Shown here in pieces: positions 1-64,000 of a stretch of DNA of 64,000 nucleotides (its first letter is position 1; every line of letters begins with the position of its first letter). Position numbers and translations under genes: made by a program. Source of the stretch: an uncultured Prevotella sp. (GTDB lineage Bacteria > Bacteroidota > Bacteroidia > Bacteroidales > Bacteroidaceae). The DNA lies in contig CAKPZJ010000008.1 of the NCBI GenBank assembly GCA_934204655.1, positions 1 through 64,000 of the forward strand. Direction: 5' to 3'. The notes beneath the pieces are model-generated. The model was not told where the DNA came from, made no database searches, and saw nothing but the letters and a program-made list of their open reading frames with translations.

Positions 1-49
1 ACCCTCTGCTTGTAAGGCAGATGCTCTAAACCAGCTGAGCTAAACGCCC
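1..49 (-). tRNA. tRNA-Val (anticodon TAC), partial
   Basis: Read on the minus strand, the first 49 bases form the 5' half of a tRNA: the acceptor strand starts GGGCGTT, followed by a D-arm with the typical AGCTCAGCTGGTTTAGAGC and an anticodon arm whose loop is CTTACAA, giving anticodon TAC (valine). The molecule is cut by the left edge of the window, so the T-arm and 3' end cannot be seen. It has its own consensus promoter just upstream at 70-101. Confidence 0.9.
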
Positions 50-69
50 TTACTTGTCGTAAGCGGTTG

Positions 70-101
70 CAAAGGTACAACTATTTTTCTATTCATCCAA
101 A
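70..101 (-). promoter_or_regulatory. Bacteroidetes-type promoter of tRNA-Val
   Basis: On the minus strand a -7 element TACCTTTG (70-77) is preceded by TTTG (98-101) with a 20-base spacer, matching TTTG-N19/20-TAnnTTTG. Transcription would start about 7 bases further on, leaving a short leader before the tRNA 5' end at 49. Confidence 0.75.
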
Positions 102-942
102 CTTTTTCGCGTTTTTCTTATCAAAAACATCAAAAAATGTCATTTTTCGTCCTCCCAAGGCCATTACAAGGGTGGGGAAGACAAGAACGGACGGAAAAAT
201 GGAAAAGGGAAAAACATAAAAGGTAAAAAAGCCGGGGAGAGAGGCACGCTCCATTATAGTGATAAATATCATCAAAATCGCGAAGACCGGCCTTATTGGT
301 GCTGGAAGCCGTCATTAGCGCACTGGGAGCCATCTTTAGCAAGCCAAAGGTCGCTCTTTCAGTTCCGGTGGTGGTTTCGGAGAAAAACGCCGTCACCCCA
401 ATCTCGACGGAAACATCTTTGTAAACCACGCGCGCTGCTTACTCGGGGAATAGCGGTAATTTCCTTCTTTATTTTTCGAGCACTTCCCATTCTCCGACAT
501 CCACATTAGGAGAATATGGAGGCTATTTTTCACCTTCTCGGTCTTTTCATTTTCCACAATAGTTGTTGCCCGCCCTGCCCTAACGGTGCATGCTACAAGC
601 GTAGCAGTTCATAGCCCGAGAAACATCCCAGGCACACGGCCACAAAGCTACTGTTACACTACAGGCGCAAAGACAGTGCAAACCAAGCAAACTCGCGACC
701 CTCCGCCTACACTGCCCTCGCCCCTACCACGTACTTTGACAGACGGGGAGACAAATTCCGGGCCCAATACTCTAAATTATATTTTTTCGCGCTTCCAGCA
801 CGCCATGAGCCAAGCCCCTTACCATTCATAGAGCAGCCACTTCTACCGTTACCACAACTATTAACTGCGCCCCGCTGACTTTCGCCCAAACCAGCCGTGT
901 AGCTGCCCGAACCTGCCGCGCACTTTCAGACCGGATGGCAAC
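102..942. other. Gene-poor intergenic stretch
   Basis: About 840 bases without a convincing gene. The short open frames on both strands lack recognisable domains, signal peptides or sensible composition. Bases 205-230 are an A-rich GTAAAA-type run similar to the arms of the element at 58102-58266. Bases 669-688 (AAAGACAGTGCAAACC) resemble the start of the 64-bp repeats at 58875-59066. No RNA gene is recognised here. Confidence 0.5.
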
Positions 943-970
943 AAAAAAAGGGGATGCCGAAGCATCCCCT
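943..970 (-). terminator. Rho-independent terminator of the OmpA-family gene
   Basis: On the minus strand there is a perfect 9-bp stem (AGGGGATGC with GCATCCCCT, 949-970) closed by a TTCG tetraloop and followed by a run of seven to eight T. It lies 24 bases after the stop codon of the OmpA-family gene. Confidence 0.93.
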
Positions 971-993
971 CCATGTATTGCGAATAATTTATA

Positions 994-2130
994 TTACTCT
1001 ACAACAGTTACAGTAGCACGACGGTTGAATGAAACTGGAGACAGCTCATCAACACCACCATTACCCTTAGTAGTAATGTTGTCGCGGTTTACACCCATCT
1101 TAACGAGCTCGTCAGCTACAGTAGCGGCACGCTTCTCAGAGAGCTGCTGGTTGTAAGCGGGCTTACCGGTAGCGCTATCAGCGTAACCATTAACCAACAG
1201 TTTAGAGTCGTTGTCCTTAGCATACTTGGCAATAGCCTGTACGTTTACGAGGTCCTTCTTAGAGGCGATGTTAGCCTTGTTGATGTTGAAGAATACAGAT
1301 ACGGGAGTGGTAACAAACTCCTTAGCTGCGGGAGCCTTCTGCTCAGCAAGCAGTTTCTTCAGGCGAGCATTCTCGGCGTTAGCATCGTTGAGCTGAGCGT
1401 TGAGAGCGTCAATCTGAGACTGAGAGAGAGCCTTGATAGCGTCAACATCGGGAGTCTTGTCCCAAGAAGCCTTACCCAGGTTGAAGGTCAGACCTACCTC
1501 AGCGTAGAGGTTGTTGTCGTGAGAATCCCAACCACGGTCGCCATTTGTGTGGTCATAGCCATCAACATCGTTCTCAAGACGGTTCCAACCAAGTTCGAGG
1601 TTGATAGCCACCTTGCGGCTTACGTAGAACTGGTTCAGGATACCAGCGCTAAGACCCATACCGTAAGTGTTGTAGCTCATAGAGCGAGAAACACCAGCAC
1701 CGAGGAAAGGAACGAAGTTCCAAACACGATTAGGATTGTAACCATAAAGCATGTTGCTCAGGTTGAACAGAACCTGCTCGTTAAGAGTCCAGTACTTGTT
1801 ACCTACATCGTTGCGCAGGGGATTAGGATTAACCTGCTTACCCCAGATACCCTGAAGTTTGGTACGGAGACCGAGTCCGGGAGTGAACCACTTACCAATG
1901 GCAAGGGCAGCACCAGGATTAGAACGGAAACCCTTGATGGGGCTCTTAGAGAGGCCTGCGCCATGCTCCTGGCCTGAATACCAAGCGTTCCACTCACCAC
2001 CTACCTGGAAAAACCAGTTGCTCCAAAAAGAATTGGTCGATACACTGTACTTCTGTACAGGATCTGCATCCTGTGCCATTGAGCACAGAGATACACTGGC
2101 AAAAGCCAATACAATCAATAATTTTTTCAT
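994..2130 (-). CDS. OmpA-family outer membrane protein
   Basis: A 378-residue outer-membrane protein that probably anchors the outer membrane to peptidoglycan. The chosen start (MKKLLIVLAFASVSLCSMAQ) gives a clean type I signal peptide; an ATG six codons earlier would spoil it. Residues about 25-245 have the alternating aromatic pattern of an eight-stranded beta-barrel. A short coiled coil (LNAQLNDANAENARLKKLL) follows, then a C-terminal OmpA-like peptidoglycan-binding domain (about 285-375) with the NGYADSATG and LSEKRAATVADEL segments. It is monocistronic, with a TATCTTTG -7 element about 85 bases upstream and a strong terminator just after the stop. Major porin-like OmpA proteins of Bacteroidales are close relatives; the family call is firm, the exact role inferred. 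Confidence 0.93.
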   Translation of the reverse strand: MKKLLIVLAFASVSLCSMAQDADPVQKYSVSTNSFWSNWFFQVGGEWNAWYSGQEHGAGLSKSPIKGFRSNPGAALAIGKWFTPGLGLRTKLQGIWGKQVNPNPLRNDVGNKYWTLNEQVLFNLSNMLYGYNPNRVWNFVPFLGAGVSRSMSYNTYGMGLSAGILNQFYVSRKVAINLELGWNRLENDVDGYDHTNGDRGWDSHDNNLYAEVGLTFNLGKASWDKTPDVDAIKALSQSQIDALNAQLNDANAENARLKKLLAEQKAPAAKEFVTTPVSVFFNINKANIASKKDLVNVQAIAKYAKDNDSKLLVNGYADSATGKPAYNQQLSEKRAATVADELVKMGVNRDNITTKGNGGVDELSPVSFNRRATVTVVE

Positions 2131-2215
2131 AACTTTTATATTAAACAATCAATGGGTTTACTAATTAACTCACTCACATGAGCCAAGACTATGCGCTCGC
2201 GCGCAATAGCATTTG

Positions 2216-2223
2216 CAAAGATA
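2216..2223 (-). promoter_or_regulatory. -7 promoter element of the OmpA-family gene
   Basis: TATCTTTG on the minus strand matches TAnnTTTG. No good TTTG lies 19-20 bases upstream; instead a perfect 10-bp palindrome ATTACGTAAT (2235-2244) occupies the -33 area. The untranslated leader would be about 80 bases. Confidence 0.6.
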
Positions 2224-2365
2224 GCTAAAATTTCATTACGTAATCGGCTTTTAGCTAAAAAAATCACAATTACGGTCGAAAAAATCGTATTGTTTTAGTT
2301 TAATTTATGCGACATAAACACTTTTTTACATAATTAACAATGCGGGAAACGCCGGAATGGCTCCT

Positions 2366-2411
2366 AAAAAAGCCCGAACACCCTCGGAAAAGGCCGAAAG
2401 TATGTCCGGGC
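2366..2411 (-). terminator. Terminator after mutL (end of guaB-mutL operon)
   Basis: On the minus strand GCCCGGACA (2403-2411) pairs with TGTTCGGGC (2372-2380), with an inner TCGG/CCGA hairpin, and is followed by six T (2366-2371). It sits about 80 bases after the mutL stop and would close the guaB to mutL transcript. Confidence 0.75.
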
Positions 2412-2487
2412 GAGTAGTTTGGGGCCAGGGCAGAGCCGTCGCCATGGCCAGATGGGGCATGGAGGCCAGTCCCATCCAGGGAGCCGT

Positions 2488-4299
2488 CTAACCTAACAGG
2501 CTCTCTATCTCCTGCTGTTTAAGGATGCACAGTATATTCTTGCCATCGGGCGTGTAGTTGACATTGGAACAGGCGAACAGTTCGTTGACTATGTTCTCCA
2601 TCTCCATGTTACTGAGCACCTGGCCCTGGGGTATAGCGGCATGACGGGCCATGCTGAGGGCCAACTTATGGTTAATGTCGTCCTTGACTCCCCCACTCTT
2701 CTCGCGGGCCGAGGCAAGCATATCGTTCAGCAAGATACTTACATTGACACCCTCGATACCGGCTGGCGTGGCGTTAACGGCATAGCTGCCTCCGCCAAGG
2801 TCTGTAAGTTCGAAGCCCATATCCTCCAGTTCGGACATAACGTCTTGCAGCACAGCCGCATCGGCTACCGACAACTGAATCACCTCGGGGAACATCACTT
2901 TCTGTGACTCGCCCTTCTTGCCCTGCACCTGCTGCAGATAGCGCTCATATAATATACGTACGTGCGCGCGATACTGGTCTATTATCATCAGTCCCGACTT
3001 GACGGCCGTCATTATATATTTGCCCTTATACTGATAATGTACCGGCGACTTATCATCTATCAACTGGCCGGGGCCCGCTCCCTTAGAGCTAAACACCTCG
3101 CCCTCGGTCTCCTCGCTACTATCTGAGAGACCACTGTACAGTTCTTGCCAGTCGCGGGCCGGAGCAGACGGCTTCTGGGGAGCGGTAGACTTAAAGGGAT
3201 TGTAGTTGGGATTATACTGCACCTTGGGGGCGTCGACCACCGGGGCCGAACCGCTGAAAACGGGTATTTCCGGACGGCCCTGGGTGTCAAAGTCGATAGA
3301 CGGAATGTCGTTAAACACGCCTATCGACTCCTTGACCGCCGCAGCAAGTATCTGCCAGATGGCCTGCTCGTTCTCAAACTTTATCTCGGTTTTAGTGGGA
3401 TGGATATTCACATCTATATTCTCTGGGTCGACCGTGAAATAGACGAAGTAAGGAACCTGCTCGCCAGCGGGAACGAGCCGTTCAAATGAAGACATGACTG
3501 CCTTGTTAAAGTAGGGATGCTTCATATAGCGCCCGTTGACGAAGAAAAACTGTTGGGCGCCCTTCTTCCGGGCCGTTTCAGGTTTCCCCACAAATCCCTT
3601 GATGGTACACATAGAGGTCTCGACATTCACGGGTATCAGGTCGCTGTCCATCTTACGCCCAAAGACATCGGCGATGCGCTGACGAAGTCCGCCTGCCCTC
3701 AGGTTAAACATCTCGGTTCCATTGCTCGACAACGTGAAAGCAATATCTGGGTACACAAGGGCGATTCGCTCAAAGGCTGTAAGAATATTGTTGAGCTCGG
3801 TAGAGTTGGATTTAAGGAATTTACGCCGCGCAGGTACATTGTAAAACAGGTTCTCTACCAGAAAATTGCTACCCACGGGACAGGCACATGGCTCCTGCCC
3901 CATGAAGCGCGAGCCTGATATGGTAAGATGCGAGCCAAGTTCTTCGGTAGCCTGGCGGGTTTTGAGTTCTATCTGGGCCACCGCAGCGATAGAGGCCAGG
4001 GCTTCTCCGCGAAATCCCATGGTGGTCAGTGCAAAAAGATCCTGAGCCTGCCGTATCTTAGAAGTGGCATGGCGCTCAAAGGAGAGGCGCGCGTCAGTTT
4101 CTGACATACCCTTTCCATCGTCTATCACCTGGATGGCTGTACGGCCGGCATCGGTTACCAGTACCTGAATACGCTTGGCACCAGCATCTACCGAGTTTTC
4201 TACCAGTTCCTTTATCACGCTGGCCGGGCGCTGTATCACCTCGCCTGCCGCAATCTGATTGGCCACCGAGTCGGGAAGCAGCTGAATTATATCACTCAT
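2488..4299 (-). CDS. mutL: DNA mismatch repair protein MutL
   Basis: MutL couples mismatch recognition by MutS to strand incision. The 603-residue protein has the N-terminal GHKL ATPase motifs in order: [11 protein letters not shown] (motif I), DDGKGM (II), ATSKI, and [10 protein letters not shown] (III). A low-complexity linker (about 360-420) leads to the C-terminal dimerisation domain. The metal-binding endonuclease motif, canonically DQHA-x2-E-x4-E, reads [12 protein letters not shown] (residues 441-452): the Asp, Gln and last Glu are kept, but His, Ala and the first Glu are replaced, so nicking activity is uncertain. It is the last gene of the guaB operon, 15 bases after a small membrane-protein gene, and is followed by a terminator. 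Confidence 0.97.
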
Positions 4300-4314
4300 A
4301 CGTAAAATTATCGT

Positions 4315-4587
4315 TTAAAGGAAAAATAATACGGCCATCAGCACAATGGCCAACATCAGCAGGGGCACTAATATACTCACCATCATCCTACCATGGGCTG
4401 CATGGGCCCGGTGTCGCGCACGGGCTCTGCCAAGAGCCGTCTCTGCATAGAGCCCAGCAGGTGTCTTTGCAGGCTCGTGATTCGCGGCATAGTGCTTTCG
4501 GGCCTGGGCCACCTGTTCACGACGCGCGTCTATATATAAATAGGTGTGTCTGAAACCGCGCGGCCGCTGTACTGACAACCATCCCAT
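4315..4587 (-). CDS. Small single-pass membrane protein, unknown function
   Basis: A 90-residue protein I do not recognise by family. The N-terminal 65 residues are basic and soluble-looking (YLYIDARREQVAQARKHY region, several Arg/His), and residues about 68-90 form one hydrophobic helix (MMVSILVPLLMLAIVLMAVL) ending at the C-terminus, so it is probably tail-anchored with its N-terminus in the cytoplasm. Its ATG overlaps the stop of the OstA-like gene (ATGA), so it is translationally coupled within the guaB-mutL operon. That context between an LPS-transport-like protein and mutL gives no firm functional clue. Confidence 0.75.
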   Translation of the reverse strand: MGWLSVQRPRGFRHTYLYIDARREQVAQARKHYAANHEPAKTPAGLYAETALGRARARHRAHAAHGRMMVSILVPLLMLAIVLMAVLFFL

Positions 4588-6251
4588 CAGTTATCTAACC
4601 GTTGTAGCGGAGCCTCATGACGCTTGCGCACCACCAGTCCCTCGCCGGGTTTCTTGCCCCGCCAATTAAATATGTCATCCTTGTCTTTGGGGCGCAGTTC
4701 TTCCAACCACACAAAGGCATCCAACTTCTCCTTGCCTGGCGGTATCTGGGATATGGGATACATGGTTCCTTCTGGCTTACTGGCCCATATCCGTTCCAGT
4801 TGGCGCTTGTCTGACAGGTACATACGCAGGGTGTCGGTCTCCATGTAGTTGAGGGCCACCAGCGAGCTATCCTTGTCATCGGTATAGTAGTACACCGTGC
4901 GCACATTGCCTATAGCTTCAGTCTGGCGGATATTGCCCTGGTCGAAATAAGCATTCATCAACCGCGAGGCCAACTGGTTATAATGCTGCTTGTCGGGCAT
5001 CTGCTCTACCGAGAGGGCTTGGTCGATAACCTGAGCAAAGCGCACGGTCGAATCGTTCATATATACCTTGATAACCTCGCCCAGGAGCTGACGGCCGTCG
5101 CTCCATACCACTGGGTCTTTATACATTGTCAAGCACGAATCCAGACTATTAAACACTAACGAGTCGCTAATGGCCTGCACGTCGGTACGGAAAATACTCA
5201 CTTTGTTGTAGCAATGGACCTTGCGGTACACTGAGTCGGTATTAATGTTGAATGTAAATATCTTGATAGAGTCGGCATGAGCGTAGAGGGTATCCTTGCC
5301 CTGCGAGTAGTCCTTGAGCAGGGCATGTTTGGTAGCATAGCCAGCCCCTGTCTTCTCGTTGTACTTCAGTTCGTCACATAGCAACGAGTTCTTGTTCTCT
5401 TTATCCACATAGATGACGTTGCCATAACCGTAGCTGTCACCATTCTTGACATAGTACAGGCTGTCGCCCACCAGACTCTTCTGCTTGTCTTCCATCGTGG
5501 AACGCCCGTATAGCATGGCGCGGTCGGTCTTGGTGTTATAGTAGGCATCGGTCGTCTTGACCACACTCTCCTTAGACGTAATACGCGACCCAGGGCCCAC
5601 CACATGGGCCAAAGACTTACGGGTATCGTAGTACAGCGTGTCGGTCACGATGAGCCTGTCGGCACTACGCATCTTTACATTATAGTAGAACACGGCATCG
5701 CGTGTATCCAGATTGTATTTTCCCCAGTCGGCCACTAACTTGTCCTTGCCGTCCTCCAGCGTACCGCCCTCCATAAAGTAGGCGTAGTTATAAAGCCTGT
5801 CGTAATTCAGGCTGTCGGTCTTCAGTACTTGTTTACGGTGTGTCAGCACCACGTTGTACCGTGCAGCCATACGCTGCTCTACCCCATCGTAGTCGGCATA
5901 ACGTGCTGTAAGCGACAGGGTGTCGCCCTGTTTGAAGCGCACATTACCAAAAGCCTTGACCGAATTGGATTCCTGATAGAAGTAGGCGCTGTCGCACCAT
6001 AACTGAGCTCCCTGGTGACTGAAATGGACATGTCCCTTGGCGATCTGGGCGTCAGGATTGTTACCGAAGTGGTCAAATTTCAGTTCATCCGAGTGTACAA
6101 GATAGATTTTCTCATCCGTCTTGGGCTTAGGCTTCGCCTTATGGGTGGGTGGCAACACCGACTGCACGCATAGGGCAAAAAAGCATAGAACTACAGCAAC
6201 TGTAATCCTATGCCCTGATATGAATTGTACTATCTGTCTGCGTCGCGTCAT
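4587..6251 (-). CDS. OstA/LptA-like envelope protein
   Basis: Protein of the OstA-like superfamily, the periplasmic bridge family (LptA, LptD N-domain) that carries lipopolysaccharide to the outer membrane. After a hydrophobic N-terminal segment (about residues 13-33) that anchors or exports it, residues about 45-460 repeat short beta-strand units typical of the beta-jellyroll (for example GHVHFSHQGAQLWCDSAYFY, FGNVRFKQGDTLSLTARYADY, GNVIYVDKENKNSLLCDELKY). At 554 residues it is longer than LptA and lacks the LptD barrel. I chose the ATG at 6251 because it overlaps the stop of the upstream SurA-like gene (ATGA). Its position beside two chaperone/isomerases suggests a role in outer-membrane assembly (inference). 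Confidence 0.85.
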   Translation of the reverse strand: MTRRRQIVQFISGHRITVAVVLCFFALCVQSVLPPTHKAKPKPKTDEKIYLVHSDELKFDHFGNNPDAQIAKGHVHFSHQGAQLWCDSAYFYQESNSVKAFGNVRFKQGDTLSLTARYADYDGVEQRMAARYNVVLTHRKQVLKTDSLNYDRLYNYAYFMEGGTLEDGKDKLVADWGKYNLDTRDAVFYYNVKMRSADRLIVTDTLYYDTRKSLAHVVGPGSRITSKESVVKTTDAYYNTKTDRAMLYGRSTMEDKQKSLVGDSLYYVKNGDSYGYGNVIYVDKENKNSLLCDELKYNEKTGAGYATKHALLKDYSQGKDTLYAHADSIKIFTFNINTDSVYRKVHCYNKVSIFRTDVQAISDSLVFNSLDSCLTMYKDPVVWSDGRQLLGEVIKVYMNDSTVRFAQVIDQALSVEQMPDKQHYNQLASRLMNAYFDQGNIRQTEAIGNVRTVYYYTDDKDSSLVALNYMETDTLRMYLSDKRQLERIWASKPEGTMYPISQIPPGKEKLDAFVWLEELRPKDKDDIFNWRGKKPGEGLVVRKRHEAPLQRLDN

Positions 6252-7684
6252 TTCACCCAACCTTGGTATTCGTAGTTGCAGTTCTTATAACGGTCGGCCA
6301 TCCATACATAGGTGTGCTTAATCTTGTCCACTACCCAGTCGTGCAACTTCTGCTCACGCAACTTGGCTACTACTATATTCTTCATGACCTGATAGTCTTC
6401 GGTCAAGGTAGCTCGGTGACCTTCCATACGGCTTTTGAGCTTGACGATGGCACACACCTTCTGTCCCTTGGAGTTCATCATCTCAAAGGCGTTAGACACC
6501 TCACCTACCTTCATACCCTCTACGTGCTGAGCCACCTCGGCTGGCAGGTCTTTCATTTCAAAGCGTGATGTACGGCTCTGACTTTCCTGATCCGTAAAGG
6601 CCATCAGTCCGTTATTGTTACGCGTGTCCTTATCATCCGATATATAGGAGGCAGCCGCCTCAAACGGGTACTTGCCATCGCGTATCTCTATGGCCACCGA
6701 GTCCAACCGTAGACGCGTCTTGTCTATGATGTCCTGCGAAACCTTAGGCCGGCGAAGGATATGACGTACCTTTATACGGTCACCTCGCTTGTCTATCAAC
6801 TGAATGATATGATACCCGAACTCAGACTCCACTATTTTGGATATTTTCTTAGGGTCTGTCAGGTTAAAGGCAACATTGGCAAAAGCCTGATCCAGCATGC
6901 CACGTCCCACGTAGTCCATCTCACCGCCACGACGGGCCGAACCTGGGTCTTCAGAGTACAGGCGAGCCAAGGTGGCAAACGAGGTCTCACCCTTGTTTAT
7001 TCGGTCGGTATAGCTACGCAGTTCGTCCTTCACACGGTTTATCTCCTCCTGGGTAGCCTTAGGCTGCCGGGTTATAATCTCGACCTCTACCGTAGTAGGA
7101 ACGAAAGGTATACTATCGGCAGGCAACTTGGCGAAATACTTGCGTACCTCGCTGGGGGTAACGGTAATGTCTTTGACCAGCTCCTGTCTCATTTTGGAGA
7201 TAAGCTGCTGGTTGCGGAAGTCATCGCGCATCTGCTGTCTCATCTGAGCCACCGTCTGATTGCGGTATTCCTCCAATTTTTCCTTAGAGCCAGCCATTGA
7301 TATCCAGTAGTTTATCTGCTGGTCTATACTGCTGGTCACATCGCTCTCAGACACCTGGATAGAGTCTATTTCTGCCTGATGTAGGAAGAGTTTCTGCACA
7401 GCCATCTCCTCCGGGATGGCACAGTCGGGATCACTCTTCCACGTGATACCCTCCATCTGGCCCTGCAGGCGCATGGTCTCCACGTCTGACTTTAGGATAG
7501 GCTCGTCGCCTACTACCCAGATTACCTCGTCTACTACCGAGGACTCAGGAACATCGGCATCGGCCACAGCCTTTACCGAGTCTTTCGGGGCGGGCGTTAT
7601 ACTGTTTCTGATAGCCATAGCCTGGCTACCCATGAGCAGCGCAAAAGCCGTTGCGCCTATACCTATTTTATATATATTCTTCAT
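6248..7684 (-). CDS. SurA-like periplasmic peptidyl-prolyl isomerase
   Basis: Periplasmic chaperone and prolyl isomerase for outer-membrane proteins. The 478-residue precursor starts with a signal peptide (MKNIYKIGIGATAFALLMGS...AMA). A SurA N-terminal domain (about 50-170) with EEMAVQKLFLHQAEIDS precedes two parvulin domains: the first (about 180-285) contains FATLARLYSEDPGSARRGG and FGYHIIQLIDKRGDR, the second (about 290-390) contains VRHILRRPKVS and FEAAASYISDD. The length and layout fit SurA (about 430 residues in E. coli). It lies between a second PpiC-type gene and the OstA-like gene, two bases after the former, which supports a shared outer-membrane biogenesis role. Confidence 0.92.
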   Translation of the reverse strand: MKNIYKIGIGATAFALLMGSQAMAIRNSITPAPKDSVKAVADADVPESSVVDEVIWVVGDEPILKSDVETMRLQGQMEGITWKSDPDCAIPEEMAVQKLFLHQAEIDSIQVSESDVTSSIDQQINYWISMAGSKEKLEEYRNQTVAQMRQQMRDDFRNQQLISKMRQELVKDITVTPSEVRKYFAKLPADSIPFVPTTVEVEIITRQPKATQEEINRVKDELRSYTDRINKGETSFATLARLYSEDPGSARRGGEMDYVGRGMLDQAFANVAFNLTDPKKISKIVESEFGYHIIQLIDKRGDRIKVRHILRRPKVSQDIIDKTRLRLDSVAIEIRDGKYPFEAAASYISDDKDTRNNNGLMAFTDQESQSRTSRFEMKDLPAEVAQHVEGMKVGEVSNAFEMMNSKGQKVCAIVKLKSRMEGHRATLTEDYQVMKNIVVAKLREQKLHDWVVDKIKHTYVWMADRYKNCNYEYQGWVK

Positions 7685-7686
7685 TC

Positions 7687-9129
7687 CTAATGATGATTAT
7701 TTACCGTTTTCACCACCTCGTCGTTTACCATTACGGCATACTTGCGACGCAGGCTGTCTACCCACTCGCGCTCCAGCTGTTCCTGATAGTCAGCCAGTAC
7801 CAGCGAGCGCACATCATCTATGCTCTCGGGGGCCTTGAGACGCTTGCCGTACACCGCGTCAAAGGGGAAATCTTTCAGAGGCTGCGGCTTCTTACCCATC
7901 TTGAACACCTCGCTGTCCACCACGGGATTGTCACCCTTGGCAAAGATGCCTTTTTCTACCCGAATACGCAGTACACTATCCTTGTTAAACGTGGTGCGCA
8001 ACGTCTCGGCCCAGTGGTTAAAGGGTACCCCCTTGACGGCCGCCTTAACAGCCTTGACATCAGCCTGAGTCCGTGTATGATAGGCTATACCCTTGAAACG
8101 GGGCTCTGCCCATTGGTACTTTTTGCGGTTTTTGTCAAAATAAGCCTGCTGGCCAGCCTCATCTTTCTGGGCCTTGTCCCATACCGTACGGTTACTCATC
8201 TCGAAGAGAAGCAGACCGTCGTGATATTCCTGAACAAGATAACGCAACTGGGGCGAGCGAGCCTCCATGGCAGTAGCCAAGCTGTCCATAACCTGAGCCG
8301 GGGTAACCTTTGCCCCATGCAGATGGGCCAACGAGTCTATCCTCTGGTTGATGATGGCATCTTTGAGACCGCGACGTTCCATATAAGAGAGGATGCTGGT
8401 ACGCAGCGAGTCGTAGGGGAAGCACATGCGCTTGTCTTTGAGCAACACGACATGCCATCCAGCTGGCGACTCAAAAGGACGGCTCATATGGCCAGGCTTC
8501 AGGGCGTAAACCTGATCCTCAAATTCCTTGAGAGTCTGACCATGTTCTATCCAGGGCAGCTCGCCACCCTGCTGGGCCGAGCCCTTATCGTCCGAGCAGC
8601 GGCGGGCCGTCTCGGCAAAGTCGGCCCCATCCTGTAGGGCCTTGTAGATAGAGTCTATACGCAACTTAGCCTGACGTAGCTGGTCGGGTGTAGCCTTCTG
8701 ACGCATCATCACCAGGATATGGGCCGCCTTGACCAGGCCACCCGAATTGTCCACCCGGGTACGATAGTCGGCATATATCTTACGCGCCTCTGCCTCTACG
8801 TCGTCCTGGGTTATCAGCGACGGACGTATCTGCTGGTCGCGGTAAGTGGCAAACTCCTTTTTAAATGAGGAGAGGGTGTCCAGATGTGCATCAAGGGCAG
8901 CCTCTACCTTCAGTTTATAGTTAATGAAGAGGTCTACATACTCTTTCACGCTCTTGCGGTCTATGACATTCTCGTTGTTATTCTTATTATACGAGTATTC
9001 AAATTCAGACCGTGTCACGGGTTTACCGTTCACGGTCATTATCGTAGGGTCATTCTGAGCCAGAGCCGTACCGCCACACCCCAGTGTGGCGGCCAGCAGT
9101 ATAGTAGCTATTCTCTTCATTCGTTTCAT
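7687..9129 (-). CDS. PpiC/parvulin-type peptidyl-prolyl isomerase, exported
   Basis: A second exported prolyl isomerase, 480 residues. The open frame extends upstream into guaB, but the real start is the ATG at 9129, four bases after the guaB stop, which yields the signal peptide MKRMKRIATILLAATLG...ALAQ. A parvulin domain spans about residues 120-230 (AAHILVMMRQK, FAETARRCSDDKGSAQQGGE, PAGWHVVLLKDKR). The C-terminal 200 residues contain a degenerate parvulin-like stretch ending in a helical tail. Part of the guaB operon; paralogous to the SurA-like protein directly downstream. Confidence 0.9.
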   Translation of the reverse strand: MKRMKRIATILLAATLGCGGTALAQNDPTIMTVNGKPVTRSEFEYSYNKNNNENVIDRKSVKEYVDLFINYKLKVEAALDAHLDTLSSFKKEFATYRDQQIRPSLITQDDVEAEARKIYADYRTRVDNSGGLVKAAHILVMMRQKATPDQLRQAKLRIDSIYKALQDGADFAETARRCSDDKGSAQQGGELPWIEHGQTLKEFEDQVYALKPGHMSRPFESPAGWHVVLLKDKRMCFPYDSLRTSILSYMERRGLKDAIINQRIDSLAHLHGAKVTPAQVMDSLATAMEARSPQLRYLVQEYHDGLLLFEMSNRTVWDKAQKDEAGQQAYFDKNRKKYQWAEPRFKGIAYHTRTQADVKAVKAAVKGVPFNHWAETLRTTFNKDSVLRIRVEKGIFAKGDNPVVDSEVFKMGKKPQPLKDFPFDAVYGKRLKAPESIDDVRSLVLADYQEQLEREWVDSLRRKYAVMVNDEVVKTVNNHH

Positions 9130-9133
9130 ATAC

Positions 9134-10876
<1,743 letters not shown>

Positions 10877-10894
10877 CTAAGGCCCTCTAAGCCG

Positions 10895-13501
10895 TTATTT
10901 AGCAGTGGGCGCGGCTTTCAGGTCGCCATTATAGATAGAGTGCATAGAGCGCTTGGTCTTAGAGTGCTTCATATCGCCCAGACGATAGCTTATCCCTATG
11001 CTGAAACCCTGGCGCGAATATGTTCTGTCTGCCTGGCTATGATAGCCAGTGCCCTGGGTGTAGGTAGTGCGGGTAAGCCACTTGTGGAATGGGTCTGCGG
11101 CACGGAGCGAAACGACGAGACGCTTGCTGCGCAAGAACGAACGCGACAGGGTGAAATAGTTGTACACAAGCCCATCGGTACTGCCTTGGAGTGCGATATT
11201 CTTCGTGTCGCCCCTCAAGATGGCATACAGCGAGAAATCGGCCGGCAACCGCCACGACAGCCTCAGGTCGGCATTAGCGCTCCAGCCATGATTCTGCAAC
11301 TGGCGGCTGGGATCTTTGAGGTCTACATAGGCCACGCCTGTATTCAGCGTTACCCATAGTTTGGAGGTGAGGTTCCATTTATAATATATGTTTACCGCCG
11401 TACGTTCCACCCGTCCTACATTAAGATAGGTAGTATATATAGCGCCAGGCGCTGCATAGTGCTTGCCGTCGTCAAAATACTCGCCGCCGTCGCCTATTAT
11501 CCGGCTGTAGCTCTCTATGCCATTACTCAGATGGCGGTAGTTCAGGCTGACGGTTAGGTTGGTCTTACGGGTAAACCATCCATAGGTGGCGCCCAGGTTA
11601 TAGCTGTTCTCGGCTTCCAGGCTGCTGTTGCCCTGCACTATGTTCTGCGGATTCAGATTGTTGAAGTAAGGGTTGAGATAGTAGATACTGGGGCGCGACA
11701 GCCTTTTACCGTATTCCAGACGGAGCGACTGCGACTTGCCCACCTTCAGGTTTACTTTCAGCGAGGGCACCACATTGGCATAATGGCTCGAGTAGTTGCC
11801 CTCCGAGCCCACAGGGCCTGCCAAGTACTTAATGTTCTGATAAGTATATTCATAGCGCAGCCCGGGCATTACAGAGACCATCTTTCCACGGTAAGTATAA
11901 CTCAGATAGCCGCCCAGGATGTTGTTGCGGTTCTTATAATGGTTGCTCCGCAGGTCATTGTGCGTCCATTCTGCGCCCTGGCCTTGGCTGTCATACAGGT
12001 CGTTTTGACTCTCGTTGTTGCGCAGTATGTACTTAGCGCCCACCTCGAGCGTATGCTGCTGGCCCAGAGGAGTAGAGAAGTCATACTGGAACGTATGTTC
12101 ATTGGTCTTGTCATCCCGATCCGAGCGGCTGTCGTACAGCTGTAGCTGGTCGGCCACCCCTGCCATGCCACCAGTTACTATATCGCTATACTGGGTAATG
12201 TCCTTGTTACGCGACGGAGCGCTACTCAACTGATACGACAGCGTAGTGGTACGTCGTGGGTTGCGCCGCCCTACCCGCTGATAGTCCAGGTTGATGGTAC
12301 CGTTAAGACTCGAGTTTTTCAGGTTACCATGACGCAGATACGAATAGACGGCCTCATTGCTCCCAAGGTTCCACATACCAGTATGCTCATCACTCATCGT
12401 ATGCTGCTGGCTCCCCATACCCGACAATGAGAATGTTATCATCTGCAGACTGTCTATCTCGTAACTGGCATTGACCATGGCAAACTCGGTGTGTCCCTGA
12501 GGCTTGCTGCTGTCCTCACTCCTGAGCTGTGTAGCACCGGTGGCGCCATAACCATCGCGCAGCAGGGTGGTATTCTCCTCGGGCGTCAGCAGACGGTTGT
12601 AGCTAAAATTGCCGTCAAAGGCAAACTTGCCTATCTTACTCATCGTCATCACACTACCGCTATAAGCCGTCGTACCGGCATCGGCACTCAGAGTGGTAAG
12701 ATGGCCCTCAAACTGCGAACGCATCACTATATTGATAACGCCGCCTATGCCCTCGGCATCATATTTGGCTCCTGGCGATGTTATCACCTCGATGCTCTTA
12801 ACCATCTCGGCTGGCAGACTACGCAACACCTCCTTGGGGTTGCGCGTAATGGCGGTTTTGCGTCCGTTCTGCAGTATCAGAAATTTCTTGGTGCCGTTCA
12901 TCTCTATATTGCCGTCGCCGTCAACACTTATCAGTGGCACCTTACCCATCATCTCCGACAGCCTAAGCGTCTTGGCATCAGGGTCGGCGGCCACGTCATA
13001 GGTCAGCTTATCTACTTCCATCGTTACCAGTGGTTTCTGGGCCTCTACCGTTACCTGTTTCAGCATCTTCACATCGTCGGTCATGTACAACCGCCCTATA
13101 TCCTTGAGTGTATCGCCCTCGGCTAAGGTTATCTGACGCGGCACAGCCACCCTGCCTATCATGGCAGCTGTAATGTCATACGCACCAGGCAGTATGGGCA
13201 GCACCACTTCAAATCGACCTGCGCTATCGGCCAGCACCTTTTTGGTGCCACCGCCCGGCAGCCCTTTGTGCGATACACATACCGTAACCATAGACTCGGG
13301 CTCATCAGTCTCCTTATCTGCCACCACGCCCACTACCTTACACATCGATGTTTTTACCGATGTTTGTGCTGACATGGGCATGCTGTAGCTGGCAGCCAAC
13401 ATAGCCAGCATTACGCAGAGGGTCTTTACTATCTTCCCGTATGCCTGTATGCCCATAACGCATCTTCCGCTCTCCGTTACCATAGATAATAGATTTTTCA
13501 T
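10895..13501 (-). CDS. Outer-membrane receptor, TonB-dependent-receptor-like
   Basis: Large outer-membrane protein of the group with a carboxypeptidase-regulatory-like domain, a plug and a beta-barrel (outer membrane beta-barrel protein family). A signal peptide lies within the first 46 residues (LCVMLAMLAASYSMPMSAQ). Residues about 55-150 form the regulatory-like domain; about 150-270 the plug, with PLISVDGDGNIEMNG, NPKEVLRSLPAEMVKSIEVI and PGAKYDAEGIGGVINIV; the rest is a barrel ending in ISYRLGDM. The substrate is unknown; there is no SusD partner. It resembles the protein at 41292-43820 throughout. The start could also be the Met at residue 7 or 16. A TAnnTTTG promoter lies at 13982-14013, beyond a short possible ORF. 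Confidence 0.88.
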   Translation of the reverse strand: MKNLLSMVTESGRCVMGIQAYGKIVKTLCVMLAMLAASYSMPMSAQTSVKTSMCKVVGVVADKETDEPESMVTVCVSHKGLPGGGTKKVLADSAGRFEVVLPILPGAYDITAAMIGRVAVPRQITLAEGDTLKDIGRLYMTDDVKMLKQVTVEAQKPLVTMEVDKLTYDVAADPDAKTLRLSEMMGKVPLISVDGDGNIEMNGTKKFLILQNGRKTAITRNPKEVLRSLPAEMVKSIEVITSPGAKYDAEGIGGVINIVMRSQFEGHLTTLSADAGTTAYSGSVMTMSKIGKFAFDGNFSYNRLLTPEENTTLLRDGYGATGATQLRSEDSSKPQGHTEFAMVNASYEIDSLQMITFSLSGMGSQQHTMSDEHTGMWNLGSNEAVYSYLRHGNLKNSSLNGTINLDYQRVGRRNPRRTTTLSYQLSSAPSRNKDITQYSDIVTGGMAGVADQLQLYDSRSDRDDKTNEHTFQYDFSTPLGQQHTLEVGAKYILRNNESQNDLYDSQGQGAEWTHNDLRSNHYKNRNNILGGYLSYTYRGKMVSVMPGLRYEYTYQNIKYLAGPVGSEGNYSSHYANVVPSLKVNLKVGKSQSLRLEYGKRLSRPSIYYLNPYFNNLNPQNIVQGNSSLEAENSYNLGATYGWFTRKTNLTVSLNYRHLSNGIESYSRIIGDGGEYFDDGKHYAAPGAIYTTYLNVGRVERTAVNIYYKWNLTSKLWVTLNTGVAYVDLKDPSRQLQNHGWSANADLRLSWRLPADFSLYAILRGDTKNIALQGSTDGLVYNYFTLSRSFLRSKRLVVSLRAADPFHKWLTRTTYTQGTGYHSQADRTYSRQGFSIGISYRLGDMKHSKTKRSMHSIYNGDLKAAPTAK

Positions 13502-13711
13502 AAGCCTTATTTTTTAGTGTGTAGAACCTTAGCCGTTACCAATAGGTTGTCTAACTTACCAGTGCCGTAAGCCTTTTTAGCAACCACCTTATTATATATT
13601 ATTCTATTATTATAAATACCACACTGTCTTATAATAGCCATAAGCACCGAAGAGACTACGGCATATTTGCCAACCTCATTACAACTCAGGGAGAGTTTCC
13701 CCAAAGCATGT

Positions 13712-13909
13712 CTACCCCCCCCGATCGATTTTATTCATAGTATTTATAGTTGGAAGATGATGATTTGGATGATTGTCCAAACCTTTCTCACTCATCAGTT
13801 GCCCCATAATAATTCCGACCGTGTCGTACCTGTCACCAACCAGCTTCCCCTGTTGGCAACCTACGCATATACAAATGCTTAAAGATAACAAAGCGTGTTT
13901 CCTGTCCAT
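13712..13909 (-). CDS. Possible small lipoprotein (65 residues), uncertain
   Basis: A short frame downstream of a good promoter. The N-terminus (MDRKHALLSLSICICVGCQQ) looks like a lipoprotein signal with the lipobox-like VGC at residues 16-18, after which the sequence is polar (MGQLMSEKGLDNHPNHH) with no recognised domain. It could be a real small lipoprotein, the decayed start of a longer gene, or chance. Transcription from 13982 would read through it toward the receptor at 13501. Confidence 0.35.
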   Translation of the reverse strand: MDRKHALLSLSICICVGCQQGKLVGDRYDTVGIIMGQLMSEKGLDNHPNHHLPTINTMNKIDRGG

Positions 13910-13981
13910 ATCTGGTAGTTTTATTATGGGTCTTTAAGCTATATCCAACGACAATAAGGCTGATTGTCTTTGTGGATGCTG

Positions 13982-14013
13982 CAAATATAGACATAAGATA
14001 GGTATTGACCAAG
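13982..14013 (-). promoter_or_regulatory. Bacteroidetes-type promoter, leftward
   Basis: TATATTTG (13982-13989) with CTTG (14010-14013) 20 bases upstream on the minus strand, a close match to TTTG-N19/20-TAnnTTTG. It would serve the short ORF at 13909 and possibly the receptor starting at 13501. Confidence 0.6.
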
Positions 14014-14377
14014 TGTTTCTCCCAGTTTTTTTGCGAAGGCCGTTTTTTTAACATTTTACGGGGCGGAGAGGCCGACATCTGCGGGCGCGGCTATGTTCAT
14101 CGCCACCCTCGTAATGGGGTTTTCAGCTCTCCTACGAAGGATTTCTAACACACCCATGGTCGTCGCGAGAAGGGGGCCGGGCATCGTGGCCGCAGCCCCC
14201 ATGGTCGCCACCCACACCATGGACAGACCAGCTGGAGCAGAAGATAGATTATAAAGATTGTTAAAACCGATGGGGGCGTTGTCATTTTACCCCCCCGTTT
14301 TACGTTTATATTATATACCTTTACAGCGATGGTTTTGGCCTCGCTGGAGGCAATCCTACTGACAAGCCACAAAAGAC
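14014..14377. other. Intergenic region between divergent genes
   Basis: No gene or RNA recognised. Near its right end TACCTTTA (14316-14323) on the plus strand is one base off the -7 consensus and could serve the receptor gene starting at 14378. Confidence 0.4.
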
Positions 14378-16519
14378 ATGCTTATGAGACATCCATCCAC
14401 TACCTTACGCATCATGCTATGCCTGAGCACCCTCATACTGGCTGGCATAGCCCCGACCTACGCCCAGAGCACCACCTCATCGGCCAAAGGTACCACACCA
14501 TCTACTCATTCCGAGCCAACCTCCTCGCACAAGACCATGCGCCTGATAGGCAGCGTCTACGACGGCTTCCTGGGCATACCCCTAAGCGGCCACATCACCC
14601 TGATGCGCCCCGACTCGACCACGATAGACACCACCACCTGCAAGATACAGCAGCGCTGGTCTACCTATTCTTTCGAGGTACCCAACCAGACTGCCACCTA
14701 TATTATAAAGGCCGAGACCGAGGGCTACGACACGGGCTACATCACCGTACACACCAAGGCGAGCCGCAGCGGTGCCTATGAGATGTCCGACAAGATATTG
14801 CTTCGCAAGAAAGCGCAGCGCGACCGCACGATAGACCTCAACGAGGTACAGGTCAAGGCCACCCGCATACAGGTGGTTTACCGTGGCGACACCATCGTCT
14901 ACGACGCGTCGGCCTTTGTCATGCCCGAGGGGTCGCTCTTAGGCGACTTAGTAAGACAGATGCCAGGTGCCGAGGTCAAGGCTAATGGCGATGTCTATGT
15001 CAAGGGGCGCAAGATAGACTTCATGACCCTCAACGGGCGCAACTTCTTCAAGGGCAAAAACAAGATGATGCTCGACAACCTGCCCTACTTCACCATTAAG
15101 GACATCAAGGTCTTTAACCGCGAGAAGACCGAGCGCGAGCAGATAGCCAGCGGCTCGCGGATGAAAGACTATGTGATGGATGTAAGCCTAAAGCCACAGT
15201 ACATACGCACAGCCTTGGCCAACGGCGAGGCGGGCGCTGGAACCGACGGACGCTGGCGGGGGCGCCTCTTCGGCATGGCCACGGGCAAGACGTCGACGCT
15301 GACGCTCTTTGCCAATGCCAACAACGTCAACGAGAACCGCCGTCCTGGCTCCAACGGTGACTGGAAACCGGCCGACCAGCTGTGGTGGGGCACCAAGACC
15401 ACACGCCAGGTGGGCGTGTCGTATGCCGACGAGGACAGAAGCCGTAGCCACAGCCATGAGGCCGAGGTCAAAGTGGAGTGGGACAACAGCGACCTGCAGA
15501 CCTATACCCACAGCGAGCAGTGGACGGGCGGGGGCAACATAGACCGCCACGCGGCATCGGGCTCATACAGCCGCGACTTCAGCATAGACCTGCACCACAA
15601 GTGGGACGACATGATTAACAAGAACATGCCCTACAGCATCACGACCAACGTGAGATACACCAATGCCCACATACGCACGCTGGCCACCGACTCTACCTAC
15701 CGCAGTGCCCTCGTCAATAGTTATCTTAACCAGGTGCTGAGCCACTCGCGTTCCTTCACGGCCTCGACACAAGCCCTCTTTTTCCGCCGTATGGCCAACA
15801 AGGACCGAATTAGTTTCGTAGGATATGCCAGTTACTCTCTGACCTCTCCGCTTGACCAGTTCGGTCTGCGCAACACGCGCTACGAGCAGGCTGCCCAGGC
15901 CGACCGCCGCCACCTCTACTCCGACCAGCGTAGCCGGGAGTACACCTACCGCCTCAACTCCCAGTACACCCTGCAGCTGTCGCCCTCGTGGTCTATCGAC
16001 CCCACCGTGGTGCTGGAACACACCTACCAACAGCGCCACAACGCTTACTATCGGCTCGACTGGCTGGGCCAATACGAGCACAGCGACGAGGTGGGCATCC
16101 TGCCGAGCAGCGACCTGTGGCAGCAGACGGCTTTCGATGCCGACAACAGTAGTCACTATGGCCTGCACAAGTACAGGGGGCAGGCTATGATAAACATATC
16201 ACGGCAGAAAAACGACGGAAGTTTTCTGGTGATAACGCTCCCCATAGGCAACTGGACCTACAGCCACATGCGTTTCGAGGCTGCCCAACGCGACACGCTG
16301 GCCCATCGCTGGGATATGTGTGTGGAACCCATCGGTATTGTTTATGAAAGTGGCCGACCGCCGGGTGCGCCTGCGCCTCTCCTACGACCTCAATACGGCC
16401 GTGCCAGAACTATGGCTGCTCATGCCCTATACCGATGCCTCGAGCCCCACGAGCATACAGCGCTACAGCAGCCGTCTGAAACGCCGCATAGAGCAGACCG
16501 CCAATGCCTACTATGCTAA
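14378..16519 (+). CDS. Outer-membrane beta-barrel receptor, N-terminal part (frameshifted gene)
   Basis: First part of a gene that appears to continue in another frame to 17261. A signal peptide (MRHPSTTLRIMLCLSTLILAGI...YAQ) is followed by a regulatory-like domain (about 50-150, LIGSVYDGFLGIPLSGHITL), a plug region (about 160-270, VVYRGDTIVYDASAF, GSLLGDLVRQMPGAEV, VYVKGRKIDFMTLNGRNFF), then barrel strands. The frame keeps barrel character up to about residue 655 (CVEPIGIVYE), after which it becomes proline- and histidine-rich nonsense and stops. The homologous continuation is in the next frame from about 16346. ATG at 14378 or 14384 are both possible. Ligand unknown; no SusD-like partner. 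Confidence 0.8.
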   Translation: MLMRHPSTTLRIMLCLSTLILAGIAPTYAQSTTSSAKGTTPSTHSEPTSSHKTMRLIGSVYDGFLGIPLSGHITLMRPDSTTIDTTTCKIQQRWSTYSFEVPNQTATYIIKAETEGYDTGYITVHTKASRSGAYEMSDKILLRKKAQRDRTIDLNEVQVKATRIQVVYRGDTIVYDASAFVMPEGSLLGDLVRQMPGAEVKANGDVYVKGRKIDFMTLNGRNFFKGKNKMMLDNLPYFTIKDIKVFNREKTEREQIASGSRMKDYVMDVSLKPQYIRTALANGEAGAGTDGRWRGRLFGMATGKTSTLTLFANANNVNENRRPGSNGDWKPADQLWWGTKTTRQVGVSYADEDRSRSHSHEAEVKVEWDNSDLQTYTHSEQWTGGGNIDRHAASGSYSRDFSIDLHHKWDDMINKNMPYSITTNVRYTNAHIRTLATDSTYRSALVNSYLNQVLSHSRSFTASTQALFFRRMANKDRISFVGYASYSLTSPLDQFGLRNTRYEQAAQADRRHLYSDQRSREYTYRLNSQYTLQLSPSWSIDPTVVLEHTYQQRHNAYYRLDWLGQYEHSDEVGILPSSDLWQQTAFDADNSSHYGLHKYRGQAMINISRQKNDGSFLVITLPIGNWTYSHMRFEAAQRDTLAHRWDMCVEPIGIVYESGRPPGAPAPLLRPQYGRARTMAAHALYRCLEPHEHTALQQPSETPHRADRQCLLC

Positions 16520-17261
16520 CCGGGTGGCCTGCATAGGGCTCTACTACTGGCTCAGGCTGCGGGCTGTGTACGTGTACCATGCCTGGGGCCAGCGCATCGA
16601 GTACGATGAGGGCACGGGCGCTATGACCTACGAGCGCGGCAATATCCACAAGCCCAACTGGAACACCAGCGTCAGCTCTGGGTTCGACCTGCCGCTGGAC
16701 AAGGCGCGGCGCTGGACGCTCTCTGTCGACGACCATGTCAACTATCACCACAGCGTAGACTTCGACATCACCTACGGGCACGTTCCGGGGGCGCTGAGCA
16801 CGGTGCGCACCACCGAGGCCGGCGCCGGCGTCAAACTACAATACATCATGGGTGCCCTGCGGGCTGGCGTATCGGGCAAGGTAAACGGTCGGTGGGCACG
16901 CAGCCATCGTGCCGGCTTCAGCGACATCAATACAGCCGACTATCAGTATGGGGCTACGCTGCAGTACACGGTGCCCGGCATAGGCACCATGGTGGCCACG
17001 GATATGAATATGTACAGCCGGCGTGGCTACGCCAGCAGCGAGATGAACACCAATGACCTGGTATGGAACGCCCTGCTCACCCAGAGCATCATCAAGGGAC
17101 GGCTGGCTCTCAAGGTGCAGGCGTTCGACCTGCTGCACCAGTTGCAGACCAAGCGGTCTACGGTCAATGCGCAGGGACGCACAGAGACCTGGTACAACAG
17201 CGTGCCACGCTATGTGATGGCCTCAATAGTATTCACGATGAATAAGGGTAAAAAGCCATAA
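16320..17261 (+). CDS. Outer-membrane beta-barrel receptor, C-terminal part (frameshifted gene)
   Basis: Carries the remaining barrel of the receptor begun at 14378. Meaningful sequence starts at about 16346 with KVADRRVRLRLSYDLNTAVP and continues through alternating strands (LSVDDHVNYHHSVDFDITYG, TVPGIGTMVATDMNMYSRRG, LALKVQAFDLLHQLQ) to a typical C-terminal strand (YVMASIVFTMNKGKKP). There is no independent signal peptide or start, so it is not a separate gene. A single extra A, or two missing bases, in TATGAAAGTGG would explain the break. Whether this is a real mutation or a sequence error cannot be decided here. The 3' end overlaps the convergent gene at 17233-17970. Confidence 0.8.
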   Translation: MWNPSVLFMKVADRRVRLRLSYDLNTAVPELWLLMPYTDASSPTSIQRYSSRLKRRIEQTANAYYANRVACIGLYYWLRLRAVYVYHAWGQRIEYDEGTGAMTYERGNIHKPNWNTSVSSGFDLPLDKARRWTLSVDDHVNYHHSVDFDITYGHVPGALSTVRTTEAGAGVKLQYIMGALRAGVSGKVNGRWARSHRAGFSDINTADYQYGATLQYTVPGIGTMVATDMNMYSRRGYASSEMNTNDLVWNALLTQSIIKGRLALKVQAFDLLHQLQTKRSTVNAQGRTETWYNSVPRYVMASIVFTMNKGKKP

Positions 17262-17970
17262 GGCAACGAGGGCTCCCAGCACTCCCGCGAGGGCAACTGG
17301 AACCACCGCCACTATCACTATATCTAAAAGGGATGCCCCCATTCGCCTGTCGCTGGCGGATGGGGCATGGCGTATATAGTGACTTCAGTGGCGCGCCATG
17401 CGCCACATCCGAGAGGCTGTCGTGCAGCCCCACCTCGCGCTCGGCCAGCAGGGCCCTCACGTCGTTTACATCGCCATACGACCGCACCGCCCCATCGGCA
17501 TACAGCGTGCGCGCCACCACGCTATGCTCGTCGTTAGACAGGAGGTCGATGTCCACGCGGCTACCGCCAAACATACCACTGAAAGATGCCTCGTAGCAGA
17601 GATAGGGATGAAAGGCTCCGACACGCAGGGTGGCTGCCGTGGCGGCACCTGACTGCCCCGACACGCCTAACACGCGTCCGCGCTGTGCCAGGGTGGGGGC
17701 CGAGGTGGTATCCATCAGCACCACGTCGGCCGAGGTGGGCAGCAGGAGCCGGGGGGCCTCCATGGGCAGGGCGCTCATCACCTTATATGTATTATAGAAG
17801 TTGCGGGCAAAGGACTGGCGGACAAAGGTAAGCGAGCCGAGGCTCAGCCGGTCAACGGGCTGCTGGGCCAAGCTGAAGCCCGCAGCCGTCAGCCCCAACA
17901 GCACGACCGACAGACAGCGGCCTATCCGGGATATGTGGGGCCAAAGGAGGTGGCTTAGGCGAAGTTTCAT
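17233..17970 (-). CDS. Exported protein of unknown function, probable C-terminal frameshift
   Basis: I do not recognise this family. The 245-residue frame starts with a cleavable signal or anchor (CLSVVLLGLTAAGFSLAQ), followed by a periplasmic-looking region with VRQSFARNFYNTYKVMSALP and DVNDVRALLAEREVGLHDSL. After the run GGGGG at about 17336-17340 the annotated frame turns into low-quality Ser/Gly/Arg sequence. Removing one G gives instead LLDIVIVAVVPVALAGVLGA and a further LVALWLFTLIHREYY, an ideal membrane helix with a stop at 17223. The true product is therefore probably a bitopic protein with a C-terminal membrane anchor. It follows folK by 57 bases. Confidence 0.6.
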   Translation of the reverse strand: MKLRLSHLLWPHISRIGRCLSVVLLGLTAAGFSLAQQPVDRLSLGSLTFVRQSFARNFYNTYKVMSALPMEAPRLLLPTSADVVLMDTTSAPTLAQRGRVLGVSGQSGAATAATLRVGAFHPYLCYEASFSGMFGGSRVDIDLLSNDEHSVVARTLYADGAVRSYGDVNDVRALLAEREVGLHDSLSDVAHGAPLKSLYTPCPIRQRQANGGIPFRYSDSGGGSSCPRGSAGSPRCLMAFYPYSS

Positions 17971-18027
17971 AAGGCAGTTGGCGTTAAGTATTTCAGTAGG
18001 GGCTTATGGGGCAGCACCCGGCAGGGC

Positions 18028-18441
18028 CTACCCGAGTATCTCACGCAGCGGTATCATCACAAAGTCGCGCTCCGCCATCAGCGGGTGCGGTATCTTGAGG
18101 TCGGGCTCATCGACCCTAAGGTCGTCGTAGAGCAGGATGTCTATATCTATGACCCTGTCGTAATACACGCCACCGGCCGACTTGGCCGTACGGCCCAAGG
18201 CGCGCTCTATCTGCTGGGTGGCAGCCAGCAGCTGACGTGGGCTGAGCGTAGTAGACACGCGCACACAGGCATTGAGGAAACGGTGGGGCGACGCGAAGCC
18301 CCAGGGTTCGGTCTCATAAAAAACTGACTGGCGCTCTACGGTGCCAATCAGTTCATTAATGCGGTCTATAGCCCTCAGCATGGTGGTACGGCGGTCGCCG
18401 ATATTGGCACCGAGGGCCAGATATACGGTATGTTTAGTCAT
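18028..18441 (-). CDS. folK: 2-amino-4-hydroxy-6-hydroxymethyldihydropteridine diphosphokinase
   Basis: HPPK transfers pyrophosphate from ATP to 6-hydroxymethyl-7,8-dihydropterin in folate synthesis. The 137-residue protein from the ATG at 18441 has all the family marks: [11 protein letters not shown] at the N-terminus, [23 protein letters not shown], the metal-binding DIDILLYDD, and the C-terminal [17 protein letters not shown]. The upstream frame extension (16 residues) is rejected because the chosen ATG gives the canonical start and overlaps the queA stop by a few bases. Last recognisable gene of the ftsX-uppP-truB-queA-folK operon. Confidence 0.95.
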
Positions 18442-19600
18442 TGAGTATGAGCATGGCATCGCCATAACAGCCAAACATGTACCCATGCTTCACGGCCTGG
18501 TTGTAAGCCTCCATGACGAGGTCGTAACCACCAAAGGCGGCCGTCTCCATGAGCAGGGTCGAATACGGGTGATAGAAGTTAGCTATCATGGTGTCGGCCA
18601 GACCGAACTCGTAGGGCGGGAAGATAAACTTGTTAGTCCAGCCCTCGTACTCCTTGAGCAGGCCGTCGGTGCCTACGGCTGTCTCGGTGGCCTTGACCAC
18701 ACTGGTGCCCACGGCGCACACATGGTGGCCCACTGCCTTGGCGTGGTTTACCTTGTCGCATGCCTCGCGGGTAATAAACATCTGCTCAGAGTCCATCTTG
18801 TGCTTGGTAAGGTCTTCTACCTCAATATCGTGGAAGGCTCCCAACCCACAGTGCAGGGTGATAAAGGCACTCTCGATGCCCTTAATCTCCATGCGCTTCA
18901 TCAGCTCGCGACTGAAATGCAGTCCCGAGGCGGGCACTGTTACGCCTCCCTCGTTCTTGGCATAGATACACTGGAAGTCCTCCAGATCGTCGGCGGTACC
19001 ATGATGGTTATCGCGGCGGTCTATGATGTAGCGAGGCAGCGGGGGCTCGCCCAGGGCGAAGAGCTCGCGCTTGAACTCGTCGTGAGGACAGTCGTAGAGG
19101 AACCGCAGGGTACGGCCGCGGCTGGTGGTGTTGTCGATGACCTCGGCCACCATGGTGCCCGACTCGTCAAAGAACAGCTTGTTGCCGATACGTATCTTGC
19201 GCGCCGGCTCTACCAGCACGTCCCACAGGCGCATCTCCTCATTGAGCTCGCGCAGCAGGAACACTTCTATCTTGGCATCGGTCTTCTCCTTGGTGCCGTA
19301 GAGGCGGGCAGGGAATATCTTGGTATCATTGAATACAAAGGTGTCGCCCTCGTCGAAGTAGTCGAGTACATTACGGAAGTCGAGGTACTCGCCCTCCATG
19401 GGATTGCCCTTGTCGTCTTTCCGGTACATGTCGATGGTCTGCGACTTGCGGTGCAGCACCATGAGGCGGCACTCATCGCGGCGGGTGATACGGCAAGTCT
19501 CCTTCTCGCCCTTGTCGTTGACAAAGTCGTGATATACACTATGCGGATAGAGGGCTATCTGCTCCTCGGGCAATTTGAACTTGAACTGCGATAGTTTCAT
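18434..19600 (-). CDS. queA: S-adenosylmethionine:tRNA ribosyltransferase-isomerase
   Basis: QueA transfers and isomerises the ribosyl part of S-adenosylmethionine onto 7-aminomethyl-7-deazaguanine in tRNA, giving epoxyqueuosine. The 388-residue protein shows the family segments [48 protein letters not shown] and [13 protein letters not shown]. It is somewhat longer than the E. coli enzyme (356). Its start abuts the truB stop and its end overlaps the folK start. Confidence 0.96.
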
Positions 19601-20301
19601 TATATCTTTTCTATATCTTGATTATCTAACCATTCCTGGAAGTGGTCATAGTCTACACAATTGTCTACCGTGTAGTCGCCCACACGAGTACGGCGCAGCG
19701 AGGTAAGGTAGGCCCCACTGCCGAGTGCGCGGCCCAGGTCGCGGGCCAGAGCACGTATGTAGGTGCCCTTGCCACAGGTGACGCGCAGCTCCATCTGCAT
19801 GGTGGCCGGGTCAAAGGTGGTCAGGGTGATGTCGTCTATATGCACATTCTTGGGCTTGAGCACCACCTCCTCGCCTGCGCGGCGCAGGGAGTAGGCTCGC
19901 TCGCCGCCCACCTTGCAGGCGCTGTAGGTAGGGGGTATCTGCTGGATGTCGCCCACAAACCGAGTGAGCGCCTGGCGTATCATGCCCTCAGTAATGTGGC
20001 TGGTGGGATAGGTGGCATTGACCTCGTGCTCACGGTCGTAGCTGGCGGTGGTGGCACCGAGCTGCAGCGTGGCCTCATAGACCTTGGTATGGGCCTGCAG
20101 GGCCTCTATCTGCTTGGTACACTTGCCCGTGCAGAGTATCAGTACGCCTGTGGCCAGTGGGTCGAGGGTGCCGGCATGGCCTATCTTGACCCGGTGGCCC
20201 AACGTGTGGGTAAGCAGGTAGCGCACATGGGCCAGGGCCCCAAAGCTGGACAGCTTGTAGGGCTTGTCGATGGCAAATATCTCGCCTGTCTTGAAGTTCA
20301 T
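19600..20301 (-). CDS. truB: tRNA pseudouridine-55 synthase
   Basis: TruB makes pseudouridine 55 in the T-loop of tRNAs. The 233-residue protein has the catalytic motif [17 protein letters not shown] (Asp in TLDP), the start [38 protein letters not shown] and the RNA-binding [15 protein letters not shown]. It lacks the C-terminal PUA extension of the E. coli enzyme, as is usual for short bacterial TruB. It lies 9 bases after uppP and abuts queA. Confidence 0.96.
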
Positions 20302-20310
20302 AAGGACCGG

Positions 20311-21111
20311 TTAAAGCGAGAGCAACAGCGTGATGACACCCACGATGGCACAGTAGATGGCGAAGTAGACCAACTTGCCTCGCTTCACAATGTTAATCAT
20401 CCACTTACAGGCCACGCAGCCCGATACAAAGGCGGCGATGAAGCCCACGGCCAACACGCCTAACGAGATGTCGCCCATAACGGCAGCGGTGCCGTGCTTG
20501 ACCATCTTCATGGTGTCTAACAGGGCCTCGCCTAAGATGGGCGGTATGACCATGAGGAACGAGAACTGGGCCAGGCGGGCCTTGTTGTTGCCCAGAAGCA
20601 GACCGGTAGCTATGGTAGAACCCGAACGCGACAGACCGGGCAGCACGGCCACGGCCTGAGCCAGGCCGATGATAAAGGCATCCTTTATGCTGATATTCTC
20701 CTTGGCCCGGGGCTTGGCGTAGTACGAGAAGGTGAGCAGCAGGGCGGTCACTATCAGCATGGCACCCACGATGACCAGACCTGAGCCGAACACTTCCTCG
20801 ACCTTGTCCTTGAAGAACACGCCCACGATGCCTACGGGTATCATCGAAACAACAATGTTGGCCACATAGCGGGTCTCGTCATTATACTGAAAGCGGAAGA
20901 GGCCCCGGAATATCCAGGCTATCTCCTTCCACAGGATGACCAGGGTACTGAGCACGGTGGCCACATGTACGGCAACGGTAAAGGCTAAGCTCTCCTCGCC
21001 CTCGATGCCAAACAGGTGCGAGGCGATGGTAAGGTGGCCGCTACTGCTTACGGGCAGATACTCGGTAAGTCCCTGGATAATGCCCAACCATAATGCTTGT
21101 AACCAGTCCAT
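20311..21111 (-). CDS. uppP: Undecaprenyl-diphosphatase
   Basis: UppP (BacA) dephosphorylates undecaprenyl pyrophosphate to recycle the lipid carrier of cell-wall synthesis and gives low-level bacitracin resistance. The 266-residue integral membrane protein has both active-site motifs: [13 protein letters not shown] near residue 17-30 and [14 protein letters not shown] near 160-173, and about eight hydrophobic helices. Its ATG overlaps the stop of the DUF3098 gene. Confidence 0.97.
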
Positions 21112-21362
21112 CAGTCGTTGTCCTTTCCTTTAGTATCGCCGTCCTTGGGCTTGCGGGCCACGGCGTAAATCATCGTTACAAATCCTACGAAGCACACCAC
21201 GGGGGCTACCTTAATGCGCAGCGCGCTGAATATATCGGGGTCATAGTGGGTATCGGTAGAGCCCGACCCCGACATAAGGACAAATCCGAGAACCACCACC
21301 AGCATGCTGACGGCTATCAGGATAAAGTTTACTTTGTCAAAAGCGAAATTTCTTTTTTCCAT
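21111..21362 (-). CDS. DUF3098 small membrane protein
   Basis: An 83-residue protein matching the DUF3098 pattern: a short N-terminus ([19 protein letters not shown]), two hydrophobic helices (about 12-31 and 50-68) separated by a [23 protein letters not shown] loop, and a charged tail ([13 protein letters not shown]). Genes of this kind sit between ftsX and uppP in many Bacteroidetes, so a cell-envelope role is likely but unproven. Confidence 0.88.
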
Positions 21363-21381
21363 ATTGAGTTACTGTTATTTT

Positions 21382-22263
21382 TCAGATTTTATAGAGGTCG
21401 CCGGCCTTCATCTTCAGAAACTTGTTGACAGATATGCCGGCACTGAAGACCGTAATGACGATACCGAAGAGAAACACGGTAAGGGCAGTGATGGCCAGCA
21501 CCTGCCAGGTAACCACGGTGGCCACATCGGGGGCGTAGGTATAGATGCCATAGACACCGGCGGCCAGCACAGCAGCGGCCAACAGCGCAGCAATGACACC
21601 CACCACGGCGGCACGCACAAGAAAGGGCCGGCGGATGAAGCCCCACGAGGCTCCCACCAACTTCATGGTGTGTATGGTGAACCTACGGGCATAGACACCT
21701 AACCGCACGGTATTGCTGATGAGCGAGAACGACACAAAGGTGAGCAGCACGGCTATCACCAAGAGCACCACGCTCACCTTGGCCAGGTTCTGGTTAACGC
21801 TCTCGACCAAGTCCTTCTGATAGGTGATGTCACTTACCTTAGGATACTTACGCAGCTCGGCGGCAATCCATGTGAGCGAGTCGTTATTGGCATAATCTGA
21901 CCGCAGGGTAATGTCGGCCGAGGGCAGGTAGGGGTTCTCCCCGTTGGTAAAGTCGGTGGGGTCGGTTCCTAAGACCTGTGTCTGCTCCTTCAGGGCGCGC
22001 TCCTTGCTCACAAAGTCGAGCTTGTTAATGTAGGGGCGGGTCTTCAGCCGGGCACACAGCTGCTGGGCCTCCGGGGTGGTCATGTCTTGCTCGAACAGCA
22101 CGGTAACCACCAGATTTTCCTTGACAAATGCAGAGGTATTGCGGGCCACCAGCACTGAGAATACCACCAAACCTAACAAAATGAGCACCATAGCGGTGCT
22201 GATGCAGAGTGTTACAGACTGCAGACCATGCCTGCTGCGAGCCTTAGAACGTTTCTTAGCCAT
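21382..22263 (-). CDS. ftsX: Cell division protein FtsX
   Basis: Membrane subunit of the FtsEX complex, which links the divisome to peptidoglycan hydrolases. The 293 residues have the expected topology: a cytoplasmic N-terminus, TM1 (about 18-40), a periplasmic domain (about 45-165) with the VKENLVVTVLFEQDMTTPEA start, and three C-terminal helices including the FtsX-family SLISNTVRLGVYARRFTIHT segment with MKLVGASWGFIRRPF. ftsE is not adjacent. First gene of the six-gene operon ending in folK. Confidence 0.95.
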   Translation of the reverse strand: MAKKRSKARSRHGLQSVTLCISTAMVLILLGLVVFSVLVARNTSAFVKENLVVTVLFEQDMTTPEAQQLCARLKTRPYINKLDFVSKERALKEQTQVLGTDPTDFTNGENPYLPSADITLRSDYANNDSLTWIAAELRKYPKVSDITYQKDLVESVNQNLAKVSVVLLVIAVLLTFVSFSLISNTVRLGVYARRFTIHTMKLVGASWGFIRRPFLVRAAVVGVIAALLAAAVLAAGVYGIYTYAPDVATVVTWQVLAITALTVFLFGIVITVFSAGISVNKFLKMKAGDLYKI

Positions 22264-22368
22264 TTACCGATAGGATATAATATACCAATTTTGGTGCAAA
22301 GGAACAAAAAAAATACCTATTATACGACATTTTAACCACCATTAACGTGATAAGCCTGAAAATAACCG

Positions 22369-22376
22369 TAACTTTG
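22369..22376 (+). promoter_or_regulatory. -7 promoter element of the radical SAM gene
   Basis: TAACTTTG on the plus strand fits TAnnTTTG; a weak CGTG lies 19 bases upstream. It is about 85 bases before the preferred start at 22461 and within the extended reading frame, which argues against the longer start. Confidence 0.55.
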
Positions 22377-22460
22377 CACGTAAGCAGTTTGGCCAGCCCC
22401 CTGTCGGCACCTCCGCAGGTCGTAGACATGGCGGGCTACATCGTTATAAACCACACCATT

Positions 22461-23240
22461 ATGAACACTCAGCTACATCACTCGCCTATCTACGGCCCTG
22501 TACACAGCCGGAGGCTGGGGCTCTCCGTAGGTATCAACCTCATGCCAGGCGATGGCAAATACTGCACGTTCGACTGTATCTACTGCGAATGTGGGTACAA
22601 CAGCGAGCGCCGTACCCACAGCCCCCGGCCCACGCGCCACGAGGTGGCCCAGGCCCTGGAGGCTCAACTCCAGCAGTTAGAGGCTCAGGGCGAGCACCCA
22701 GACGTACTTACCTTTGCCGGCAACGGCGAGCCCACCGCGCACCCTGACTTCGGGGCCATCGTAGACGACGTGGCCGCCCTGCGCGACCACTACTGTCCGC
22801 AGGCACGCCTGTTGGTACTAAGCAACTCGACCCAGATACATCGCCCGAAGATAAGGCAGGCACTGATGAAGGTGGACTGCAACATTCTGAAGTTGGACAC
22901 GGTAGACGACGCGTACATCGACCGGGTCAACAGGCCCACCTCGCCGACTTACAGGGTGGCCGACATCATCCGGGACATGGCTGACTTCAGGGGCCACGTC
23001 ATCATCCAAACGCTATTCATGCACGGCACCATGGACGGGGCCGACGTTACCAACACCACACCTTATTATATAGAGCCCTGGCTGGCTGCCCTGCGGCGCA
23101 TAGCACCTCAGGAGGTGATGATATACACCATAGACCGACCCACGCCAGACACTACGTTGCAAAAGGCCACACCGGCCGAACTGGATGCCATCCGCCAGCA
23201 GGTAGAGGCGCTGGGCATAGCCTGCACGGCCTCGTACTGA
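22461..23240 (+). CDS. Radical SAM protein (COG0731-like)
   Basis: A 259-residue radical SAM enzyme of unknown substrate. The N-terminal signature GPVHSRRLGLSVGINLMPGD precedes the 4Fe-4S motif CTFDCIYC (C-x3-C-x2-C), followed by TFAGNGEPTAHPDF (the GGE-like SAM-binding motif) and KLDTVDDAYIDRVNRPT. These are hallmarks of the COG0731 group of Fe-S oxidoreductases. The frame is open 38 codons further upstream, but the ATG at 22461 fits the family start and lies downstream of the promoter. It heads a plus-strand group with the next two genes. Confidence 0.88.
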   Translation: MNTQLHHSPIYGPVHSRRLGLSVGINLMPGDGKYCTFDCIYCECGYNSERRTHSPRPTRHEVAQALEAQLQQLEAQGEHPDVLTFAGNGEPTAHPDFGAIVDDVAALRDHYCPQARLLVLSNSTQIHRPKIRQALMKVDCNILKLDTVDDAYIDRVNRPTSPTYRVADIIRDMADFRGHVIIQTLFMHGTMDGADVTNTTPYYIEPWLAALRRIAPQEVMIYTIDRPTPDTTLQKATPAELDAIRQQVEALGIACTASY

Positions 23241-23261
23241 CACGCTGCATCAACCCTCAGA

Positions 23262-23801
23262 ATGACAATGGATATGAATATAGAACAGGAGATAAGAGAC
23301 GATCTGCGCCAGTACTTAGAGGGCAGGCAGGAGATAGACAGCCGCATGCCCGAGTGCCCCGACCTGGAGCAGGCGTGGACCTCGGTGGGCGAGGACTACA
23401 TGCCCGACGGCATACGCGAGTTTGCCAACTATCCCACCGTATCATTAGGCTGGATAATGTTTGTGGGCATGGCCATGGCGTACTACTGGGACACGGCCTG
23501 GGACACCTACGGCCCCGAGGCCCACATCTACCCCACCCTGCGCGACCAGCGGGGCTACGACCACATGGACGACTACATCATGGGCGAGGTGCTGCAGCTC
23601 TCTGAGGCTGACCGCACGGCTACACGCCAACTGGTGGCCGAGTGTGCCAGCCGCACGTACAGCCGCCTGAGCCATGCGGGGCTGCAGCCTGGCAGTTGCG
23701 ATGCTTTCAGGGGCTACATAGCCTGTCTGCATCAGCTCTATCTCATGGGCATAGCGGTACAGCTACGTCGCATGGGCTATAACATGACCCAACTAAACTA
23801 A
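23262..23801 (+). CDS. Conserved Bacteroidales protein, unknown function
   Basis: A 179-residue soluble-looking, acidic protein rich in aromatic residues. Features include an N-terminal helix (IEQEIRDDLRQYLEGRQEID), the segment GIREFANYPTVSLGWIMFVG with moderate hydrophobicity, and a C-terminal CLHQLYLMGIAVQLRRMGY. I recall similar uncharacterised proteins in Bacteroidales but no function. The start may be any of three nearby Met codons (23262, 23268, 23274). It is 21 bases after the radical SAM gene and 13 before the next gene, so co-transcription is likely. Confidence 0.75.
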   Translation: MTMDMNIEQEIRDDLRQYLEGRQEIDSRMPECPDLEQAWTSVGEDYMPDGIREFANYPTVSLGWIMFVGMAMAYYWDTAWDTYGPEAHIYPTLRDQRGYDHMDDYIMGEVLQLSEADRTATRQLVAECASRTYSRLSHAGLQPGSCDAFRGYIACLHQLYLMGIAVQLRRMGYNMTQLN

Positions 23802-23814
23802 CGTACAAATTACC

Positions 23815-24366
23815 ATGGTTACCTACGGCAAAGTATTCTTCAGGCACCGCCTCGCCCAGCGCCTCACCCCCGATGATGAGTGCGAGCTATGCTATCGCAT
23901 TCAGGGCACCGAGAATGACAAGTGCAAGGCCGCGGTCTACAGTCTCATCGATAGCAGCGACAGACGGGTGTCGCGCAACGCCCTGAGGCTGCTGGCCACA
24001 TATGCTTACCATGACGACTTCTGGATTAGCGGCAAGCGGCGCGACCTAATAAAACGGATAATGACCGAAGAGGACAGCGGCCAGCGCCGGCTGATGCTCT
24101 CTGTGCTTTACGCCATATTCTGGGATGGCAGGGTGACCGACAGCCATTTTTTCAACTACTGTCTGGACTGTATGCAGGACCCGCACGAGCCACCCGCTAA
24201 CCAGGCACTCTGCATCAAGCTGGCCTACGAGCAATGCTACGACACGCCCGAGATATGCCGCGAGCTGCGGCTACTCCTCGAACACATGGCCCGCCAGCCT
24301 CTGTCGGCCGCCGTAGAAGCCGCCCGCCGCAACACGCTCAAAGTCATAGCCCGCCACAAGCGTTAG
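23815..24366 (+). CDS. HEAT-like helical protein, unknown function
   Basis: A 183-residue, all-helical protein. The pattern KAAVYSLIDSSDRRVSRNALRLLATYAYHDD and the later SGQRRLMLSVLYAIFWDGRV, NQALCIKLAYEQCYD and RRNTLKVIARHKR look like HEAT/armadillo-type helix pairs. It has no catalytic motif, signal peptide or membrane segment. Third gene of the plus-strand group after the radical SAM protein; function unknown. Confidence 0.7.
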   Translation: MVTYGKVFFRHRLAQRLTPDDECELCYRIQGTENDKCKAAVYSLIDSSDRRVSRNALRLLATYAYHDDFWISGKRRDLIKRIMTEEDSGQRRLMLSVLYAIFWDGRVTDSHFFNYCLDCMQDPHEPPANQALCIKLAYEQCYDTPEICRELRLLLEHMARQPLSAAVEAARRNTLKVIARHKR

Positions 24367-25103
24367 CGGCAACTCTGCACAGAGCGCCGGGACACCTGTA
24401 GACGGATAGGACGTAGCACCTGCGGTCTCACAGTACCCTTTCGACATCCTGGCAGTGCCTTGTTCGTGAAATAGATGCCACCAAATGAGGTGAGTTGCGG
24501 GCCTGCAGATATTCACGGCTGGCACCGACGTGTTTCGCAAAATGGATGGCGCAGGCAGAAGTCTCTGACGACGTTCTAACCCATATCGTAAAAAATTTTC
24601 TGGCAATATATAAATATACATTTCGGGTGTTTCCGCATCCGTCAAGGGCATTTTAGCCTTTTATAATTTGTCCGTACGCTCGCCGTGGAGGCCTCGGCGG
24701 CGAAAAGGCTATTTTCTGACGGTCCAAAAACAACCTTTAGCATGCTCGCGATGGTCATTAGCATCGTAGTGACCATCGCAGCGACTCTGAAAACCGACCT
24801 TGGAAGAACCGAAAATGAGGGCGAAAAAGGCGCGAATAGCCACCAGTTTGCAAAAGGTTATTACTTTTGCTATCTTCATAATGTTCAAAAGTGGCCCCGA
24901 CGGCCTCGAAAATCGTCCTGGCTTGTTAAAAGTTTCCGAAATTTACGCCCCGCAAAACGGCTGTTACAACTGCATATTTATATATTAGCACCTCTCGTTT
25001 TGCATAAATATACAGCCGCATGTAAAGGCTTTTTCATACCATGGTTATAACAACGATGGGGGCTATGACATTGCATTTTAACGGTATGGTTACGGACAAA
25101 TCC
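24367..25103. other. Gene-poor intergenic stretch with a perfect hairpin
   Basis: About 740 bases without a convincing gene. A 10-bp perfect inverted repeat GCGATGGTCA/TGACCATCGC with a 12-base loop lies at 24748-24779. A -7-like TACTTTTG is at 24862-24869 (plus strand) but no gene follows it. Possibly an uncharacterised RNA or repeat; nothing specific can be named. Confidence 0.45.
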
Positions 25104-26150
25104 CTAACGTCCGCCGGTACAAAAGCGGTAAACAGCAGGCAAACATCTCCTGAACACCACGCCCACCGCGACAGCACACGCCATGAAGACCCAGGGCGAA
25201 AGCAGGTAGGAGGTGGTATAGCCTACGACATTGGTGCCCAATGCTACCACTATCAACTTACGCACTATGTTGATAGTAGGCTCATGGAAGAGATAGATGA
25301 AAAAGACAAAATGGCAAGAGGTGGCCAACAGGCGATGGGCACTCAACTCAAAGTGGCGGCCAGCCATCAGGTCGTACAGGCCCCATATAGCCACAATGCC
25401 CAAGAGAGTTATCGGAATATTCAGCAGATGCCAGGGGACAAGAGCGGGCATAAAAAGCTGAGCCAAAGACAGAAGCAGAAACAGCACGGTGGCCGATGCG
25501 GTAGTGCGGGCGTCCAGGGTGGACAGGCTGACACTGACCATACTGCCGCCGAGTACAAACCAGAACAGAGATTGGAAAGGCAGCCAGGGAATGGGCACAT
25601 AGGTAAGCACAAAGATGATGGCCACAAACACCCACTTCAGCCGTTTCAGGCACAGGTACCACAGCGGCGAGGTGAGCACTATCAGCAGCAAGTCGCGCAG
25701 GAACCACAGGTGAAAGGCGCAGGGCATACCGTTGCCAGCATCATAGAAGACAGCGCACAGCACATCGGTCACGGGACGGTTCAACAGGGGCAAGAGGGTA
25801 CTATTCATAAACCGCGCCGTACCGGGAACCAAGGCCACGCCCACCCCGAACACCACGAAGAACACGCAACCTATAATATAAGGTATAAGGAGGGTTCGCA
25901 GCCGTTTCTTGATTTTGTCCAGAACGGAACGGAAACCGTCGGGTACCTTCAGGAAGAACAGATAGCCAGATATGAGGTAAAACAAGGGAACCGCACATCG
26001 GCCTAAAAGGCCCGACAGGAAGTGCTGGAGATAGTCCAAAGCCGTCATCCCGGCTATCTCGTCGGCATGAAAACCAGCATGGATGTACAGTACTAAGGCC
26101 ATGGACACCAACGAGATGACGCGCAGTTTGTCGCTAAGATATTGTTGCAT
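25104..26150 (-). CDS. Membrane acyltransferase (acyltransferase 3 family)
   Basis: A 348-residue integral membrane protein with about ten hydrophobic helices, resembling the acyltransferase 3 family that O-acetylates or succinylates surface polysaccharides. Family marks: the first helix with a histidine (SMALVLYIHAGFH), AVPLFYLISGYLFF after it, KIKKRLRTLLIPYIIGC, AFHLWFLRDLLLIV, and a late FFIYLFHEP. The substrate is unknown; no sugar or O-antigen genes are adjacent. About 110 bases downstream of pyrH. Confidence 0.88.
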   Translation of the reverse strand: MQQYLSDKLRVISLVSMALVLYIHAGFHADEIAGMTALDYLQHFLSGLLGRCAVPLFYLISGYLFFLKVPDGFRSVLDKIKKRLRTLLIPYIIGCVFFVVFGVGVALVPGTARFMNSTLLPLLNRPVTDVLCAVFYDAGNGMPCAFHLWFLRDLLLIVLTSPLWYLCLKRLKWVFVAIIFVLTYVPIPWLPFQSLFWFVLGGSMVSVSLSTLDARTTASATVLFLLLSLAQLFMPALVPWHLLNIPITLLGIVAIWGLYDLMAGRHFELSAHRLLATSCHFVFFIYLFHEPTINIVRKLIVVALGTNVVGYTTSYLLSPWVFMACAVAVGVVFRRCLPAVYRFCTGGR

Positions 26151-26261
26151 ATCAGTCTGTTTACAATAATGGCGGCAGCGCCTCCGCCCGCCTCAGCGAG
26201 CAGCGCGCCACCACCAGAAATAGTTGTAGACATGCCCTCTATAACGGCCGTAGCCATCGGG

Positions 26262-26972
26262 TTAGTTGTGTACCAAGGTACCTATTTCCTCGCCGTCCAT
26301 AACGCGCTTGAGATTGCCCACCACATCCATGTTGAAGACATAGATAGGCAGATTATTCTCCTTACACATGGTGGTGGCAGTAAGGTCCATGACGCGCAAG
26401 TTACGCGTATAAATCTCATCGAAGGTAATGTCGTGGAACTTGGTGGCCGTGGGGTCTTTCTCGGGGTCGGCGGTGTAAATGCCGTCTACCCGGGTGCCCT
26501 TGAGCATCACGTCGGCCTCTATCTCTATGCCTCGCAGCGACGAGCCAGTATCGGTGGTAAAATAGGGACTACCCGTGCCGCCCGAGAAGATGCACACCCG
26601 TCCAGCCTCCATGGCCTCGATGGCCCGCCACTTGCTATAGAACTCGCCGATAGGCTCCATGCGGATGGCGGTGAGCACCTTGGTCTTGGTGCCGATGGCC
26701 TCCAAGGCTGAACTGAGGGCCAGCGAGTTGATTACGGTAGCACACATGCCCATCTGGTCGCCCTTGACACGGTCGAAACCTTTCTGCGCGCCGCTCAGTC
26801 CACGGAAGATATTTCCGCCGCCGATAACGATGCCTATCTGCACGCCCATGTCGTGTATCTCCTTGATTTGCCGGGCATAGTCGGCCAGGCGTTCAGGGTC
26901 AATACCATAGTTCTGTTTCCCCATCAGGCTCTCTCCAGAGAGTTTGAGGAGTATTCGCTTAAATCTTGCCAT
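26262..26972 (-). CDS. pyrH: Uridylate kinase
   Basis: UMP kinase phosphorylates UMP to UDP. The 236-residue protein has the amino-acid-kinase fold motifs: LLKLSGESLMG at the N-terminus, IGIVIGGGNIFRG, DQMGMCATVINSLAL, FSGGTGSPYFTTDTGSSLR, and VDGIYTADPEKDPTA. Its start overlaps the 3' end of birA by 14 bases, so it is probably in one transcript with yraN and birA. Confidence 0.97.
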   Translation of the reverse strand: MARFKRILLKLSGESLMGKQNYGIDPERLADYARQIKEIHDMGVQIGIVIGGGNIFRGLSGAQKGFDRVKGDQMGMCATVINSLALSSALEAIGTKTKVLTAIRMEPIGEFYSKWRAIEAMEAGRVCIFSGGTGSPYFTTDTGSSLRGIEIEADVMLKGTRVDGIYTADPEKDPTATKFHDITFDEIYTRNLRVMDLTATTMCKENNLPIYVFNMDVVGNLKRVMDGEEIGTLVHN

Positions 26973-27738
26973 TGTCGTTGTCGTTTATTTGATGATTATT
27001 GTTATTATCGTCTAATACAAAGGAAACCTCGCGAAAGCCATACTGGCGCAGGCGACCGTCGGTGTCGCGCAGTTGCAAGTGCCCGTCGGGCAGTATGCCC
27101 ACGGTGACAGCCCTGAAATAGCCCACACTATCGCGATAAGGCCACAGCCCCGAGCGGCGGTAAAGGGCCGCATGGTATTCGCGCGAGATGGTCTCGTAGT
27201 CGCCCCCTACAACTCGGTCGTAATAGCGGCCAAAGGCTGTGAGCACTCGGTCGAGCACCTCGCTGACCGGCACCTCATGTCCCACTATCTGACAAAGCGA
27301 GACGGGGTTAGGGGCATCGCTACAGAAGTGGTGCTGATTGATATTTACGCCGGTACCGATAATCATACGGCGCAGGCGGCCACCACTCAGCGCGGTCTCG
27401 ATAAGAGTGCCGCTCAACTTGCGGTGGTGCCAGTATATATCATTGGGCCACTTGAGCAGGAGGTCGTCAGTATAGGCAGCAAGTGCCTCGCGCAGGGCCA
27501 AGGCATCGGCCATGGCCACCACAAACTGCCTATCTACCGGAACCATCTCCGGATGTATCAGGATAGAAAAGAGCAGGTTGGCATCGGCCCAGTCTTCCCA
27601 GTGGTTGCCTCCCTGTCCGCGCCCAGCCGTCTGGTGACGCGCCGTGGCCACCACTACCGGCTCCACGCCGGCATAGTCGTGCAGAAAGCGGTTAGTGGAA
27701 TCTATCTCGTCAAGGTATATTATCTTCGGGTGTTCCAT
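26959..27738 (-). CDS. birA: Biotin--[acetyl-CoA-carboxylase] ligase
   Basis: Biotin protein ligase, 259 residues, attaches biotin to carboxylase carrier proteins. Visible motifs: LDEIDSTNRFLHDYA, the biotinyl-AMP loop GRGQGGNHW, LLKWPNDIYWHHRKLSGTLIE and GTGVNINQ. It lacks the N-terminal DNA-binding domain of E. coli BirA, so it should not be a repressor. The C-terminus ends in an Asn/Asp-rich tail (DDNNNNHQINDNDNGKI) that overlaps the start of pyrH. It overlaps the end of the YraN-type gene upstream by 19 bases. Confidence 0.95.
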   Translation of the reverse strand: MEHPKIIYLDEIDSTNRFLHDYAGVEPVVVATARHQTAGRGQGGNHWEDWADANLLFSILIHPEMVPVDRQFVVAMADALALREALAAYTDDLLLKWPNDIYWHHRKLSGTLIETALSGGRLRRMIIGTGVNINQHHFCSDAPNPVSLCQIVGHEVPVSEVLDRVLTAFGRYYDRVVGGDYETISREYHAALYRRSGLWPYRDSVGYFRAVTVGILPDGHLQLRDTDGRLRQYGFREVSFVLDDNNNNHQINDNDNGKI

Positions 27739-28115
27739 GAGCTCAACAAGAGAGGATTAAAAGCTTCTTCGACATGGCGTACCTTACAATGGGCCTCGTC
27801 GATGCCCACCACGGTGATGATGTCAAAACGTATATCGGACTCTACAGCATACTGCTTGACGTAAGCGTTGGCCGCAATGGCCAAGTTGCGTATCTTAGCC
27901 TCGTTTACCGCTAACATCGGATCCATCACCCCATCATCGCTGCGGGTCTTCACCTCGACAATGACCAGCACGTCCTGTGCCGGAGTAATGGCTACAATAT
28001 CCAAATCGCGCTTGCCATAGTGCCAGTCGGTATCGCGTATCACGTAGCCCTGCTTCTCCATGTAGCGCACGGCCACGCGCTCACCCCACTTGCCAGTCTC
28101 GTTATGTGCCGCCAT
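27720..28115 (-). CDS. YraN/UPF0102-family endonuclease-like protein
   Basis: A 131-residue protein of the UPF0102 family, a PD-(D/E)xK nuclease fold of unsettled function. The core reads KWGERVAVRYMEKQGY at the N-terminus followed by the catalytic pattern KRDLDIVAITPAQDVLVIVEVKTRS, with the Asp and Glu-x-Lys residues present. It sits two bases after the Rpn-family nuclease gene and overlaps birA. Confidence 0.9.
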   Translation of the reverse strand: MAAHNETGKWGERVAVRYMEKQGYVIRDTDWHYGKRDLDIVAITPAQDVLVIVEVKTRSDDGVMDPMLAVNEAKIRNLAIAANAYVKQYAVESDIRFDIITVVGIDEAHCKVRHVEEAFNPLLLSSWNTRR

Positions 28116-28117
28116 GA

Positions 28118-29116
28118 CTATTTTTCTCCTATCTGCATTACCTCATCCTCAGTGAGTTGAGTAAGGCGGGCTACCTGTTCCACCGTCATGCCGTTACCCA
28201 GCATATTGCGAACCAAGGAAGCCATGGCCTCTATACGCCCCTGCTCACGACCCTGGGCAAGACCCAGCTCACGACCCTGAGCAAGACCCTGCTCGCGACC
28301 CTGGGCCAATCCCTGCTCGCGACCCTGAGCCAATCCCTGTTCCATACCAATACGCAAGCCGTCGGCCCGACCTTTCTCGATGCCGTCGCGCAGTGCTGTA
28401 TCAATAGAATTCTGGATGTCGCGGTAAGCCTTGAGACTATCCTCGTACTCGTGCAGTTCCTTAGGGGTGAAGCGGGCAATCTGAGCCTCATCGAAAAGTT
28501 TGTGAAAGATTTTCTCCTTGAGCGAAGCAGGACGCTTGTCAAGGCGAGAAAGATTCTTAAGAACGAAGAGCCACTTCTCATAAGGGGTGGCCAGCTCATC
28601 AGCAGTCCTATTAAACTTAGCCACCTCAACATACTTGTAGCGCAACTTAGCGCTGAAGATGCGGTGAGTCTTGATATCCATCAGCGCGACATCGTGGTTG
28701 ATATCGCGCTCATCGAAAGCAGGCTCGCGGAGGTCGAAGTTAAGAATGGCAATGGTATAGACCGTCTTCAGCTGGAAGTCCCAGGACATGCCCTTGGGTG
28801 CCTGCTCACGGATGGGGTAAGTAGAATAGTAGAGCGAGCGGTCTTTGAAGAACTGCTGGAAAGCGTTCTGCATCTCGACGATAAACTTCTCCCCATGCTC
28901 GTTCTCGCAGTAAACGTCGAAGATAGCCTTGCGCTCGGCATAGACATCACCCACATGCTCACTGTTGAGAAACTTGACATCGGTAATGACCTGCTCGCCG
29001 GCAAAGAGCGAGTTAAGGAAGTCGATAAGCAAGTCCTTGTTGGGCTTGGTGCCAAAGATGCGCTTGAAACCGAAATCGGTAAGCAGACTGATGTAACGTT
29101 CTTCTATCTGTGCCAT
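28118..29116 (-). CDS. Rpn-family PD-(D/E)xK nuclease/transposase
   Basis: A 332-residue protein of the Rpn (recombination-promoting nuclease, PDDEXK-type transposase-like) family. The N-terminus has LLTDFGFKRIFGTKPNKDLL; the active-site region is ERKAIFDVYCENEHGEKFIVEMQ with the Asp and Glu-x-Gln pattern, followed by FFKDRSLYYSTYPIREQ. The C-terminal region contains an eight-residue repeat EQGLAQGR, four and a half copies (residues 259-294), encoded by 24-bp DNA repeats. It has its own promoter (29159-29190) and lies directly before the yraN-birA-pyrH genes. Such genes are often multicopy in Bacteroidales; no inverted repeats flank this one. Confidence 0.88.
   Translation of the reverse strand: MAQIEERYISLLTDFGFKRIFGTKPNKDLLIDFLNSLFAGEQVITDVKFLNSEHVGDVYAERKAIFDVYCENEHGEKFIVEMQNAFQQFFKDRSLYYSTYPIREQAPKGMSWDFQLKTVYTIAILNFDLREPAFDERDINHDVALMDIKTHRIFSAKLRYKYVEVAKFNRTADELATPYEKWLFVLKNLSRLDKRPASLKEKIFHKLFDEAQIARFTPKELHEYEDSLKAYRDIQNSIDTALRDGIEKGRADGLRIGMEQGLAQGREQGLAQGREQGLAQGRELGLAQGREQGRIEAMASLVRNMLGNGMTVEQVARLTQLTEDEVMQIGEK
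28235..28342 (-). repeat. 24-bp coding tandem repeat in the Rpn-family gene
   Basis: Four and a half 24-bp units encode EQGLAQGR-type repeats (one unit ELGLAQGR). Units differ at a few synonymous positions. Copy number in such an in-frame repeat could vary between strains. Confidence 0.85.
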
Positions 29117-29158
29117 AATGATGAATATGCTAAAGACTGAGGTAAAGCCTATTTATTG

Positions 29159-29190
29159 CAAAAATAGTGGTTTCGGCGCAATCGGCCAAA
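29159..29190 (-). promoter_or_regulatory. Bacteroidetes-type promoter of the Rpn-family gene
   Basis: TATTTTTG (29159-29166) with TTTG (29187-29190) 20 bases upstream on the minus strand, about 43 bases before the start codon at 29116. Confidence 0.7.
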
Positions 29191-29200
29191 CGAATGGGGA

Positions 29201-29240
29201 AAAAGTTGAGGGCCGTGCCCCAAATTAAGGCACGGCCCTC
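29201..29240 (-). terminator. Terminator of the alpha-galactosidase gene
   Basis: GAGGGCCGTGCC (29208-29219) pairs perfectly over 12 bp with GGCACGGCCCTC (29229-29240); on the minus strand it is followed by AACTTTTTC. It begins about 30 bases after the alpha-galactosidase stop codon. Confidence 0.85.
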
Positions 29241-29269
29241 AGCCATAGAGCCTGCAAAGGCTATGGTCG

Positions 29270-31471
29270 CTACTCGGCCACGAGATAGAGTATGCGGCTG
29301 GCCCACGACGTGCGGTCGGCCTTGGGCAGCGAGTGGTCGGTGGGCAGGTCTATGCCGTGGTTCATAAGATAAGCACCGCTATACGACAGGCCCTCGCAGA
29401 AGAGGGGACGGTCGTCGATACGGTTAATCTCATGGATGCGGTACATGCGCTGAGGGTCCAGGCCGGCCATACGGATACGGGGCAGATGGTCGTCGATAAA
29501 GGTAGCCAACTTCCACCAGTAGAACACGGCCTTGTCGCGGCTGTCGCTCACGTACATGAGCGAGGCGACATGCTGGCCAGCGTAAGGGCTCACCAGACGA
29601 TAGAGGTTGCCTAACTGTACCACGGGCCGGATGGTCTTATAGTCGGCGATGGCCTTACGGGCAAAGGCTCGCTCGCTGTCGGTCATATCGCTGGGCTGCA
29701 GTTCCATGCCCAACCGGCCGCTCATGGCCACATCGAAGCGGTACTTGAGGGGGATAAGGCGGCTGGTCTGATGATTGGGCGACGCGCTGACGTGCGAGGC
29801 CATGCCAATGGCGGGGAAGAAATAGCTGGTGCCCCACTGCATATAGATACGTTGCAGTGCATCGGTGTCATCGCTGACCCACCACTCGTCGAAGTAAGGC
29901 AGGATACCCCACCCTACACGGCCGCCACCGCTGGCACAACTCTGCATAACCACATCGGGATACTTGGCACGGATGCGCTCGAGCACCTTGCGCAGGCCCT
30001 CATGGTAGGCGATATAGAGGTGGCTCTGGTCGGAGGCCGGGAGATACTGAGAGCCGTGCGAGACGATAGACATGTTGGCATCCCACTTGATATAGGCTAT
30101 CTGCGGATAGCGGGTAAGGAGACCGTCGACCACACCGAAGACGAAGTCCTGCACTTTGGGGTTGGCAAGGTCGAGCACCAACTGATTGCCGCCGCGTCCG
30201 CCCACGAGGGGACGGCCCTTGGCGTTGATAACCCAGTCGGGGTGGCGCTCGTAGAGTTCACTGCGCTCGTTGCACATCTCGGGCTCTATCCAAATGCCGA
30301 AGCGGATGTCGTGGCGCTTAGCGTCGGCCAGCAGGCCCTCGATGCCACCGGGCAACTTGCGGCTATCGGCCACCCAGTCGCCCAGACCAGACTCGTTGGT
30401 ACGCTGATACTTGCCGCCAAACCAGCCATCGTCCATCACGAAGAGTTCACCGCCGAGGGCCTTGAAGTCGGCCATCATCTGATTCATCTTCTTTTCCTCG
30501 ACATTCATGTACACGCCTTCCCAGCTGTTCAGCAGTACGTCGCGCAACTGGTTGCCATGGCAGAGCCTATACTGGCGGCCCCACTTGTGGAAGGTACGGC
30601 TCACACCACCGCGGCCCTCCTGGCTGTATGTAAAGGCCAATACGGGGGTGACAAAACGCTCGCCCCGGCGCAGGTGATACTCCGAATTCTCCTCGTCGAT
30701 GCCGGCCATGAAGTAATGATAGTCAGTGTTATAGGTCTCGACCTGCAGTTTGTAATTTCCCGTATAGCAGAGGGCGGCGCCAATCACATCGCCCCGGTTC
30801 TCGCGGCTCTTGCCGTCGAGCGAGAACAACACCTCGGCATGCTCGGTCTGCGAGTTGCGTATGCCGTTCTTATTCTTTACCGTGACGAAGCCACGGGTAA
30901 GGGGCTGCTCGACCACCCGGCACTCATTACCCCAGGCTCCGTGCAGACGGGTGAGCCACACATCACCGCAGCGAATGGGCAGCATGGCGCTGGCAAAGCG
31001 TGTAAGGGTAACGGGGCGGCGCTCCCAGTTCTCTATCTCGGTCCAGGTCTCGATAATATCTACATCGTTATAGGCACGGTAGCAGATGTTGACCACCGTG
31101 GGGTAGACCTTGTCCTGCATGCGCACGATGGTCACCATGGCATGGGGCTCGGCCACCACACGGGTGTCGGTATAGCGCAGCTCGGTAGCCATGCTTCCGT
31201 CTGCATGGGTCATAGCCAGCGCAGCCTCGTGTACCACCTCCTGCCCGAAGGCGGGATAAAGGGGCGTGCGCCCCGACGGCGTAGGGATATTGTCAACATC
31301 GCGACGGTCGAGCCGGGGGCCGAAGTAAGTGTAACGAGGCTGACCGTCGGTAAAGAGGTCTAACACTAACGACAGGTGGGGTGTCTCCACCAGCACCCTC
31401 TTGGCCTTCTCGGCACCGAGGGCGGTCATGGCACACACTATCAGTGCCAGCAGGGTAAGGGTTCGCTTCAT
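29270..31471 (-). CDS. Alpha-galactosidase, GH36 family, exported
   Basis: Glycoside hydrolase family 36 enzyme that removes terminal alpha-galactosyl residues, for example from raffinose-type sugars or galactomannan. The 733-residue protein has a signal peptide (MKRTLTLLALIVCAMTALGA), an N-terminal beta-sandwich (about 25-300), and a TIM barrel with GELFVMDDGWFGGKY, FGIWIEPEMCN, the nucleophile segment YIKWDANMS and the acid/base segment SCASGGGRVGWGILPYF...WVSDDTDA. A short C-terminal beta domain follows. It is monocistronic, with a consensus promoter and a strong terminator. No transporter or polysaccharide-utilisation genes are beside it, so the natural substrate is open. Confidence 0.94.
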   Translation of the reverse strand: MKRTLTLLALIVCAMTALGAEKAKRVLVETPHLSLVLDLFTDGQPRYTYFGPRLDRRDVDNIPTPSGRTPLYPAFGQEVVHEAALAMTHADGSMATELRYTDTRVVAEPHAMVTIVRMQDKVYPTVVNICYRAYNDVDIIETWTEIENWERRPVTLTRFASAMLPIRCGDVWLTRLHGAWGNECRVVEQPLTRGFVTVKNKNGIRNSQTEHAEVLFSLDGKSRENRGDVIGAALCYTGNYKLQVETYNTDYHYFMAGIDEENSEYHLRRGERFVTPVLAFTYSQEGRGGVSRTFHKWGRQYRLCHGNQLRDVLLNSWEGVYMNVEEKKMNQMMADFKALGGELFVMDDGWFGGKYQRTNESGLGDWVADSRKLPGGIEGLLADAKRHDIRFGIWIEPEMCNERSELYERHPDWVINAKGRPLVGGRGGNQLVLDLANPKVQDFVFGVVDGLLTRYPQIAYIKWDANMSIVSHGSQYLPASDQSHLYIAYHEGLRKVLERIRAKYPDVVMQSCASGGGRVGWGILPYFDEWWVSDDTDALQRIYMQWGTSYFFPAIGMASHVSASPNHQTSRLIPLKYRFDVAMSGRLGMELQPSDMTDSERAFARKAIADYKTIRPVVQLGNLYRLVSPYAGQHVASLMYVSDSRDKAVFYWWKLATFIDDHLPRIRMAGLDPQRMYRIHEINRIDDRPLFCEGLSYSGAYLMNHGIDLPTDHSLPKADRTSWASRILYLVAE

Positions 31472-31495
31472 AGGGTCTTTCTGATATTACGTTTA

Positions 31496-31526
31496 CAAAG
31501 TTAACACAAACCGCACACAGCACAAA
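31496..31526 (-). promoter_or_regulatory. Consensus promoter of the alpha-galactosidase gene
   Basis: A perfect match on the minus strand: TTTG (31523-31526), 19-base spacer, TAACTTTG (31496-31503), 24 bases before the start codon. Confidence 0.85.
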
Positions 31527-31710
31527 GCAAATGGCCAACTATTTTTACTTCGGCCAGCCTGAAAGGGCCGGCGCTTCGCCTTGACAGACTGCCTAAAGGA
31601 GCTTTCGTACTCGCCCACCCCACCCATGCCGCAAGAAAGCCGATGGGCACAGCCGCCATCAGTCCCCATCATCCGCCCTTCACCACCTCCATACAAAAGG
31701 CCACCAGCTC

Positions 31711-31750
31711 CATTCTAAGGTTTGGGATGTACATCGCAAACCTTAGAATG
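31711..31750. repeat. 40-bp near-perfect palindrome
   Basis: CATTCTAAGGTTTG (31711-31724) is mirrored by CAAACCTTAGAATG (31737-31750), and the centre GATGTACATC is itself palindromic, so 19 of 20 pairs match. It lies in the 470-base gap between lpxA and the alpha-galactosidase gene, which otherwise shows no gene. Related words occur at 62537-62594. Confidence 0.85.
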
Positions 31751-31928
31751 GGCATCCCCAAGTTTCGTATCTCCATCCGATTCTTTAGCATTGTCCGACC
31801 AGACCCCTCCCCCAGTTCAGCGGCAATCTCTGTCAACCCAGAAGAGGCAAAGGCTATGGGAGACACCCTACTGGCACCATGAATGACCATCGCGGATGCG
31901 CTGGCGACACCCATGCCGGCCATATACA

Positions 31929-31966
31929 GAAAAAGGAGAGACCCACCATCAGCGGTGAGACTCCCC
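31929..31966 (-). terminator. Terminator after lpxA
   Basis: On the minus strand GGGGAGTCTCACC pairs with GGTGGGTCTCTCC (13 bp, one mismatch, two G-U pairs) around a GCTGAT loop, then five T. It begins about 30 bases after the lpxA stop and would end the efflux-lpxA transcript. Confidence 0.75.
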
Positions 31967-31995
31967 CTTATCATAAATACTAATTAGGTATGAAT

Positions 31996-32778
31996 TTACA
32001 GTTTGGTGATAACGCCCTTCTGCGAGCTACTGAGGAACTCGACTATCTTGCGCACCTCTGCGCCATCGGGCACCTGGTCCTTAATCTGATTGATAGCATC
32101 GAAGAGCGATGTCTGGCCATGAAATACCAGTCGGTAGGCGTTGGCCACATGCTTGCGCACCTTCTCGTCTATGCCGGCAGCCTCCATTATGATGTGGTTG
32201 GGGCCTCCATAAGCCACAGGCTTGCCTCCGGCGATGATATACGGGGGCACGTCCTTAGAGAATGTGGTGCCGGCCTGTATCATGGCCAGATCGCCTACGC
32301 GGGTCTTGGCGTTCTCGACTACCGAGGTAGAGAAGATGGCACCATTGCCTATCACGCAGTCGCCGGCTATCTTGGTACCGTAGCCAAAGACGCATCCGTC
32401 GCCCACCACGGTGTCGTGCGAGATGTGGGCACCCTCCATAAGGAAGTTCTTGTTGCCCAGTACGGTCTTGCCGCCGGCATGGGTGCCGCGGTTGATAACC
32501 ACGTTCTCGCGGATGGTGTTGTGGTCGCCTATAACGACCTCACTCTCTTCGCCCGTGAAGTTGAAGTCCTGAGGCAGGGCGGCTATGACGGCTCCCTGGA
32601 ACACCTTGTTGGCGTTGCCCATACGGGTTCCATTGAGGATGCTTACAAAGGGATAGATAATGCAGTTGTCGCCTATCACCACGTCGTCCTCGATGTAAAC
32701 AAAGGGATATATCTTGCAGTTGTCGCCTATCTTTGCCTTAGGCGACACGTCTGCTTTGGGGCTTATTATACTTGCCAT
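31996..32778 (-). CDS. lpxA: Acyl-[ACP]--UDP-N-acetylglucosamine O-acyltransferase (LpxA-type)
   Basis: LpxA adds the 3-O-acyl chain to UDP-GlcNAc, the first step of lipid A synthesis. The 260-residue protein is a left-handed beta-helix of hexapeptide repeats (IGDNCKIYPFVYIEDDVVIG, IGNGAIFSTSVVENAKTRVG) with the catalytic-histidine segment MEGAHISHDTVVGDG, QGAVIAALPQDFNFTGEES, IRENVVINRGT and a helical C-terminal cap (VRKHVANAYRLVFH). It is 26 bases downstream of the TolC-type gene rather than beside lpxC or fabZ. The second-copy possibility cannot be excluded. Confidence 0.88.
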   Translation of the reverse strand: MASIISPKADVSPKAKIGDNCKIYPFVYIEDDVVIGDNCIIYPFVSILNGTRMGNANKVFQGAVIAALPQDFNFTGEESEVVIGDHNTIRENVVINRGTHAGGKTVLGNKNFLMEGAHISHDTVVGDGCVFGYGTKIAGDCVIGNGAIFSTSVVENAKTRVGDLAMIQAGTTFSKDVPPYIIAGGKPVAYGGPNHIIMEAAGIDEKVRKHVANAYRLVFHGQTSLFDAINQIKDQVPDGAEVRKIVEFLSSSQKGVITKL

Positions 32779-32804
32779 ATCGTTTGGAATTATCGTGTTA
32801 AACG

Positions 32805-34199
32805 TTACTTAGCTCCTCCGCCTAAGGCGTAGTAGAGGTTTACAACAGCCTGCATCTTATAGAAATCGTCGGCCACCTTAGACAGCTGCACATTGAGCAG
32901 TGACGACTGGGCGGTGATGATGTCCAGGTAGGTACTCGATGCATCGGCTACCAATATCTGGGTTTCCTCGACGTTCTTCTTGAGCACCTCTATCTGCTTA
33001 GCCTCTATGCGGCTCTTCTCGGCCGATGAGTTGTAGAGTACTAAGGCGTTGCTCACCTCGCTACCAGCCGACAGCACACTGTTTTGCCAAGTGTTGTAAG
33101 CCTGCTCGTACTGAGCCTTGGCCACCTTGAGGCCTGCGATGAGGCGGCCGTTCTGGAATAGGGGCTGAACTAACGATCCTACGGCTGATAACAACCACTT
33201 GCCAGGGTTTACTATGCCGGCTCCGCTCGAGTTAGTGAAGGCTCCGGTGCCTGAAATGGTCAACGACGGGTAGAACCGGCTACGTGCAGTCTCTACGGCG
33301 TAGAAGCACTGGGCCAAATTCATCTCGGCTGCGTGAACGTCGGCACGGTTATTAAGCAGCTGAATACCCACTCCGGTTGAGAAAGTGGTAGGCAGACTCT
33401 GGTCTTCGAGCTTGCCACGGGCTATGGTATGGGCCTGCTCGCCTACGAGCAGGCTGAGCGAGTTCTCTGCCTCGCGTATCTGGCGCAGCAGGTCGGTCTT
33501 CTGGGTGAGCACCGAGTAGTAGTTAGACTCGGCAGCTTGGGCAGAAACTGAATTGTAGCCACGACGAGTATCCTTGAGCACCTTCATGGTCTCCCAGGTG
33601 CGCTTGGTCAGACCCTCCATGTCGGTTACCAGTTCTACCTGTTTGTCCAGCATGAGCAACGAGTAGTACAGGTTGGCCACATTGGCTATCAGGTTGGTCT
33701 GTACAGACACCTGATAATCTTTCATCTGCAGCAGGGCCATCTGGGCACCACGCTTCTGAGAGAGCAGGTTGCCAAAGAGGTCTATGCTCCAGCTGGCATT
33801 AACGGGCAGGCTGTACACCTTGTTGGCCTTGTTGCCGTCCCAGGAAGAAATGGTGCCCTGAGGCGAGAACGAGAGGGCGGGCACAAAGGCCAACTTAGCC
33901 ACCTTGAGCTGGTCCTCGGTCATCTTCACATTGAGGGCGGCGTTGAGCAGGTTGGGATTGTTGGCCAATGCCTTCTCTATCAGACTCTGCAACTGAGGGT
34001 CGGTGAAGACACTACGCCAGGGTATGTTGGCAAATGAGGTGGTATCGCGTACAGCCAGCGTGTCGGTGACCGAGGCCGAGTCGCGTACCAGACCGCTGGT
34101 CTTCACCTGCGGGCGCTCGTACTTGCCGTATAGGGTCTTGCAGCTGCTCATAGAGAGCGCTGCCAGACCTATCAGTAATATATTAATATGTTTTTTCAT
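32805..34199 (-). CDS. TolC/OprM-type outer-membrane efflux lipoprotein
   Basis: Outer-membrane channel of an RND efflux pump, 464 residues. A lipoprotein signal (MKKHINILLIGLAALSMSSC, Cys20) is followed by two outer-membrane efflux protein repeats with long helices, e.g. SLIEKALANNPNLLNAALNV and the KQIEVLKKNVEETQILVADA region near the C-terminus, and LLNNRADVHAAEMNLAQCFY between. It lies 38 bases after the RND gene, completing the MFP-RND-OMF operon. Confidence 0.94.
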   Translation of the reverse strand: MKKHINILLIGLAALSMSSCKTLYGKYERPQVKTSGLVRDSASVTDTLAVRDTTSFANIPWRSVFTDPQLQSLIEKALANNPNLLNAALNVKMTEDQLKVAKLAFVPALSFSPQGTISSWDGNKANKVYSLPVNASWSIDLFGNLLSQKRGAQMALLQMKDYQVSVQTNLIANVANLYYSLLMLDKQVELVTDMEGLTKRTWETMKVLKDTRRGYNSVSAQAAESNYYSVLTQKTDLLRQIREAENSLSLLVGEQAHTIARGKLEDQSLPTTFSTGVGIQLLNNRADVHAAEMNLAQCFYAVETARSRFYPSLTISGTGAFTNSSGAGIVNPGKWLLSAVGSLVQPLFQNGRLIAGLKVAKAQYEQAYNTWQNSVLSAGSEVSNALVLYNSSAEKSRIEAKQIEVLKKNVEETQILVADASSTYLDIITAQSSLLNVQLSKVADDFYKMQAVVNLYYALGGGAK

Positions 34200-34237
34200 T
34201 GTTCTTTCTTTGAGTTATATTGGATGTGATACCTCTC

Positions 34238-37200
34238 TTATTGGTTCTGAGCGTTGCCATTCTTGCGATGGGCGGCGCTGGCATACTGCTCCAGCTCTAC
34301 GGCAGCCTCGTCGTTAACCTCGTCGTCGAAGGTCAGAGGTTTGATGCGCTCCTGCAGCCACTCGAATACGGCAAAGAGGGCAGGCACTACGAATATCTGA
34401 ACGATAGTACCTATCAACATACCTCCCACAGCGGCGGCACCCAGAGTCTGGTTACCATTCTTACCTACACCAGAGGCAAACATCAGAGGCAACAGACCGA
34501 TAACCATAGCCAGTGAGGTCATCAGGATAGGACGCAGACGGGCTGCGGCACCTAAGATGGCCGAGTACTTGATGGCCATACCCGTACGGCGACGCTCAAT
34601 GGCAAACTGTACAATAAGGATGGCGTTCTTGGCCAACAGACCTATCAGCATGATGAGCGAAATCTGCATATAGATATCATTGGAGTGCCCGAAGATGTCG
34701 GTAAAGACAAAGGCGCCTGCCAGACCGAACGGGATAGACAGCACTACCGACAGAGGCAGAATATAGCTCTCGTACTGAGCACTCAGGATAAGGTACACAA
34801 AGACGATACACAATGCAAAAATCAAGCCAGTAGAATTGCTCGACTCGGCCTCAGAACGAGTAAGACCAGAGTACTCGTAACCGTAACCGTCGGGCAGGGT
34901 GTTCTTAGCCACCTCAGCAATGGCCTTCATGCCGTCACCAGTAGAGTAGCCGCTGTTAGGCGTTACTGATACATCCATAGAGGTAAACAGGTTGAAACGG
35001 GTGATGTTAGACGGTCCGAACACTTTCTTCAAGGTTACAAACTCACTGATGGGACTCATGGTGCCGTCAGCACAGCGCACATAGATGTTGTTCATGTCCT
35101 CGGGGCGCATACGGCTCTCGGGGCCGGCCTGTATCATAACGCGGTAGAGTTTACCATAGGCATTGAAGTTAGATGCGTAGAGACCACCGAGATAACCCTG
35201 CATTACGGTCAGAACCGATGAGGGCGAAATTCCAGCCTGCTTAGTCTTAGCCACATCGACATCTACCATGTACTGGGGATAGTTCGGGTTATACTGTGTC
35301 TGAGCCGTTTGTATCTCAGGACGGGCATTGAGTTCCTTCAGGAAGTTCTGCACGTTGGTGTAGAAGCGGTTCAGGTCGCCACCGGTCTTGTCCTGCATGG
35401 TCATAGTGATACCATTCTGAACAGAGAAACCGGAAATCATAGGCGGCGCAAAGGCTAATACCTGTGCATCCTTAATCGTGGCAGTCTGCTTGTATATCAT
35501 TCCCAATACAGAGGTCGACTCCATGGGATTTACAAACAAGGCCTCGATACCGCCACCAGTAAGGGCACACTTGATACGGTGGAAGAAACCACCAGGACGC
35601 TCTTCGAAGGGTTTCAGTTTGATAACGATAGTACCCTGGTTAGAACCGGCACCACCAATAAAGCTATAACCCATGATGGCGTTACGGGTCTGGATGGCCG
35701 GGTTGGCAGCGAGCATTTTGTCTACCTGCTTCACCACTTCGGCAGTACGTTCCTGGGTGGTACCAGGGGCCGTCGATATACAGGCAAAGAGGGTTCCGGT
35801 ATCCTCATCGGGCACCAAACCTGTCTTGGTGGTAGACATCAGTACTACCAGGGCCACAATACCAGCCACTACGGCCCCACCGACAATCATGCCATGGTTG
35901 ATAATCCACTGTACACAGCCCTTATATTTATTGGTAATCTTGTCAAACTGATAGTTGAAGCCCTCATGGAAGCGGTCAACGAATGACTTTGTTTTCTTCT
36001 CGTGGCCTTCCTCATGGGGCTTGAGCAACATGGCACAGAGGGCCGGCGACAGGGTAAGGGCGTTGATGGCCGAGATAACGATAGACACAGCCATGGTAAC
36101 ACCAAACTCACGATAGAAGTAACCCGAGGTTCCTCCGATGAATGATACAGGTACAAACACAGCCGACATCACCAGCGTAATAGAGATGATGGCTCCCGAT
36201 ATCTCGTTCATGGCATCAATGGCTGCCGTCATAGCACTCTTGTATCCCTGGTCGAGCTTAGCGTGAACTGCCTCGACCACCACGATGGCATCATCGACCA
36301 CAATGGCGATGGCCAACAACAGGGCCGATAGTGTAAGCAGGTTGATGGAGAATCCAAATACCCACAGGAAGAAGAACGCACCTATCAGGGCCACAGGCAC
36401 GGCTATCATAGGTATCAGCGTAGAACGGAAGTCCTGCAAGAAGATGTACACCACCAAGAACACCAGGGCCAGGGTGATAAACAGGGTAAAGATTACCTCC
36501 TCAATAGAGGCAAACAGGAACTCCGTAACATCCATTAAGACCGTATATTTCAGACCCGGGGGGAAGTTCTTGCTCAGTTCATCCAACTGGGCCTTGACAT
36601 CGCTGGCTATCTGAGTAGCGTTTGAGCCTGCTATCTGCTGTACCATACCCATCACTGCAGGCTGACCGTTGTTCAGAAGGTTCACATTGTACTGCAGACC
36701 ACCAAGCTCTACCTTAGCCACATCGCCCAGACGAAGTGTCTGACCTGTGGTGGTACTCTTAATCATAATATTCTCATACTCTACAGGAGTCTTCAGACGA
36801 CCCTTATAGCGCAGAGTATATTCGTACTGCATATCCGAGCTCTCACCAAAGCTACCTGGGGCAGCCTCGAGGTTCTGTTCAGCCAAGGCGTTAGAAATAT
36901 CAGAAGGTATCAAGCCGTATTCCTTCATCTTCTCAGGTTTCAGCCAGATACGCATAGAGTAGTTACGTGTCGAAGGGCTCTGCACATCACCCACACCGTT
37001 GATTCGCTTCAGGGCAGGGATAACATTAATCAGCGCATAGTTGGTCACAAACTGGTCATCGTAACGTCCGTCATCAGAGCTCAGGGCGAACATGATAACG
37101 TTAGAGCTCTGACGCTTGGTCACCGTTACTCCCACGCGGGTAACCTCGGCAGGCAGCAGGGCCTGAGCCTGCGACACACGGTTCTGCACGTTCACGGCAG

Positions 37201-37510
37201 CCATATCAGGGTCTGAGCCCTGCTTAAAGTAGACCGTAATCTGCGCATAACCTGAGTTAGATGCCGACGAAGTCATGTAGGTCATATTCTCCACACCGTT
37301 GATACTCTCCTCCAACGGGGCTATAACCGAATTAAGTACCGTCTGGGCATCGGCACCCTGATAGGCGGTCGACACCATGATGGTAGGCGGCGCGATATTA
37401 GGATACTGCTCGATAGGCAGCGATACCAGGCCGATGGTACCCAGCAGCACGAAGAAGATGGAGACCACCGTCGACAGTACCGGGCGTTTTATAAAGTTTG
37501 TAAATGTCAT
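34238..37510 (-). CDS. RND efflux transporter, HAE1 (AcrB-like) family
   Basis: Inner-membrane drug/proton antiporter, 1090 residues, of the hydrophobe-amphiphile efflux type. Twelve membrane helices in two halves with large periplasmic loops. Diagnostic segments: FIKRPVLSTVVSIFFVLLG at the N-terminus, LPIEQYPNIAPPTIMV, the TM4 proton-relay AIVVDDAIVVVEAVHAKLD, VPVSFIGGTSGYFYREFGVT, and TM10 GLLAKNAILIVQFAIERRR with the essential Lys. The C-terminal tail (about 60 residues) is charged. Middle gene of the operon, 39 bases after the adaptor gene. Substrates are not predictable from sequence alone. Confidence 0.97.
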   Translation of the reverse strand: MTFTNFIKRPVLSTVVSIFFVLLGTIGLVSLPIEQYPNIAPPTIMVSTAYQGADAQTVLNSVIAPLEESINGVENMTYMTSSASNSGYAQITVYFKQGSDPDMAAVNVQNRVSQAQALLPAEVTRVGVTVTKRQSSNVIMFALSSDDGRYDDQFVTNYALINVIPALKRINGVGDVQSPSTRNYSMRIWLKPEKMKEYGLIPSDISNALAEQNLEAAPGSFGESSDMQYEYTLRYKGRLKTPVEYENIMIKSTTTGQTLRLGDVAKVELGGLQYNVNLLNNGQPAVMGMVQQIAGSNATQIASDVKAQLDELSKNFPPGLKYTVLMDVTEFLFASIEEVIFTLFITLALVFLVVYIFLQDFRSTLIPMIAVPVALIGAFFFLWVFGFSINLLTLSALLLAIAIVVDDAIVVVEAVHAKLDQGYKSAMTAAIDAMNEISGAIISITLVMSAVFVPVSFIGGTSGYFYREFGVTMAVSIVISAINALTLSPALCAMLLKPHEEGHEKKTKSFVDRFHEGFNYQFDKITNKYKGCVQWIINHGMIVGGAVVAGIVALVVLMSTTKTGLVPDEDTGTLFACISTAPGTTQERTAEVVKQVDKMLAANPAIQTRNAIMGYSFIGGAGSNQGTIVIKLKPFEERPGGFFHRIKCALTGGGIEALFVNPMESTSVLGMIYKQTATIKDAQVLAFAPPMISGFSVQNGITMTMQDKTGGDLNRFYTNVQNFLKELNARPEIQTAQTQYNPNYPQYMVDVDVAKTKQAGISPSSVLTVMQGYLGGLYASNFNAYGKLYRVMIQAGPESRMRPEDMNNIYVRCADGTMSPISEFVTLKKVFGPSNITRFNLFTSMDVSVTPNSGYSTGDGMKAIAEVAKNTLPDGYGYEYSGLTRSEAESSNSTGLIFALCIVFVYLILSAQYESYILPLSVVLSIPFGLAGAFVFTDIFGHSNDIYMQISLIMLIGLLAKNAILIVQFAIERRRTGMAIKYSAILGAAARLRPILMTSLAMVIGLLPLMFASGVGKNGNQTLGAAAVGGMLIGTIVQIFVVPALFAVFEWLQERIKPLTFDDEVNDEAAVELEQYASAAHRKNGNAQNQ

Positions 37511-37549
37511 AATTTACCGTTTTTTCTTATCCGTTACATTACTATATAC

Positions 37550-38761
37550 TTACTTCTTACCACTCATGGTAGCTGCGAAGTCGTGGGCGTTGTCCTGTGT
37601 CTCGGCCAACTTGGCGGCCTCGGCTATTTTCTGGTTATAACGCTCTACGGTGATGGGCTTAATCTGCATGCCGTCGCTGAGCTTGGTGATGCCCTTGGCC
37701 ACGATACGGTCGCCGACGTTAAGTCCTGAAGTTACGATATAGTTCACACCATCGTCCTGAGGGTTCACCTTAATCTCGGTGTACTTCACCTTGTTGTCCT
37801 TGCCTACTACATAGACGAATATCTTGTCCTGTACCTGTGAGCAAGCCTCCTGGGGAATCACGATGGCGCTGTTATTTACATTAGGTATTACCACCTGTCC
37901 GGTATAACCGCTCTTGAGCAATCTCTCCGGATTGGGGAAATGGGCAATCAGTGACACCGAACCTGTAGCAGCATCTACCACACCGCTCATCTTGACCACC
38001 TTACCCGGATGGTTGTAGATGGTTCCGTCAGCCATCTGCAGCTTCAGCGCAGGGAATGAGGCGATGGCAGCCTGCATATTTCCCTTGTTCTTAGTAAGGT
38101 CATAGATGGTCTTCTCTGCTACCGAGAAGAACACCTCGACGGTACTGGTGTTAGATACAGTGGTAAGAGCCTGTCCCTGAGCGCTCACCAGCGCCCCCTC
38201 CTTGAAGGGCAGACTGCCCACGACACCTGCCGACGGACTCTTAACCGAGCACCAGGCCAACTGCTCGCGTGCCGAAGCCAATGCTGCTTCTGCCTGGGCT
38301 ACCTGAGCCTGAGCAGTAGCGTAGCTGTTGGCTGAGCTGGAGAGCTCGTACTGACCTATAATCTTGCTGTCAAAGAGTTTCTTGTTATTCTGATAGGTAA
38401 GCTTAGCTGTACCCAGCTGAGCCTTAGCTGTATTCACTGCTGCCTGAGCCTGACGCACGGCTGCGCGATAAGTCTCGCTGTCTATGGTAAACAGCACCTG
38501 ACCAGCAGCCACTGTCTGGCCCTCATGTACACACACTTTAGTAATAAAGCCCGATACCTTGGGGCGCACGTCTACATCCTGAATACCCTTGAGAGTAGCC
38601 GGATAGGTAGTCTGCAAGGTAGCGTTAGAGGCTGAGATAGTGCTCACGGCAAACTCATCATCGCCGAAGTTGGGCAGACCTCCTTTTTTGCTTCCGCCAC
38701 ATGATGTCAACGTTGCAAGGGCTGCAAGAGCCGCAACAAATAAAACACTTTTAGTTTTCAT
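37550..38761 (-). CDS. RND efflux membrane-fusion (adaptor) lipoprotein
   Basis: Periplasmic adaptor (AcrA-like), 403 residues. The lipobox LATLTSC gives acylated Cys21. Then a barrel-sandwich/lipoyl half (VDVRPKVSGFITKVCVHEGQ), a coiled-coil hairpin (about 95-165, RAAVRQAQAAVNTAKAQLGT and AQAQVAQAEAALASAREQLA), the second lipoyl half (SPSAGVVGSLPFKEGALV) and beta-barrel domains. First gene of the efflux operon; a TAACTTTG -7 element is about 95 bases upstream. No regulator gene lies nearby. Confidence 0.96.
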   Translation of the reverse strand: MKTKSVLFVAALAALATLTSCGGSKKGGLPNFGDDEFAVSTISASNATLQTTYPATLKGIQDVDVRPKVSGFITKVCVHEGQTVAAGQVLFTIDSETYRAAVRQAQAAVNTAKAQLGTAKLTYQNNKKLFDSKIIGQYELSSSANSYATAQAQVAQAEAALASAREQLAWCSVKSPSAGVVGSLPFKEGALVSAQGQALTTVSNTSTVEVFFSVAEKTIYDLTKNKGNMQAAIASFPALKLQMADGTIYNHPGKVVKMSGVVDAATGSVSLIAHFPNPERLLKSGYTGQVVIPNVNNSAIVIPQEACSQVQDKIFVYVVGKDNKVKYTEIKVNPQDDGVNYIVTSGLNVGDRIVAKGITKLSDGMQIKPITVERYNQKIAEAAKLAETQDNAHDFAATMSGKK

Positions 38762-38853
38762 ACCTATTATTGTTATTAATATAATTGTATTTGTACCCTA
38801 AAAACTTACCATGGAAAAGAAAACTTTTTTATCCATAAAGTTTTTTGATGGCG

Positions 38854-38861
38854 CAAAGTTA
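38854..38861 (-). promoter_or_regulatory. -7 promoter element of the efflux operon
   Basis: TAACTTTG on the minus strand, about 93 bases before the adaptor-gene start. The -33 box is poor. An inverted repeat ATAACGGT (38875-38882)/ACCGTTAT (38926-38933) flanks the upstream region and could be a regulator site. Confidence 0.55.
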
Positions 38862-39008
38862 CTAAAATTTTCCCATAACGGTAATCGCGCCCACCGTGAT
38901 TTTAACATTAATTGTACCGATTGTCACCGTTATAGCTATTATTACCACTAAAACGCTGGCTGTTATCAGAAAAATGACCGCAGTACTCAGCGTACCTGCC
39001 AGAGCCTT

Positions 39009-40118
39009 TCAGCCATTTATCGTGATGGGCAACTTGCGCCAGACGCTCACCTTGCGACCACCCTTGACGGCGGGCTTCCAGGCCGGCATGAGCCTTACCA
39101 GACGCACCAGCTCGCGGTCTATCTCCGGAGAGGCCGAGAAAAGTATGCGGGGTTCTACGGCCCGGCCCTGAGCATCGACCACAAAGGCCACGATGGCCTG
39201 CCGAGCCCCAACAGCTGTCAGCCGAGAACTCTCGGGCAACTGCAAGTTGCGCCGCACGTACTCTGCCAGGCTCATACCACCTACTTCAAACCGGGGCTCC
39301 TCGTCCACCTTATTATATATAGTATCTGTACCCACCACCATGGGCAAGGCGTATGTACCCGTAGCCTCTGCCACTGGCGCACTCTCTATCAGTTTACGGC
39401 CGGCCTTGGTAAGCAGACCTTTCATCTTGTCGACCGCCACCGTGGTAGTAAAGGGTACCACCCCATCATCGGCCTCACAGCACATGTCTATCAACACACC
39501 GCCCTCAGCCAGACATGCATCGCCTACCTGTAAGGCATATATCTGCGCTGGCAACTGCACATCGGCCCCGGCAAGCAGGGCGTATATCAGTGTCTCATCG
39601 GCATATCCGTCACGCAACCTGTTTACCCGCAACAGGTCAGCAGTGTGCATCACCTTGCCGTTAACCATATCGTAGGTGATTAGAGCCTGAATGGTGTCGC
39701 CCTTCTGGGTAGAGTGCTGCTCGGGACTGCACTGATACGACACGCGAAAAGACACGTACCGACTAACCTTATGGCCCAGCAACTGCAACTTACAGGTAAC
39801 GTAGCAGAAACGACTGTCGTCAGGGATGGTCTCAAACTGCCGTGTAACGGGCTGCCCAAACCTACTGAAGAAGACCGTGCGGGCCGAGTCCATCGTGGCC
39901 GATGCCACACCGAACAACATCCGCGTAAGTTCGCGCTGCAAGGGCACTGCCATGGTTCCGTCTATCATCTCGGGCCACTCCAGGTCCATATCTATTACAT
40001 TGGTATCGCTCCCTTTCTGATAGAGCCAGTGGCCCTTTACATAGCGCATGCCATAGCGACCATTGGCCATAGCCGTCAGCGTGCCCATCAGTGCCAATAG
40101 TAACAATAGCCGTTTCAT
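39009..40118 (-). CDS. Exported protein with TonB C-terminal domain
   Basis: A 369-residue exported protein. Signal peptide MKRLLLLLALMGTLTAMANG; a middle domain (about 30-240) with FCYVTCKLQLLGHKVSRYVS and KGDTIQALITYDMVNGKVM resembling the DUF3298/RsiV-type fold found in other Bacteroidales exported proteins; and a C-terminal TonB-like domain (about 280-369) with MSLAEYVRRNLQLPESSRL, AIVAFVVDAQGRAVEPRIL and LVRLVRLMPAWKPAVKGGRKV. It lacks the N-terminal membrane anchor and proline-rich linker of true TonB, so energy coupling is doubtful. Its start overlaps the stop of the DUF4251 lipoprotein gene. Confidence 0.82.
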   Translation of the reverse strand: MKRLLLLLALMGTLTAMANGRYGMRYVKGHWLYQKGSDTNVIDMDLEWPEMIDGTMAVPLQRELTRMLFGVASATMDSARTVFFSRFGQPVTRQFETIPDDSRFCYVTCKLQLLGHKVSRYVSFRVSYQCSPEQHSTQKGDTIQALITYDMVNGKVMHTADLLRVNRLRDGYADETLIYALLAGADVQLPAQIYALQVGDACLAEGGVLIDMCCEADDGVVPFTTTVAVDKMKGLLTKAGRKLIESAPVAEATGTYALPMVVGTDTIYNKVDEEPRFEVGGMSLAEYVRRNLQLPESSRLTAVGARQAIVAFVVDAQGRAVEPRILFSASPEIDRELVRLVRLMPAWKPAVKGGRKVSVWRKLPITING

Positions 40119-40615
40119 CGGTCAGCCTCCGCTGTTAGCCGACCTGTAAAACGTATGCGGTCGCGCTGATGCGACTCGACGGTCAGGTCTATGTTGCCAC
40201 CGGCGTACACTTTCAGCGTATAGACATAGGCATCCTCGTCGTTTTCGACCCACATCTGCAACTGCCGCTCACCCTTCTTGCCCTGGGTAAGGGCATAGCG
40301 CTGGATGTGCTCGCTGAAGTCGAGGGCCTTACCACCCCCATAGGGTATCTGATAGGCGCGGCCATAGTAGGGCAGATACGAGCGCAGGGTATCGCCATGT
40401 ACCTGGATGCCGTAGTCGTAGTTGAGGTTCACCATGTTGCCACGCTGGGGAAAGGCAGCGTTGACCTCAATGCCAAAGCGCATGCCCCGCACCAAGCTGT
40501 CCACCTGCTGCATCTGAGCCGCGAGGCGGGCTGTCTTCTCGGCCACGCTGAGCCGTGGGGTGCCACAGGCCACGAGCAACAGGGCCGTGGCCACTGATAA
40601 GATGGTTGTTCTCAT
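40115..40615 (-). CDS. DUF4251-type lipoprotein
   Basis: A 166-residue lipoprotein (signal ATALLLVACGTP, Cys17) with a DUF4251-like domain: GIEVNAAFPQRGNMVNLNYDYGIQVHGDTLRSYLPYYGRAY. The neighbour at 40629-41138 has the same pattern and length, so the two are tandem paralogues. Function unknown; probable operon with the TonB-C-domain gene that overlaps its end. Confidence 0.82.
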   Translation of the reverse strand: MRTTILSVATALLLVACGTPRLSVAEKTARLAAQMQQVDSLVRGMRFGIEVNAAFPQRGNMVNLNYDYGIQVHGDTLRSYLPYYGRAYQIPYGGGKALDFSEHIQRYALTQGKKGERQLQMWVENDEDAYVYTLKVYAGGNIDLTVESHQRDRIRFTGRLTAEADR

Positions 40616-40628
40616 ATTTACTAAGGGA

Positions 40629-41138
40629 TTAATCTTCCGTCTTCTTAAAGCCCGTAGTAAGGATGCCGGTGTAACGTATGGCCCGGCCCTTGCCCGTGCG
40701 CACAGAGAGGTCTATGCGCCCATTGGTGTTAACGGTCAGTTCGTAGCGATAAGTGTCACTCTCATCGTGAGCCTTAATCTTAGCTATCCACTGGCCGTTG
40801 CGGCGCTTGCCTATGGCGCACTTTTCCATCATCACGTTGAAGCGGAGCGACTTGTCGCGGCTACTCGACAACTGGTACGAGCCTTCGTAGTAAGGCAAGT
40901 TAGAATAGAGGCTATCACCATGTACGGTAAAGCCACGGTCGTAGTTAATGGCTATCGGTGAGAGGCCGCGTGGATAAGCCTCGTTGACCACCACGCCAAA
41001 GTGGCTGTTGGTCATCAGCACCTCTATATCCTTGGCCATCTTAGCCTTGCGTGCGGCGCGGCTCTCCTTGGTCACCTGGGCAGTGGTACCGACGGCCACT
41101 AATGCGATGGCCATCACGATTAATAACAATCTCTTCAT
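40629..41138 (-). CDS. DUF4251-type exported protein
   Basis: A 169-residue exported protein, signal peptide MKRLLLIVMAIALVAVGTTAQ, with the same DUF4251 pattern as the next gene (FGVVVNEAYPRGLSPIAINYDRGFTVHGDSLYSNLPYYEGSYQ split over two segments). It differs by lacking a lipobox Cys. First gene of a three-gene group; a near-consensus -7 element TATCTTCG is about 35 bases upstream. Confidence 0.82.
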   Translation of the reverse strand: MKRLLLIVMAIALVAVGTTAQVTKESRAARKAKMAKDIEVLMTNSHFGVVVNEAYPRGLSPIAINYDRGFTVHGDSLYSNLPYYEGSYQLSSSRDKSLRFNVMMEKCAIGKRRNGQWIAKIKAHDESDTYRYELTVNTNGRIDLSVRTGKGRAIRYTGILTTGFKKTED

Positions 41139-41171
41139 ACGCTATTCTTATATTTATGGTGTTTCTGTCTA

Positions 41172-41191
41172 CGAAGATAGGCCATTTGGCC
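41172..41191 (-). promoter_or_regulatory. Candidate promoter with spacer palindrome
   Basis: TATCTTCG (41172-41179, one base off the -7 consensus) is followed upstream on the minus strand by the perfect 12-bp palindrome GGCCATTTGGCC read as GGCCA-N2-TGGCC (41180-41191), inside the expected -7/-33 spacer. Confidence 0.4.
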
Positions 41192-41213
41192 GATATGAGC
41201 AAGAAAAGAGACG

Positions 41214-41261
41214 AAAAAAAAGCGCTGGCACCCCTCATTTTATGCTGAGTGGCACCAGCGC
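41214..41261 (-). terminator. Terminator of the receptor gene at 41292-43820
   Basis: On the minus strand GCGCTGGTGCCACTCA (41246-41261) pairs with TGAGGGGTGCCAGCGC (41222-41237) around a GCATAAAA loop, followed by seven to eight T (41214-41221). It starts about 30 bases after the receptor stop. Confidence 0.9.
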
Positions 41262-41291
41262 AGACTGTTCATGGGTGCGGAGGGGGCGGGG

Positions 41292-43820
41292 TTACTGACC
41301 CCCACCCTGGTTGCCACCGCCACCCTGCTTTACATCGTTGTTCTCTACGGTACGCTCAGTGTGCTTCACACTGGCTTTGAGTTTACCGATGCGGAAACTA
41401 ACCGACACGCCGTAGTACTGCTGGCACCAGCTGGTGCTGGCCGTAGTGCGGAAGTTGTCGGCCACGGTCTCGCTGCGATAGCAGAAATAGCGTTTGCCAA
41501 ACGGTTTGGTGACATAGGCTGACAGGGTGAGCCGCTTGTCCATAAACGACTTGTTCAGCGAGAAGTTGTACCACTGGTATCGGGCATCCTTGCCCTGCAG
41601 GGTCGGCTGCGGGGTCTGCACGTAGTACGACGCGCTGAATATCCAGGTCTTGGCAAAAGTCTGCTGCAGGCTGGCGTTGATGTTGGTAGTCCAGCCATGG
41701 TTGCGCAGCGACTGGCCGTCGCTCATGTGACTATAGCCCACGCTGCCATTGAGGGTAATACGGGTATTGGTAATGGGTGTCCAGTTGGCATACGCCATCA
41801 GACCGGCATACTGGATGCGGCCTATGTTGGCATAGGACGAGTAGATGACATCCTTGCCGGTAGGATTGGGCAAGCCCTCTATATCGCGGTCATTGACCAG
41901 ACGGTCTACGCTCTCGATACTGTTATTGACAAACCGGTAGGTGCCTGTGAGGGTATAGGTGAACTTAGAGCTGTAACTGCTGAACTGCAGGTCTACGGCG
42001 TGGCTCTTCTCAGTGTCCAGGTTGGGGTTGCCCTGCGATATGGCATCGGGAGTGCGGTCGTCGAGATAGGGGTTCAGGTACCATATACCGGGGCGGTTGA
42101 TGCGCATCTTGTAGCCTAACGACAGGTTGGTGGCATCGTTGAACTTGTAGCCCAGGCGAGCCGAGGGCACCAGGTCGTCAAAGTTCTTGCGGAAGTTGGT
42201 ACCACGACCCAGGAGATACTCTACCTTCTGCAGGGTGTGCTCGTAGCGCAGGCCCAGACGGGCCGACCACTTGTCTAATGTAAGACCGTAACCCGTATAG
42301 GCTGCCATAATGTCGTTGTGGTGACGGTAGTGCGAGCTGTTGTCGCTGTCGTAGGTCTCATCCTGGTTGCCGGTGCCGAGGTTATAGCGGTCGTTGTCCG
42401 ACTTGTTACGGCGCAGTATGTACTTAGCGCCCGCCTCCCACGTGTGATGCTTGGCAAAGGGCGTGGTGTAGTCTATCTGGAAGGTATGCTCCATGGTGTT
42501 CTCGTCACCGTCCATGCGCTGGTCGCGCATACGGTCTATGAAAGTCTGCCAGTCGGCGGCGGACTCGCGGTCGGTATAGAGATAACGGCTGTCTGAGGTC
42601 GACGGACTGCTCTCGAGCCTATACGACAGGGTGAGCAGCCGATCCTTGACACTAAAGGAGCGCTGATAGTCCAGGCTGGCACTGTAGTCGTCCCAGCTCT
42701 CCTTGGTGTGCGAGGGCGAGCGGTAGCCATAGAGCTGTTGGCCCGTGGCCGGCACCGTCGAGAAGACCGTGTTCTGGGCATCGCCCTTAGAGGTAAACTT
42801 GCTGAGCGAGAACGACCCCGTTATCAGTCGCAGAGTATCTATCTCGTAACTGGCCTCAATGTCACCGCCCTGCCACAGGCTATGCCTCTTGGTGTAGCCA
42901 TCGGCCACGGTAGACGAAATAACGGCACCACCGGTGCCTATCTGGCTACGGTCGGAGTAAGTGTAGACCTTAGGCGAGTGGTTGCTACTGGCATTGTAGT
43001 TGACGCTCATGGTCAGTTTGCCCTGCTTCACCGTGGCATAGAGCCCACCGCCATAACTACTGTTGCTGGCACGGCCCGAGAAGGTGGCATTATAGCCCTC
43101 GGGGCCCTTGCCCTCGGTGACAATATTGAGGATACCGCCCACACCCTCGGCATCGTACTTCGGGCCAGGGTTGGTTATCACCTCTATCTTCTTGATGCTC
43201 GACGCGGGCATACTCTTGAGCACCTCCTTGGGGTTCTTGGTCATCATGTTGTTGGGCTTGCCGTTCACATAGATTTTGAACGAGCTGTTGCCGTTGACCC
43301 GTATGTTGTCCTGCCCGTCTACGGTCACCATGGGCACTTTCTTGAGCATCTCTATCACTGTGTTGGTGCTGGCCTCGGGGTCGTCCTCCACGCTGTAGGC
43401 TATCTTGTCTACATCGGCCTTGACCAGGGGCTTATAGGCCACCACCTCTACCGTCTGCAACTCTTTCTTGCTATCGCTGATGAGCAGGGTGCCCAGGTCT
43501 ATGGTATGCTGGGCGGCGCTCACGGTATAGGTGCGCTGCAGGGGCGTGCGTCCCACGGCCCGCACCAGCAACTGGTAGTCGCCCGAGCCGGTGGCCGTGA
43601 TGGCGAAGCGGCCGTTCAGATCGGTCAGGGCCTGCTTGACAGGCTTGTCGGTGGCTCCAGGGCGTACGATGGTGAGCGTGGCATAAGGCTCGCCCTCATG
43701 GGTGAGCGAGTCGGTCACCACGCCACGCAGGGTGTAGGTTATGTCCTTGGTCTGGGCCGCTGCCCCCAGTGTCATCCATAGCCCTATGGCTATCGTAAGC
43801 AGTGTCAGTTTCACTTTCAT
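41292..43820 (-). CDS. Outer-membrane receptor, TonB-dependent-receptor-like
   Basis: An 842-residue outer-membrane receptor of the same group as the one at 10895-13501. Signal peptide MKVKLTLLTIAIGLWMTLGAAAQ; regulatory-like domain (about 28-120, LRGVVTDSLTHEGEPYATL); plug (about 130-245) with VPMVTVDGQDNIRVNGNSSF, NPKEVLKSMPASSIKKIEVI and PGPKYDAEGVGGILNIV; barrel to the end, where the last strand (YGVSVSFRIGKLKASVKH) is followed by a short Gly/Gln-rich tail (GGGGNQGGGQ). The ATG at 43820 is preferred because the seven-residue extension spoils the signal peptide. Ligand unknown. Confidence 0.88.
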   Translation of the reverse strand: MKVKLTLLTIAIGLWMTLGAAAQTKDITYTLRGVVTDSLTHEGEPYATLTIVRPGATDKPVKQALTDLNGRFAITATGSGDYQLLVRAVGRTPLQRTYTVSAAQHTIDLGTLLISDSKKELQTVEVVAYKPLVKADVDKIAYSVEDDPEASTNTVIEMLKKVPMVTVDGQDNIRVNGNSSFKIYVNGKPNNMMTKNPKEVLKSMPASSIKKIEVITNPGPKYDAEGVGGILNIVTEGKGPEGYNATFSGRASNSSYGGGLYATVKQGKLTMSVNYNASSNHSPKVYTYSDRSQIGTGGAVISSTVADGYTKRHSLWQGGDIEASYEIDTLRLITGSFSLSKFTSKGDAQNTVFSTVPATGQQLYGYRSPSHTKESWDDYSASLDYQRSFSVKDRLLTLSYRLESSPSTSDSRYLYTDRESAADWQTFIDRMRDQRMDGDENTMEHTFQIDYTTPFAKHHTWEAGAKYILRRNKSDNDRYNLGTGNQDETYDSDNSSHYRHHNDIMAAYTGYGLTLDKWSARLGLRYEHTLQKVEYLLGRGTNFRKNFDDLVPSARLGYKFNDATNLSLGYKMRINRPGIWYLNPYLDDRTPDAISQGNPNLDTEKSHAVDLQFSSYSSKFTYTLTGTYRFVNNSIESVDRLVNDRDIEGLPNPTGKDVIYSSYANIGRIQYAGLMAYANWTPITNTRITLNGSVGYSHMSDGQSLRNHGWTTNINASLQQTFAKTWIFSASYYVQTPQPTLQGKDARYQWYNFSLNKSFMDKRLTLSAYVTKPFGKRYFCYRSETVADNFRTTASTSWCQQYYGVSVSFRIGKLKASVKHTERTVENNDVKQGGGGNQGGGQ

Positions 43821-43841
43821 TGTCTTCTTTTTTATAATCAT

Positions 43842-44134
43842 CGTTATTTTTATTCTTTCCTACATGGTGGCTACCGGCCGCGGGGCCATAGGCTTACACC
43901 TTATTACATATATACGCGCGGGCGCGAGGAGGGCTGAGCCTGCTATGGCTCCGACCATTTTCCTAAAGGCCTTTAGCCGGCGGAGGAGAATCTTCCAGTG
44001 TACCCTACGTAGTCATTACGCATGGGGCAACGCCGTCTGTGCCGGCACACACTACTTTAAAGACGACAGAAAGGGTCATTTATGTCAACCGAGGGCTGTT
44101 TTTTCACTTTTTTTAATCATTTAGTCCCCTTTTT
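43842..44134. other. Intergenic region with CTAAAGGCCTTTAG palindrome
   Basis: No gene. A perfect 14-bp palindrome CTAAAGGCCTTTAG lies at 43963-43976, preceded by CCATTTTC, reminiscent of the palindromic words at 31711-31750 and 62537-62551. Confidence 0.5.
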
Positions 44135-44166
44135 GTTGTTGCTTCCGCATTTTTTACCTACATTTG
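44135..44166 (+). promoter_or_regulatory. Promoter of the sialidase-fold lipoprotein gene
   Basis: GTTG (44135-44138), 20-base spacer, TACATTTG (44159-44166) on the plus strand; about 60 bases of leader before the start codon at 44232. Confidence 0.7.
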
Positions 44167-44231
44167 CAGTGCGCTGATGCCTATTGACGCAGCCACAACC
44201 GAACTAATAACTACTAAAATATCAGATTGCT

Positions 44232-46031
44232 ATGAAACGATTACCCCTTGCCGTGGCCTACGCTACCCTGTGTGTATCGCTTGCCGCCTGTAGCAGCAGC
44301 GACAGTCCTACCCCCGACACGCCAACCACTCCGCCCGACACCCCGCCTACCACACCGGTAGTAGCCCACATTACGCCCATCGAGGAACTGAACCAGGGCG
44401 ACGACGCGGTCAACTCGCATGCCGACGAGACCGACCGGGCACAACTCACCATGAACTACCGCACCTATACCGACATTACAAGCAGTAGCTTAGGTGTCAC
44501 CAAGCCTCACTATACCCGTATCAAGAAACTCAAGGATGGTAGCTACATACTCTTCTACCATCAGAACCAGATAGGAGCCGACTGCTACTACGCCACCAGT
44601 ACCGACCTGCTGCACTGGTCGTTTGGCCAGCAGCTCTTCAGCCGTTACTCCATCACTGACAGCAGCGGCAAAAAGAACGAGCGACGCTATGCCAACTGCG
44701 ACGCACTGGTACTGAGCAATGGCGACATAGTGGCCGTGGCCTCATTCAGGGCCAACAACGGTTACCGCAGCCTGCCCAAGGATGCCGGTATCGAACTACG
44801 CCGCAGTACCGACAACGGCCGCACGTGGTCGGCACCCATCCAGATATACCAGGGTGTCAACTGGGAACCCTATCTGTTAGAGCCATCGCCCGGCGTGCTG
44901 CAATGCTACTTTACCGACAGCAGCCGCACGGGTACCGAGGGAGCCGACACAGGTACGGCCATGGTCACCTCGGCCGACAACGGCCTTACCTGGTCGCCCG
45001 CATTGGGTGCCGACCCGCTCTATGTACTCCGCATGAAGTGGCAGAAGGACGGCAAGACCTACTTTAACCACCAGATGCCCTCCGTGATACGCCTCAACGG
45101 CGGCAATATGCTGGCCGCCGCCATGGAGACCCATGCGCCAGCGGGCTACTTCATCTCATTAGCTCACAGCCATGAGGATGGCCAGTGGGACAAGCTCACC
45201 AAGAACGATGAAGGCCCTGCCGACAGCCAGAACCTGTACTTCAGCGGCTGTGCTCCTTATCTTACGCAGTTCCCCTCGGGCGAAACGGCCCTCTCTTACA
45301 ACTCGGGCTCTAAGTACTACCTCAAGCTGGGCGATGCCCAGGCCCGCAAATTCTACGAAGCCATCTGCCCCTTCAGTGGCAGTGGGTTCTGGGGAACGCT
45401 GCAGCTGATAGACAGTCACCGCCTTATAGGCATGATGCCCAACACGGGGGCCGGCACGGTTATGATGGCCCAGTTTGTGCTCAACCACCGTATCAAGGCC
45501 ACGCAGCGCACCGTGACGGTCGACGGTGGAAACGCCGAGTGGAGCACCCGCGACGACGCGCTCTTCGTGGGAAGCAAGAGTCTGACGCAGGGAACCCTGC
45601 GCTGCTCACAGGATGCCAACAATATCTATCTGCTGGTAGAGACACGCGACATGACACCGCAGATTAACGACCGCACCATCGTCATAATAGGCAGCGAGAA
45701 CGCCAAGCACGAACTGGCCGAAGGCTCGCTGCGACTGCTGATAAGCACCAGCGGACTGGTAACGGCCGAGAGCTATCAGGGAACGTGGAAAACCTACGCC
45801 CAGAAGAAAGACCTCAGCGTGAAGACCTCGGTATGCAACGGCAAGAACACGGGCAAGGAGGAGCTCTTCGGCTATGTAACCGAGATAGCCATTCCGCGCA
45901 AGGCGCTGAACATACAGAACGGCCGCCTCATCGTCAACCTCGGTGTGCGCGACGGCTCGGGCGACCTCGATGCCCTGGCCAACATGGAGAGCACCAACAC
46001 CCAGAAGTGGATGGTCATCTCGGGCCTGTAA
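44232..46031 (+). CDS. Sialidase-fold lipoprotein with C-terminal CBM9-like domain
   Basis: A 599-residue surface or periplasmic lipoprotein. The signal ends in SLAAC (Cys20), followed by a Thr/Pro linker. Residues about 65-430 form a beta-propeller of the sialidase superfamily: two Asp-boxes are visible (STDNGRTWS and SADNGLTWS), with HYTRIKKLKDGSYILFYHQN and HQMPSVIRLNGGNMLAAAME. The C-terminal 170 residues (VTVDGGNAEWSTRDDALFVG, IYLLVETRDMTP, LFGYVTEIAIPRKAL) look like a family 9 carbohydrate-binding or related domain. The classical sialidase arginine triad is not obvious, so the substrate may not be sialic acid. Monocistronic; the next gene is thioredoxin with its own promoter. Confidence 0.8.
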   Translation: MKRLPLAVAYATLCVSLAACSSSDSPTPDTPTTPPDTPPTTPVVAHITPIEELNQGDDAVNSHADETDRAQLTMNYRTYTDITSSSLGVTKPHYTRIKKLKDGSYILFYHQNQIGADCYYATSTDLLHWSFGQQLFSRYSITDSSGKKNERRYANCDALVLSNGDIVAVASFRANNGYRSLPKDAGIELRRSTDNGRTWSAPIQIYQGVNWEPYLLEPSPGVLQCYFTDSSRTGTEGADTGTAMVTSADNGLTWSPALGADPLYVLRMKWQKDGKTYFNHQMPSVIRLNGGNMLAAAMETHAPAGYFISLAHSHEDGQWDKLTKNDEGPADSQNLYFSGCAPYLTQFPSGETALSYNSGSKYYLKLGDAQARKFYEAICPFSGSGFWGTLQLIDSHRLIGMMPNTGAGTVMMAQFVLNHRIKATQRTVTVDGGNAEWSTRDDALFVGSKSLTQGTLRCSQDANNIYLLVETRDMTPQINDRTIVIIGSENAKHELAEGSLRLLISTSGLVTAESYQGTWKTYAQKKDLSVKTSVCNGKNTGKEELFGYVTEIAIPRKALNIQNGRLIVNLGVRDGSGDLDALANMESTNTQKWMVISGL

Positions 46032-46100
46032 GCCACCACCGCCAACCCGCCACATAGCCTAACCGCGGCAGCGCCAAGCATAAAATACTTCGCCATTTGC

Positions 46101-46131
46101 TTTGCGCTGTCCGCGGTTTGCGCTATCTTTG
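46101..46131 (+). promoter_or_regulatory. Consensus promoter of thioredoxin
   Basis: A perfect match: TTTG (46101-46104), 19-base spacer, TATCTTTG (46124-46131), about 30 bases before the ATG. The spacer end CGGTTTGCGC is nearly the same as in the promoter-like 64-bp repeats near 59 kb. Confidence 0.88.
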
Positions 46132-46160
46132 CAAAAGCAATAATCATAAAGACTACAACA

Positions 46161-46475
46161 ATGGAAGTAAAAATCACAAACGAGAACATTCAGAGCTACT
46201 TGGACGGCGACCTGCCCGTAGTAGTAGACCTGTGGGCCACCTGGTGTGGTCCCTGCCGCATGGTGGCCCCCATTATAGCCGAACTGGCCAACGAGTACGA
46301 CGGCCGAGTGGTAGTGGGCAAGTGCGACGTGGAGGAGAACGACGACATAGCCATGGAATATGGCGTGCGCAACATCCCCACCATCCTGTTCTTCAAGGGC
46401 GGACAGTTAGTAGACAAGTTTGTAGGGGCAGCCACCAAGGCTGTGCTCAATGAGAAAATCAAGGCCCTGCTCTAA
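46161..46475 (+). CDS. trxA: Thioredoxin
   Basis: A 104-residue cytoplasmic thioredoxin with the active-site motif WATWCGPCRM, the usual Pro before strand four (IPTILFFKGG) and the C-terminal helix (KAVLNEKIKALL). It reduces protein disulfides. No signal peptide. It has its own consensus promoter and ends at a strong hairpin shared with the convergent tsaE. Confidence 0.96.
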   Translation: MEVKITNENIQSYLDGDLPVVVDLWATWCGPCRMVAPIIAELANEYDGRVVVGKCDVEENDDIAMEYGVRNIPTILFFKGGQLVDKFVGAATKAVLNEKIKALL

Positions 46476-46490
46476 CGGGCCCCTACACAT

Positions 46491-46538
46491 ACAGAGAGCC
46501 GGGTATGCGCCATAGCAGCTGCATACCCGGCTCTCTGT
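46491..46538. terminator. Bidirectional hairpin between trxA and tsaE
   Basis: ACAGAGAGCCGGGTATGC (46491-46508) pairs perfectly over 18 bp with GCATACCCGGCTCTCTGT (46521-46538). It sits between convergent genes, 16 bases after trxA and 25 after tsaE. There is no T-run on either side, so it is a probable but atypical terminator. Confidence 0.7.
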
Positions 46539-46562
46539 GTTATGATGGCCGTCGGCGAAGAG

Positions 46563-46976
46563 TCAGAAACTCAGCTGGCGGCTCCCATCATCCTGCACGG
46601 AGATATGAACCTTGACCACGTCGTCGGGCAGGATGTCCTCGATGAGTTCGGGCCACTCCAGCAGACAGAGGTTGCCGCTGTAGAAGTAGTCCTCGTACCC
46701 CATGTCGTACACTTCCTCGATGCGCTTGATGCGGTAGAAGTCAAAATGATATATGGGCTGTCCCTGCCCATCGGTGTACTCATTGACCAGGGCAAAGGTG
46801 GGCGACGTAATGACATCCCTGACACCCAACTCCTGGCACAGAGCCTTGACAAAGGTAGTCTTGCCGGCACCCATGCTGCCATAGAAGGCGATAACGCGGG
46901 CCGGCCCCATCTGGGCGATAAACTGGCGCGCCGCGGCGTGTATGTCGTCGAGCGACGCAATGGTAATCTGAGTCAT
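46563..46976 (-). CDS. tsaE: tRNA threonylcarbamoyladenosine biosynthesis protein TsaE
   Basis: ATPase subunit needed for t6A37 modification of tRNAs. The 137-residue protein has the P-loop FYGSMGAGKTTFVKALC, the SPTFALVNEYTDG segment, and HFDFYRIKRIEEVYDMGYED, all family-typical. It follows porX by 7 bases, probably in the same transcript. Confidence 0.95.
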   Translation of the reverse strand: MTQITIASLDDIHAAARQFIAQMGPARVIAFYGSMGAGKTTFVKALCQELGVRDVITSPTFALVNEYTDGQGQPIYHFDFYRIKRIEEVYDMGYEDYFYSGNLCLLEWPELIEDILPDDVVKVHISVQDDGSRQLSF

Positions 46977-46983
46977 AATTGTA

Positions 46984-48537
46984 TTATCTTTTTTTGGGTT
47001 TCAATGTGATAAGCGGGATGAGCATCTCTTCCATGGAGATGCCACCATGCTGGAACGTGTTCTTGTAGTAAGACACGTAGTAGTTGTAGTTATTGGGATA
47101 GGCGAAGAAAGCATCGCCCGTGGCAAACACGTAACTGGTACTCAGGTTGGGCGCCGGGAGCTGGGCCTGACGTGGGTCCTTGATGACAAACACCTCCTTG
47201 GAGTTGTAGCTCAGGTTCTTGCCCAACTTGTAGCGCAGGTTGGTGTTGGTATTGCGGTCACCAATAATTCGGATGGGCTTGGTGGCGCGTATGGAGCCGT
47301 GATCGGTGGTGAGCACCACACGGCAGCCGGTCTGGGCGACAGCGCGGAAGAGGTCGGCGATAACAGAGTGACGGAACCAACCAAGGGTAAGGTTGCGGTA
47401 AGCCGACTCGTCGTTGGCCAGTTCGCGAATCATCTTGGACTCGGTACGGGCATGAGAGAGCATGTCGATAAAGTTGACCACCACGACGTTCAGGTCATAA
47501 GCCGAGCACTCGTTGATCCGGCTGATAAACTTCTCGGCGCCGGTGCTGTCGTTAATCTTACTATAGCTGAAGGTGTCGTGGCGCCTATAACGCTCTATCT
47601 GTGTCCGTATGAGCGGCTCCTCGTTCAGGTTCTTGCCCTCCTCTTCGTCCTCGTCTACCCATAAGTCCGGAAACATCGTGGCTATCTGCGTAGGCATCAG
47701 TCCGCTGAAGATGGCGTTGCGCGCGTACTGCGTGGCAGTAGGCAGTATGCTGGTGTACATGTCCTCGTCTATCTCATAGAGGTCGCCTATCTGTGGGGCC
47801 AGCATGCGCCACTGGTCATAGCGGAAGTTGTCAATGACAATGAGGAACACGCGCTCGCCCGCGTCCAGCATGGGGAAGATGCGGCGGCTCATCACGTCGG
47901 TACTCATCAACGGCCTGTCCGTATTGCCAGGCTTTACCCAGTCCAGGTAATGCTGGCGGACAAACTTGGCAAACCCCAAGTTGGCCTCTTCCTTCTGCAT
48001 CTGCAGCATCTCGGTCATGGTGCTGTCCGCGCTGCTCAGCTCGAGTTCCCAATGGGTCAGCCGGCGGTACATGTCCATCCAGTCGTTCACCGAGCGGCAC
48101 TCCATCATCTGCATCATCAGGTTCTGATAATTCTGCTGGTACCCGGTCTGCGTAACCTCGGTCACTATCTCCCGGCTGTGTATATTCTTCTTCAGGGTGA
48201 GCAGTATCTGGTGTGGGTTGACGGGCTTGATGAGATAGTCGGCTATCTTGGATCCTATGGCCTGGTCCATGATGTCCTCCTCCTCGCTCTTGGTAACCAT
48301 CACCACGGGCGTGGCGGGGCTCACCTCCTTGATGCGCTGCAGGGTCTCCAGCCCGGTGAGTCCCGGCATCATCTCGTCGAGCAGCACCAGGTCAAAGGTG
48401 CGCTGGCTGCACATCTCTATGGCGTCGCTGCCATTGGTTACGGTCACCACGTCGTACCCCTTTTTCTCCAAGAACAGTATATGGGCCCGCAAGAGTTCTA
48501 TCTCGTCGTCAACCCAAAGCAGTAATCCGTTAGTCAT
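46984..48537 (-). CDS. porX: Response regulator with PglZ domain (PorX)
   Basis: PorX regulates and supports the type IX secretion system in Bacteroidetes. The 517-residue protein has an N-terminal CheY-like receiver (VDDEIELLRAHILFLEKKGY, phosphoacceptor Asp54 in LVLLDEMMPG, YLIKPVNP) and a C-terminal PglZ/alkaline-phosphatase-fold domain (about 200-517) with VFLIVIDNFRYDQWRML, TQYARNAIFSGLMP, VVVVNFIDMLSHAR and VVLTTDHGSIR, the metal-binding Asp/His residues of that fold. It lies directly downstream of the PorW-like fusion gene, supporting a type IX secretion link. The partner sensor PorY is not in the window. Confidence 0.94.
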   Translation of the reverse strand: MTNGLLLWVDDEIELLRAHILFLEKKGYDVVTVTNGSDAIEMCSQRTFDLVLLDEMMPGLTGLETLQRIKEVSPATPVVMVTKSEEEDIMDQAIGSKIADYLIKPVNPHQILLTLKKNIHSREIVTEVTQTGYQQNYQNLMMQMMECRSVNDWMDMYRRLTHWELELSSADSTMTEMLQMQKEEANLGFAKFVRQHYLDWVKPGNTDRPLMSTDVMSRRIFPMLDAGERVFLIVIDNFRYDQWRMLAPQIGDLYEIDEDMYTSILPTATQYARNAIFSGLMPTQIATMFPDLWVDEDEEEGKNLNEEPLIRTQIERYRRHDTFSYSKINDSTGAEKFISRINECSAYDLNVVVVNFIDMLSHARTESKMIRELANDESAYRNLTLGWFRHSVIADLFRAVAQTGCRVVLTTDHGSIRATKPIRIIGDRNTNTNLRYKLGKNLSYNSKEVFVIKDPRQAQLPAPNLSTSYVFATGDAFFAYPNNYNYYVSYYKNTFQHGGISMEEMLIPLITLKPKKR

Positions 48538-48577
48538 TGTCTCTGTATCTCTATATATTATGGTTAGGGTGCTACGG

Positions 48578-51500
48578 TTAGAAACCCTCTAAGTCGTAGT
48601 ACTCGTCTTCTAAGTCAAACTTCTTCTTAGCCGGGGCCGACTTCTTCTTGGCCTTGCCCTTGAGGGTGTCGGCTGGGGCCGGAGTGGTCCTGTCGCGGAA
48701 GTAGATACCCGTCTTGCTCACCACGGGCTTAGGGGTAGCTGGGGTGGCAGGCTTGGCCGTGGGGGCCGGGGCAGACTTACCCGTAGCCGAAGCCTTGGGC
48801 GCCGGGGTAGCGGCTTTCTTTCCGGCAGCCGAGGACTGGGTGGTGGGGATGGTAACGCCCTTGTCCGTAGCCGAGGGCCGGGTGGCTGGGGCCGTCGATG
48901 GCTTATCCGTGGCAGCCGGCTCGGCCGAGGGGATGAGCACCCCCGTCTTGCCCGGAGTGGTCGCGGGCGGTGTAGAGGTGGCTCCGGGCGTGCTGATGAT
49001 GGTTCCCGTCGTGCCAGAGGTGGCTCCGGGCGATGCCGGGGTGCCTTCTGATGTAGTGGCGGGTATAAAGGTCTTGCCCTCTGGGGCCGATGGTTCGGTA
49101 CGGGCAGGCTGCTCGGTGGGTATCACGGTTCCGGCAGCGGGGGTGGTGGCGGCTGGCTCGTCGGGAGCCACATAGGTGCCACCTGTGCGCTGCCCCCCAT
49201 CCTCGGGTTCGGTCAGCAGCATGCCGTCATCGAGTGCGCGGTCAATCTCCTCGGCCGAGGGGTCTGTGGCAGGGCGCGTCACTATCTCATCAGGCTCAGT
49301 AAGCAGTCTGAACGTGCTCACCTTCAACGGTGCGAAGTGCTTAGCGTAGTAGGCGGCATAGTCATCGTAACTATAGGGATGGCCAATGAGCTCCAGGTTG
49401 GCGTTGCTGATAACGAGCGAACGGCAACCAGGATAGCGCTGTACGATATGCTGGGCGTAGAGCTGGCGGGCATACTGCAGGGCCTCGTCATAATTGCGGA
49501 AACCGCTCACTTCCATGTGCTGCAGACCGCTGTGGTCGCTCACGGAGATTTCAAAGTTGCGCACCATGAAGTTGGTAAAGTTGTAGCGGGCCAGCTCGAA
49601 GAGCAGTTGGTTGACCTTCACGGAGTCGGGGGCATACACTAACACAAACTTGAACTCGGCCGTGCGGTCAGGGGTAAACGCGCGCACCGAGTCGGCCGCT
49701 GCGCCATTCAGCACGGCGGCTCGCTGTGCCCACATGCCGTCCAGGTCAAACTTATCGCTGCGCAGCCGGCGGCCCGCCTTCACTCCGTTGATGATCATGC
49801 CGGCCAAGGCACTTATATCGCTTTCCGGAAACTGGCTAACCACCCGCTGCAGGTCGGCCAGGCAACTGTCTGGCTGGCCATCGTTCAACTTGGCCAAGGC
49901 TCCTATGAACAGGAACTTGTCGCGGTTGGCTCCCTGGGGGAAGCGGCGGGCCGAGAAGGCGGTATTGGTACGCACCTCGCCCATGCGGTCGGCCTTGAAG
50001 GCGTTGTAGGTAGCCGCGTAGAGCGAATCTTCCAAGTGTACGCCCACCCGGGCGTTCTCGGCAAAGTAGGGGTCGGTCAGCACCGTTGTCCACTGGCTCT
50101 TTGCGTAGTGGGTCTTCAGACTATCCAGACAGCGCTGCGCCTGGGCCGACTGCTGTTGACGCATATAGAGCAGGTAGAGGTGATAGTAAGCCTCGTCCAT
50201 GCCCGTATAGGTGGGATAATGGTCAGTCAGGCGGCGCAGATACTTCTCGCTGAGCCGTAGGTTGTCCAGCTTGTCCTTGAAGATGACACCCGCATGGAAT
50301 AGGCCGTCCATAATAAGCCGGTCGCTCTCTGCTACCTGTTCGGGGGAGAATGGTATCTGGGCGAGATAGTACTCGCGGCGGTGCGGGTCATTCTGCACGC
50401 TGTCGGGCTGAGCCTTCAGCAAGTCGGCCCGGGCAGCCTCGCGGGCCACCGAGTCGGCCTGCTGGGGTGTCAGAGACTGCTCACCGCCCGGCGCTGACAC
50501 CACCGTCTTGTTTATACGTTGCCAGTTGTCCACATTCTCGCGCTTGCCCCATAGCTTCTGGAACGCAGCCTTACCCTGGCTCACCGCCATAGGGTTGTAG
50601 AAGTACCACTGGCCGTTGCCCTGCTGTCCTGTGGGGGCCTGCGGGGTGTTGGGTCGACGGTTGCCAGTCATGCCGGTCTCGCCCCCGTTCTGGCTCTGCA
50701 TGGTCTGAGCGTCGCTCTCCTGCTGGGCACGGCGCTCCTCTTTCTCCTTCTTCTTCAGAGCCTCTATCACGCGGTCTATGGCAGCGTTGCGCTCGGTCTC
50801 GCTCATACGGGCCAGGGCTTGCAGCGAGTCCTGCAGGGCCACGGCCTCGGTATGGGGTACTAACTCGTCCAGCACCTGCGACCGTTCGGACAGCTGCCGG
50901 TAGTCGGGGCGGTCCTGGTCCAGCAGTCCGATGGCCTCGCCATAACAACGGCGCGCGTCCGAGAACTTCTCGCGCTGCCAGTACAGGTCGCCCAGGCGCA
51001 GGAGCAGCACTCCTTTCTCGATGCCGCTACGGGTAGCCTTGCGGTTGCCCGTCTCGTAGGCCGACAGGGCGTGCAGGGTATCGCGGTCGGCCAGATAGAT
51101 GTTGCCGATGGCGTAATACACCTGGTCGAGATAGTCTTTGTTGTTGTCCGAGGCTGCCATACGGCGCAGGCGGCTTATCATGCGGCGCGACTGACCCTTA
51201 GCCAGCACCTCGGTCTGTGCGATACGCGCGTTGAACTCCAGTTCGTAAGGCGGATTGAGCCTTACCACACGGCGGTAAGCACGGTAAGCCGAGTCGGGCT
51301 GGCCCACAGCGGCATAGAGTTGGCCTAACAGGAACCACTCGCGGGCGCGCTGCTTACGACGCATCTCGTGGCGTATCACCCGGCGCACATAGGGTATGGC
51401 GCGACGGTAGTCGGCCGTATGTAGATAGTAGTCGGCATAGGCATAGTCCCATTCCTTGACGGCACGCCAGTCCATAGAGTCGCGGGCCATGTTGCGTATC

Positions 51501-52873
51501 ACGTCCTCAGCATCGTAGAGCCAGCCCTCCTCAGCGTAGCACTTGGCGAGCCAAGCCCGGGCCTTGCCGTAGATAGCTGGCTGGGTGGCGTAGAGGCGGC
51601 TCATGTACGAGAAGGTAGAGGCAGCCTCGTCGAAGGCACCCATGTGAAACTGGGCACGGCCCATGAGCATCCAGGCTTTCCAGAGGAAGGGGTTGTACTC
51701 GCGGCGGCTGAGCCACTCGATGTCGCGGGGAGTCTTGCGACGCTGCTTGTCCCACACGGGACGGCGCTTGATGCTGTGCTGATGGATGGCTTTCTCGGCC
51801 TTGGTCACCGCGGTCTCGTAGTAAGACTTGCCCAACTCTCGGCTGGCCTTGTTGCCCACCGGGTAGAGGGGTATCAGCTCGGTATAGTTGTCCTTGTTGC
51901 CCCGCTCTTTCTCCAAGGAGCCTTCCACGTAGGCCACGGAGCCGTTATAGTAGGTATTGTAGCGCGCCTTGAAGGCATGCCACCAGCGGGCCGACGACGT
52001 ATTTTTCTGGGTGGAGCACCCGGTGAGCACCAGGGCTGCCAGCACCCACACCAGAACCTGCCGGTGCAGCAGGGCCACCACGGCGGCACGCCCCCAGCGG
52101 GCCAGGGCATAGACCACCACGGCCACCAGGATAATAGAGGCCCCCGAGGGCACATTGAGCACATACGAGAGGGCCAGGCCGGCCATGCAGTCTATCCAGC
52201 CGATGAGGATGCTTAGCCCTATCATACGCTTGTAGCTATAGGTGAACACATTGGCCGTCATCTGGGGAATGGTGAGCAGACTGATGGCCAGCACCACGCC
52301 CACCAGGCGCAGCGTGGCCACTATGGTCATGGCGATGAGGGCCATCAGGGTGTACTCTATCAGACTGACGGGCAACCGCCGGGAGCGGGCGAAGACCGGG
52401 TCGAACGCCACGCTCACTATGCTGTGGTAGAACACCACCGTGAGCAGGCCCACCACCAACGTGAGGGCACCCAAGAGTACCAGGTCGGCCGTGCCGATGG
52501 TCAATATGCTTCCGAAAAGATACGAATTAAGGTCGGGCATGAAGCCGGGAGAAAGAAAACAGCAGATAATGCCCACGCTCATGCCCAACGTCCAGAAAAA
52601 GGCAATGGTCGAGTCCTGGCGTACGTGGCCCTTGTGCGACAGCCACTGTACTCCCAAGGCGCTGGCTACGGAGAAGAGCAGCGCCGAGAGTATCGGACTG
52701 ACACCAAAGTAAACGCCCAGCCCGATGCCGCCAAACGAGGCGTGGGTAAGGCCGCCACTTATAAACACCAAGCGGCGCGTTACGATATAGGTGCCCACCA
52801 TGCCGCACAGGATGCTGGCCAGCAGGGAGCCGATAATGGCGTTCTGGAAAAAGGAGTACGTAAATATGTCCAT
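48578..52873 (-). CDS. Metal ABC permease fused to PorW/SprE-like TPR lipoprotein
   Basis: One uninterrupted 1431-codon frame joining two proteins. Residues 1-262 are a ZnuB/MntB-type metal ABC permease (GTYIVTRRLVFISGGLTHAS, LRLVGVVLAISLLTIPQMTA) with about eight helices and the normal family length. Residues about 265-286 look like a lipoprotein signal (VLVWVLAALVLTGC, Cys286). Then comes a TPR protein like PorW/SprE of the type IX secretion system (YNTYYNGSVAYVEGSLEKER, YGKARAWLAKCYAEEGWLYD), a Gln/Gly linker, more TPRs, and a Thr/Ala/Pro-rich tail ending KKFDLEDEYYDLEGF. No stop separates the halves; GTG codons at residues 265-266 could start the lipoprotein internally. The TAA of the preceding gene overlaps the ATG. 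Porx follows 40 bases later. Confidence 0.85.
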   Translation of the reverse strand: MDIFTYSFFQNAIIGSLLASILCGMVGTYIVTRRLVFISGGLTHASFGGIGLGVYFGVSPILSALLFSVASALGVQWLSHKGHVRQDSTIAFFWTLGMSVGIICCFLSPGFMPDLNSYLFGSILTIGTADLVLLGALTLVVGLLTVVFYHSIVSVAFDPVFARSRRLPVSLIEYTLMALIAMTIVATLRLVGVVLAISLLTIPQMTANVFTYSYKRMIGLSILIGWIDCMAGLALSYVLNVPSGASIILVAVVVYALARWGRAAVVALLHRQVLVWVLAALVLTGCSTQKNTSSARWWHAFKARYNTYYNGSVAYVEGSLEKERGNKDNYTELIPLYPVGNKASRELGKSYYETAVTKAEKAIHQHSIKRRPVWDKQRRKTPRDIEWLSRREYNPFLWKAWMLMGRAQFHMGAFDEAASTFSYMSRLYATQPAIYGKARAWLAKCYAEEGWLYDAEDVIRNMARDSMDWRAVKEWDYAYADYYLHTADYRRAIPYVRRVIRHEMRRKQRAREWFLLGQLYAAVGQPDSAYRAYRRVVRLNPPYELEFNARIAQTEVLAKGQSRRMISRLRRMAASDNNKDYLDQVYYAIGNIYLADRDTLHALSAYETGNRKATRSGIEKGVLLLRLGDLYWQREKFSDARRCYGEAIGLLDQDRPDYRQLSERSQVLDELVPHTEAVALQDSLQALARMSETERNAAIDRVIEALKKKEKEERRAQQESDAQTMQSQNGGETGMTGNRRPNTPQAPTGQQGNGQWYFYNPMAVSQGKAAFQKLWGKRENVDNWQRINKTVVSAPGGEQSLTPQQADSVAREAARADLLKAQPDSVQNDPHRREYYLAQIPFSPEQVAESDRLIMDGLFHAGVIFKDKLDNLRLSEKYLRRLTDHYPTYTGMDEAYYHLYLLYMRQQQSAQAQRCLDSLKTHYAKSQWTTVLTDPYFAENARVGVHLEDSLYAATYNAFKADRMGEVRTNTAFSARRFPQGANRDKFLFIGALAKLNDGQPDSCLADLQRVVSQFPESDISALAGMIINGVKAGRRLRSDKFDLDGMWAQRAAVLNGAAADSVRAFTPDRTAEFKFVLVYAPDSVKVNQLLFELARYNFTNFMVRNFEISVSDHSGLQHMEVSGFRNYDEALQYARQLYAQHIVQRYPGCRSLVISNANLELIGHPYSYDDYAAYYAKHFAPLKVSTFRLLTEPDEIVTRPATDPSAEEIDRALDDGMLLTEPEDGGQRTGGTYVAPDEPAATTPAAGTVIPTEQPARTEPSAPEGKTFIPATTSEGTPASPGATSGTTGTIISTPGATSTPPATTPGKTGVLIPSAEPAATDKPSTAPATRPSATDKGVTIPTTQSSAAGKKAATPAPKASATGKSAPAPTAKPATPATPKPVVSKTGIYFRDRTTPAPADTLKGKAKKKSAPAKKKFDLEDEYYDLEGF

Positions 52874-53256
52874 TATCTGTCTATCAGCATGATGAGTTCG
52901 TCCTTGAGGGGGTCGGGCAGGTTAACGCCACGCAGCACCAGGCTGCGGCTCCACCCGGCCACGTCGTCGGGGCGCAGGGTGTAGAGCACATCGGCAAACT
53001 CCTGCACCTCATCATCGGTATAACCATCAGAGGGGCGACCGCGGAAACGGTCCAGCTCCTCGTCGTCATAATATTCTATCTCGTGGGTGGCCGCTTCCAG
53101 CATGCAGTCTTGCTCGCAGCGGCTGTCGCCACCCGTACAGGTGCCGCAGGTGGGCTGCGAAGACACGGGCTGGGCATCACCGTCGTCCTTGGCATGCAGC
53201 GTGGTGAGGGCCGCCACCACTCCTAAGGCTACCAGGGCCAGCACCAGGTATATCAT
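52873..53256 (-). CDS. Small cysteine-rich membrane-anchored protein, unknown
   Basis: A 127-residue protein with an N-terminal membrane segment (MIYLVLALVALGVVAALTTL) and a cysteine cluster just after it (CGTCTGGDSRCEQDC, residues about 37-51), then an acidic stretch (EIEYYDDEELDRF) and a C-terminal helical part (SDGYTDDEVQEFADVLYTLR). I know similar unnamed proteins between aroA and a metal permease gene in Bacteroidales but no function. The cysteines could bind metal or an iron-sulfur cluster (inference). ATGA-type overlap with aroA upstream and TAATG overlap with the fusion gene downstream. Confidence 0.8.
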   Translation of the reverse strand: MIYLVLALVALGVVAALTTLHAKDDGDAQPVSSQPTCGTCTGGDSRCEQDCMLEAATHEIEYYDDEELDRFRGRPSDGYTDDEVQEFADVLYTLRPDDVAGWSRSLVLRGVNLPDPLKDELIMLIDR

Positions 53257-54500
53257 GGGGTCTGGGTAATCTTAAATCCGGCCCGGCGCAGGTCGTCCCA
53301 GTAGTGGGGGTACGACTTGGACACCACCTCGGGGTGGTTAATGGTGATGGACCCCATGGTCAGGGCTACGGGGGCAAAGGCCATGGCAATGCGGTGATCC
53401 TGGTAGGTATCTATGGGCTCCATAGTGGGGGCGCACCGCTCGCCATCCCATATCAGCTCGCTATCATGGCGGTCTGTGAGCAGCACGCCCAGCTTGCGCA
53501 GCTCGCGCTTGAGGGCCTCTATGCGGTCGGTTTCCTTGATTTTCAGGCTGGCCAGCCCCGTGAAGTGAAAGGGGATGCCCTTGGCAGCACAGGCCACGAC
53601 GAATGTCTGTGCCAAGTCAGGCGAATTGACAAAGTCGTAGTCCAACCGGGGAAGTGTGCAGCCGTGACTGGCGAGCACCACCTGCTGACTACCGTCGGCG
53701 AGGGTATCAAAGGTGGTCTTAACACCCATCAGCGAACCGATATAGCGGGTCACTGAGTCGCCCTGACGCGACCCGTCGTTCAGCCCGGGCAGCACTACGC
53801 GGGCCTCGGGCCTGTTCAGCAGGGCCACGACCTCGTACCAGTACGAGGCGGCACTCCAGTCGTTCTCCACGGCATACGTGGTGGGGGTATAGGGTACGGG
53901 GGCCACGCTGATGGTGTCTACATCGCTCCACTCGACCTGCGCGCCAAACTCGGTCATCGTCCACAGGGTGAGGTCTATGTAGGGCCGCGACACTATGTCG
54001 CCCGTGAGCTTCAGCGTGAGGCCCTGCCTGAGCATGGGGCCTATCATCAGCAGGGCCGAGATGTACTGCGAGCTCACATCGCCGGCCACCTCTAAGGCAC
54101 CGCCCGCCAAGGGACGGCCCGTGATACGCAGCGGGGGAAAGCCCTCGGCTCCCAAGTACTCGATGTGGGCACCCAACTGGCGCAGGGCATCGACCAGCAC
54201 GCCTATGGGGCGCTGGCGCATGCGCTCGGTACCCGTCAGCGTGTGGGTGCCTGTGCCTACACTCAGGTAGGCGGCCAAGAAACGCATGGCGGTACCCGCA
54301 GCACCTATGTCTATCACCCCGGGCATGTCGCGCAGGGCGGCGGCCATCACGCGGGTGTCGTCACAGTCTGACAGGTTGGCGGGCAGCATCGTACTGCCCG
54401 CAAGTGCCTGGATAATGAGCGCCCGGTTGCAGATGCTCTTGGACGCAGGCAGATTTATGGTGGTGTCTATCAGGCTCGGGGCCTGTATAGTATATTGCAT
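53253..54500 (-). CDS. aroA: 3-phosphoshikimate 1-carboxyvinyltransferase
   Basis: EPSP synthase, the sixth shikimate-pathway enzyme. The 415-residue protein has LPASKSICNRALIIQALAG, GAAGTAMRFLAAYLSVGTG, MRQRPIGVLVDALRQLGAHI, SSQYISALLMIGP, SLKIKETDRIEALKRELRKL and YQDHRIAMAFAPVAL, all active-site segments. It is slightly shorter than E. coli AroA (427) and diverged, as common in Bacteroidetes. First gene of a run of overlapping genes leading to porX and tsaE. Confidence 0.95.
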   Translation of the reverse strand: MQYTIQAPSLIDTTINLPASKSICNRALIIQALAGSTMLPANLSDCDDTRVMAAALRDMPGVIDIGAAGTAMRFLAAYLSVGTGTHTLTGTERMRQRPIGVLVDALRQLGAHIEYLGAEGFPPLRITGRPLAGGALEVAGDVSSQYISALLMIGPMLRQGLTLKLTGDIVSRPYIDLTLWTMTEFGAQVEWSDVDTISVAPVPYTPTTYAVENDWSAASYWYEVVALLNRPEARVVLPGLNDGSRQGDSVTRYIGSLMGVKTTFDTLADGSQQVVLASHGCTLPRLDYDFVNSPDLAQTFVVACAAKGIPFHFTGLASLKIKETDRIEALKRELRKLGVLLTDRHDSELIWDGERCAPTMEPIDTYQDHRIAMAFAPVALTMGSITINHPEVVSKSYPHYWDDLRRAGFKITQTP

Positions 54501-54574
54501 AGTGTGTATATCGTTAGGGTATATATGTTGCTGAGCCTGTACGCCACCATGGCGGGCGACGTGGGGGCCATGGT

Positions 54575-55750
54575 CTACTTCATATAGCGTATGGGTAGGT
54601 CTACGATGCCCTGCGGGGCAGGTGCCGGCGTGGCTGCCCTGCTGGCGGCGCGCAGTCGCTGCTTGGGCCCGGGTATGAGCGGACTGTTGTACAGCACCCT
54701 GCGCATACGTGCCTTCTGCTGGGCAGTGAACTGGAAGCCGTAAGTAAACGAGTAGTCCATAAGATTGGTCGCAGAGAAACTGTTGCCTGCCGCATCTGTA
54801 CGCTCAGTAAGCCTACGGAGCGATACACTGCCATCCTTGGCACTGTTAATATAGGCCGTAAGGTCGGCCAGATAGGCGGTGCGGTTATAGGTAGGCGTAT
54901 CGGTACAATAGTCGGTGTCGGGGCAGGGGTCGGTATTGCCCTCGGCAGGCTCGGCAAAGACATGGAGCAGGCCCAGGTAGTGGCCCAGTTCGTGAGCCAA
55001 GGTGATATTGGCATCATACATGAGCTGCTGGATGGTGCCCGACTTGATATTATGGTCCTCATTGGCATAGCGGTCGCTCTCGTAGTCCAGGTACAGGCTG
55101 TTGATGGACGAGCAGTAGGCAAACCCGAGGTTGGCCTTGGTGATATTGGCCTTGGCTGCATCCAGGGCGGTCAGGCCATCGGTCTCGTTGATGCCTGTCA
55201 GCACAAAGGGCAGATGGCTGATGCCCAGCGTGGTGCCATTGTCGCCTGCCTCGGTAGCAAAGTTATACACCATCACGTTAATGAAGTCGTTTGGCTCCCA
55301 CAGATACTTGACATACTCCTTGTGATTGCCCATAAAATCGCTCGGGCCGATAGGGTAAGCGCCGTCCCACTTGACGTACTCCACACCGGGAGTACTGAGC
55401 TTGTTACCGCGTTCATCGTGGGTAGCCAGGACGAAGTTGACCCTGATGTTCTCACTGCTCCCAATGTCGGTGCTGTACAGGCCGCCCTGGTAGAGATGGT
55501 TTACATGCTTCAAGAGAGTGGCCAGGCGCGTGGCGCTGACATACTGCTTGGGGTCGGCAGCGTTCTTATAGAGTACATGGAATATCACGGGCAACCGGTA
55601 GGTATAGCTCTCGTCGAGAGTGGCCGTGGTGTTGTCATCATCTTGGTCTACCTCCTTCGTGGGAGGGGTTGCTGGGTCGTCCTTGTCCGAACAGGCGACC
55701 ATGCCTAACAGGGTTACGATGGCCAATAGAGCCAGAAACGTTTTGCGCAT
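54575..55750 (-). CDS. Zinc metalloprotease lipoprotein (M43/BF0631-like)
   Basis: A 391-residue exported lipoprotein protease. The lipobox LLGMVAC (Cys20) follows MRKTFLALLAIVTLL; the 34-residue upstream extension of the frame is rejected. The metzincin site is HELGHYLGLLH, followed by VFAEPAEGNTDPCPDTDYCT with the cysteines and NP/DTPT pattern of M43 peptidases, and the Met-turn ATNLMDYSF. The layout fits the Bacteroidetes zinc-dependent metalloproteinase lipoprotein family named after BF0631. Substrate unknown. It has a consensus promoter about 180 bases upstream. Confidence 0.9.
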   Translation of the reverse strand: MRKTFLALLAIVTLLGMVACSDKDDPATPPTKEVDQDDDNTTATLDESYTYRLPVIFHVLYKNAADPKQYVSATRLATLLKHVNHLYQGGLYSTDIGSSENIRVNFVLATHDERGNKLSTPGVEYVKWDGAYPIGPSDFMGNHKEYVKYLWEPNDFINVMVYNFATEAGDNGTTLGISHLPFVLTGINETDGLTALDAAKANITKANLGFAYCSSINSLYLDYESDRYANEDHNIKSGTIQQLMYDANITLAHELGHYLGLLHVFAEPAEGNTDPCPDTDYCTDTPTYNRTAYLADLTAYINSAKDGSVSLRRLTERTDAAGNSFSATNLMDYSFTYGFQFTAQQKARMRRVLYNSPLIPGPKQRLRAASRAATPAPAPQGIVDLPIRYMK

Positions 55751-55930
55751 ATCTTTCCTTTTTACCGGGGCGGCCATGGACGAGGCCATGGGTACATCGC
55801 CCACCTTATTATATATATAGGCAACTCGCCAGACGGCCATGACTGGCCCCATAGGGCCGACAGCCAGCAGGGATGCTACTGGCGCACGCCCTGCAAGGGC
55901 CCCGACGGCTGGGATGGTACCTACTGTTTA

Positions 55931-55961
55931 CAAAGTTAGCGCAAAAAGGAGATAACTCAAA
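55931..55961 (-). promoter_or_regulatory. Consensus promoter of the metalloprotease gene
   Basis: A perfect minus-strand match: TTTG (55958-55961), 19-base spacer, TAACTTTG (55931-55938). The leader to the start codon at 55750 is about 175 bases. Confidence 0.8.
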
Positions 55962-56008
55962 ACAAATGGTATTTTTTTTGATATTTTCACGGTTAGGGCA
56001 GCCGTGGC

Positions 56009-57901
56009 CTACGCCCATTTGAGGCGCAGGCTGTTGAGCACCACGCTCACGCTGCTCATGGCCATAAGGGCGCTGGCCCACATGGGGGTTATCTGGAAGT
56101 CGGTAACGGCATAGAGGGCGCCGGCGGCCAACGGTATGCACACAATGTTGTACACAAAGGCCCAGAAGAGGTTCTGGTGTATCATGCCCACCGTCTGGCG
56201 CGACAGGGTCACGGCATCGGCTATACGGCGCAGGTCGGTGCCCATGAGCGTAACCTGGGCCACGTCGATGGCCACATCGGTGCCACGGCCCATGGCTATG
56301 CTCACGTCGGCGGCAGCCAACGCCTGGCTGTCATTGATGCCGTCGCCCACCATGGCCACATGGTGCCCGTCGGCCTGGAGCGTCCGCACCAGGTCCTCCT
56401 TGTCCTGTGGCAGCACCCGGCTTCTCCAGTGGCCTATGCCCACCTGCTTGGCCCAGTAGCTCACGGCCTCGTCGCGGTCGCCGCTCATCAGGTAGACGGC
56501 TATGCCGGCCCGCTGCAACCGGGCGATGGCCTCGGCGGCATGGGGCTTGAGCGCCTCGCGCTCAGTGATGGCCATGTCGGCCGTAGCGCCCTCACGGGGC
56601 AGGGTCAGGGTACCCGTCTTGTCTATCACCATGGCATCTATGCGCCGCATGTTCTCCAGGGCGGTGGCATCGCGTACCAGGATGCCTTCCTGGGCGGCGC
56701 GCCCTATGCCCACCATGAGGGCAGTAGGCGTGGCCAGGCCCATGGCACATGGGCAGGCGATGACCAGTACCGACACGGCCGACAGGATGGCGCGGGGGAG
56801 CTGGGCGGTGCCGCCCAAGGCCAGCCAGAGCACCAAGGTGAGGAGCGACAGCACGAAGACCGCAGGCACGAAGATGGCCGCGAGGCGGTCTACCACGCGC
56901 AGGACGGGTGCCTTGGAGCCCTGGGCCTGCTGCACGGCGCGTATGATGTGGGCCAGCATGGTCTGGCTGCCCACCTGCTCGGCCTTGAAGCGCAGGGCAC
57001 CCTGGCGGACCATCGTGCCGCTTAACACGCGGTCGGCGGGGTGTTTCTGTATCAGTTCGGGCTCGCCGCTTATCATGCTCTCGTCTACATAGGCCGTGGC
57101 GGTGCCCCAGTCCACCACGCTGCCGTCTACCGGCAGTTTCTCGCCGGCGCGCACCTCTATCAGGTCGCCCACTTGCAGGGCCTTGAGGGGTATGTCGGTC
57201 ACACCGTCGGCGGTAACCACATGGGCCGTGCGCGGGGCCAGCTGCATCAGCGACCGGATGGCCGTGGCCGTGCTGCGCTTGGCGCGCTCCTCTAACAGGC
57301 GGCCGGTAAGCACAAAGGCCAATATCATCACCGTAGCGTCATAGTAGGTATGCCACGTCAGGCCGGCGGCTGCCCAGAAGCTGTCGCCCCAGAAAGTATT
57401 GAACACGCTGAACGCGAAGGATATGAGGGTACTCATGGCCACTAAGGTGTCCATGTTGGCTGCGCCGTGGGTAAGTTGTCGCCAGGCCGAGGTGTAGAAC
57501 TGTCGGCCACACCACACCATGGCCGCAGCGGCCAGCAGCATCATGGTCTGGTTGGCCATGTCGGCACTGCCCAAGTGTACCCACCCCATGCTAATGGCCA
57601 TGGTGAGCACGGCCAGAACCCAGGCCAGAACCATCCGCCGCAGCAACAGGCGATAGGCGCGCCGTTCTATTTGTTCCACATTGCGGTCGTCCTCGATGAC
57701 CATGTCGTAGCCCACGCCGCTCAGGGCCTCCTTCATGGCCTGGGGCGAGGTGCGGGCGGGGTCGTAGGTTACCAGCACCGTGCGGGCGGCCAGGTTTACA
57801 TTGGCCTGGGCCACTCCGTCTATCTCGCGGAGGCGCCGCTCTACATTGGCGGCACATCCGGCACACATCATGCCTAATACGGCTATTGTCCTTGTTTCCA
57901 T
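56009..57901 (-). CDS. copA: Copper-type P1B ATPase lacking the nucleotide-binding domain
   Basis: A 630-residue heavy-metal P-type ATPase. From METRT the order is: HMA domain with GMMCAGCAANV; eight membrane helices; actuator domain (YVDESMISGEPELI); TM6 metal site ACPCAMGLATP; phosphorylation motif VIDKTGTLT (Asp427); P-domain LMSGDRDEAV (Asp475) and VAMVGDGINDSQALAAAD; TM7 FVYNIVCIPLAAG and TM8 MSSVSVVLNSLRL. CPC, YN and MxxSS together mark Cu(I)/Ag(I) exporters. Only about 40 residues separate DKTGTLT from LMSGD, where CopA proteins normally have about 140; the ATP-binding N-domain with its HP motif is absent. The frame is open and composition normal, so this is not a simple frameshift. 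The start at 57901 avoids an 11-residue unsupported extension. The upstream gene is an HMA-AraC regulator. Confidence 0.9.
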   Translation of the reverse strand: METRTIAVLGMMCAGCAANVERRLREIDGVAQANVNLAARTVLVTYDPARTSPQAMKEALSGVGYDMVIEDDRNVEQIERRAYRLLLRRMVLAWVLAVLTMAISMGWVHLGSADMANQTMMLLAAAAMVWCGRQFYTSAWRQLTHGAANMDTLVAMSTLISFAFSVFNTFWGDSFWAAAGLTWHTYYDATVMILAFVLTGRLLEERAKRSTATAIRSLMQLAPRTAHVVTADGVTDIPLKALQVGDLIEVRAGEKLPVDGSVVDWGTATAYVDESMISGEPELIQKHPADRVLSGTMVRQGALRFKAEQVGSQTMLAHIIRAVQQAQGSKAPVLRVVDRLAAIFVPAVFVLSLLTLVLWLALGGTAQLPRAILSAVSVLVIACPCAMGLATPTALMVGIGRAAQEGILVRDATALENMRRIDAMVIDKTGTLTLPREGATADMAITEREALKPHAAEAIARLQRAGIAVYLMSGDRDEAVSYWAKQVGIGHWRSRVLPQDKEDLVRTLQADGHHVAMVGDGINDSQALAAADVSIAMGRGTDVAIDVAQVTLMGTDLRRIADAVTLSRQTVGMIHQNLFWAFVYNIVCIPLAAGALYAVTDFQITPMWASALMAMSSVSVVLNSLRLKWA

Positions 57902-57931
57902 TACTATTTTACCTTTCAGTTTATCTGTCTG

Positions 57932-57962
57932 CAAAGGTACACACTATCGGCCGATAGGGCGT
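57932..57962 (-). promoter_or_regulatory. copA promoter with palindrome in the spacer
   Basis: TACCTTTG (57932-57939) is a consensus -7 element, 31 bases before the copA start. Immediately upstream, inside the 19-base spacer, is the perfect 14-bp palindrome CTATCGGCCGATAG (57944-57957). The -33 position has no TTTG, as expected for an activator-dependent promoter. Confidence 0.65.
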
Positions 57963-58014
57963 TATGTTTTTCTGCGAAAAGGTTATAACATTTTGACCGA
58001 CTGGTCTTCGTCGG

Positions 58015-58077
58015 GCTAAAGACGGTCTTTACGGAGCTAATGACGGCTCCCAGCCAGCTAAAGACGGCTCCGGGAAA
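58015..58077. repeat. 21-bp tandem repeat, three copies
   Basis: Units beginning GCTAAAGACGG, GCTAATGACGG and GCTAAAGACGG start at 58015, 58036 and 58057, an exact 21-base period, between the regulator gene and copA. Later parts of each unit (e.g. CTCC, GGAG) are more variable. Confidence 0.8.
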
Positions 58078-58101
58078 CATAAAGGTCGGTCGCCACGGTG
58101 C

Positions 58102-58266
58102 AAAGTAAAAGAGTAAAAAGGCAAAAAGTAGTTTCTTTTGTCACCCGGTCTGCCACGGTTCCTGCACCCGCCATTCCCATATCGCCCTGGAGCGGTTTGG
58201 CGACTATTGGCGGCCTTCGCCATCCCAGCGCTTTTTACCCTTTTACTTCTTTACCTTTTTACTTTT
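58102..58266. repeat. A-rich inverted repeats flanking a 100-bp core
   Basis: The left arm (58102-58130) is AAAGTAAAAGAGTAAAAAGG and following; the right arm (58232-58266) is its approximate inverse (CCTTTTTACTTTT at the end). The core between is GC-rich and not coding. The element lies 14 bases after the regulator stop codon and looks like a small non-autonomous repeat or a minisatellite pair. Confidence 0.5.
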
Positions 58267-58279
58267 CAAGAGGAGGTAC

Positions 58280-58846
58280 TTACAACTGGTCTAATGGTTG
58301 CCGCGGCTGTGTCTGCTGGGCCTTGTACTGGGTGGGGGTCAGTCCCGTAATGCTCTTGAACTGCGCGCTGAGATAGGCTGTACTCGAATAGTGCATTTGC
58401 AGGGCTATCTCTGACAGCGTGAGCTGTCCGTACTGCAGCAGTTCCTTGACACGCTCGATGCGCTGATGGATATAGTAGCGCTCGATGGTGGTGCCGGTAA
58501 CCTCGGAGAATACCCTGCTGGCCGAGGCGTAGTCGCAGTGGGCAAGGCGGGTAATATTGGCCGACAGGTTGGTAGCGGGGTCTTCCTGGCCATGATGTAC
58601 CATCTGGACAATAGCGGTACGGATACGCTCGGCGGTCTGCTGTCGCTGCTCGTCTATCAGTTCAAAGCCGGCCTGGGCCAACAGCTCGCGCAGGGTGGCT
58701 ATGGCGGCATCCGTGGGAACGCCCTGCACCCGCACACAGCCCAACTGGACAGACAGCGGAACCATTCCAGCCTGTCGCAAGATGGCCGCGACGGAAGCTA
58801 TGCAGCGGTCGCACACCATATTCTTAATGATAAATGTCGTATCCAT
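58280..58846 (-). CDS. HMA-domain/AraC-type fusion transcriptional regulator
   Basis: A 188-residue regulator with two parts. Residues 1-65 form an HMA-like ferredoxin fold with the metal-binding Cys pair in IIKNMVCDRCIASV (Cys12 and Cys15). Residues about 95-180 are an AraC-family DNA-binding domain: LAHCDYASASRVFSEVTGTT, YYIHQRIERVKELLQYGQLT, LSEIALQMHYSSTAYLSAQF and KSITGLTPTQYK. Beside the copper ATPase gene, in the same direction, it is best read as a Cu-sensing regulator of it (inference). Similar fusions are, as I recall, common but little studied in Bacteroidetes. Its leader consists of three 64-bp repeats below a consensus promoter at 59060-59090. Confidence 0.88.
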   Translation of the reverse strand: MDTTFIIKNMVCDRCIASVAAILRQAGMVPLSVQLGCVRVQGVPTDAAIATLRELLAQAGFELIDEQRQQTAERIRTAIVQMVHHGQEDPATNLSANITRLAHCDYASASRVFSEVTGTTIERYYIHQRIERVKELLQYGQLTLSEIALQMHYSSTAYLSAQFKSITGLTPTQYKAQQTQPRQPLDQL

Positions 58847-58874
58847 ACTCTTTCTCTATTTTGGGACAAAAGAT

Positions 58875-59066
58875 AGTGCCAACCGAGGGCCATGAGCTTG
58901 CTCTGATGGCCGAGGTGCAGCCTGCTTTATGCAATGACAGTGCCAACCGAGGGCCATGAGCTTGCTCTGATGGCCGAGGTGCAGCCTATCATATACAAAA
59001 GCAGTGCAAACCGAAGCCGTCAAGCTCGCTTGAATGGCTGAGGTGCAGCCTGCTTTATACAAAGAT
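58875..59066. repeat. 64-bp tandem repeat, three full copies, each with a hairpin
   Basis: Units start at 58875, 58939 and 59003 (AGTGCCAACCGAGGGCC or AGTGCAAACCGAAGCC) with an exact period of 64, and a partial fourth begins at 59067 (AGCGCAAGCCGG). Each contains a hairpin: copies 1 and 2 have GGCCATGAGC/GCTCTGATGGCC, copy 3 has CAAGC/GCTTG at the same place. The array forms most of the leader of the HMA-AraC gene. Confidence 0.92.
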
Positions 59067-59090
59067 AGCGCAAGCCGGAGAGACTACAAA
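59060..59090 (-). promoter_or_regulatory. Consensus promoter of the HMA-AraC regulator
   Basis: A perfect minus-strand match: TTTG (59087-59090), 19-base spacer, TATCTTTG (59060-59067). Transcripts would start near 59053 and run through the 64-bp repeats to the start codon at 58846, a leader of about 205 bases. Confidence 0.8.
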
Positions 59091-59268
59091 ACAATTTATG
59101 GCTTTTATTTTCGCCCGCTCTCATGCTCCCGTTTCGAGCGCGTACCTTTATATATATACCACCATCGTGGGCCAGGGGGCCTCAACGCCTGCGGGCGGGA
59201 TGAGAGGGGCCGAAAAACACCACACAAGTGCTCCTAAAGGGGCGAAAAGCGCAAACAGACGTTAAATT

Positions 59269-59283
59269 TATCGTTTTTCGATA
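59269..59283. promoter_or_regulatory. Operator-like palindrome, upstream copy
   Basis: TATCG-TTTTT-CGATA, a perfect inverted repeat of 5-bp arms around a 5-base spacer, about 17 bases upstream of the -33 box of the DUF2975 gene. Its reverse complement recurs exactly at 59335-59349. Confidence 0.75.
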
Positions 59284-59299
59284 TTTTTTTGCCGTTTTT

Positions 59300-59331
59300 C
59301 TTGGTCTAAAGGAAATCAATACGTATCTTTG
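59300..59331 (+). promoter_or_regulatory. Promoter of the DUF2975/Xre operon
   Basis: CTTG (59300-59303), 20-base spacer, TATCTTTG (59324-59331) on the plus strand, 43 bases before the start codon at 59375. Bracketed by the two palindromes at 59269 and 59335. Confidence 0.78.
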
Positions 59332-59334
59332 CAT

Positions 59335-59349
59335 TATCGAAAAACGATA
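59335..59349. promoter_or_regulatory. Operator-like palindrome, downstream copy
   Basis: TATCG-AAAAA-CGATA, the exact reverse complement of 59269-59283, starting four bases after the -7 box and so covering the expected transcription start. Centre-to-centre distance to the other copy is 66 bases. A bound protein here would block initiation. Confidence 0.78.
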
Positions 59350-59374
59350 AAAGAATATCATTAAACAAGAAATA

Positions 59375-60031
59375 ATGACCACTAAACGCAAGTTCAATCT
59401 CTATTGCATCTTACTTCTTGCAGCCGTGGTCTTCTCTCTCTTCACGGCTGCCCAGAAGTTTGTCGCGGGCTTCAGCCAAGGCTGGAATGTCGCCACCATC
59501 GAAATGCAGCGCAGTGCCGGAACGGCCAACTACGAGGCATACGAGCTAACCCTGCAGGCCAATGACCCCAGACGGTGCGAGCTGGCCCTTACCAACACCG
59601 CCACGGGCAAGACCGACTCGCTGCGGGTAAGCCAGGCCATGGCCTGGGTAGCTACCAGCCAGCGCCCCACCGAGAGCCTGCCGGTAATAGTGGGCAAGAT
59701 GGTACTCATAGCCCTCGTGCCACTGTGCTTCATAGCCTTCTGGGTGGTATTCATACGCTTGGTATGGGCCGTGAACCGCGGCGAGGACTTCGGCACATCG
59801 ACTACCCGTCGGCTGCGCCTCATGGGCTGGCTGCTCATCGGTCTGTACGCAAGCGAATGGATATTCCACCTCATCACGCTGCCGCCAGCCATCAGCTACG
59901 AGGGCTACCGGGTGAGTTCGCCAGCGGACACCGACCCCATGCTGCTGGTCTCGGGCATCGGCCTGTTGGTGGTGGGCCAGCTCTTTGCCGTGGGCCAGCG
60001 TATGAAGGAAGAAAACGAACTGACCATCTGA
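59375..60031 (+). CDS. DUF2975 membrane protein
   Basis: A 218-residue integral membrane protein with four hydrophobic helices (about 9-30, 108-130, 150-172 and 185-208) in the DUF2975 arrangement. Residues about 35-100 form a soluble loop between the first two helices (TANYEAYELTLQANDPRRCE). WVVFIRLVWAVNRGEDFGTS, a typical DUF2975 segment, precedes the third helix. It is followed after 16 bases by an Xre/YozG-type regulator, the usual partner. The function of DUF2975 is not known; regulation by the partner through the flanking palindromes is likely. Confidence 0.88.
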   Translation: MTTKRKFNLYCILLLAAVVFSLFTAAQKFVAGFSQGWNVATIEMQRSAGTANYEAYELTLQANDPRRCELALTNTATGKTDSLRVSQAMAWVATSQRPTESLPVIVGKMVLIALVPLCFIAFWVVFIRLVWAVNRGEDFGTSTTRRLRLMGWLLIGLYASEWIFHLITLPPAISYEGYRVSSPADTDPMLLVSGIGLLVVGQLFAVGQRMKEENELTI

Positions 60032-60047
60032 TAACTCCACGCACGAT

Positions 60048-60266
60048 ATGGCAATCAGAGTAAATGTAGACGTAGTAATGGCGCAGCGCAAGATGTCGTC
60101 GGGCGAACTGGCCGAACGGGTGGGCATCACCCCGGCCAACCTGTCGATACTGAAGACGGGCAAGGCCAAGGCTATCAGGTTCTCGACGTTAGAGGCGATA
60201 TGCCAGGCGCTACACTGTCAGCCTGGCGACATATTGGAATACGTGCCCGACAGCGACAACGGCTGA
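60048..60266 (+). CDS. Xre/YozG-type helix-turn-helix regulator
   Basis: A 72-residue DNA-binding protein consisting of one HTH domain: VNVDVVMAQRKMSSGELAER, VGITPANLSILKTGKAKAIR, then FSTLEAICQALHCQPGDILE. This is the short Cro/CI form (YozG, YdcN-like) typically paired with DUF2975 genes. It probably represses its own operon by binding the TATCG-N5-CGATA sites (inference). No other domain is present. Confidence 0.92.
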   Translation: MAIRVNVDVVMAQRKMSSGELAERVGITPANLSILKTGKAKAIRFSTLEAICQALHCQPGDILEYVPDSDNG

Positions 60267-60325
60267 CGGCCGCGCCACGGAACTACACATAATGAATATA
60301 GAAACAACTTAAAACATAAATTAGT

Positions 60326-62350
60326 ATGAGAATCAGATTACTACTGATGGCTCTGGCCATCACGGGCATGGCCCAGGCCCAGTCGCTCACGAGCGGCATA
60401 GACAAGGCCAACATGAACCCAGCCGTAAAGCCGGGCGACAACTTCTACCAGTATGCTGCGGGCGGCTGGCTCAAGGCTCACCCACTGGACGCAGTACATC
60501 CCATGAACGGGTCATTTACCGACCTGGAAGAGCAGAACAACGACCGCATCCGCGAGCTGGTCAAGGAGTATGCCGCCAAGCGCTTGCCGCAGGGAACAGT
60601 GGGCCAGAAGATTGGCGCGCTGTACCGCATGTACATGGACAGCGTGAGCCGCAACCGGATGGGCTTCGACCCCATCAAGCCGGCCCTGGTCAAGGTGGCC
60701 GCCATCAACGACCGCAAGCAGGTGCAGCACGTGATGTACGAGCTGGCCGCCAAGGGCTATGGCACGATGCCCTTCTGGTTTGGCATGGGCCAGGATGCCA
60801 TCAACTCTGACAACTACCTCTTCGGCGTAGGCCAGAGCGGTATCGGCCTGGACCCTGAATACTACACGCATCCGAACCCACAGCAACAGGCAGTGGTGGC
60901 TGCCTACAAGAGCCTGATGAAGGACTACTTCAAGATGGTGGGCAACAGCGATGCCCTGGCTGAGCAGAAGATGCAGGCAGCCTTTGCCATAGAGAACCAG
61001 ATAGCTCAGAAGAGTTACGACCAGGTAAAGAGCCGCGACCCGAAGGCCAATATACACAAGATAAGCTGGGCTGACTTGCTGCGCGACTACCCGGGCATAG
61101 ACTGGATGGAGGCCCACCGGCAGTATGGCTATCCCACGGACATAGACACAGTAGATGTGGGTCAGCCTGAACCCATCCACGAGGTGGAGAAGATACTGGC
61201 CACAGCCGACCTGTTCGCCCTGAAAGCATACATGGAGGCCAGCGTCATCAGCTCATCGGCCAGCCTGCTGTCGGACGACTTCGGCAACCGCCGCTTTGAG
61301 TACGTCAAGGCTGTCTACGGCATCAAGGAACAACAACCACGGTGGAAGCGTGGCATATCATTTATCCAGGGACTCATGGGCGAGTCTATCGGCAAGCTGT
61401 ATGTGGCCAAGTACTTCCCCGAGAGCAGCAAGAAGCGGGTAGTAGACATGGTACACAACCTGCAGGATGCCTTTGCCCAGCGCATCGAGGAGAATACATG
61501 GATGACACCGGCCACCAAGGCCAAGACCATCGAGAAACTGCGCAGCATGCGCATCAACATAGGTTATCCTGACAAGTGGCAGAACATGGAAGAGTACGTG
61601 CAGATAGACGAGAGCAAGAGCCTGCGCGCCAACTACGACGAGATAATACCAGCCCTGCGTCGCCGCAACCTAGAAAAGAAGTGGGGCAAGAAGGTTGACA
61701 AGACCGTGTTTGCCTGCAACCCTCAGGTGGTTAACGCTTTCTATGCCCCCAGTTACAACAGCATCAACTTCCCGGCTGCCATCCTCCAGGCGCCTTTCTT
61801 CGACCCCAACGCGGACGATGCTGCTAACTACGGCGCCATTGGCACAGTCATAGGCCACGAGATGAGCCATGGCTTTGACGACCAGGGATGTCAGTTTGAC
61901 AAGGACGGTAACCTGAACAACTGGTGGACGGCCGAGGACAAGGCCAACTACGACCAGCGTACCAAGGTACTGGCCGACTGGTTCAGCACACAGGAGGTTC
62001 AGCCGGGCCTGAAGGTCGACGGCAAGAAGACCTTAGGCGAGAACATCGGCGACAACGGCGGTATCAACGTGGCCTACCGTGCCCTGCAAAACGCTGTGAA
62101 GCTCCAGCCCTTAGGCGATAAGGACGGCTTCAGCCCCAGCCAGCGTTTCTTCCTCTCTTACGGTCGCATCTGGGCCAGCAACGTAGCCCCGCAATTTGTA
62201 GCTTATCTGGTTAACAGCGACGTACACTCACCCAACCAGCTACGCGTCAACGCTGCCCTGCCCCACATCGACGCCTGGTACACAGCGTTCGGCGTAAAGC
62301 CTGGCGACAAGCTCTATCTGGCTCTCGACAAGCGCGCCCACATCTGGTAA
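60326..62350 (+). CDS. M13-family zinc metalloendopeptidase (neprilysin-like)
   Basis: A 674-residue exported peptidase. Signal peptide MRIRLLLMALAITGMAQAQS; N-terminal M13 domain with MNPAVKPGDNFYQYAAGGWL; C-terminal catalytic domain with the zinc motif GHEMSHGFDDQG, the third ligand Glu in GENIGDNGGINVAYRAL, NAFYAPSYNSINFPAAILQ, and the ending VNAALPHIDAWYTAFGVKPG. It lacks a membrane anchor and is likely periplasmic or secreted, degrading peptides. It stands alone with a perfect hairpin terminator. Confidence 0.95.
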   Translation: MRIRLLLMALAITGMAQAQSLTSGIDKANMNPAVKPGDNFYQYAAGGWLKAHPLDAVHPMNGSFTDLEEQNNDRIRELVKEYAAKRLPQGTVGQKIGALYRMYMDSVSRNRMGFDPIKPALVKVAAINDRKQVQHVMYELAAKGYGTMPFWFGMGQDAINSDNYLFGVGQSGIGLDPEYYTHPNPQQQAVVAAYKSLMKDYFKMVGNSDALAEQKMQAAFAIENQIAQKSYDQVKSRDPKANIHKISWADLLRDYPGIDWMEAHRQYGYPTDIDTVDVGQPEPIHEVEKILATADLFALKAYMEASVISSSASLLSDDFGNRRFEYVKAVYGIKEQQPRWKRGISFIQGLMGESIGKLYVAKYFPESSKKRVVDMVHNLQDAFAQRIEENTWMTPATKAKTIEKLRSMRINIGYPDKWQNMEEYVQIDESKSLRANYDEIIPALRRRNLEKKWGKKVDKTVFACNPQVVNAFYAPSYNSINFPAAILQAPFFDPNADDAANYGAIGTVIGHEMSHGFDDQGCQFDKDGNLNNWWTAEDKANYDQRTKVLADWFSTQEVQPGLKVDGKKTLGENIGDNGGINVAYRALQNAVKLQPLGDKDGFSPSQRFFLSYGRIWASNVAPQFVAYLVNSDVHSPNQLRVNAALPHIDAWYTAFGVKPGDKLYLALDKRAHIW

Positions 62351-62421
62351 GCACTGCCCCACGAGCCTGCCACCCCGCGCCCCAGGTGACAGGCTCCGCA
62401 AGAGCTCCACAGGGCCATACT

Positions 62422-62467
62422 AAAACAACGATGACCGCTACCCCACAGTAGCGGTCATCGTTGTTTT
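62422..62467. terminator. Perfect bidirectional terminator hairpin
   Basis: AAAACAACGATGACCGCTAC (62422-62441) pairs with its exact complement (62448-62467) around a six-base loop, giving a 20-bp stem with A4/T4 ends. It follows the M13 peptidase by about 70 bases and could also stop transcription from the minus-strand genes. Confidence 0.9.
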
Positions 62468-62532
62468 GGGATTATAAGCCCCTGCCCCATCGGCCCTCAT
62501 CGGGCACCGACTGAGCCGGAGCCTTTGCGGGC

Positions 62533-62612
62533 TCCATCCTAAGTCTTAGGACGGACATCCAAAGGCATCGAACTACCGTCCGAAAGTTCCGGACGACCAT
62601 CCAACACTTTCC
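62533..62612. repeat. Cluster of short palindromic words
   Basis: TCCTAAGTCTTAGGA (62537-62551) is a perfect palindrome with a one-base centre. GACATCCAA and GACCATCCAA recur, and GTCCG/CGGAC (62578-62594) frame a second inverted repeat. The words resemble those at 31711-31750. The element lies between the M13 terminator and the DUF4834 gene. Confidence 0.6.
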
Positions 62613-62640
62613 TAAAAATCCAGGAGATACGGGCAGCGGC

Positions 62641-62922
62641 CTACGAACGCTTAGGCTCGTCGTCCTCGACCGTATAATCTACGTATTCGCCATCATCCTT
62701 AGAGAATATCTTCTGACGGGCCTTCTGCGGGTCTCGGTTATCTATGACTCCTTCACGGCCACGCGCGGGATTGGCCGAACCACGCTGACGCGAGGCACCG
62801 GCGGCAGGGCCCTTGAGGCCATCTATAAAACTGCGCAGCCTCCACAGGAGTTTGACTCCCGTTACGAGGGTGGCTATGACGCCTACCAGAAAGATAATGG
62901 CTATCAGTTTAATAAAAAACAT
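62641..62922 (-). CDS. DUF4834-like small membrane protein
   Basis: A 93-residue protein with one N-terminal membrane helix (MFFIKLIAIIFLVGVIATLV), a short basic stretch, a low-complexity Gly/Arg/Ser region and an acidic C-terminus (DDGEYVDYTVEDDEPKRS). This is the pattern of DUF4834 proteins, which often follow pssA in Bacteroidales. Its ATG overlaps the pssA stop. Function unknown. Confidence 0.82.
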   Translation of the reverse strand: MFFIKLIAIIFLVGVIATLVTGVKLLWRLRSFIDGLKGPAAGASRQRGSANPARGREGVIDNRDPQKARQKIFSKDDGEYVDYTVEDDEPKRS

Positions 62923-63638
62923 TACTTGTCTGCTTTGGTTAGATTGCTATACAACGACAGGATGATGTACCAGGCTATAGCAAGGGCTATGCCCAACACC
63001 TGGAACAGCAACAGGAGGGGTATACAGCAGAGAATAAAAATGTACTTGAGCTGATTACCCTGCCAGCCCCAGTGCTTGAACTTGAGGGCGAACATGGGTA
63101 TTTCGGCCACGAGCAGCCAGCAGCTTACAGCCACCATGACCAGCAGGATGGGAAGTCCCCAAGGCGTGCTCTCGATACGGTCGGCACAGCCAATGACAAA
63201 CGCGCCCCAGAAGAGGGCGTTGGCTGGCGTGGGTAAGCCTATGAACCCCATAGCCTGACGCTCGTCCAGATTGAACTTGGCCAACCGGAGGGCCGAGAAA
63301 GCCGCCATGACAAAGGCCACGTAAGGCACCACATCGCGCAGGGGGGCCAGCAGGGCCGGGTACTCGATGATATAAAGTTCATTGAATATGATGGCAGACG
63401 GGGCCACACCAAAGGTGATGTCATCGGCCAGCGAGTCGAGCTCCTTGCCTATGGGCGACGACACATGGAGTAGCCTGGCGCTCATGCCGTCAAAGAAGTC
63501 GAACACGGCACCCATCACTATCCACAGCAGAGCCATCTGGGGATTGCCCGCAAGGGCATAGGTTACGGCTATGCAGCCCGACACCAGGTTGCAGCAGGTG
63601 ATGGTATTTGGGATGTTTCTCTTAATAGCTCGTATCAT
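62922..63638 (-). CDS. pssA: CDP-diacylglycerol--serine O-phosphatidyltransferase
   Basis: PssA makes phosphatidylserine, precursor of phosphatidylethanolamine. The 238-residue membrane protein has the CDP-alcohol phosphotransferase motif, DFFDGMSARLLHVSSPIG followed by KELDSLADDITFG, and about eight helices. It begins with RNIPNTITCCNLVSGCIAV. It lies six bases after psd, whose product acts next in the pathway. Confidence 0.96.
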   Translation of the reverse strand: MIRAIKRNIPNTITCCNLVSGCIAVTYALAGNPQMALLWIVMGAVFDFFDGMSARLLHVSSPIGKELDSLADDITFGVAPSAIIFNELYIIEYPALLAPLRDVVPYVAFVMAAFSALRLAKFNLDERQAMGFIGLPTPANALFWGAFVIGCADRIESTPWGLPILLVMVAVSCWLLVAEIPMFALKFKHWGWQGNQLKYIFILCCIPLLLLFQVLGIALAIAWYIILSLYSNLTKADK

Positions 63639-63644
63639 TATCGG

Positions 63645-64000
63645 TCAATCTTTTAATTTGGCTATCACGGTCTGGTCGCCCGTGGTGGTCTGTCCCATCT
63701 TGACACATATCTCGGTGCCGAGGGGCAGGAAGACATCCACGCGCGACCCGAACTTGATAAAGCCTAAGTGCTCATCAATAAAGCACTCCTCGCCCTCCTT
63801 GGCGTAAGTCACTATACGCCGGGCCACGGCTCCGGCTATCTGCCGGCACAGTATGTCGGTACCCTCGGGGGTAGTTATCATTATATCGGCATGCTCGTTC
63901 TCCTCGCTGGCCTTGGGCAGCCACGCCTTGTGGTAGTTGCCGTTCTGGTGGTGTACAAACTTGACCTTGCCGTCAACCGGGAACCAGTTGGCGTGTACAT
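63645..64000 (-). CDS. psd: Phosphatidylserine decarboxylase proenzyme, partial (C-terminal part)
   Basis: The last 118 residues of Psd, cut by the right window edge. Visible are [40 protein letters not shown], and the autocleavage site [14 protein letters not shown], where the Gly-Ser bond is processed to the pyruvoyl cofactor; FGSR is the form seen in the short Psd-A type. It decarboxylates phosphatidylserine to phosphatidylethanolamine at the membrane. First visible gene of the psd-pssA-DUF4834 operon. Confidence 0.95.

Follow-up and report, generated by a model that had tools for sequence, protein, structure and literature searches.

How can a copper pump work without the domain that holds its ATP? 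In P-type pumps ATP is held chiefly by the N-domain, which presents its gamma-phosphate to the P-domain aspartate, and this domain is generally regarded as a constant component of P-type ATPases. An earlier paper gives a description of P1B N-domains with their HP motif (PMC5089723). The locus that raises the question lies in an uncultured Prevotella sp., in a stretch of 64,000 nucleotides that we call the window, where a copA frame on the minus strand is open from an ATG at 57901 to a stop at 56009 and encodes 630 amino acids. Its features are as follows ('short rows' are the aligned sequences of this short form).

56009–57901, minus strand: CopA-type P1B ATPase without an N-domain, 630 amino acids, matching TIGR01511
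57704–57889, minus strand: HMA copper-binding domain, residues 5–66, with GMMCAGC (Pfam PF00403, E = 1.9e-15)
57062–57070, minus strand: SGE of the actuator (A) domain, residues 278–280, Gly and Glu kept in 135 of 135 short rows
56747–56755, minus strand: CPC membrane metal motif, residues 383–385, kept in 135 of 135 short rows
56609–56623, minus strand: DKTGT phosphorylation motif, residues 427–431, with Asp427, kept in 135 of 135 short rows
56558–56602, minus strand: stub at the place where the N-domain is inserted in other CopA proteins, residues 434–448, a predicted short flap whose length varies over the clade
56237–56557, minus strand: returning P-domain, residues 449–555, with the clade-specific E449 and S473, Lys501, and GDGIND at 519–524
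56147–56152, minus strand: YN membrane metal residues 584–585, kept in 135 of 135 short rows
56051–56065, minus strand: MxxSS membrane metal residues 613–617, kept in 134 of 135 short rows, the remaining row being cut off

By family models the protein looks ordinary. It scores 503 bits against NCBIfam TIGR01511 (copper-translocating P-type ATPase; cut-off 397) and 504 bits against the equivalog PRK10671, below the cut-off of 1316, and Pfam and NCBIfam find HMA, E1-E2 ATPase and HAD hydrolase domains in it. Because such models call the short form a normal copper-translocating ATPase, the loss of the N-domain can go unseen. The superfamily motifs DKTGT, SGE/TGE and GDGxND are all present, as are the overall P-type fold of membrane, A and P domains and the N-terminal HMA domain, a feature of CopA (P1B-1) proteins. 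The one architectural feature of the superfamily that we did not find is an N-domain, with its HP motif, inserted in the P-domain after DKTGT. This places the 630-residue protein as a CopA-derived variant that departs from the P-type superfamily in one element of its architecture, not as a regular member.

Several measurements agree on the absence. From DKTGTLT to LMSGD there are 37 residues, and from Asp427 to Gly519 of GDGIND 92, versus 190–199 in 13 full-length relatives of the same family; the Pfam Hydrolase model aligns only from model position 91 onward. We built an N-domain profile, A1, from segments of 105–114 residues taken from 12 full-length relatives. As A1 retrieves from the PDB the N-domains of solved CopA and CopB and the isolated Wilson and Menkes (ATP7B and ATP7A) N-domains, it represents a true N-domain. 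It matched all 13 full-length rows at E ≤ 6e-32 and had no significant match anywhere in the other 138 rows, the window protein included (best E = 0.044), which rules out relocation of the N-domain within the protein. None of the 120 best listed database homologues matched significantly either (best E = 0.099). The 135 short rows derive from 137 by collapsing same-gene duplicates and still include L132, a cut copy of L121; the fragments L120 and L133 were left out of the alignment, and L170, which reads as full length, was missed by the motif filter and is in no count.

That an assembly error, a frameshift or faulty annotation produced this form has next to no chance of being right. A short copy with 97% identity is present in the independent nearest genome and recurs as a Prevotella sp. 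contig (L033). In at least 148 of 299 same-genus genomes, counted by eye among the matches listed, a single match runs unbroken over the place of the deletion; together these findings rule out a frameshift or misassembly. Open short frames occur in many independent genomes, single-contig ones included (G017, G025, G046 and G250). The N-domain is truly absent, and the join is real and in frame. The initial annotation had anticipated much of this: it had put about 40 residues between DKTGTLT and LMSGD, listed CPC, YN, MxxSS, SGE and DKTGTLT with Asp427, all of which we located, and held a frameshift to be unlikely. The search for the short form in related genomes that it had proposed finds the deletion common to many and not limited to one assembly. 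Its description of an N-domain-less copper ATPase therefore stands, whereas its restriction to one gene does not, as the short form is a property of a whole clade.

Loss of the ATP-holding domain is the expected mark of a dead pump, and the initial annotation had offered a non-pumping receptor or chaperone as one option; a stand-alone phosphatase is a further variant. We consider such a role highly unlikely. The Glu of SGE, Asp427, Lys501, GDGxND and the membrane copper residues are kept in all 135 short rows (MxxSS in 134), hand-chosen sequence pairs point to strong purifying selection on the short copA, and in none of 42 short-form genomes does a full-length CopA stand beside it.

Could a partner protein supply the nucleotide-binding part in trans? 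To this idea we give very little credence. Searching the 42 short-form genomes with the N-domain profile yielded no match in a small stand-alone frame, although an unrelated fold would escape the profile. All matches fell in open frames of at least 536 amino acids, the size of P-type ATPases, at no more than 46 bits, and 5 of the 42 genomes had none, versus 130–172 bits (E ≤ 1e-37) in three full-length control genomes. In the nearest genome the matched frame is a different CPC/DKTGT ATPase, which retains an HP-bearing N-domain, so the loss is seen there in CopA alone. Neighbouring genes often encode small HMA proteins, though these are not N-domain-like by name or size, and no gene family conserved near the short loci suits the part. 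Neighbour comparison and the profile search of the 42 genomes thus rule out an N-domain gene adjoining copA or elsewhere, and the second gene that the initial annotation had named as a possible refutation did not turn up.

The recurrent upstream neighbour, a small HMA protein or an AraC-HMA regulator, is found at 51 of 139 loci. By a crude motif scan, an upstream HMA gene is present at 54 of the 123 short loci with enough flank, that is, at under half, and at one of 13 full-length loci. In the window it is the following gene.

58280–58846, minus strand: AraC-type regulator (HTH_18 by Pfam) with an N-terminal CxxC (KNMVCDRC) HMA-like stretch

This gene lies upstream of copA on the same strand. 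Its HMA-like part is a CxxC stretch read in the translation, where Pfam reports no HMA; the product looks like a copper-sensing AraC protein and is likely a copper-responsive partner gene of copA. The sole full-length locus with such a gene is that of G102 (L119), a genome of the same genus, and the gene is of the same AraC-HMA kind, suggesting that both forms of copA play the same part there. Downstream of copA lies an M43-type (pregnancy-associated plasma protein-A-like) metallopeptidase (54575–55852, minus strand), and at 59375–60266 on the plus strand a DUF2975 membrane protein is followed by a small Cro/C1-type regulator in what is apparently a two-gene unit.

What remains at the place of the N-domain is variable. 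The distance from DKTGT to the ExLKP motif is 21 residues in 81 of 135 short rows and 11 or fewer in 25. In those 25 the stub is down to 6–11 residues, which rules out a new mini N-domain within it. Some stubs are proline/threonine repeats and others long low-complexity inserts. A spacing of 115–183 occurs, without a significant A1 score, in 16 of the 120 best listed homologues; long stubs are ruled out as N-domain remnants (best A1 E = 0.099), and the distinct segments above 115 look low-complexity. The spacing of 190 in genome G059 is likewise ruled out as a remnant by the A1 profile. Low-complexity inserts at this place, with spacings of 127–190, occur in L114, L128 (G059), P0009, P0010, P0028, P0033 and P0040; they are partly internally repeated and have no N-domain similarity. 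Separately, in L121 and L132 (genome G200) about 34 residues are inserted in frame in the P-domain, directly ahead of LSGD; their proline-rich pattern resembles the translation of a palindromic repeat element.

ATP might still be used at a new adenosine site, located on the A-domain, on the HMA domain, in the stub or on an adjacent protomer. The residues of phosphoryl transfer are kept, as this would have it, and many short sequences have an IPNxxxDFTKAD-like stretch in the stub. However, the stub is not conserved, being very short or repetitive in the rows just described, and the window's own stub lacks that stretch. Moreover, only 8 positions in the whole protein are fixed differently from the full-length forms, 3 of them in the P-domain. 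We judge a new site unlikely.

The reading that we consider probable is instead a P1B ATPase that exports Cu(I), has lost the N-domain, most simply in one event, and runs the aspartyl-phosphate cycle with a donor held by the P-domain. As judged from its sequence, the short CopA would pump copper, still working via an aspartyl-phosphate intermediate. With the N-domain gone, the P-domain must take the donor directly. Asp427 would then be phosphorylated by a donor that the P-domain alone recognizes, by analogy with HAD phosphatases that lack a cap, which are named C0 type. The structure prediction that the initial annotation had called for is consistent with this proposal: the model has an intact P-domain, with short strands at 433–435 and 449–451 flanking the stub and core strands and helices on either side, so that the predicted HAD core carries only a short flap and no cap domain, a C0 feature. 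C0 phosphatases likewise have a Rossmann-like catalytic domain, a phosphorylated aspartate and a short flap in the cap's place; unlike them, the short CopA couples this domain to a copper-transport membrane domain and an actuator domain.

One candidate donor would be Mg-ATP held by its phosphates only, with a low affinity that would be tolerable at millimolar ATP; another would be a small donor such as acetyl phosphate. The second option would make this a P-type pump off ATP, its P-domain taking the phosphoryl group from acetyl phosphate, or perhaps from pyrophosphate or carbamoyl phosphate, with copper export in Prevotella fuelled by fermentation intermediates; we put this forward as a tentative and rather doubtful extension. 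Acetate kinase is encoded in all 45 genomes searched, and because these include the three full-length controls it does not discriminate. Relative to the 13 full-length relatives, the short form has E449 for Asp and S473 for Thr, presumably in P-domain motifs near the phosphoryl site, and the two residues may be adaptations to donor recognition by the P-domain alone. Residue 188 (window 57338–57340), which we take to be the copper-exit carboxylate of CopA, is Asp in 135 of 135 short rows and Glu in 13 of 13 full-length ones. Against the proposed pump it may be said that loss of the N-domain could have impaired coupling between the P- and A-domains, and that under half of the short loci have the upstream HMA gene.

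Among known systems the protein comes closest to the CopA-type Cu(I) P1B-1 ATPases (solved examples 3rfu, 4bbj and 7r0g; human ATP7B). It shares with them the membrane core, the A and P domains and the motifs CPC, YN, MxxSS, DKTGT, SGE/TGE and GDGxND, has the N-terminal HMA domain found in many of them, and is 41% identical to 4bbj over 539 aligned residues; it differs in having no N-domain and, compared with the 13 full-length relatives, at residues 188, 449 and 473. The full-length CopA proteins of other genera of the family and of G102 are homologous but keep theirs. In the literature searched, we found neither a CopA nor any other P-type pump described as lacking the N-domain, and no account of ATP use by such a pump. 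A form of this kind is likewise absent from the parts consulted of a 2023 review on P-type enigmas (PMC10654040). If a clade-wide, selected copper pump does lack the N-domain, then P and A domains suffice for phosphoryl transfer and coupling. Such a pump would make donor and affinity directly testable, would be an unusually small natural P-type pump for mechanistic and structural work, and bears on copper handling by abundant gut and oral bacteria, Prevotella and its close relatives.

Five further genus genomes proved short on a second look (G285, G059, G120, G200 and G281), and G102 has a full-length CopA in place of the short form; most of the remaining genus genomes, many of them incomplete, have, among the matches listed, only weaker ones to other ATPases. 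Sequences were sampled within the phylum of the window. Across 298 genomes from 22 genera of the family, Prevotella-type short forms appear, among the matches listed, in the window's genus, in two g2 genomes and in single g8, g13 and g22 genomes, whereas in genera such as g3 and g11 matches break at the N-domain and several proved full-length when read. Outside the window's genus, none of the listed matches extends past residue 490 in the order sample (295 genomes, E ≤ 1e-80) or, among the matches listed, in the phylum sample (296 genomes, E ≤ 1e-60); thus none there reaches GDGIND unbroken. The best 80 loci among named genomes are titled Prevotella, Prevotellaceae, a related genus, Bacteroidaceae or Bacteroidales, and we read the short form in the oral species Prevotella histicola and P. 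denticola.

A quick tree was made from 59 rows, two genes being entered twice. In it, the 45 short rows lie on one side of a branch (SH-aLRT 100) whose stem measures 0.85 changes per column. A single loss suffices for this pattern, and the simplest history has it happen in an ancestor of Prevotella and close genera. Genome G416, which belongs to another genus, has a separate short form, L180. It falls with three full-length rows, but its branch is long, so that its exact position is unsure. The closest database relative of L180, P0122, is 99% identical, comprises 40 member sequences and is short too; the other listed relatives have 817–1065 residues and 47–51% identity, and P0123, the one read, keeps its N-domain. 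That the N-domain was lost a second time, separately and with retention of the catalytic residues, suggests a viable architecture. In the L180 CopA, a second HMA domain lies at the C-terminus.
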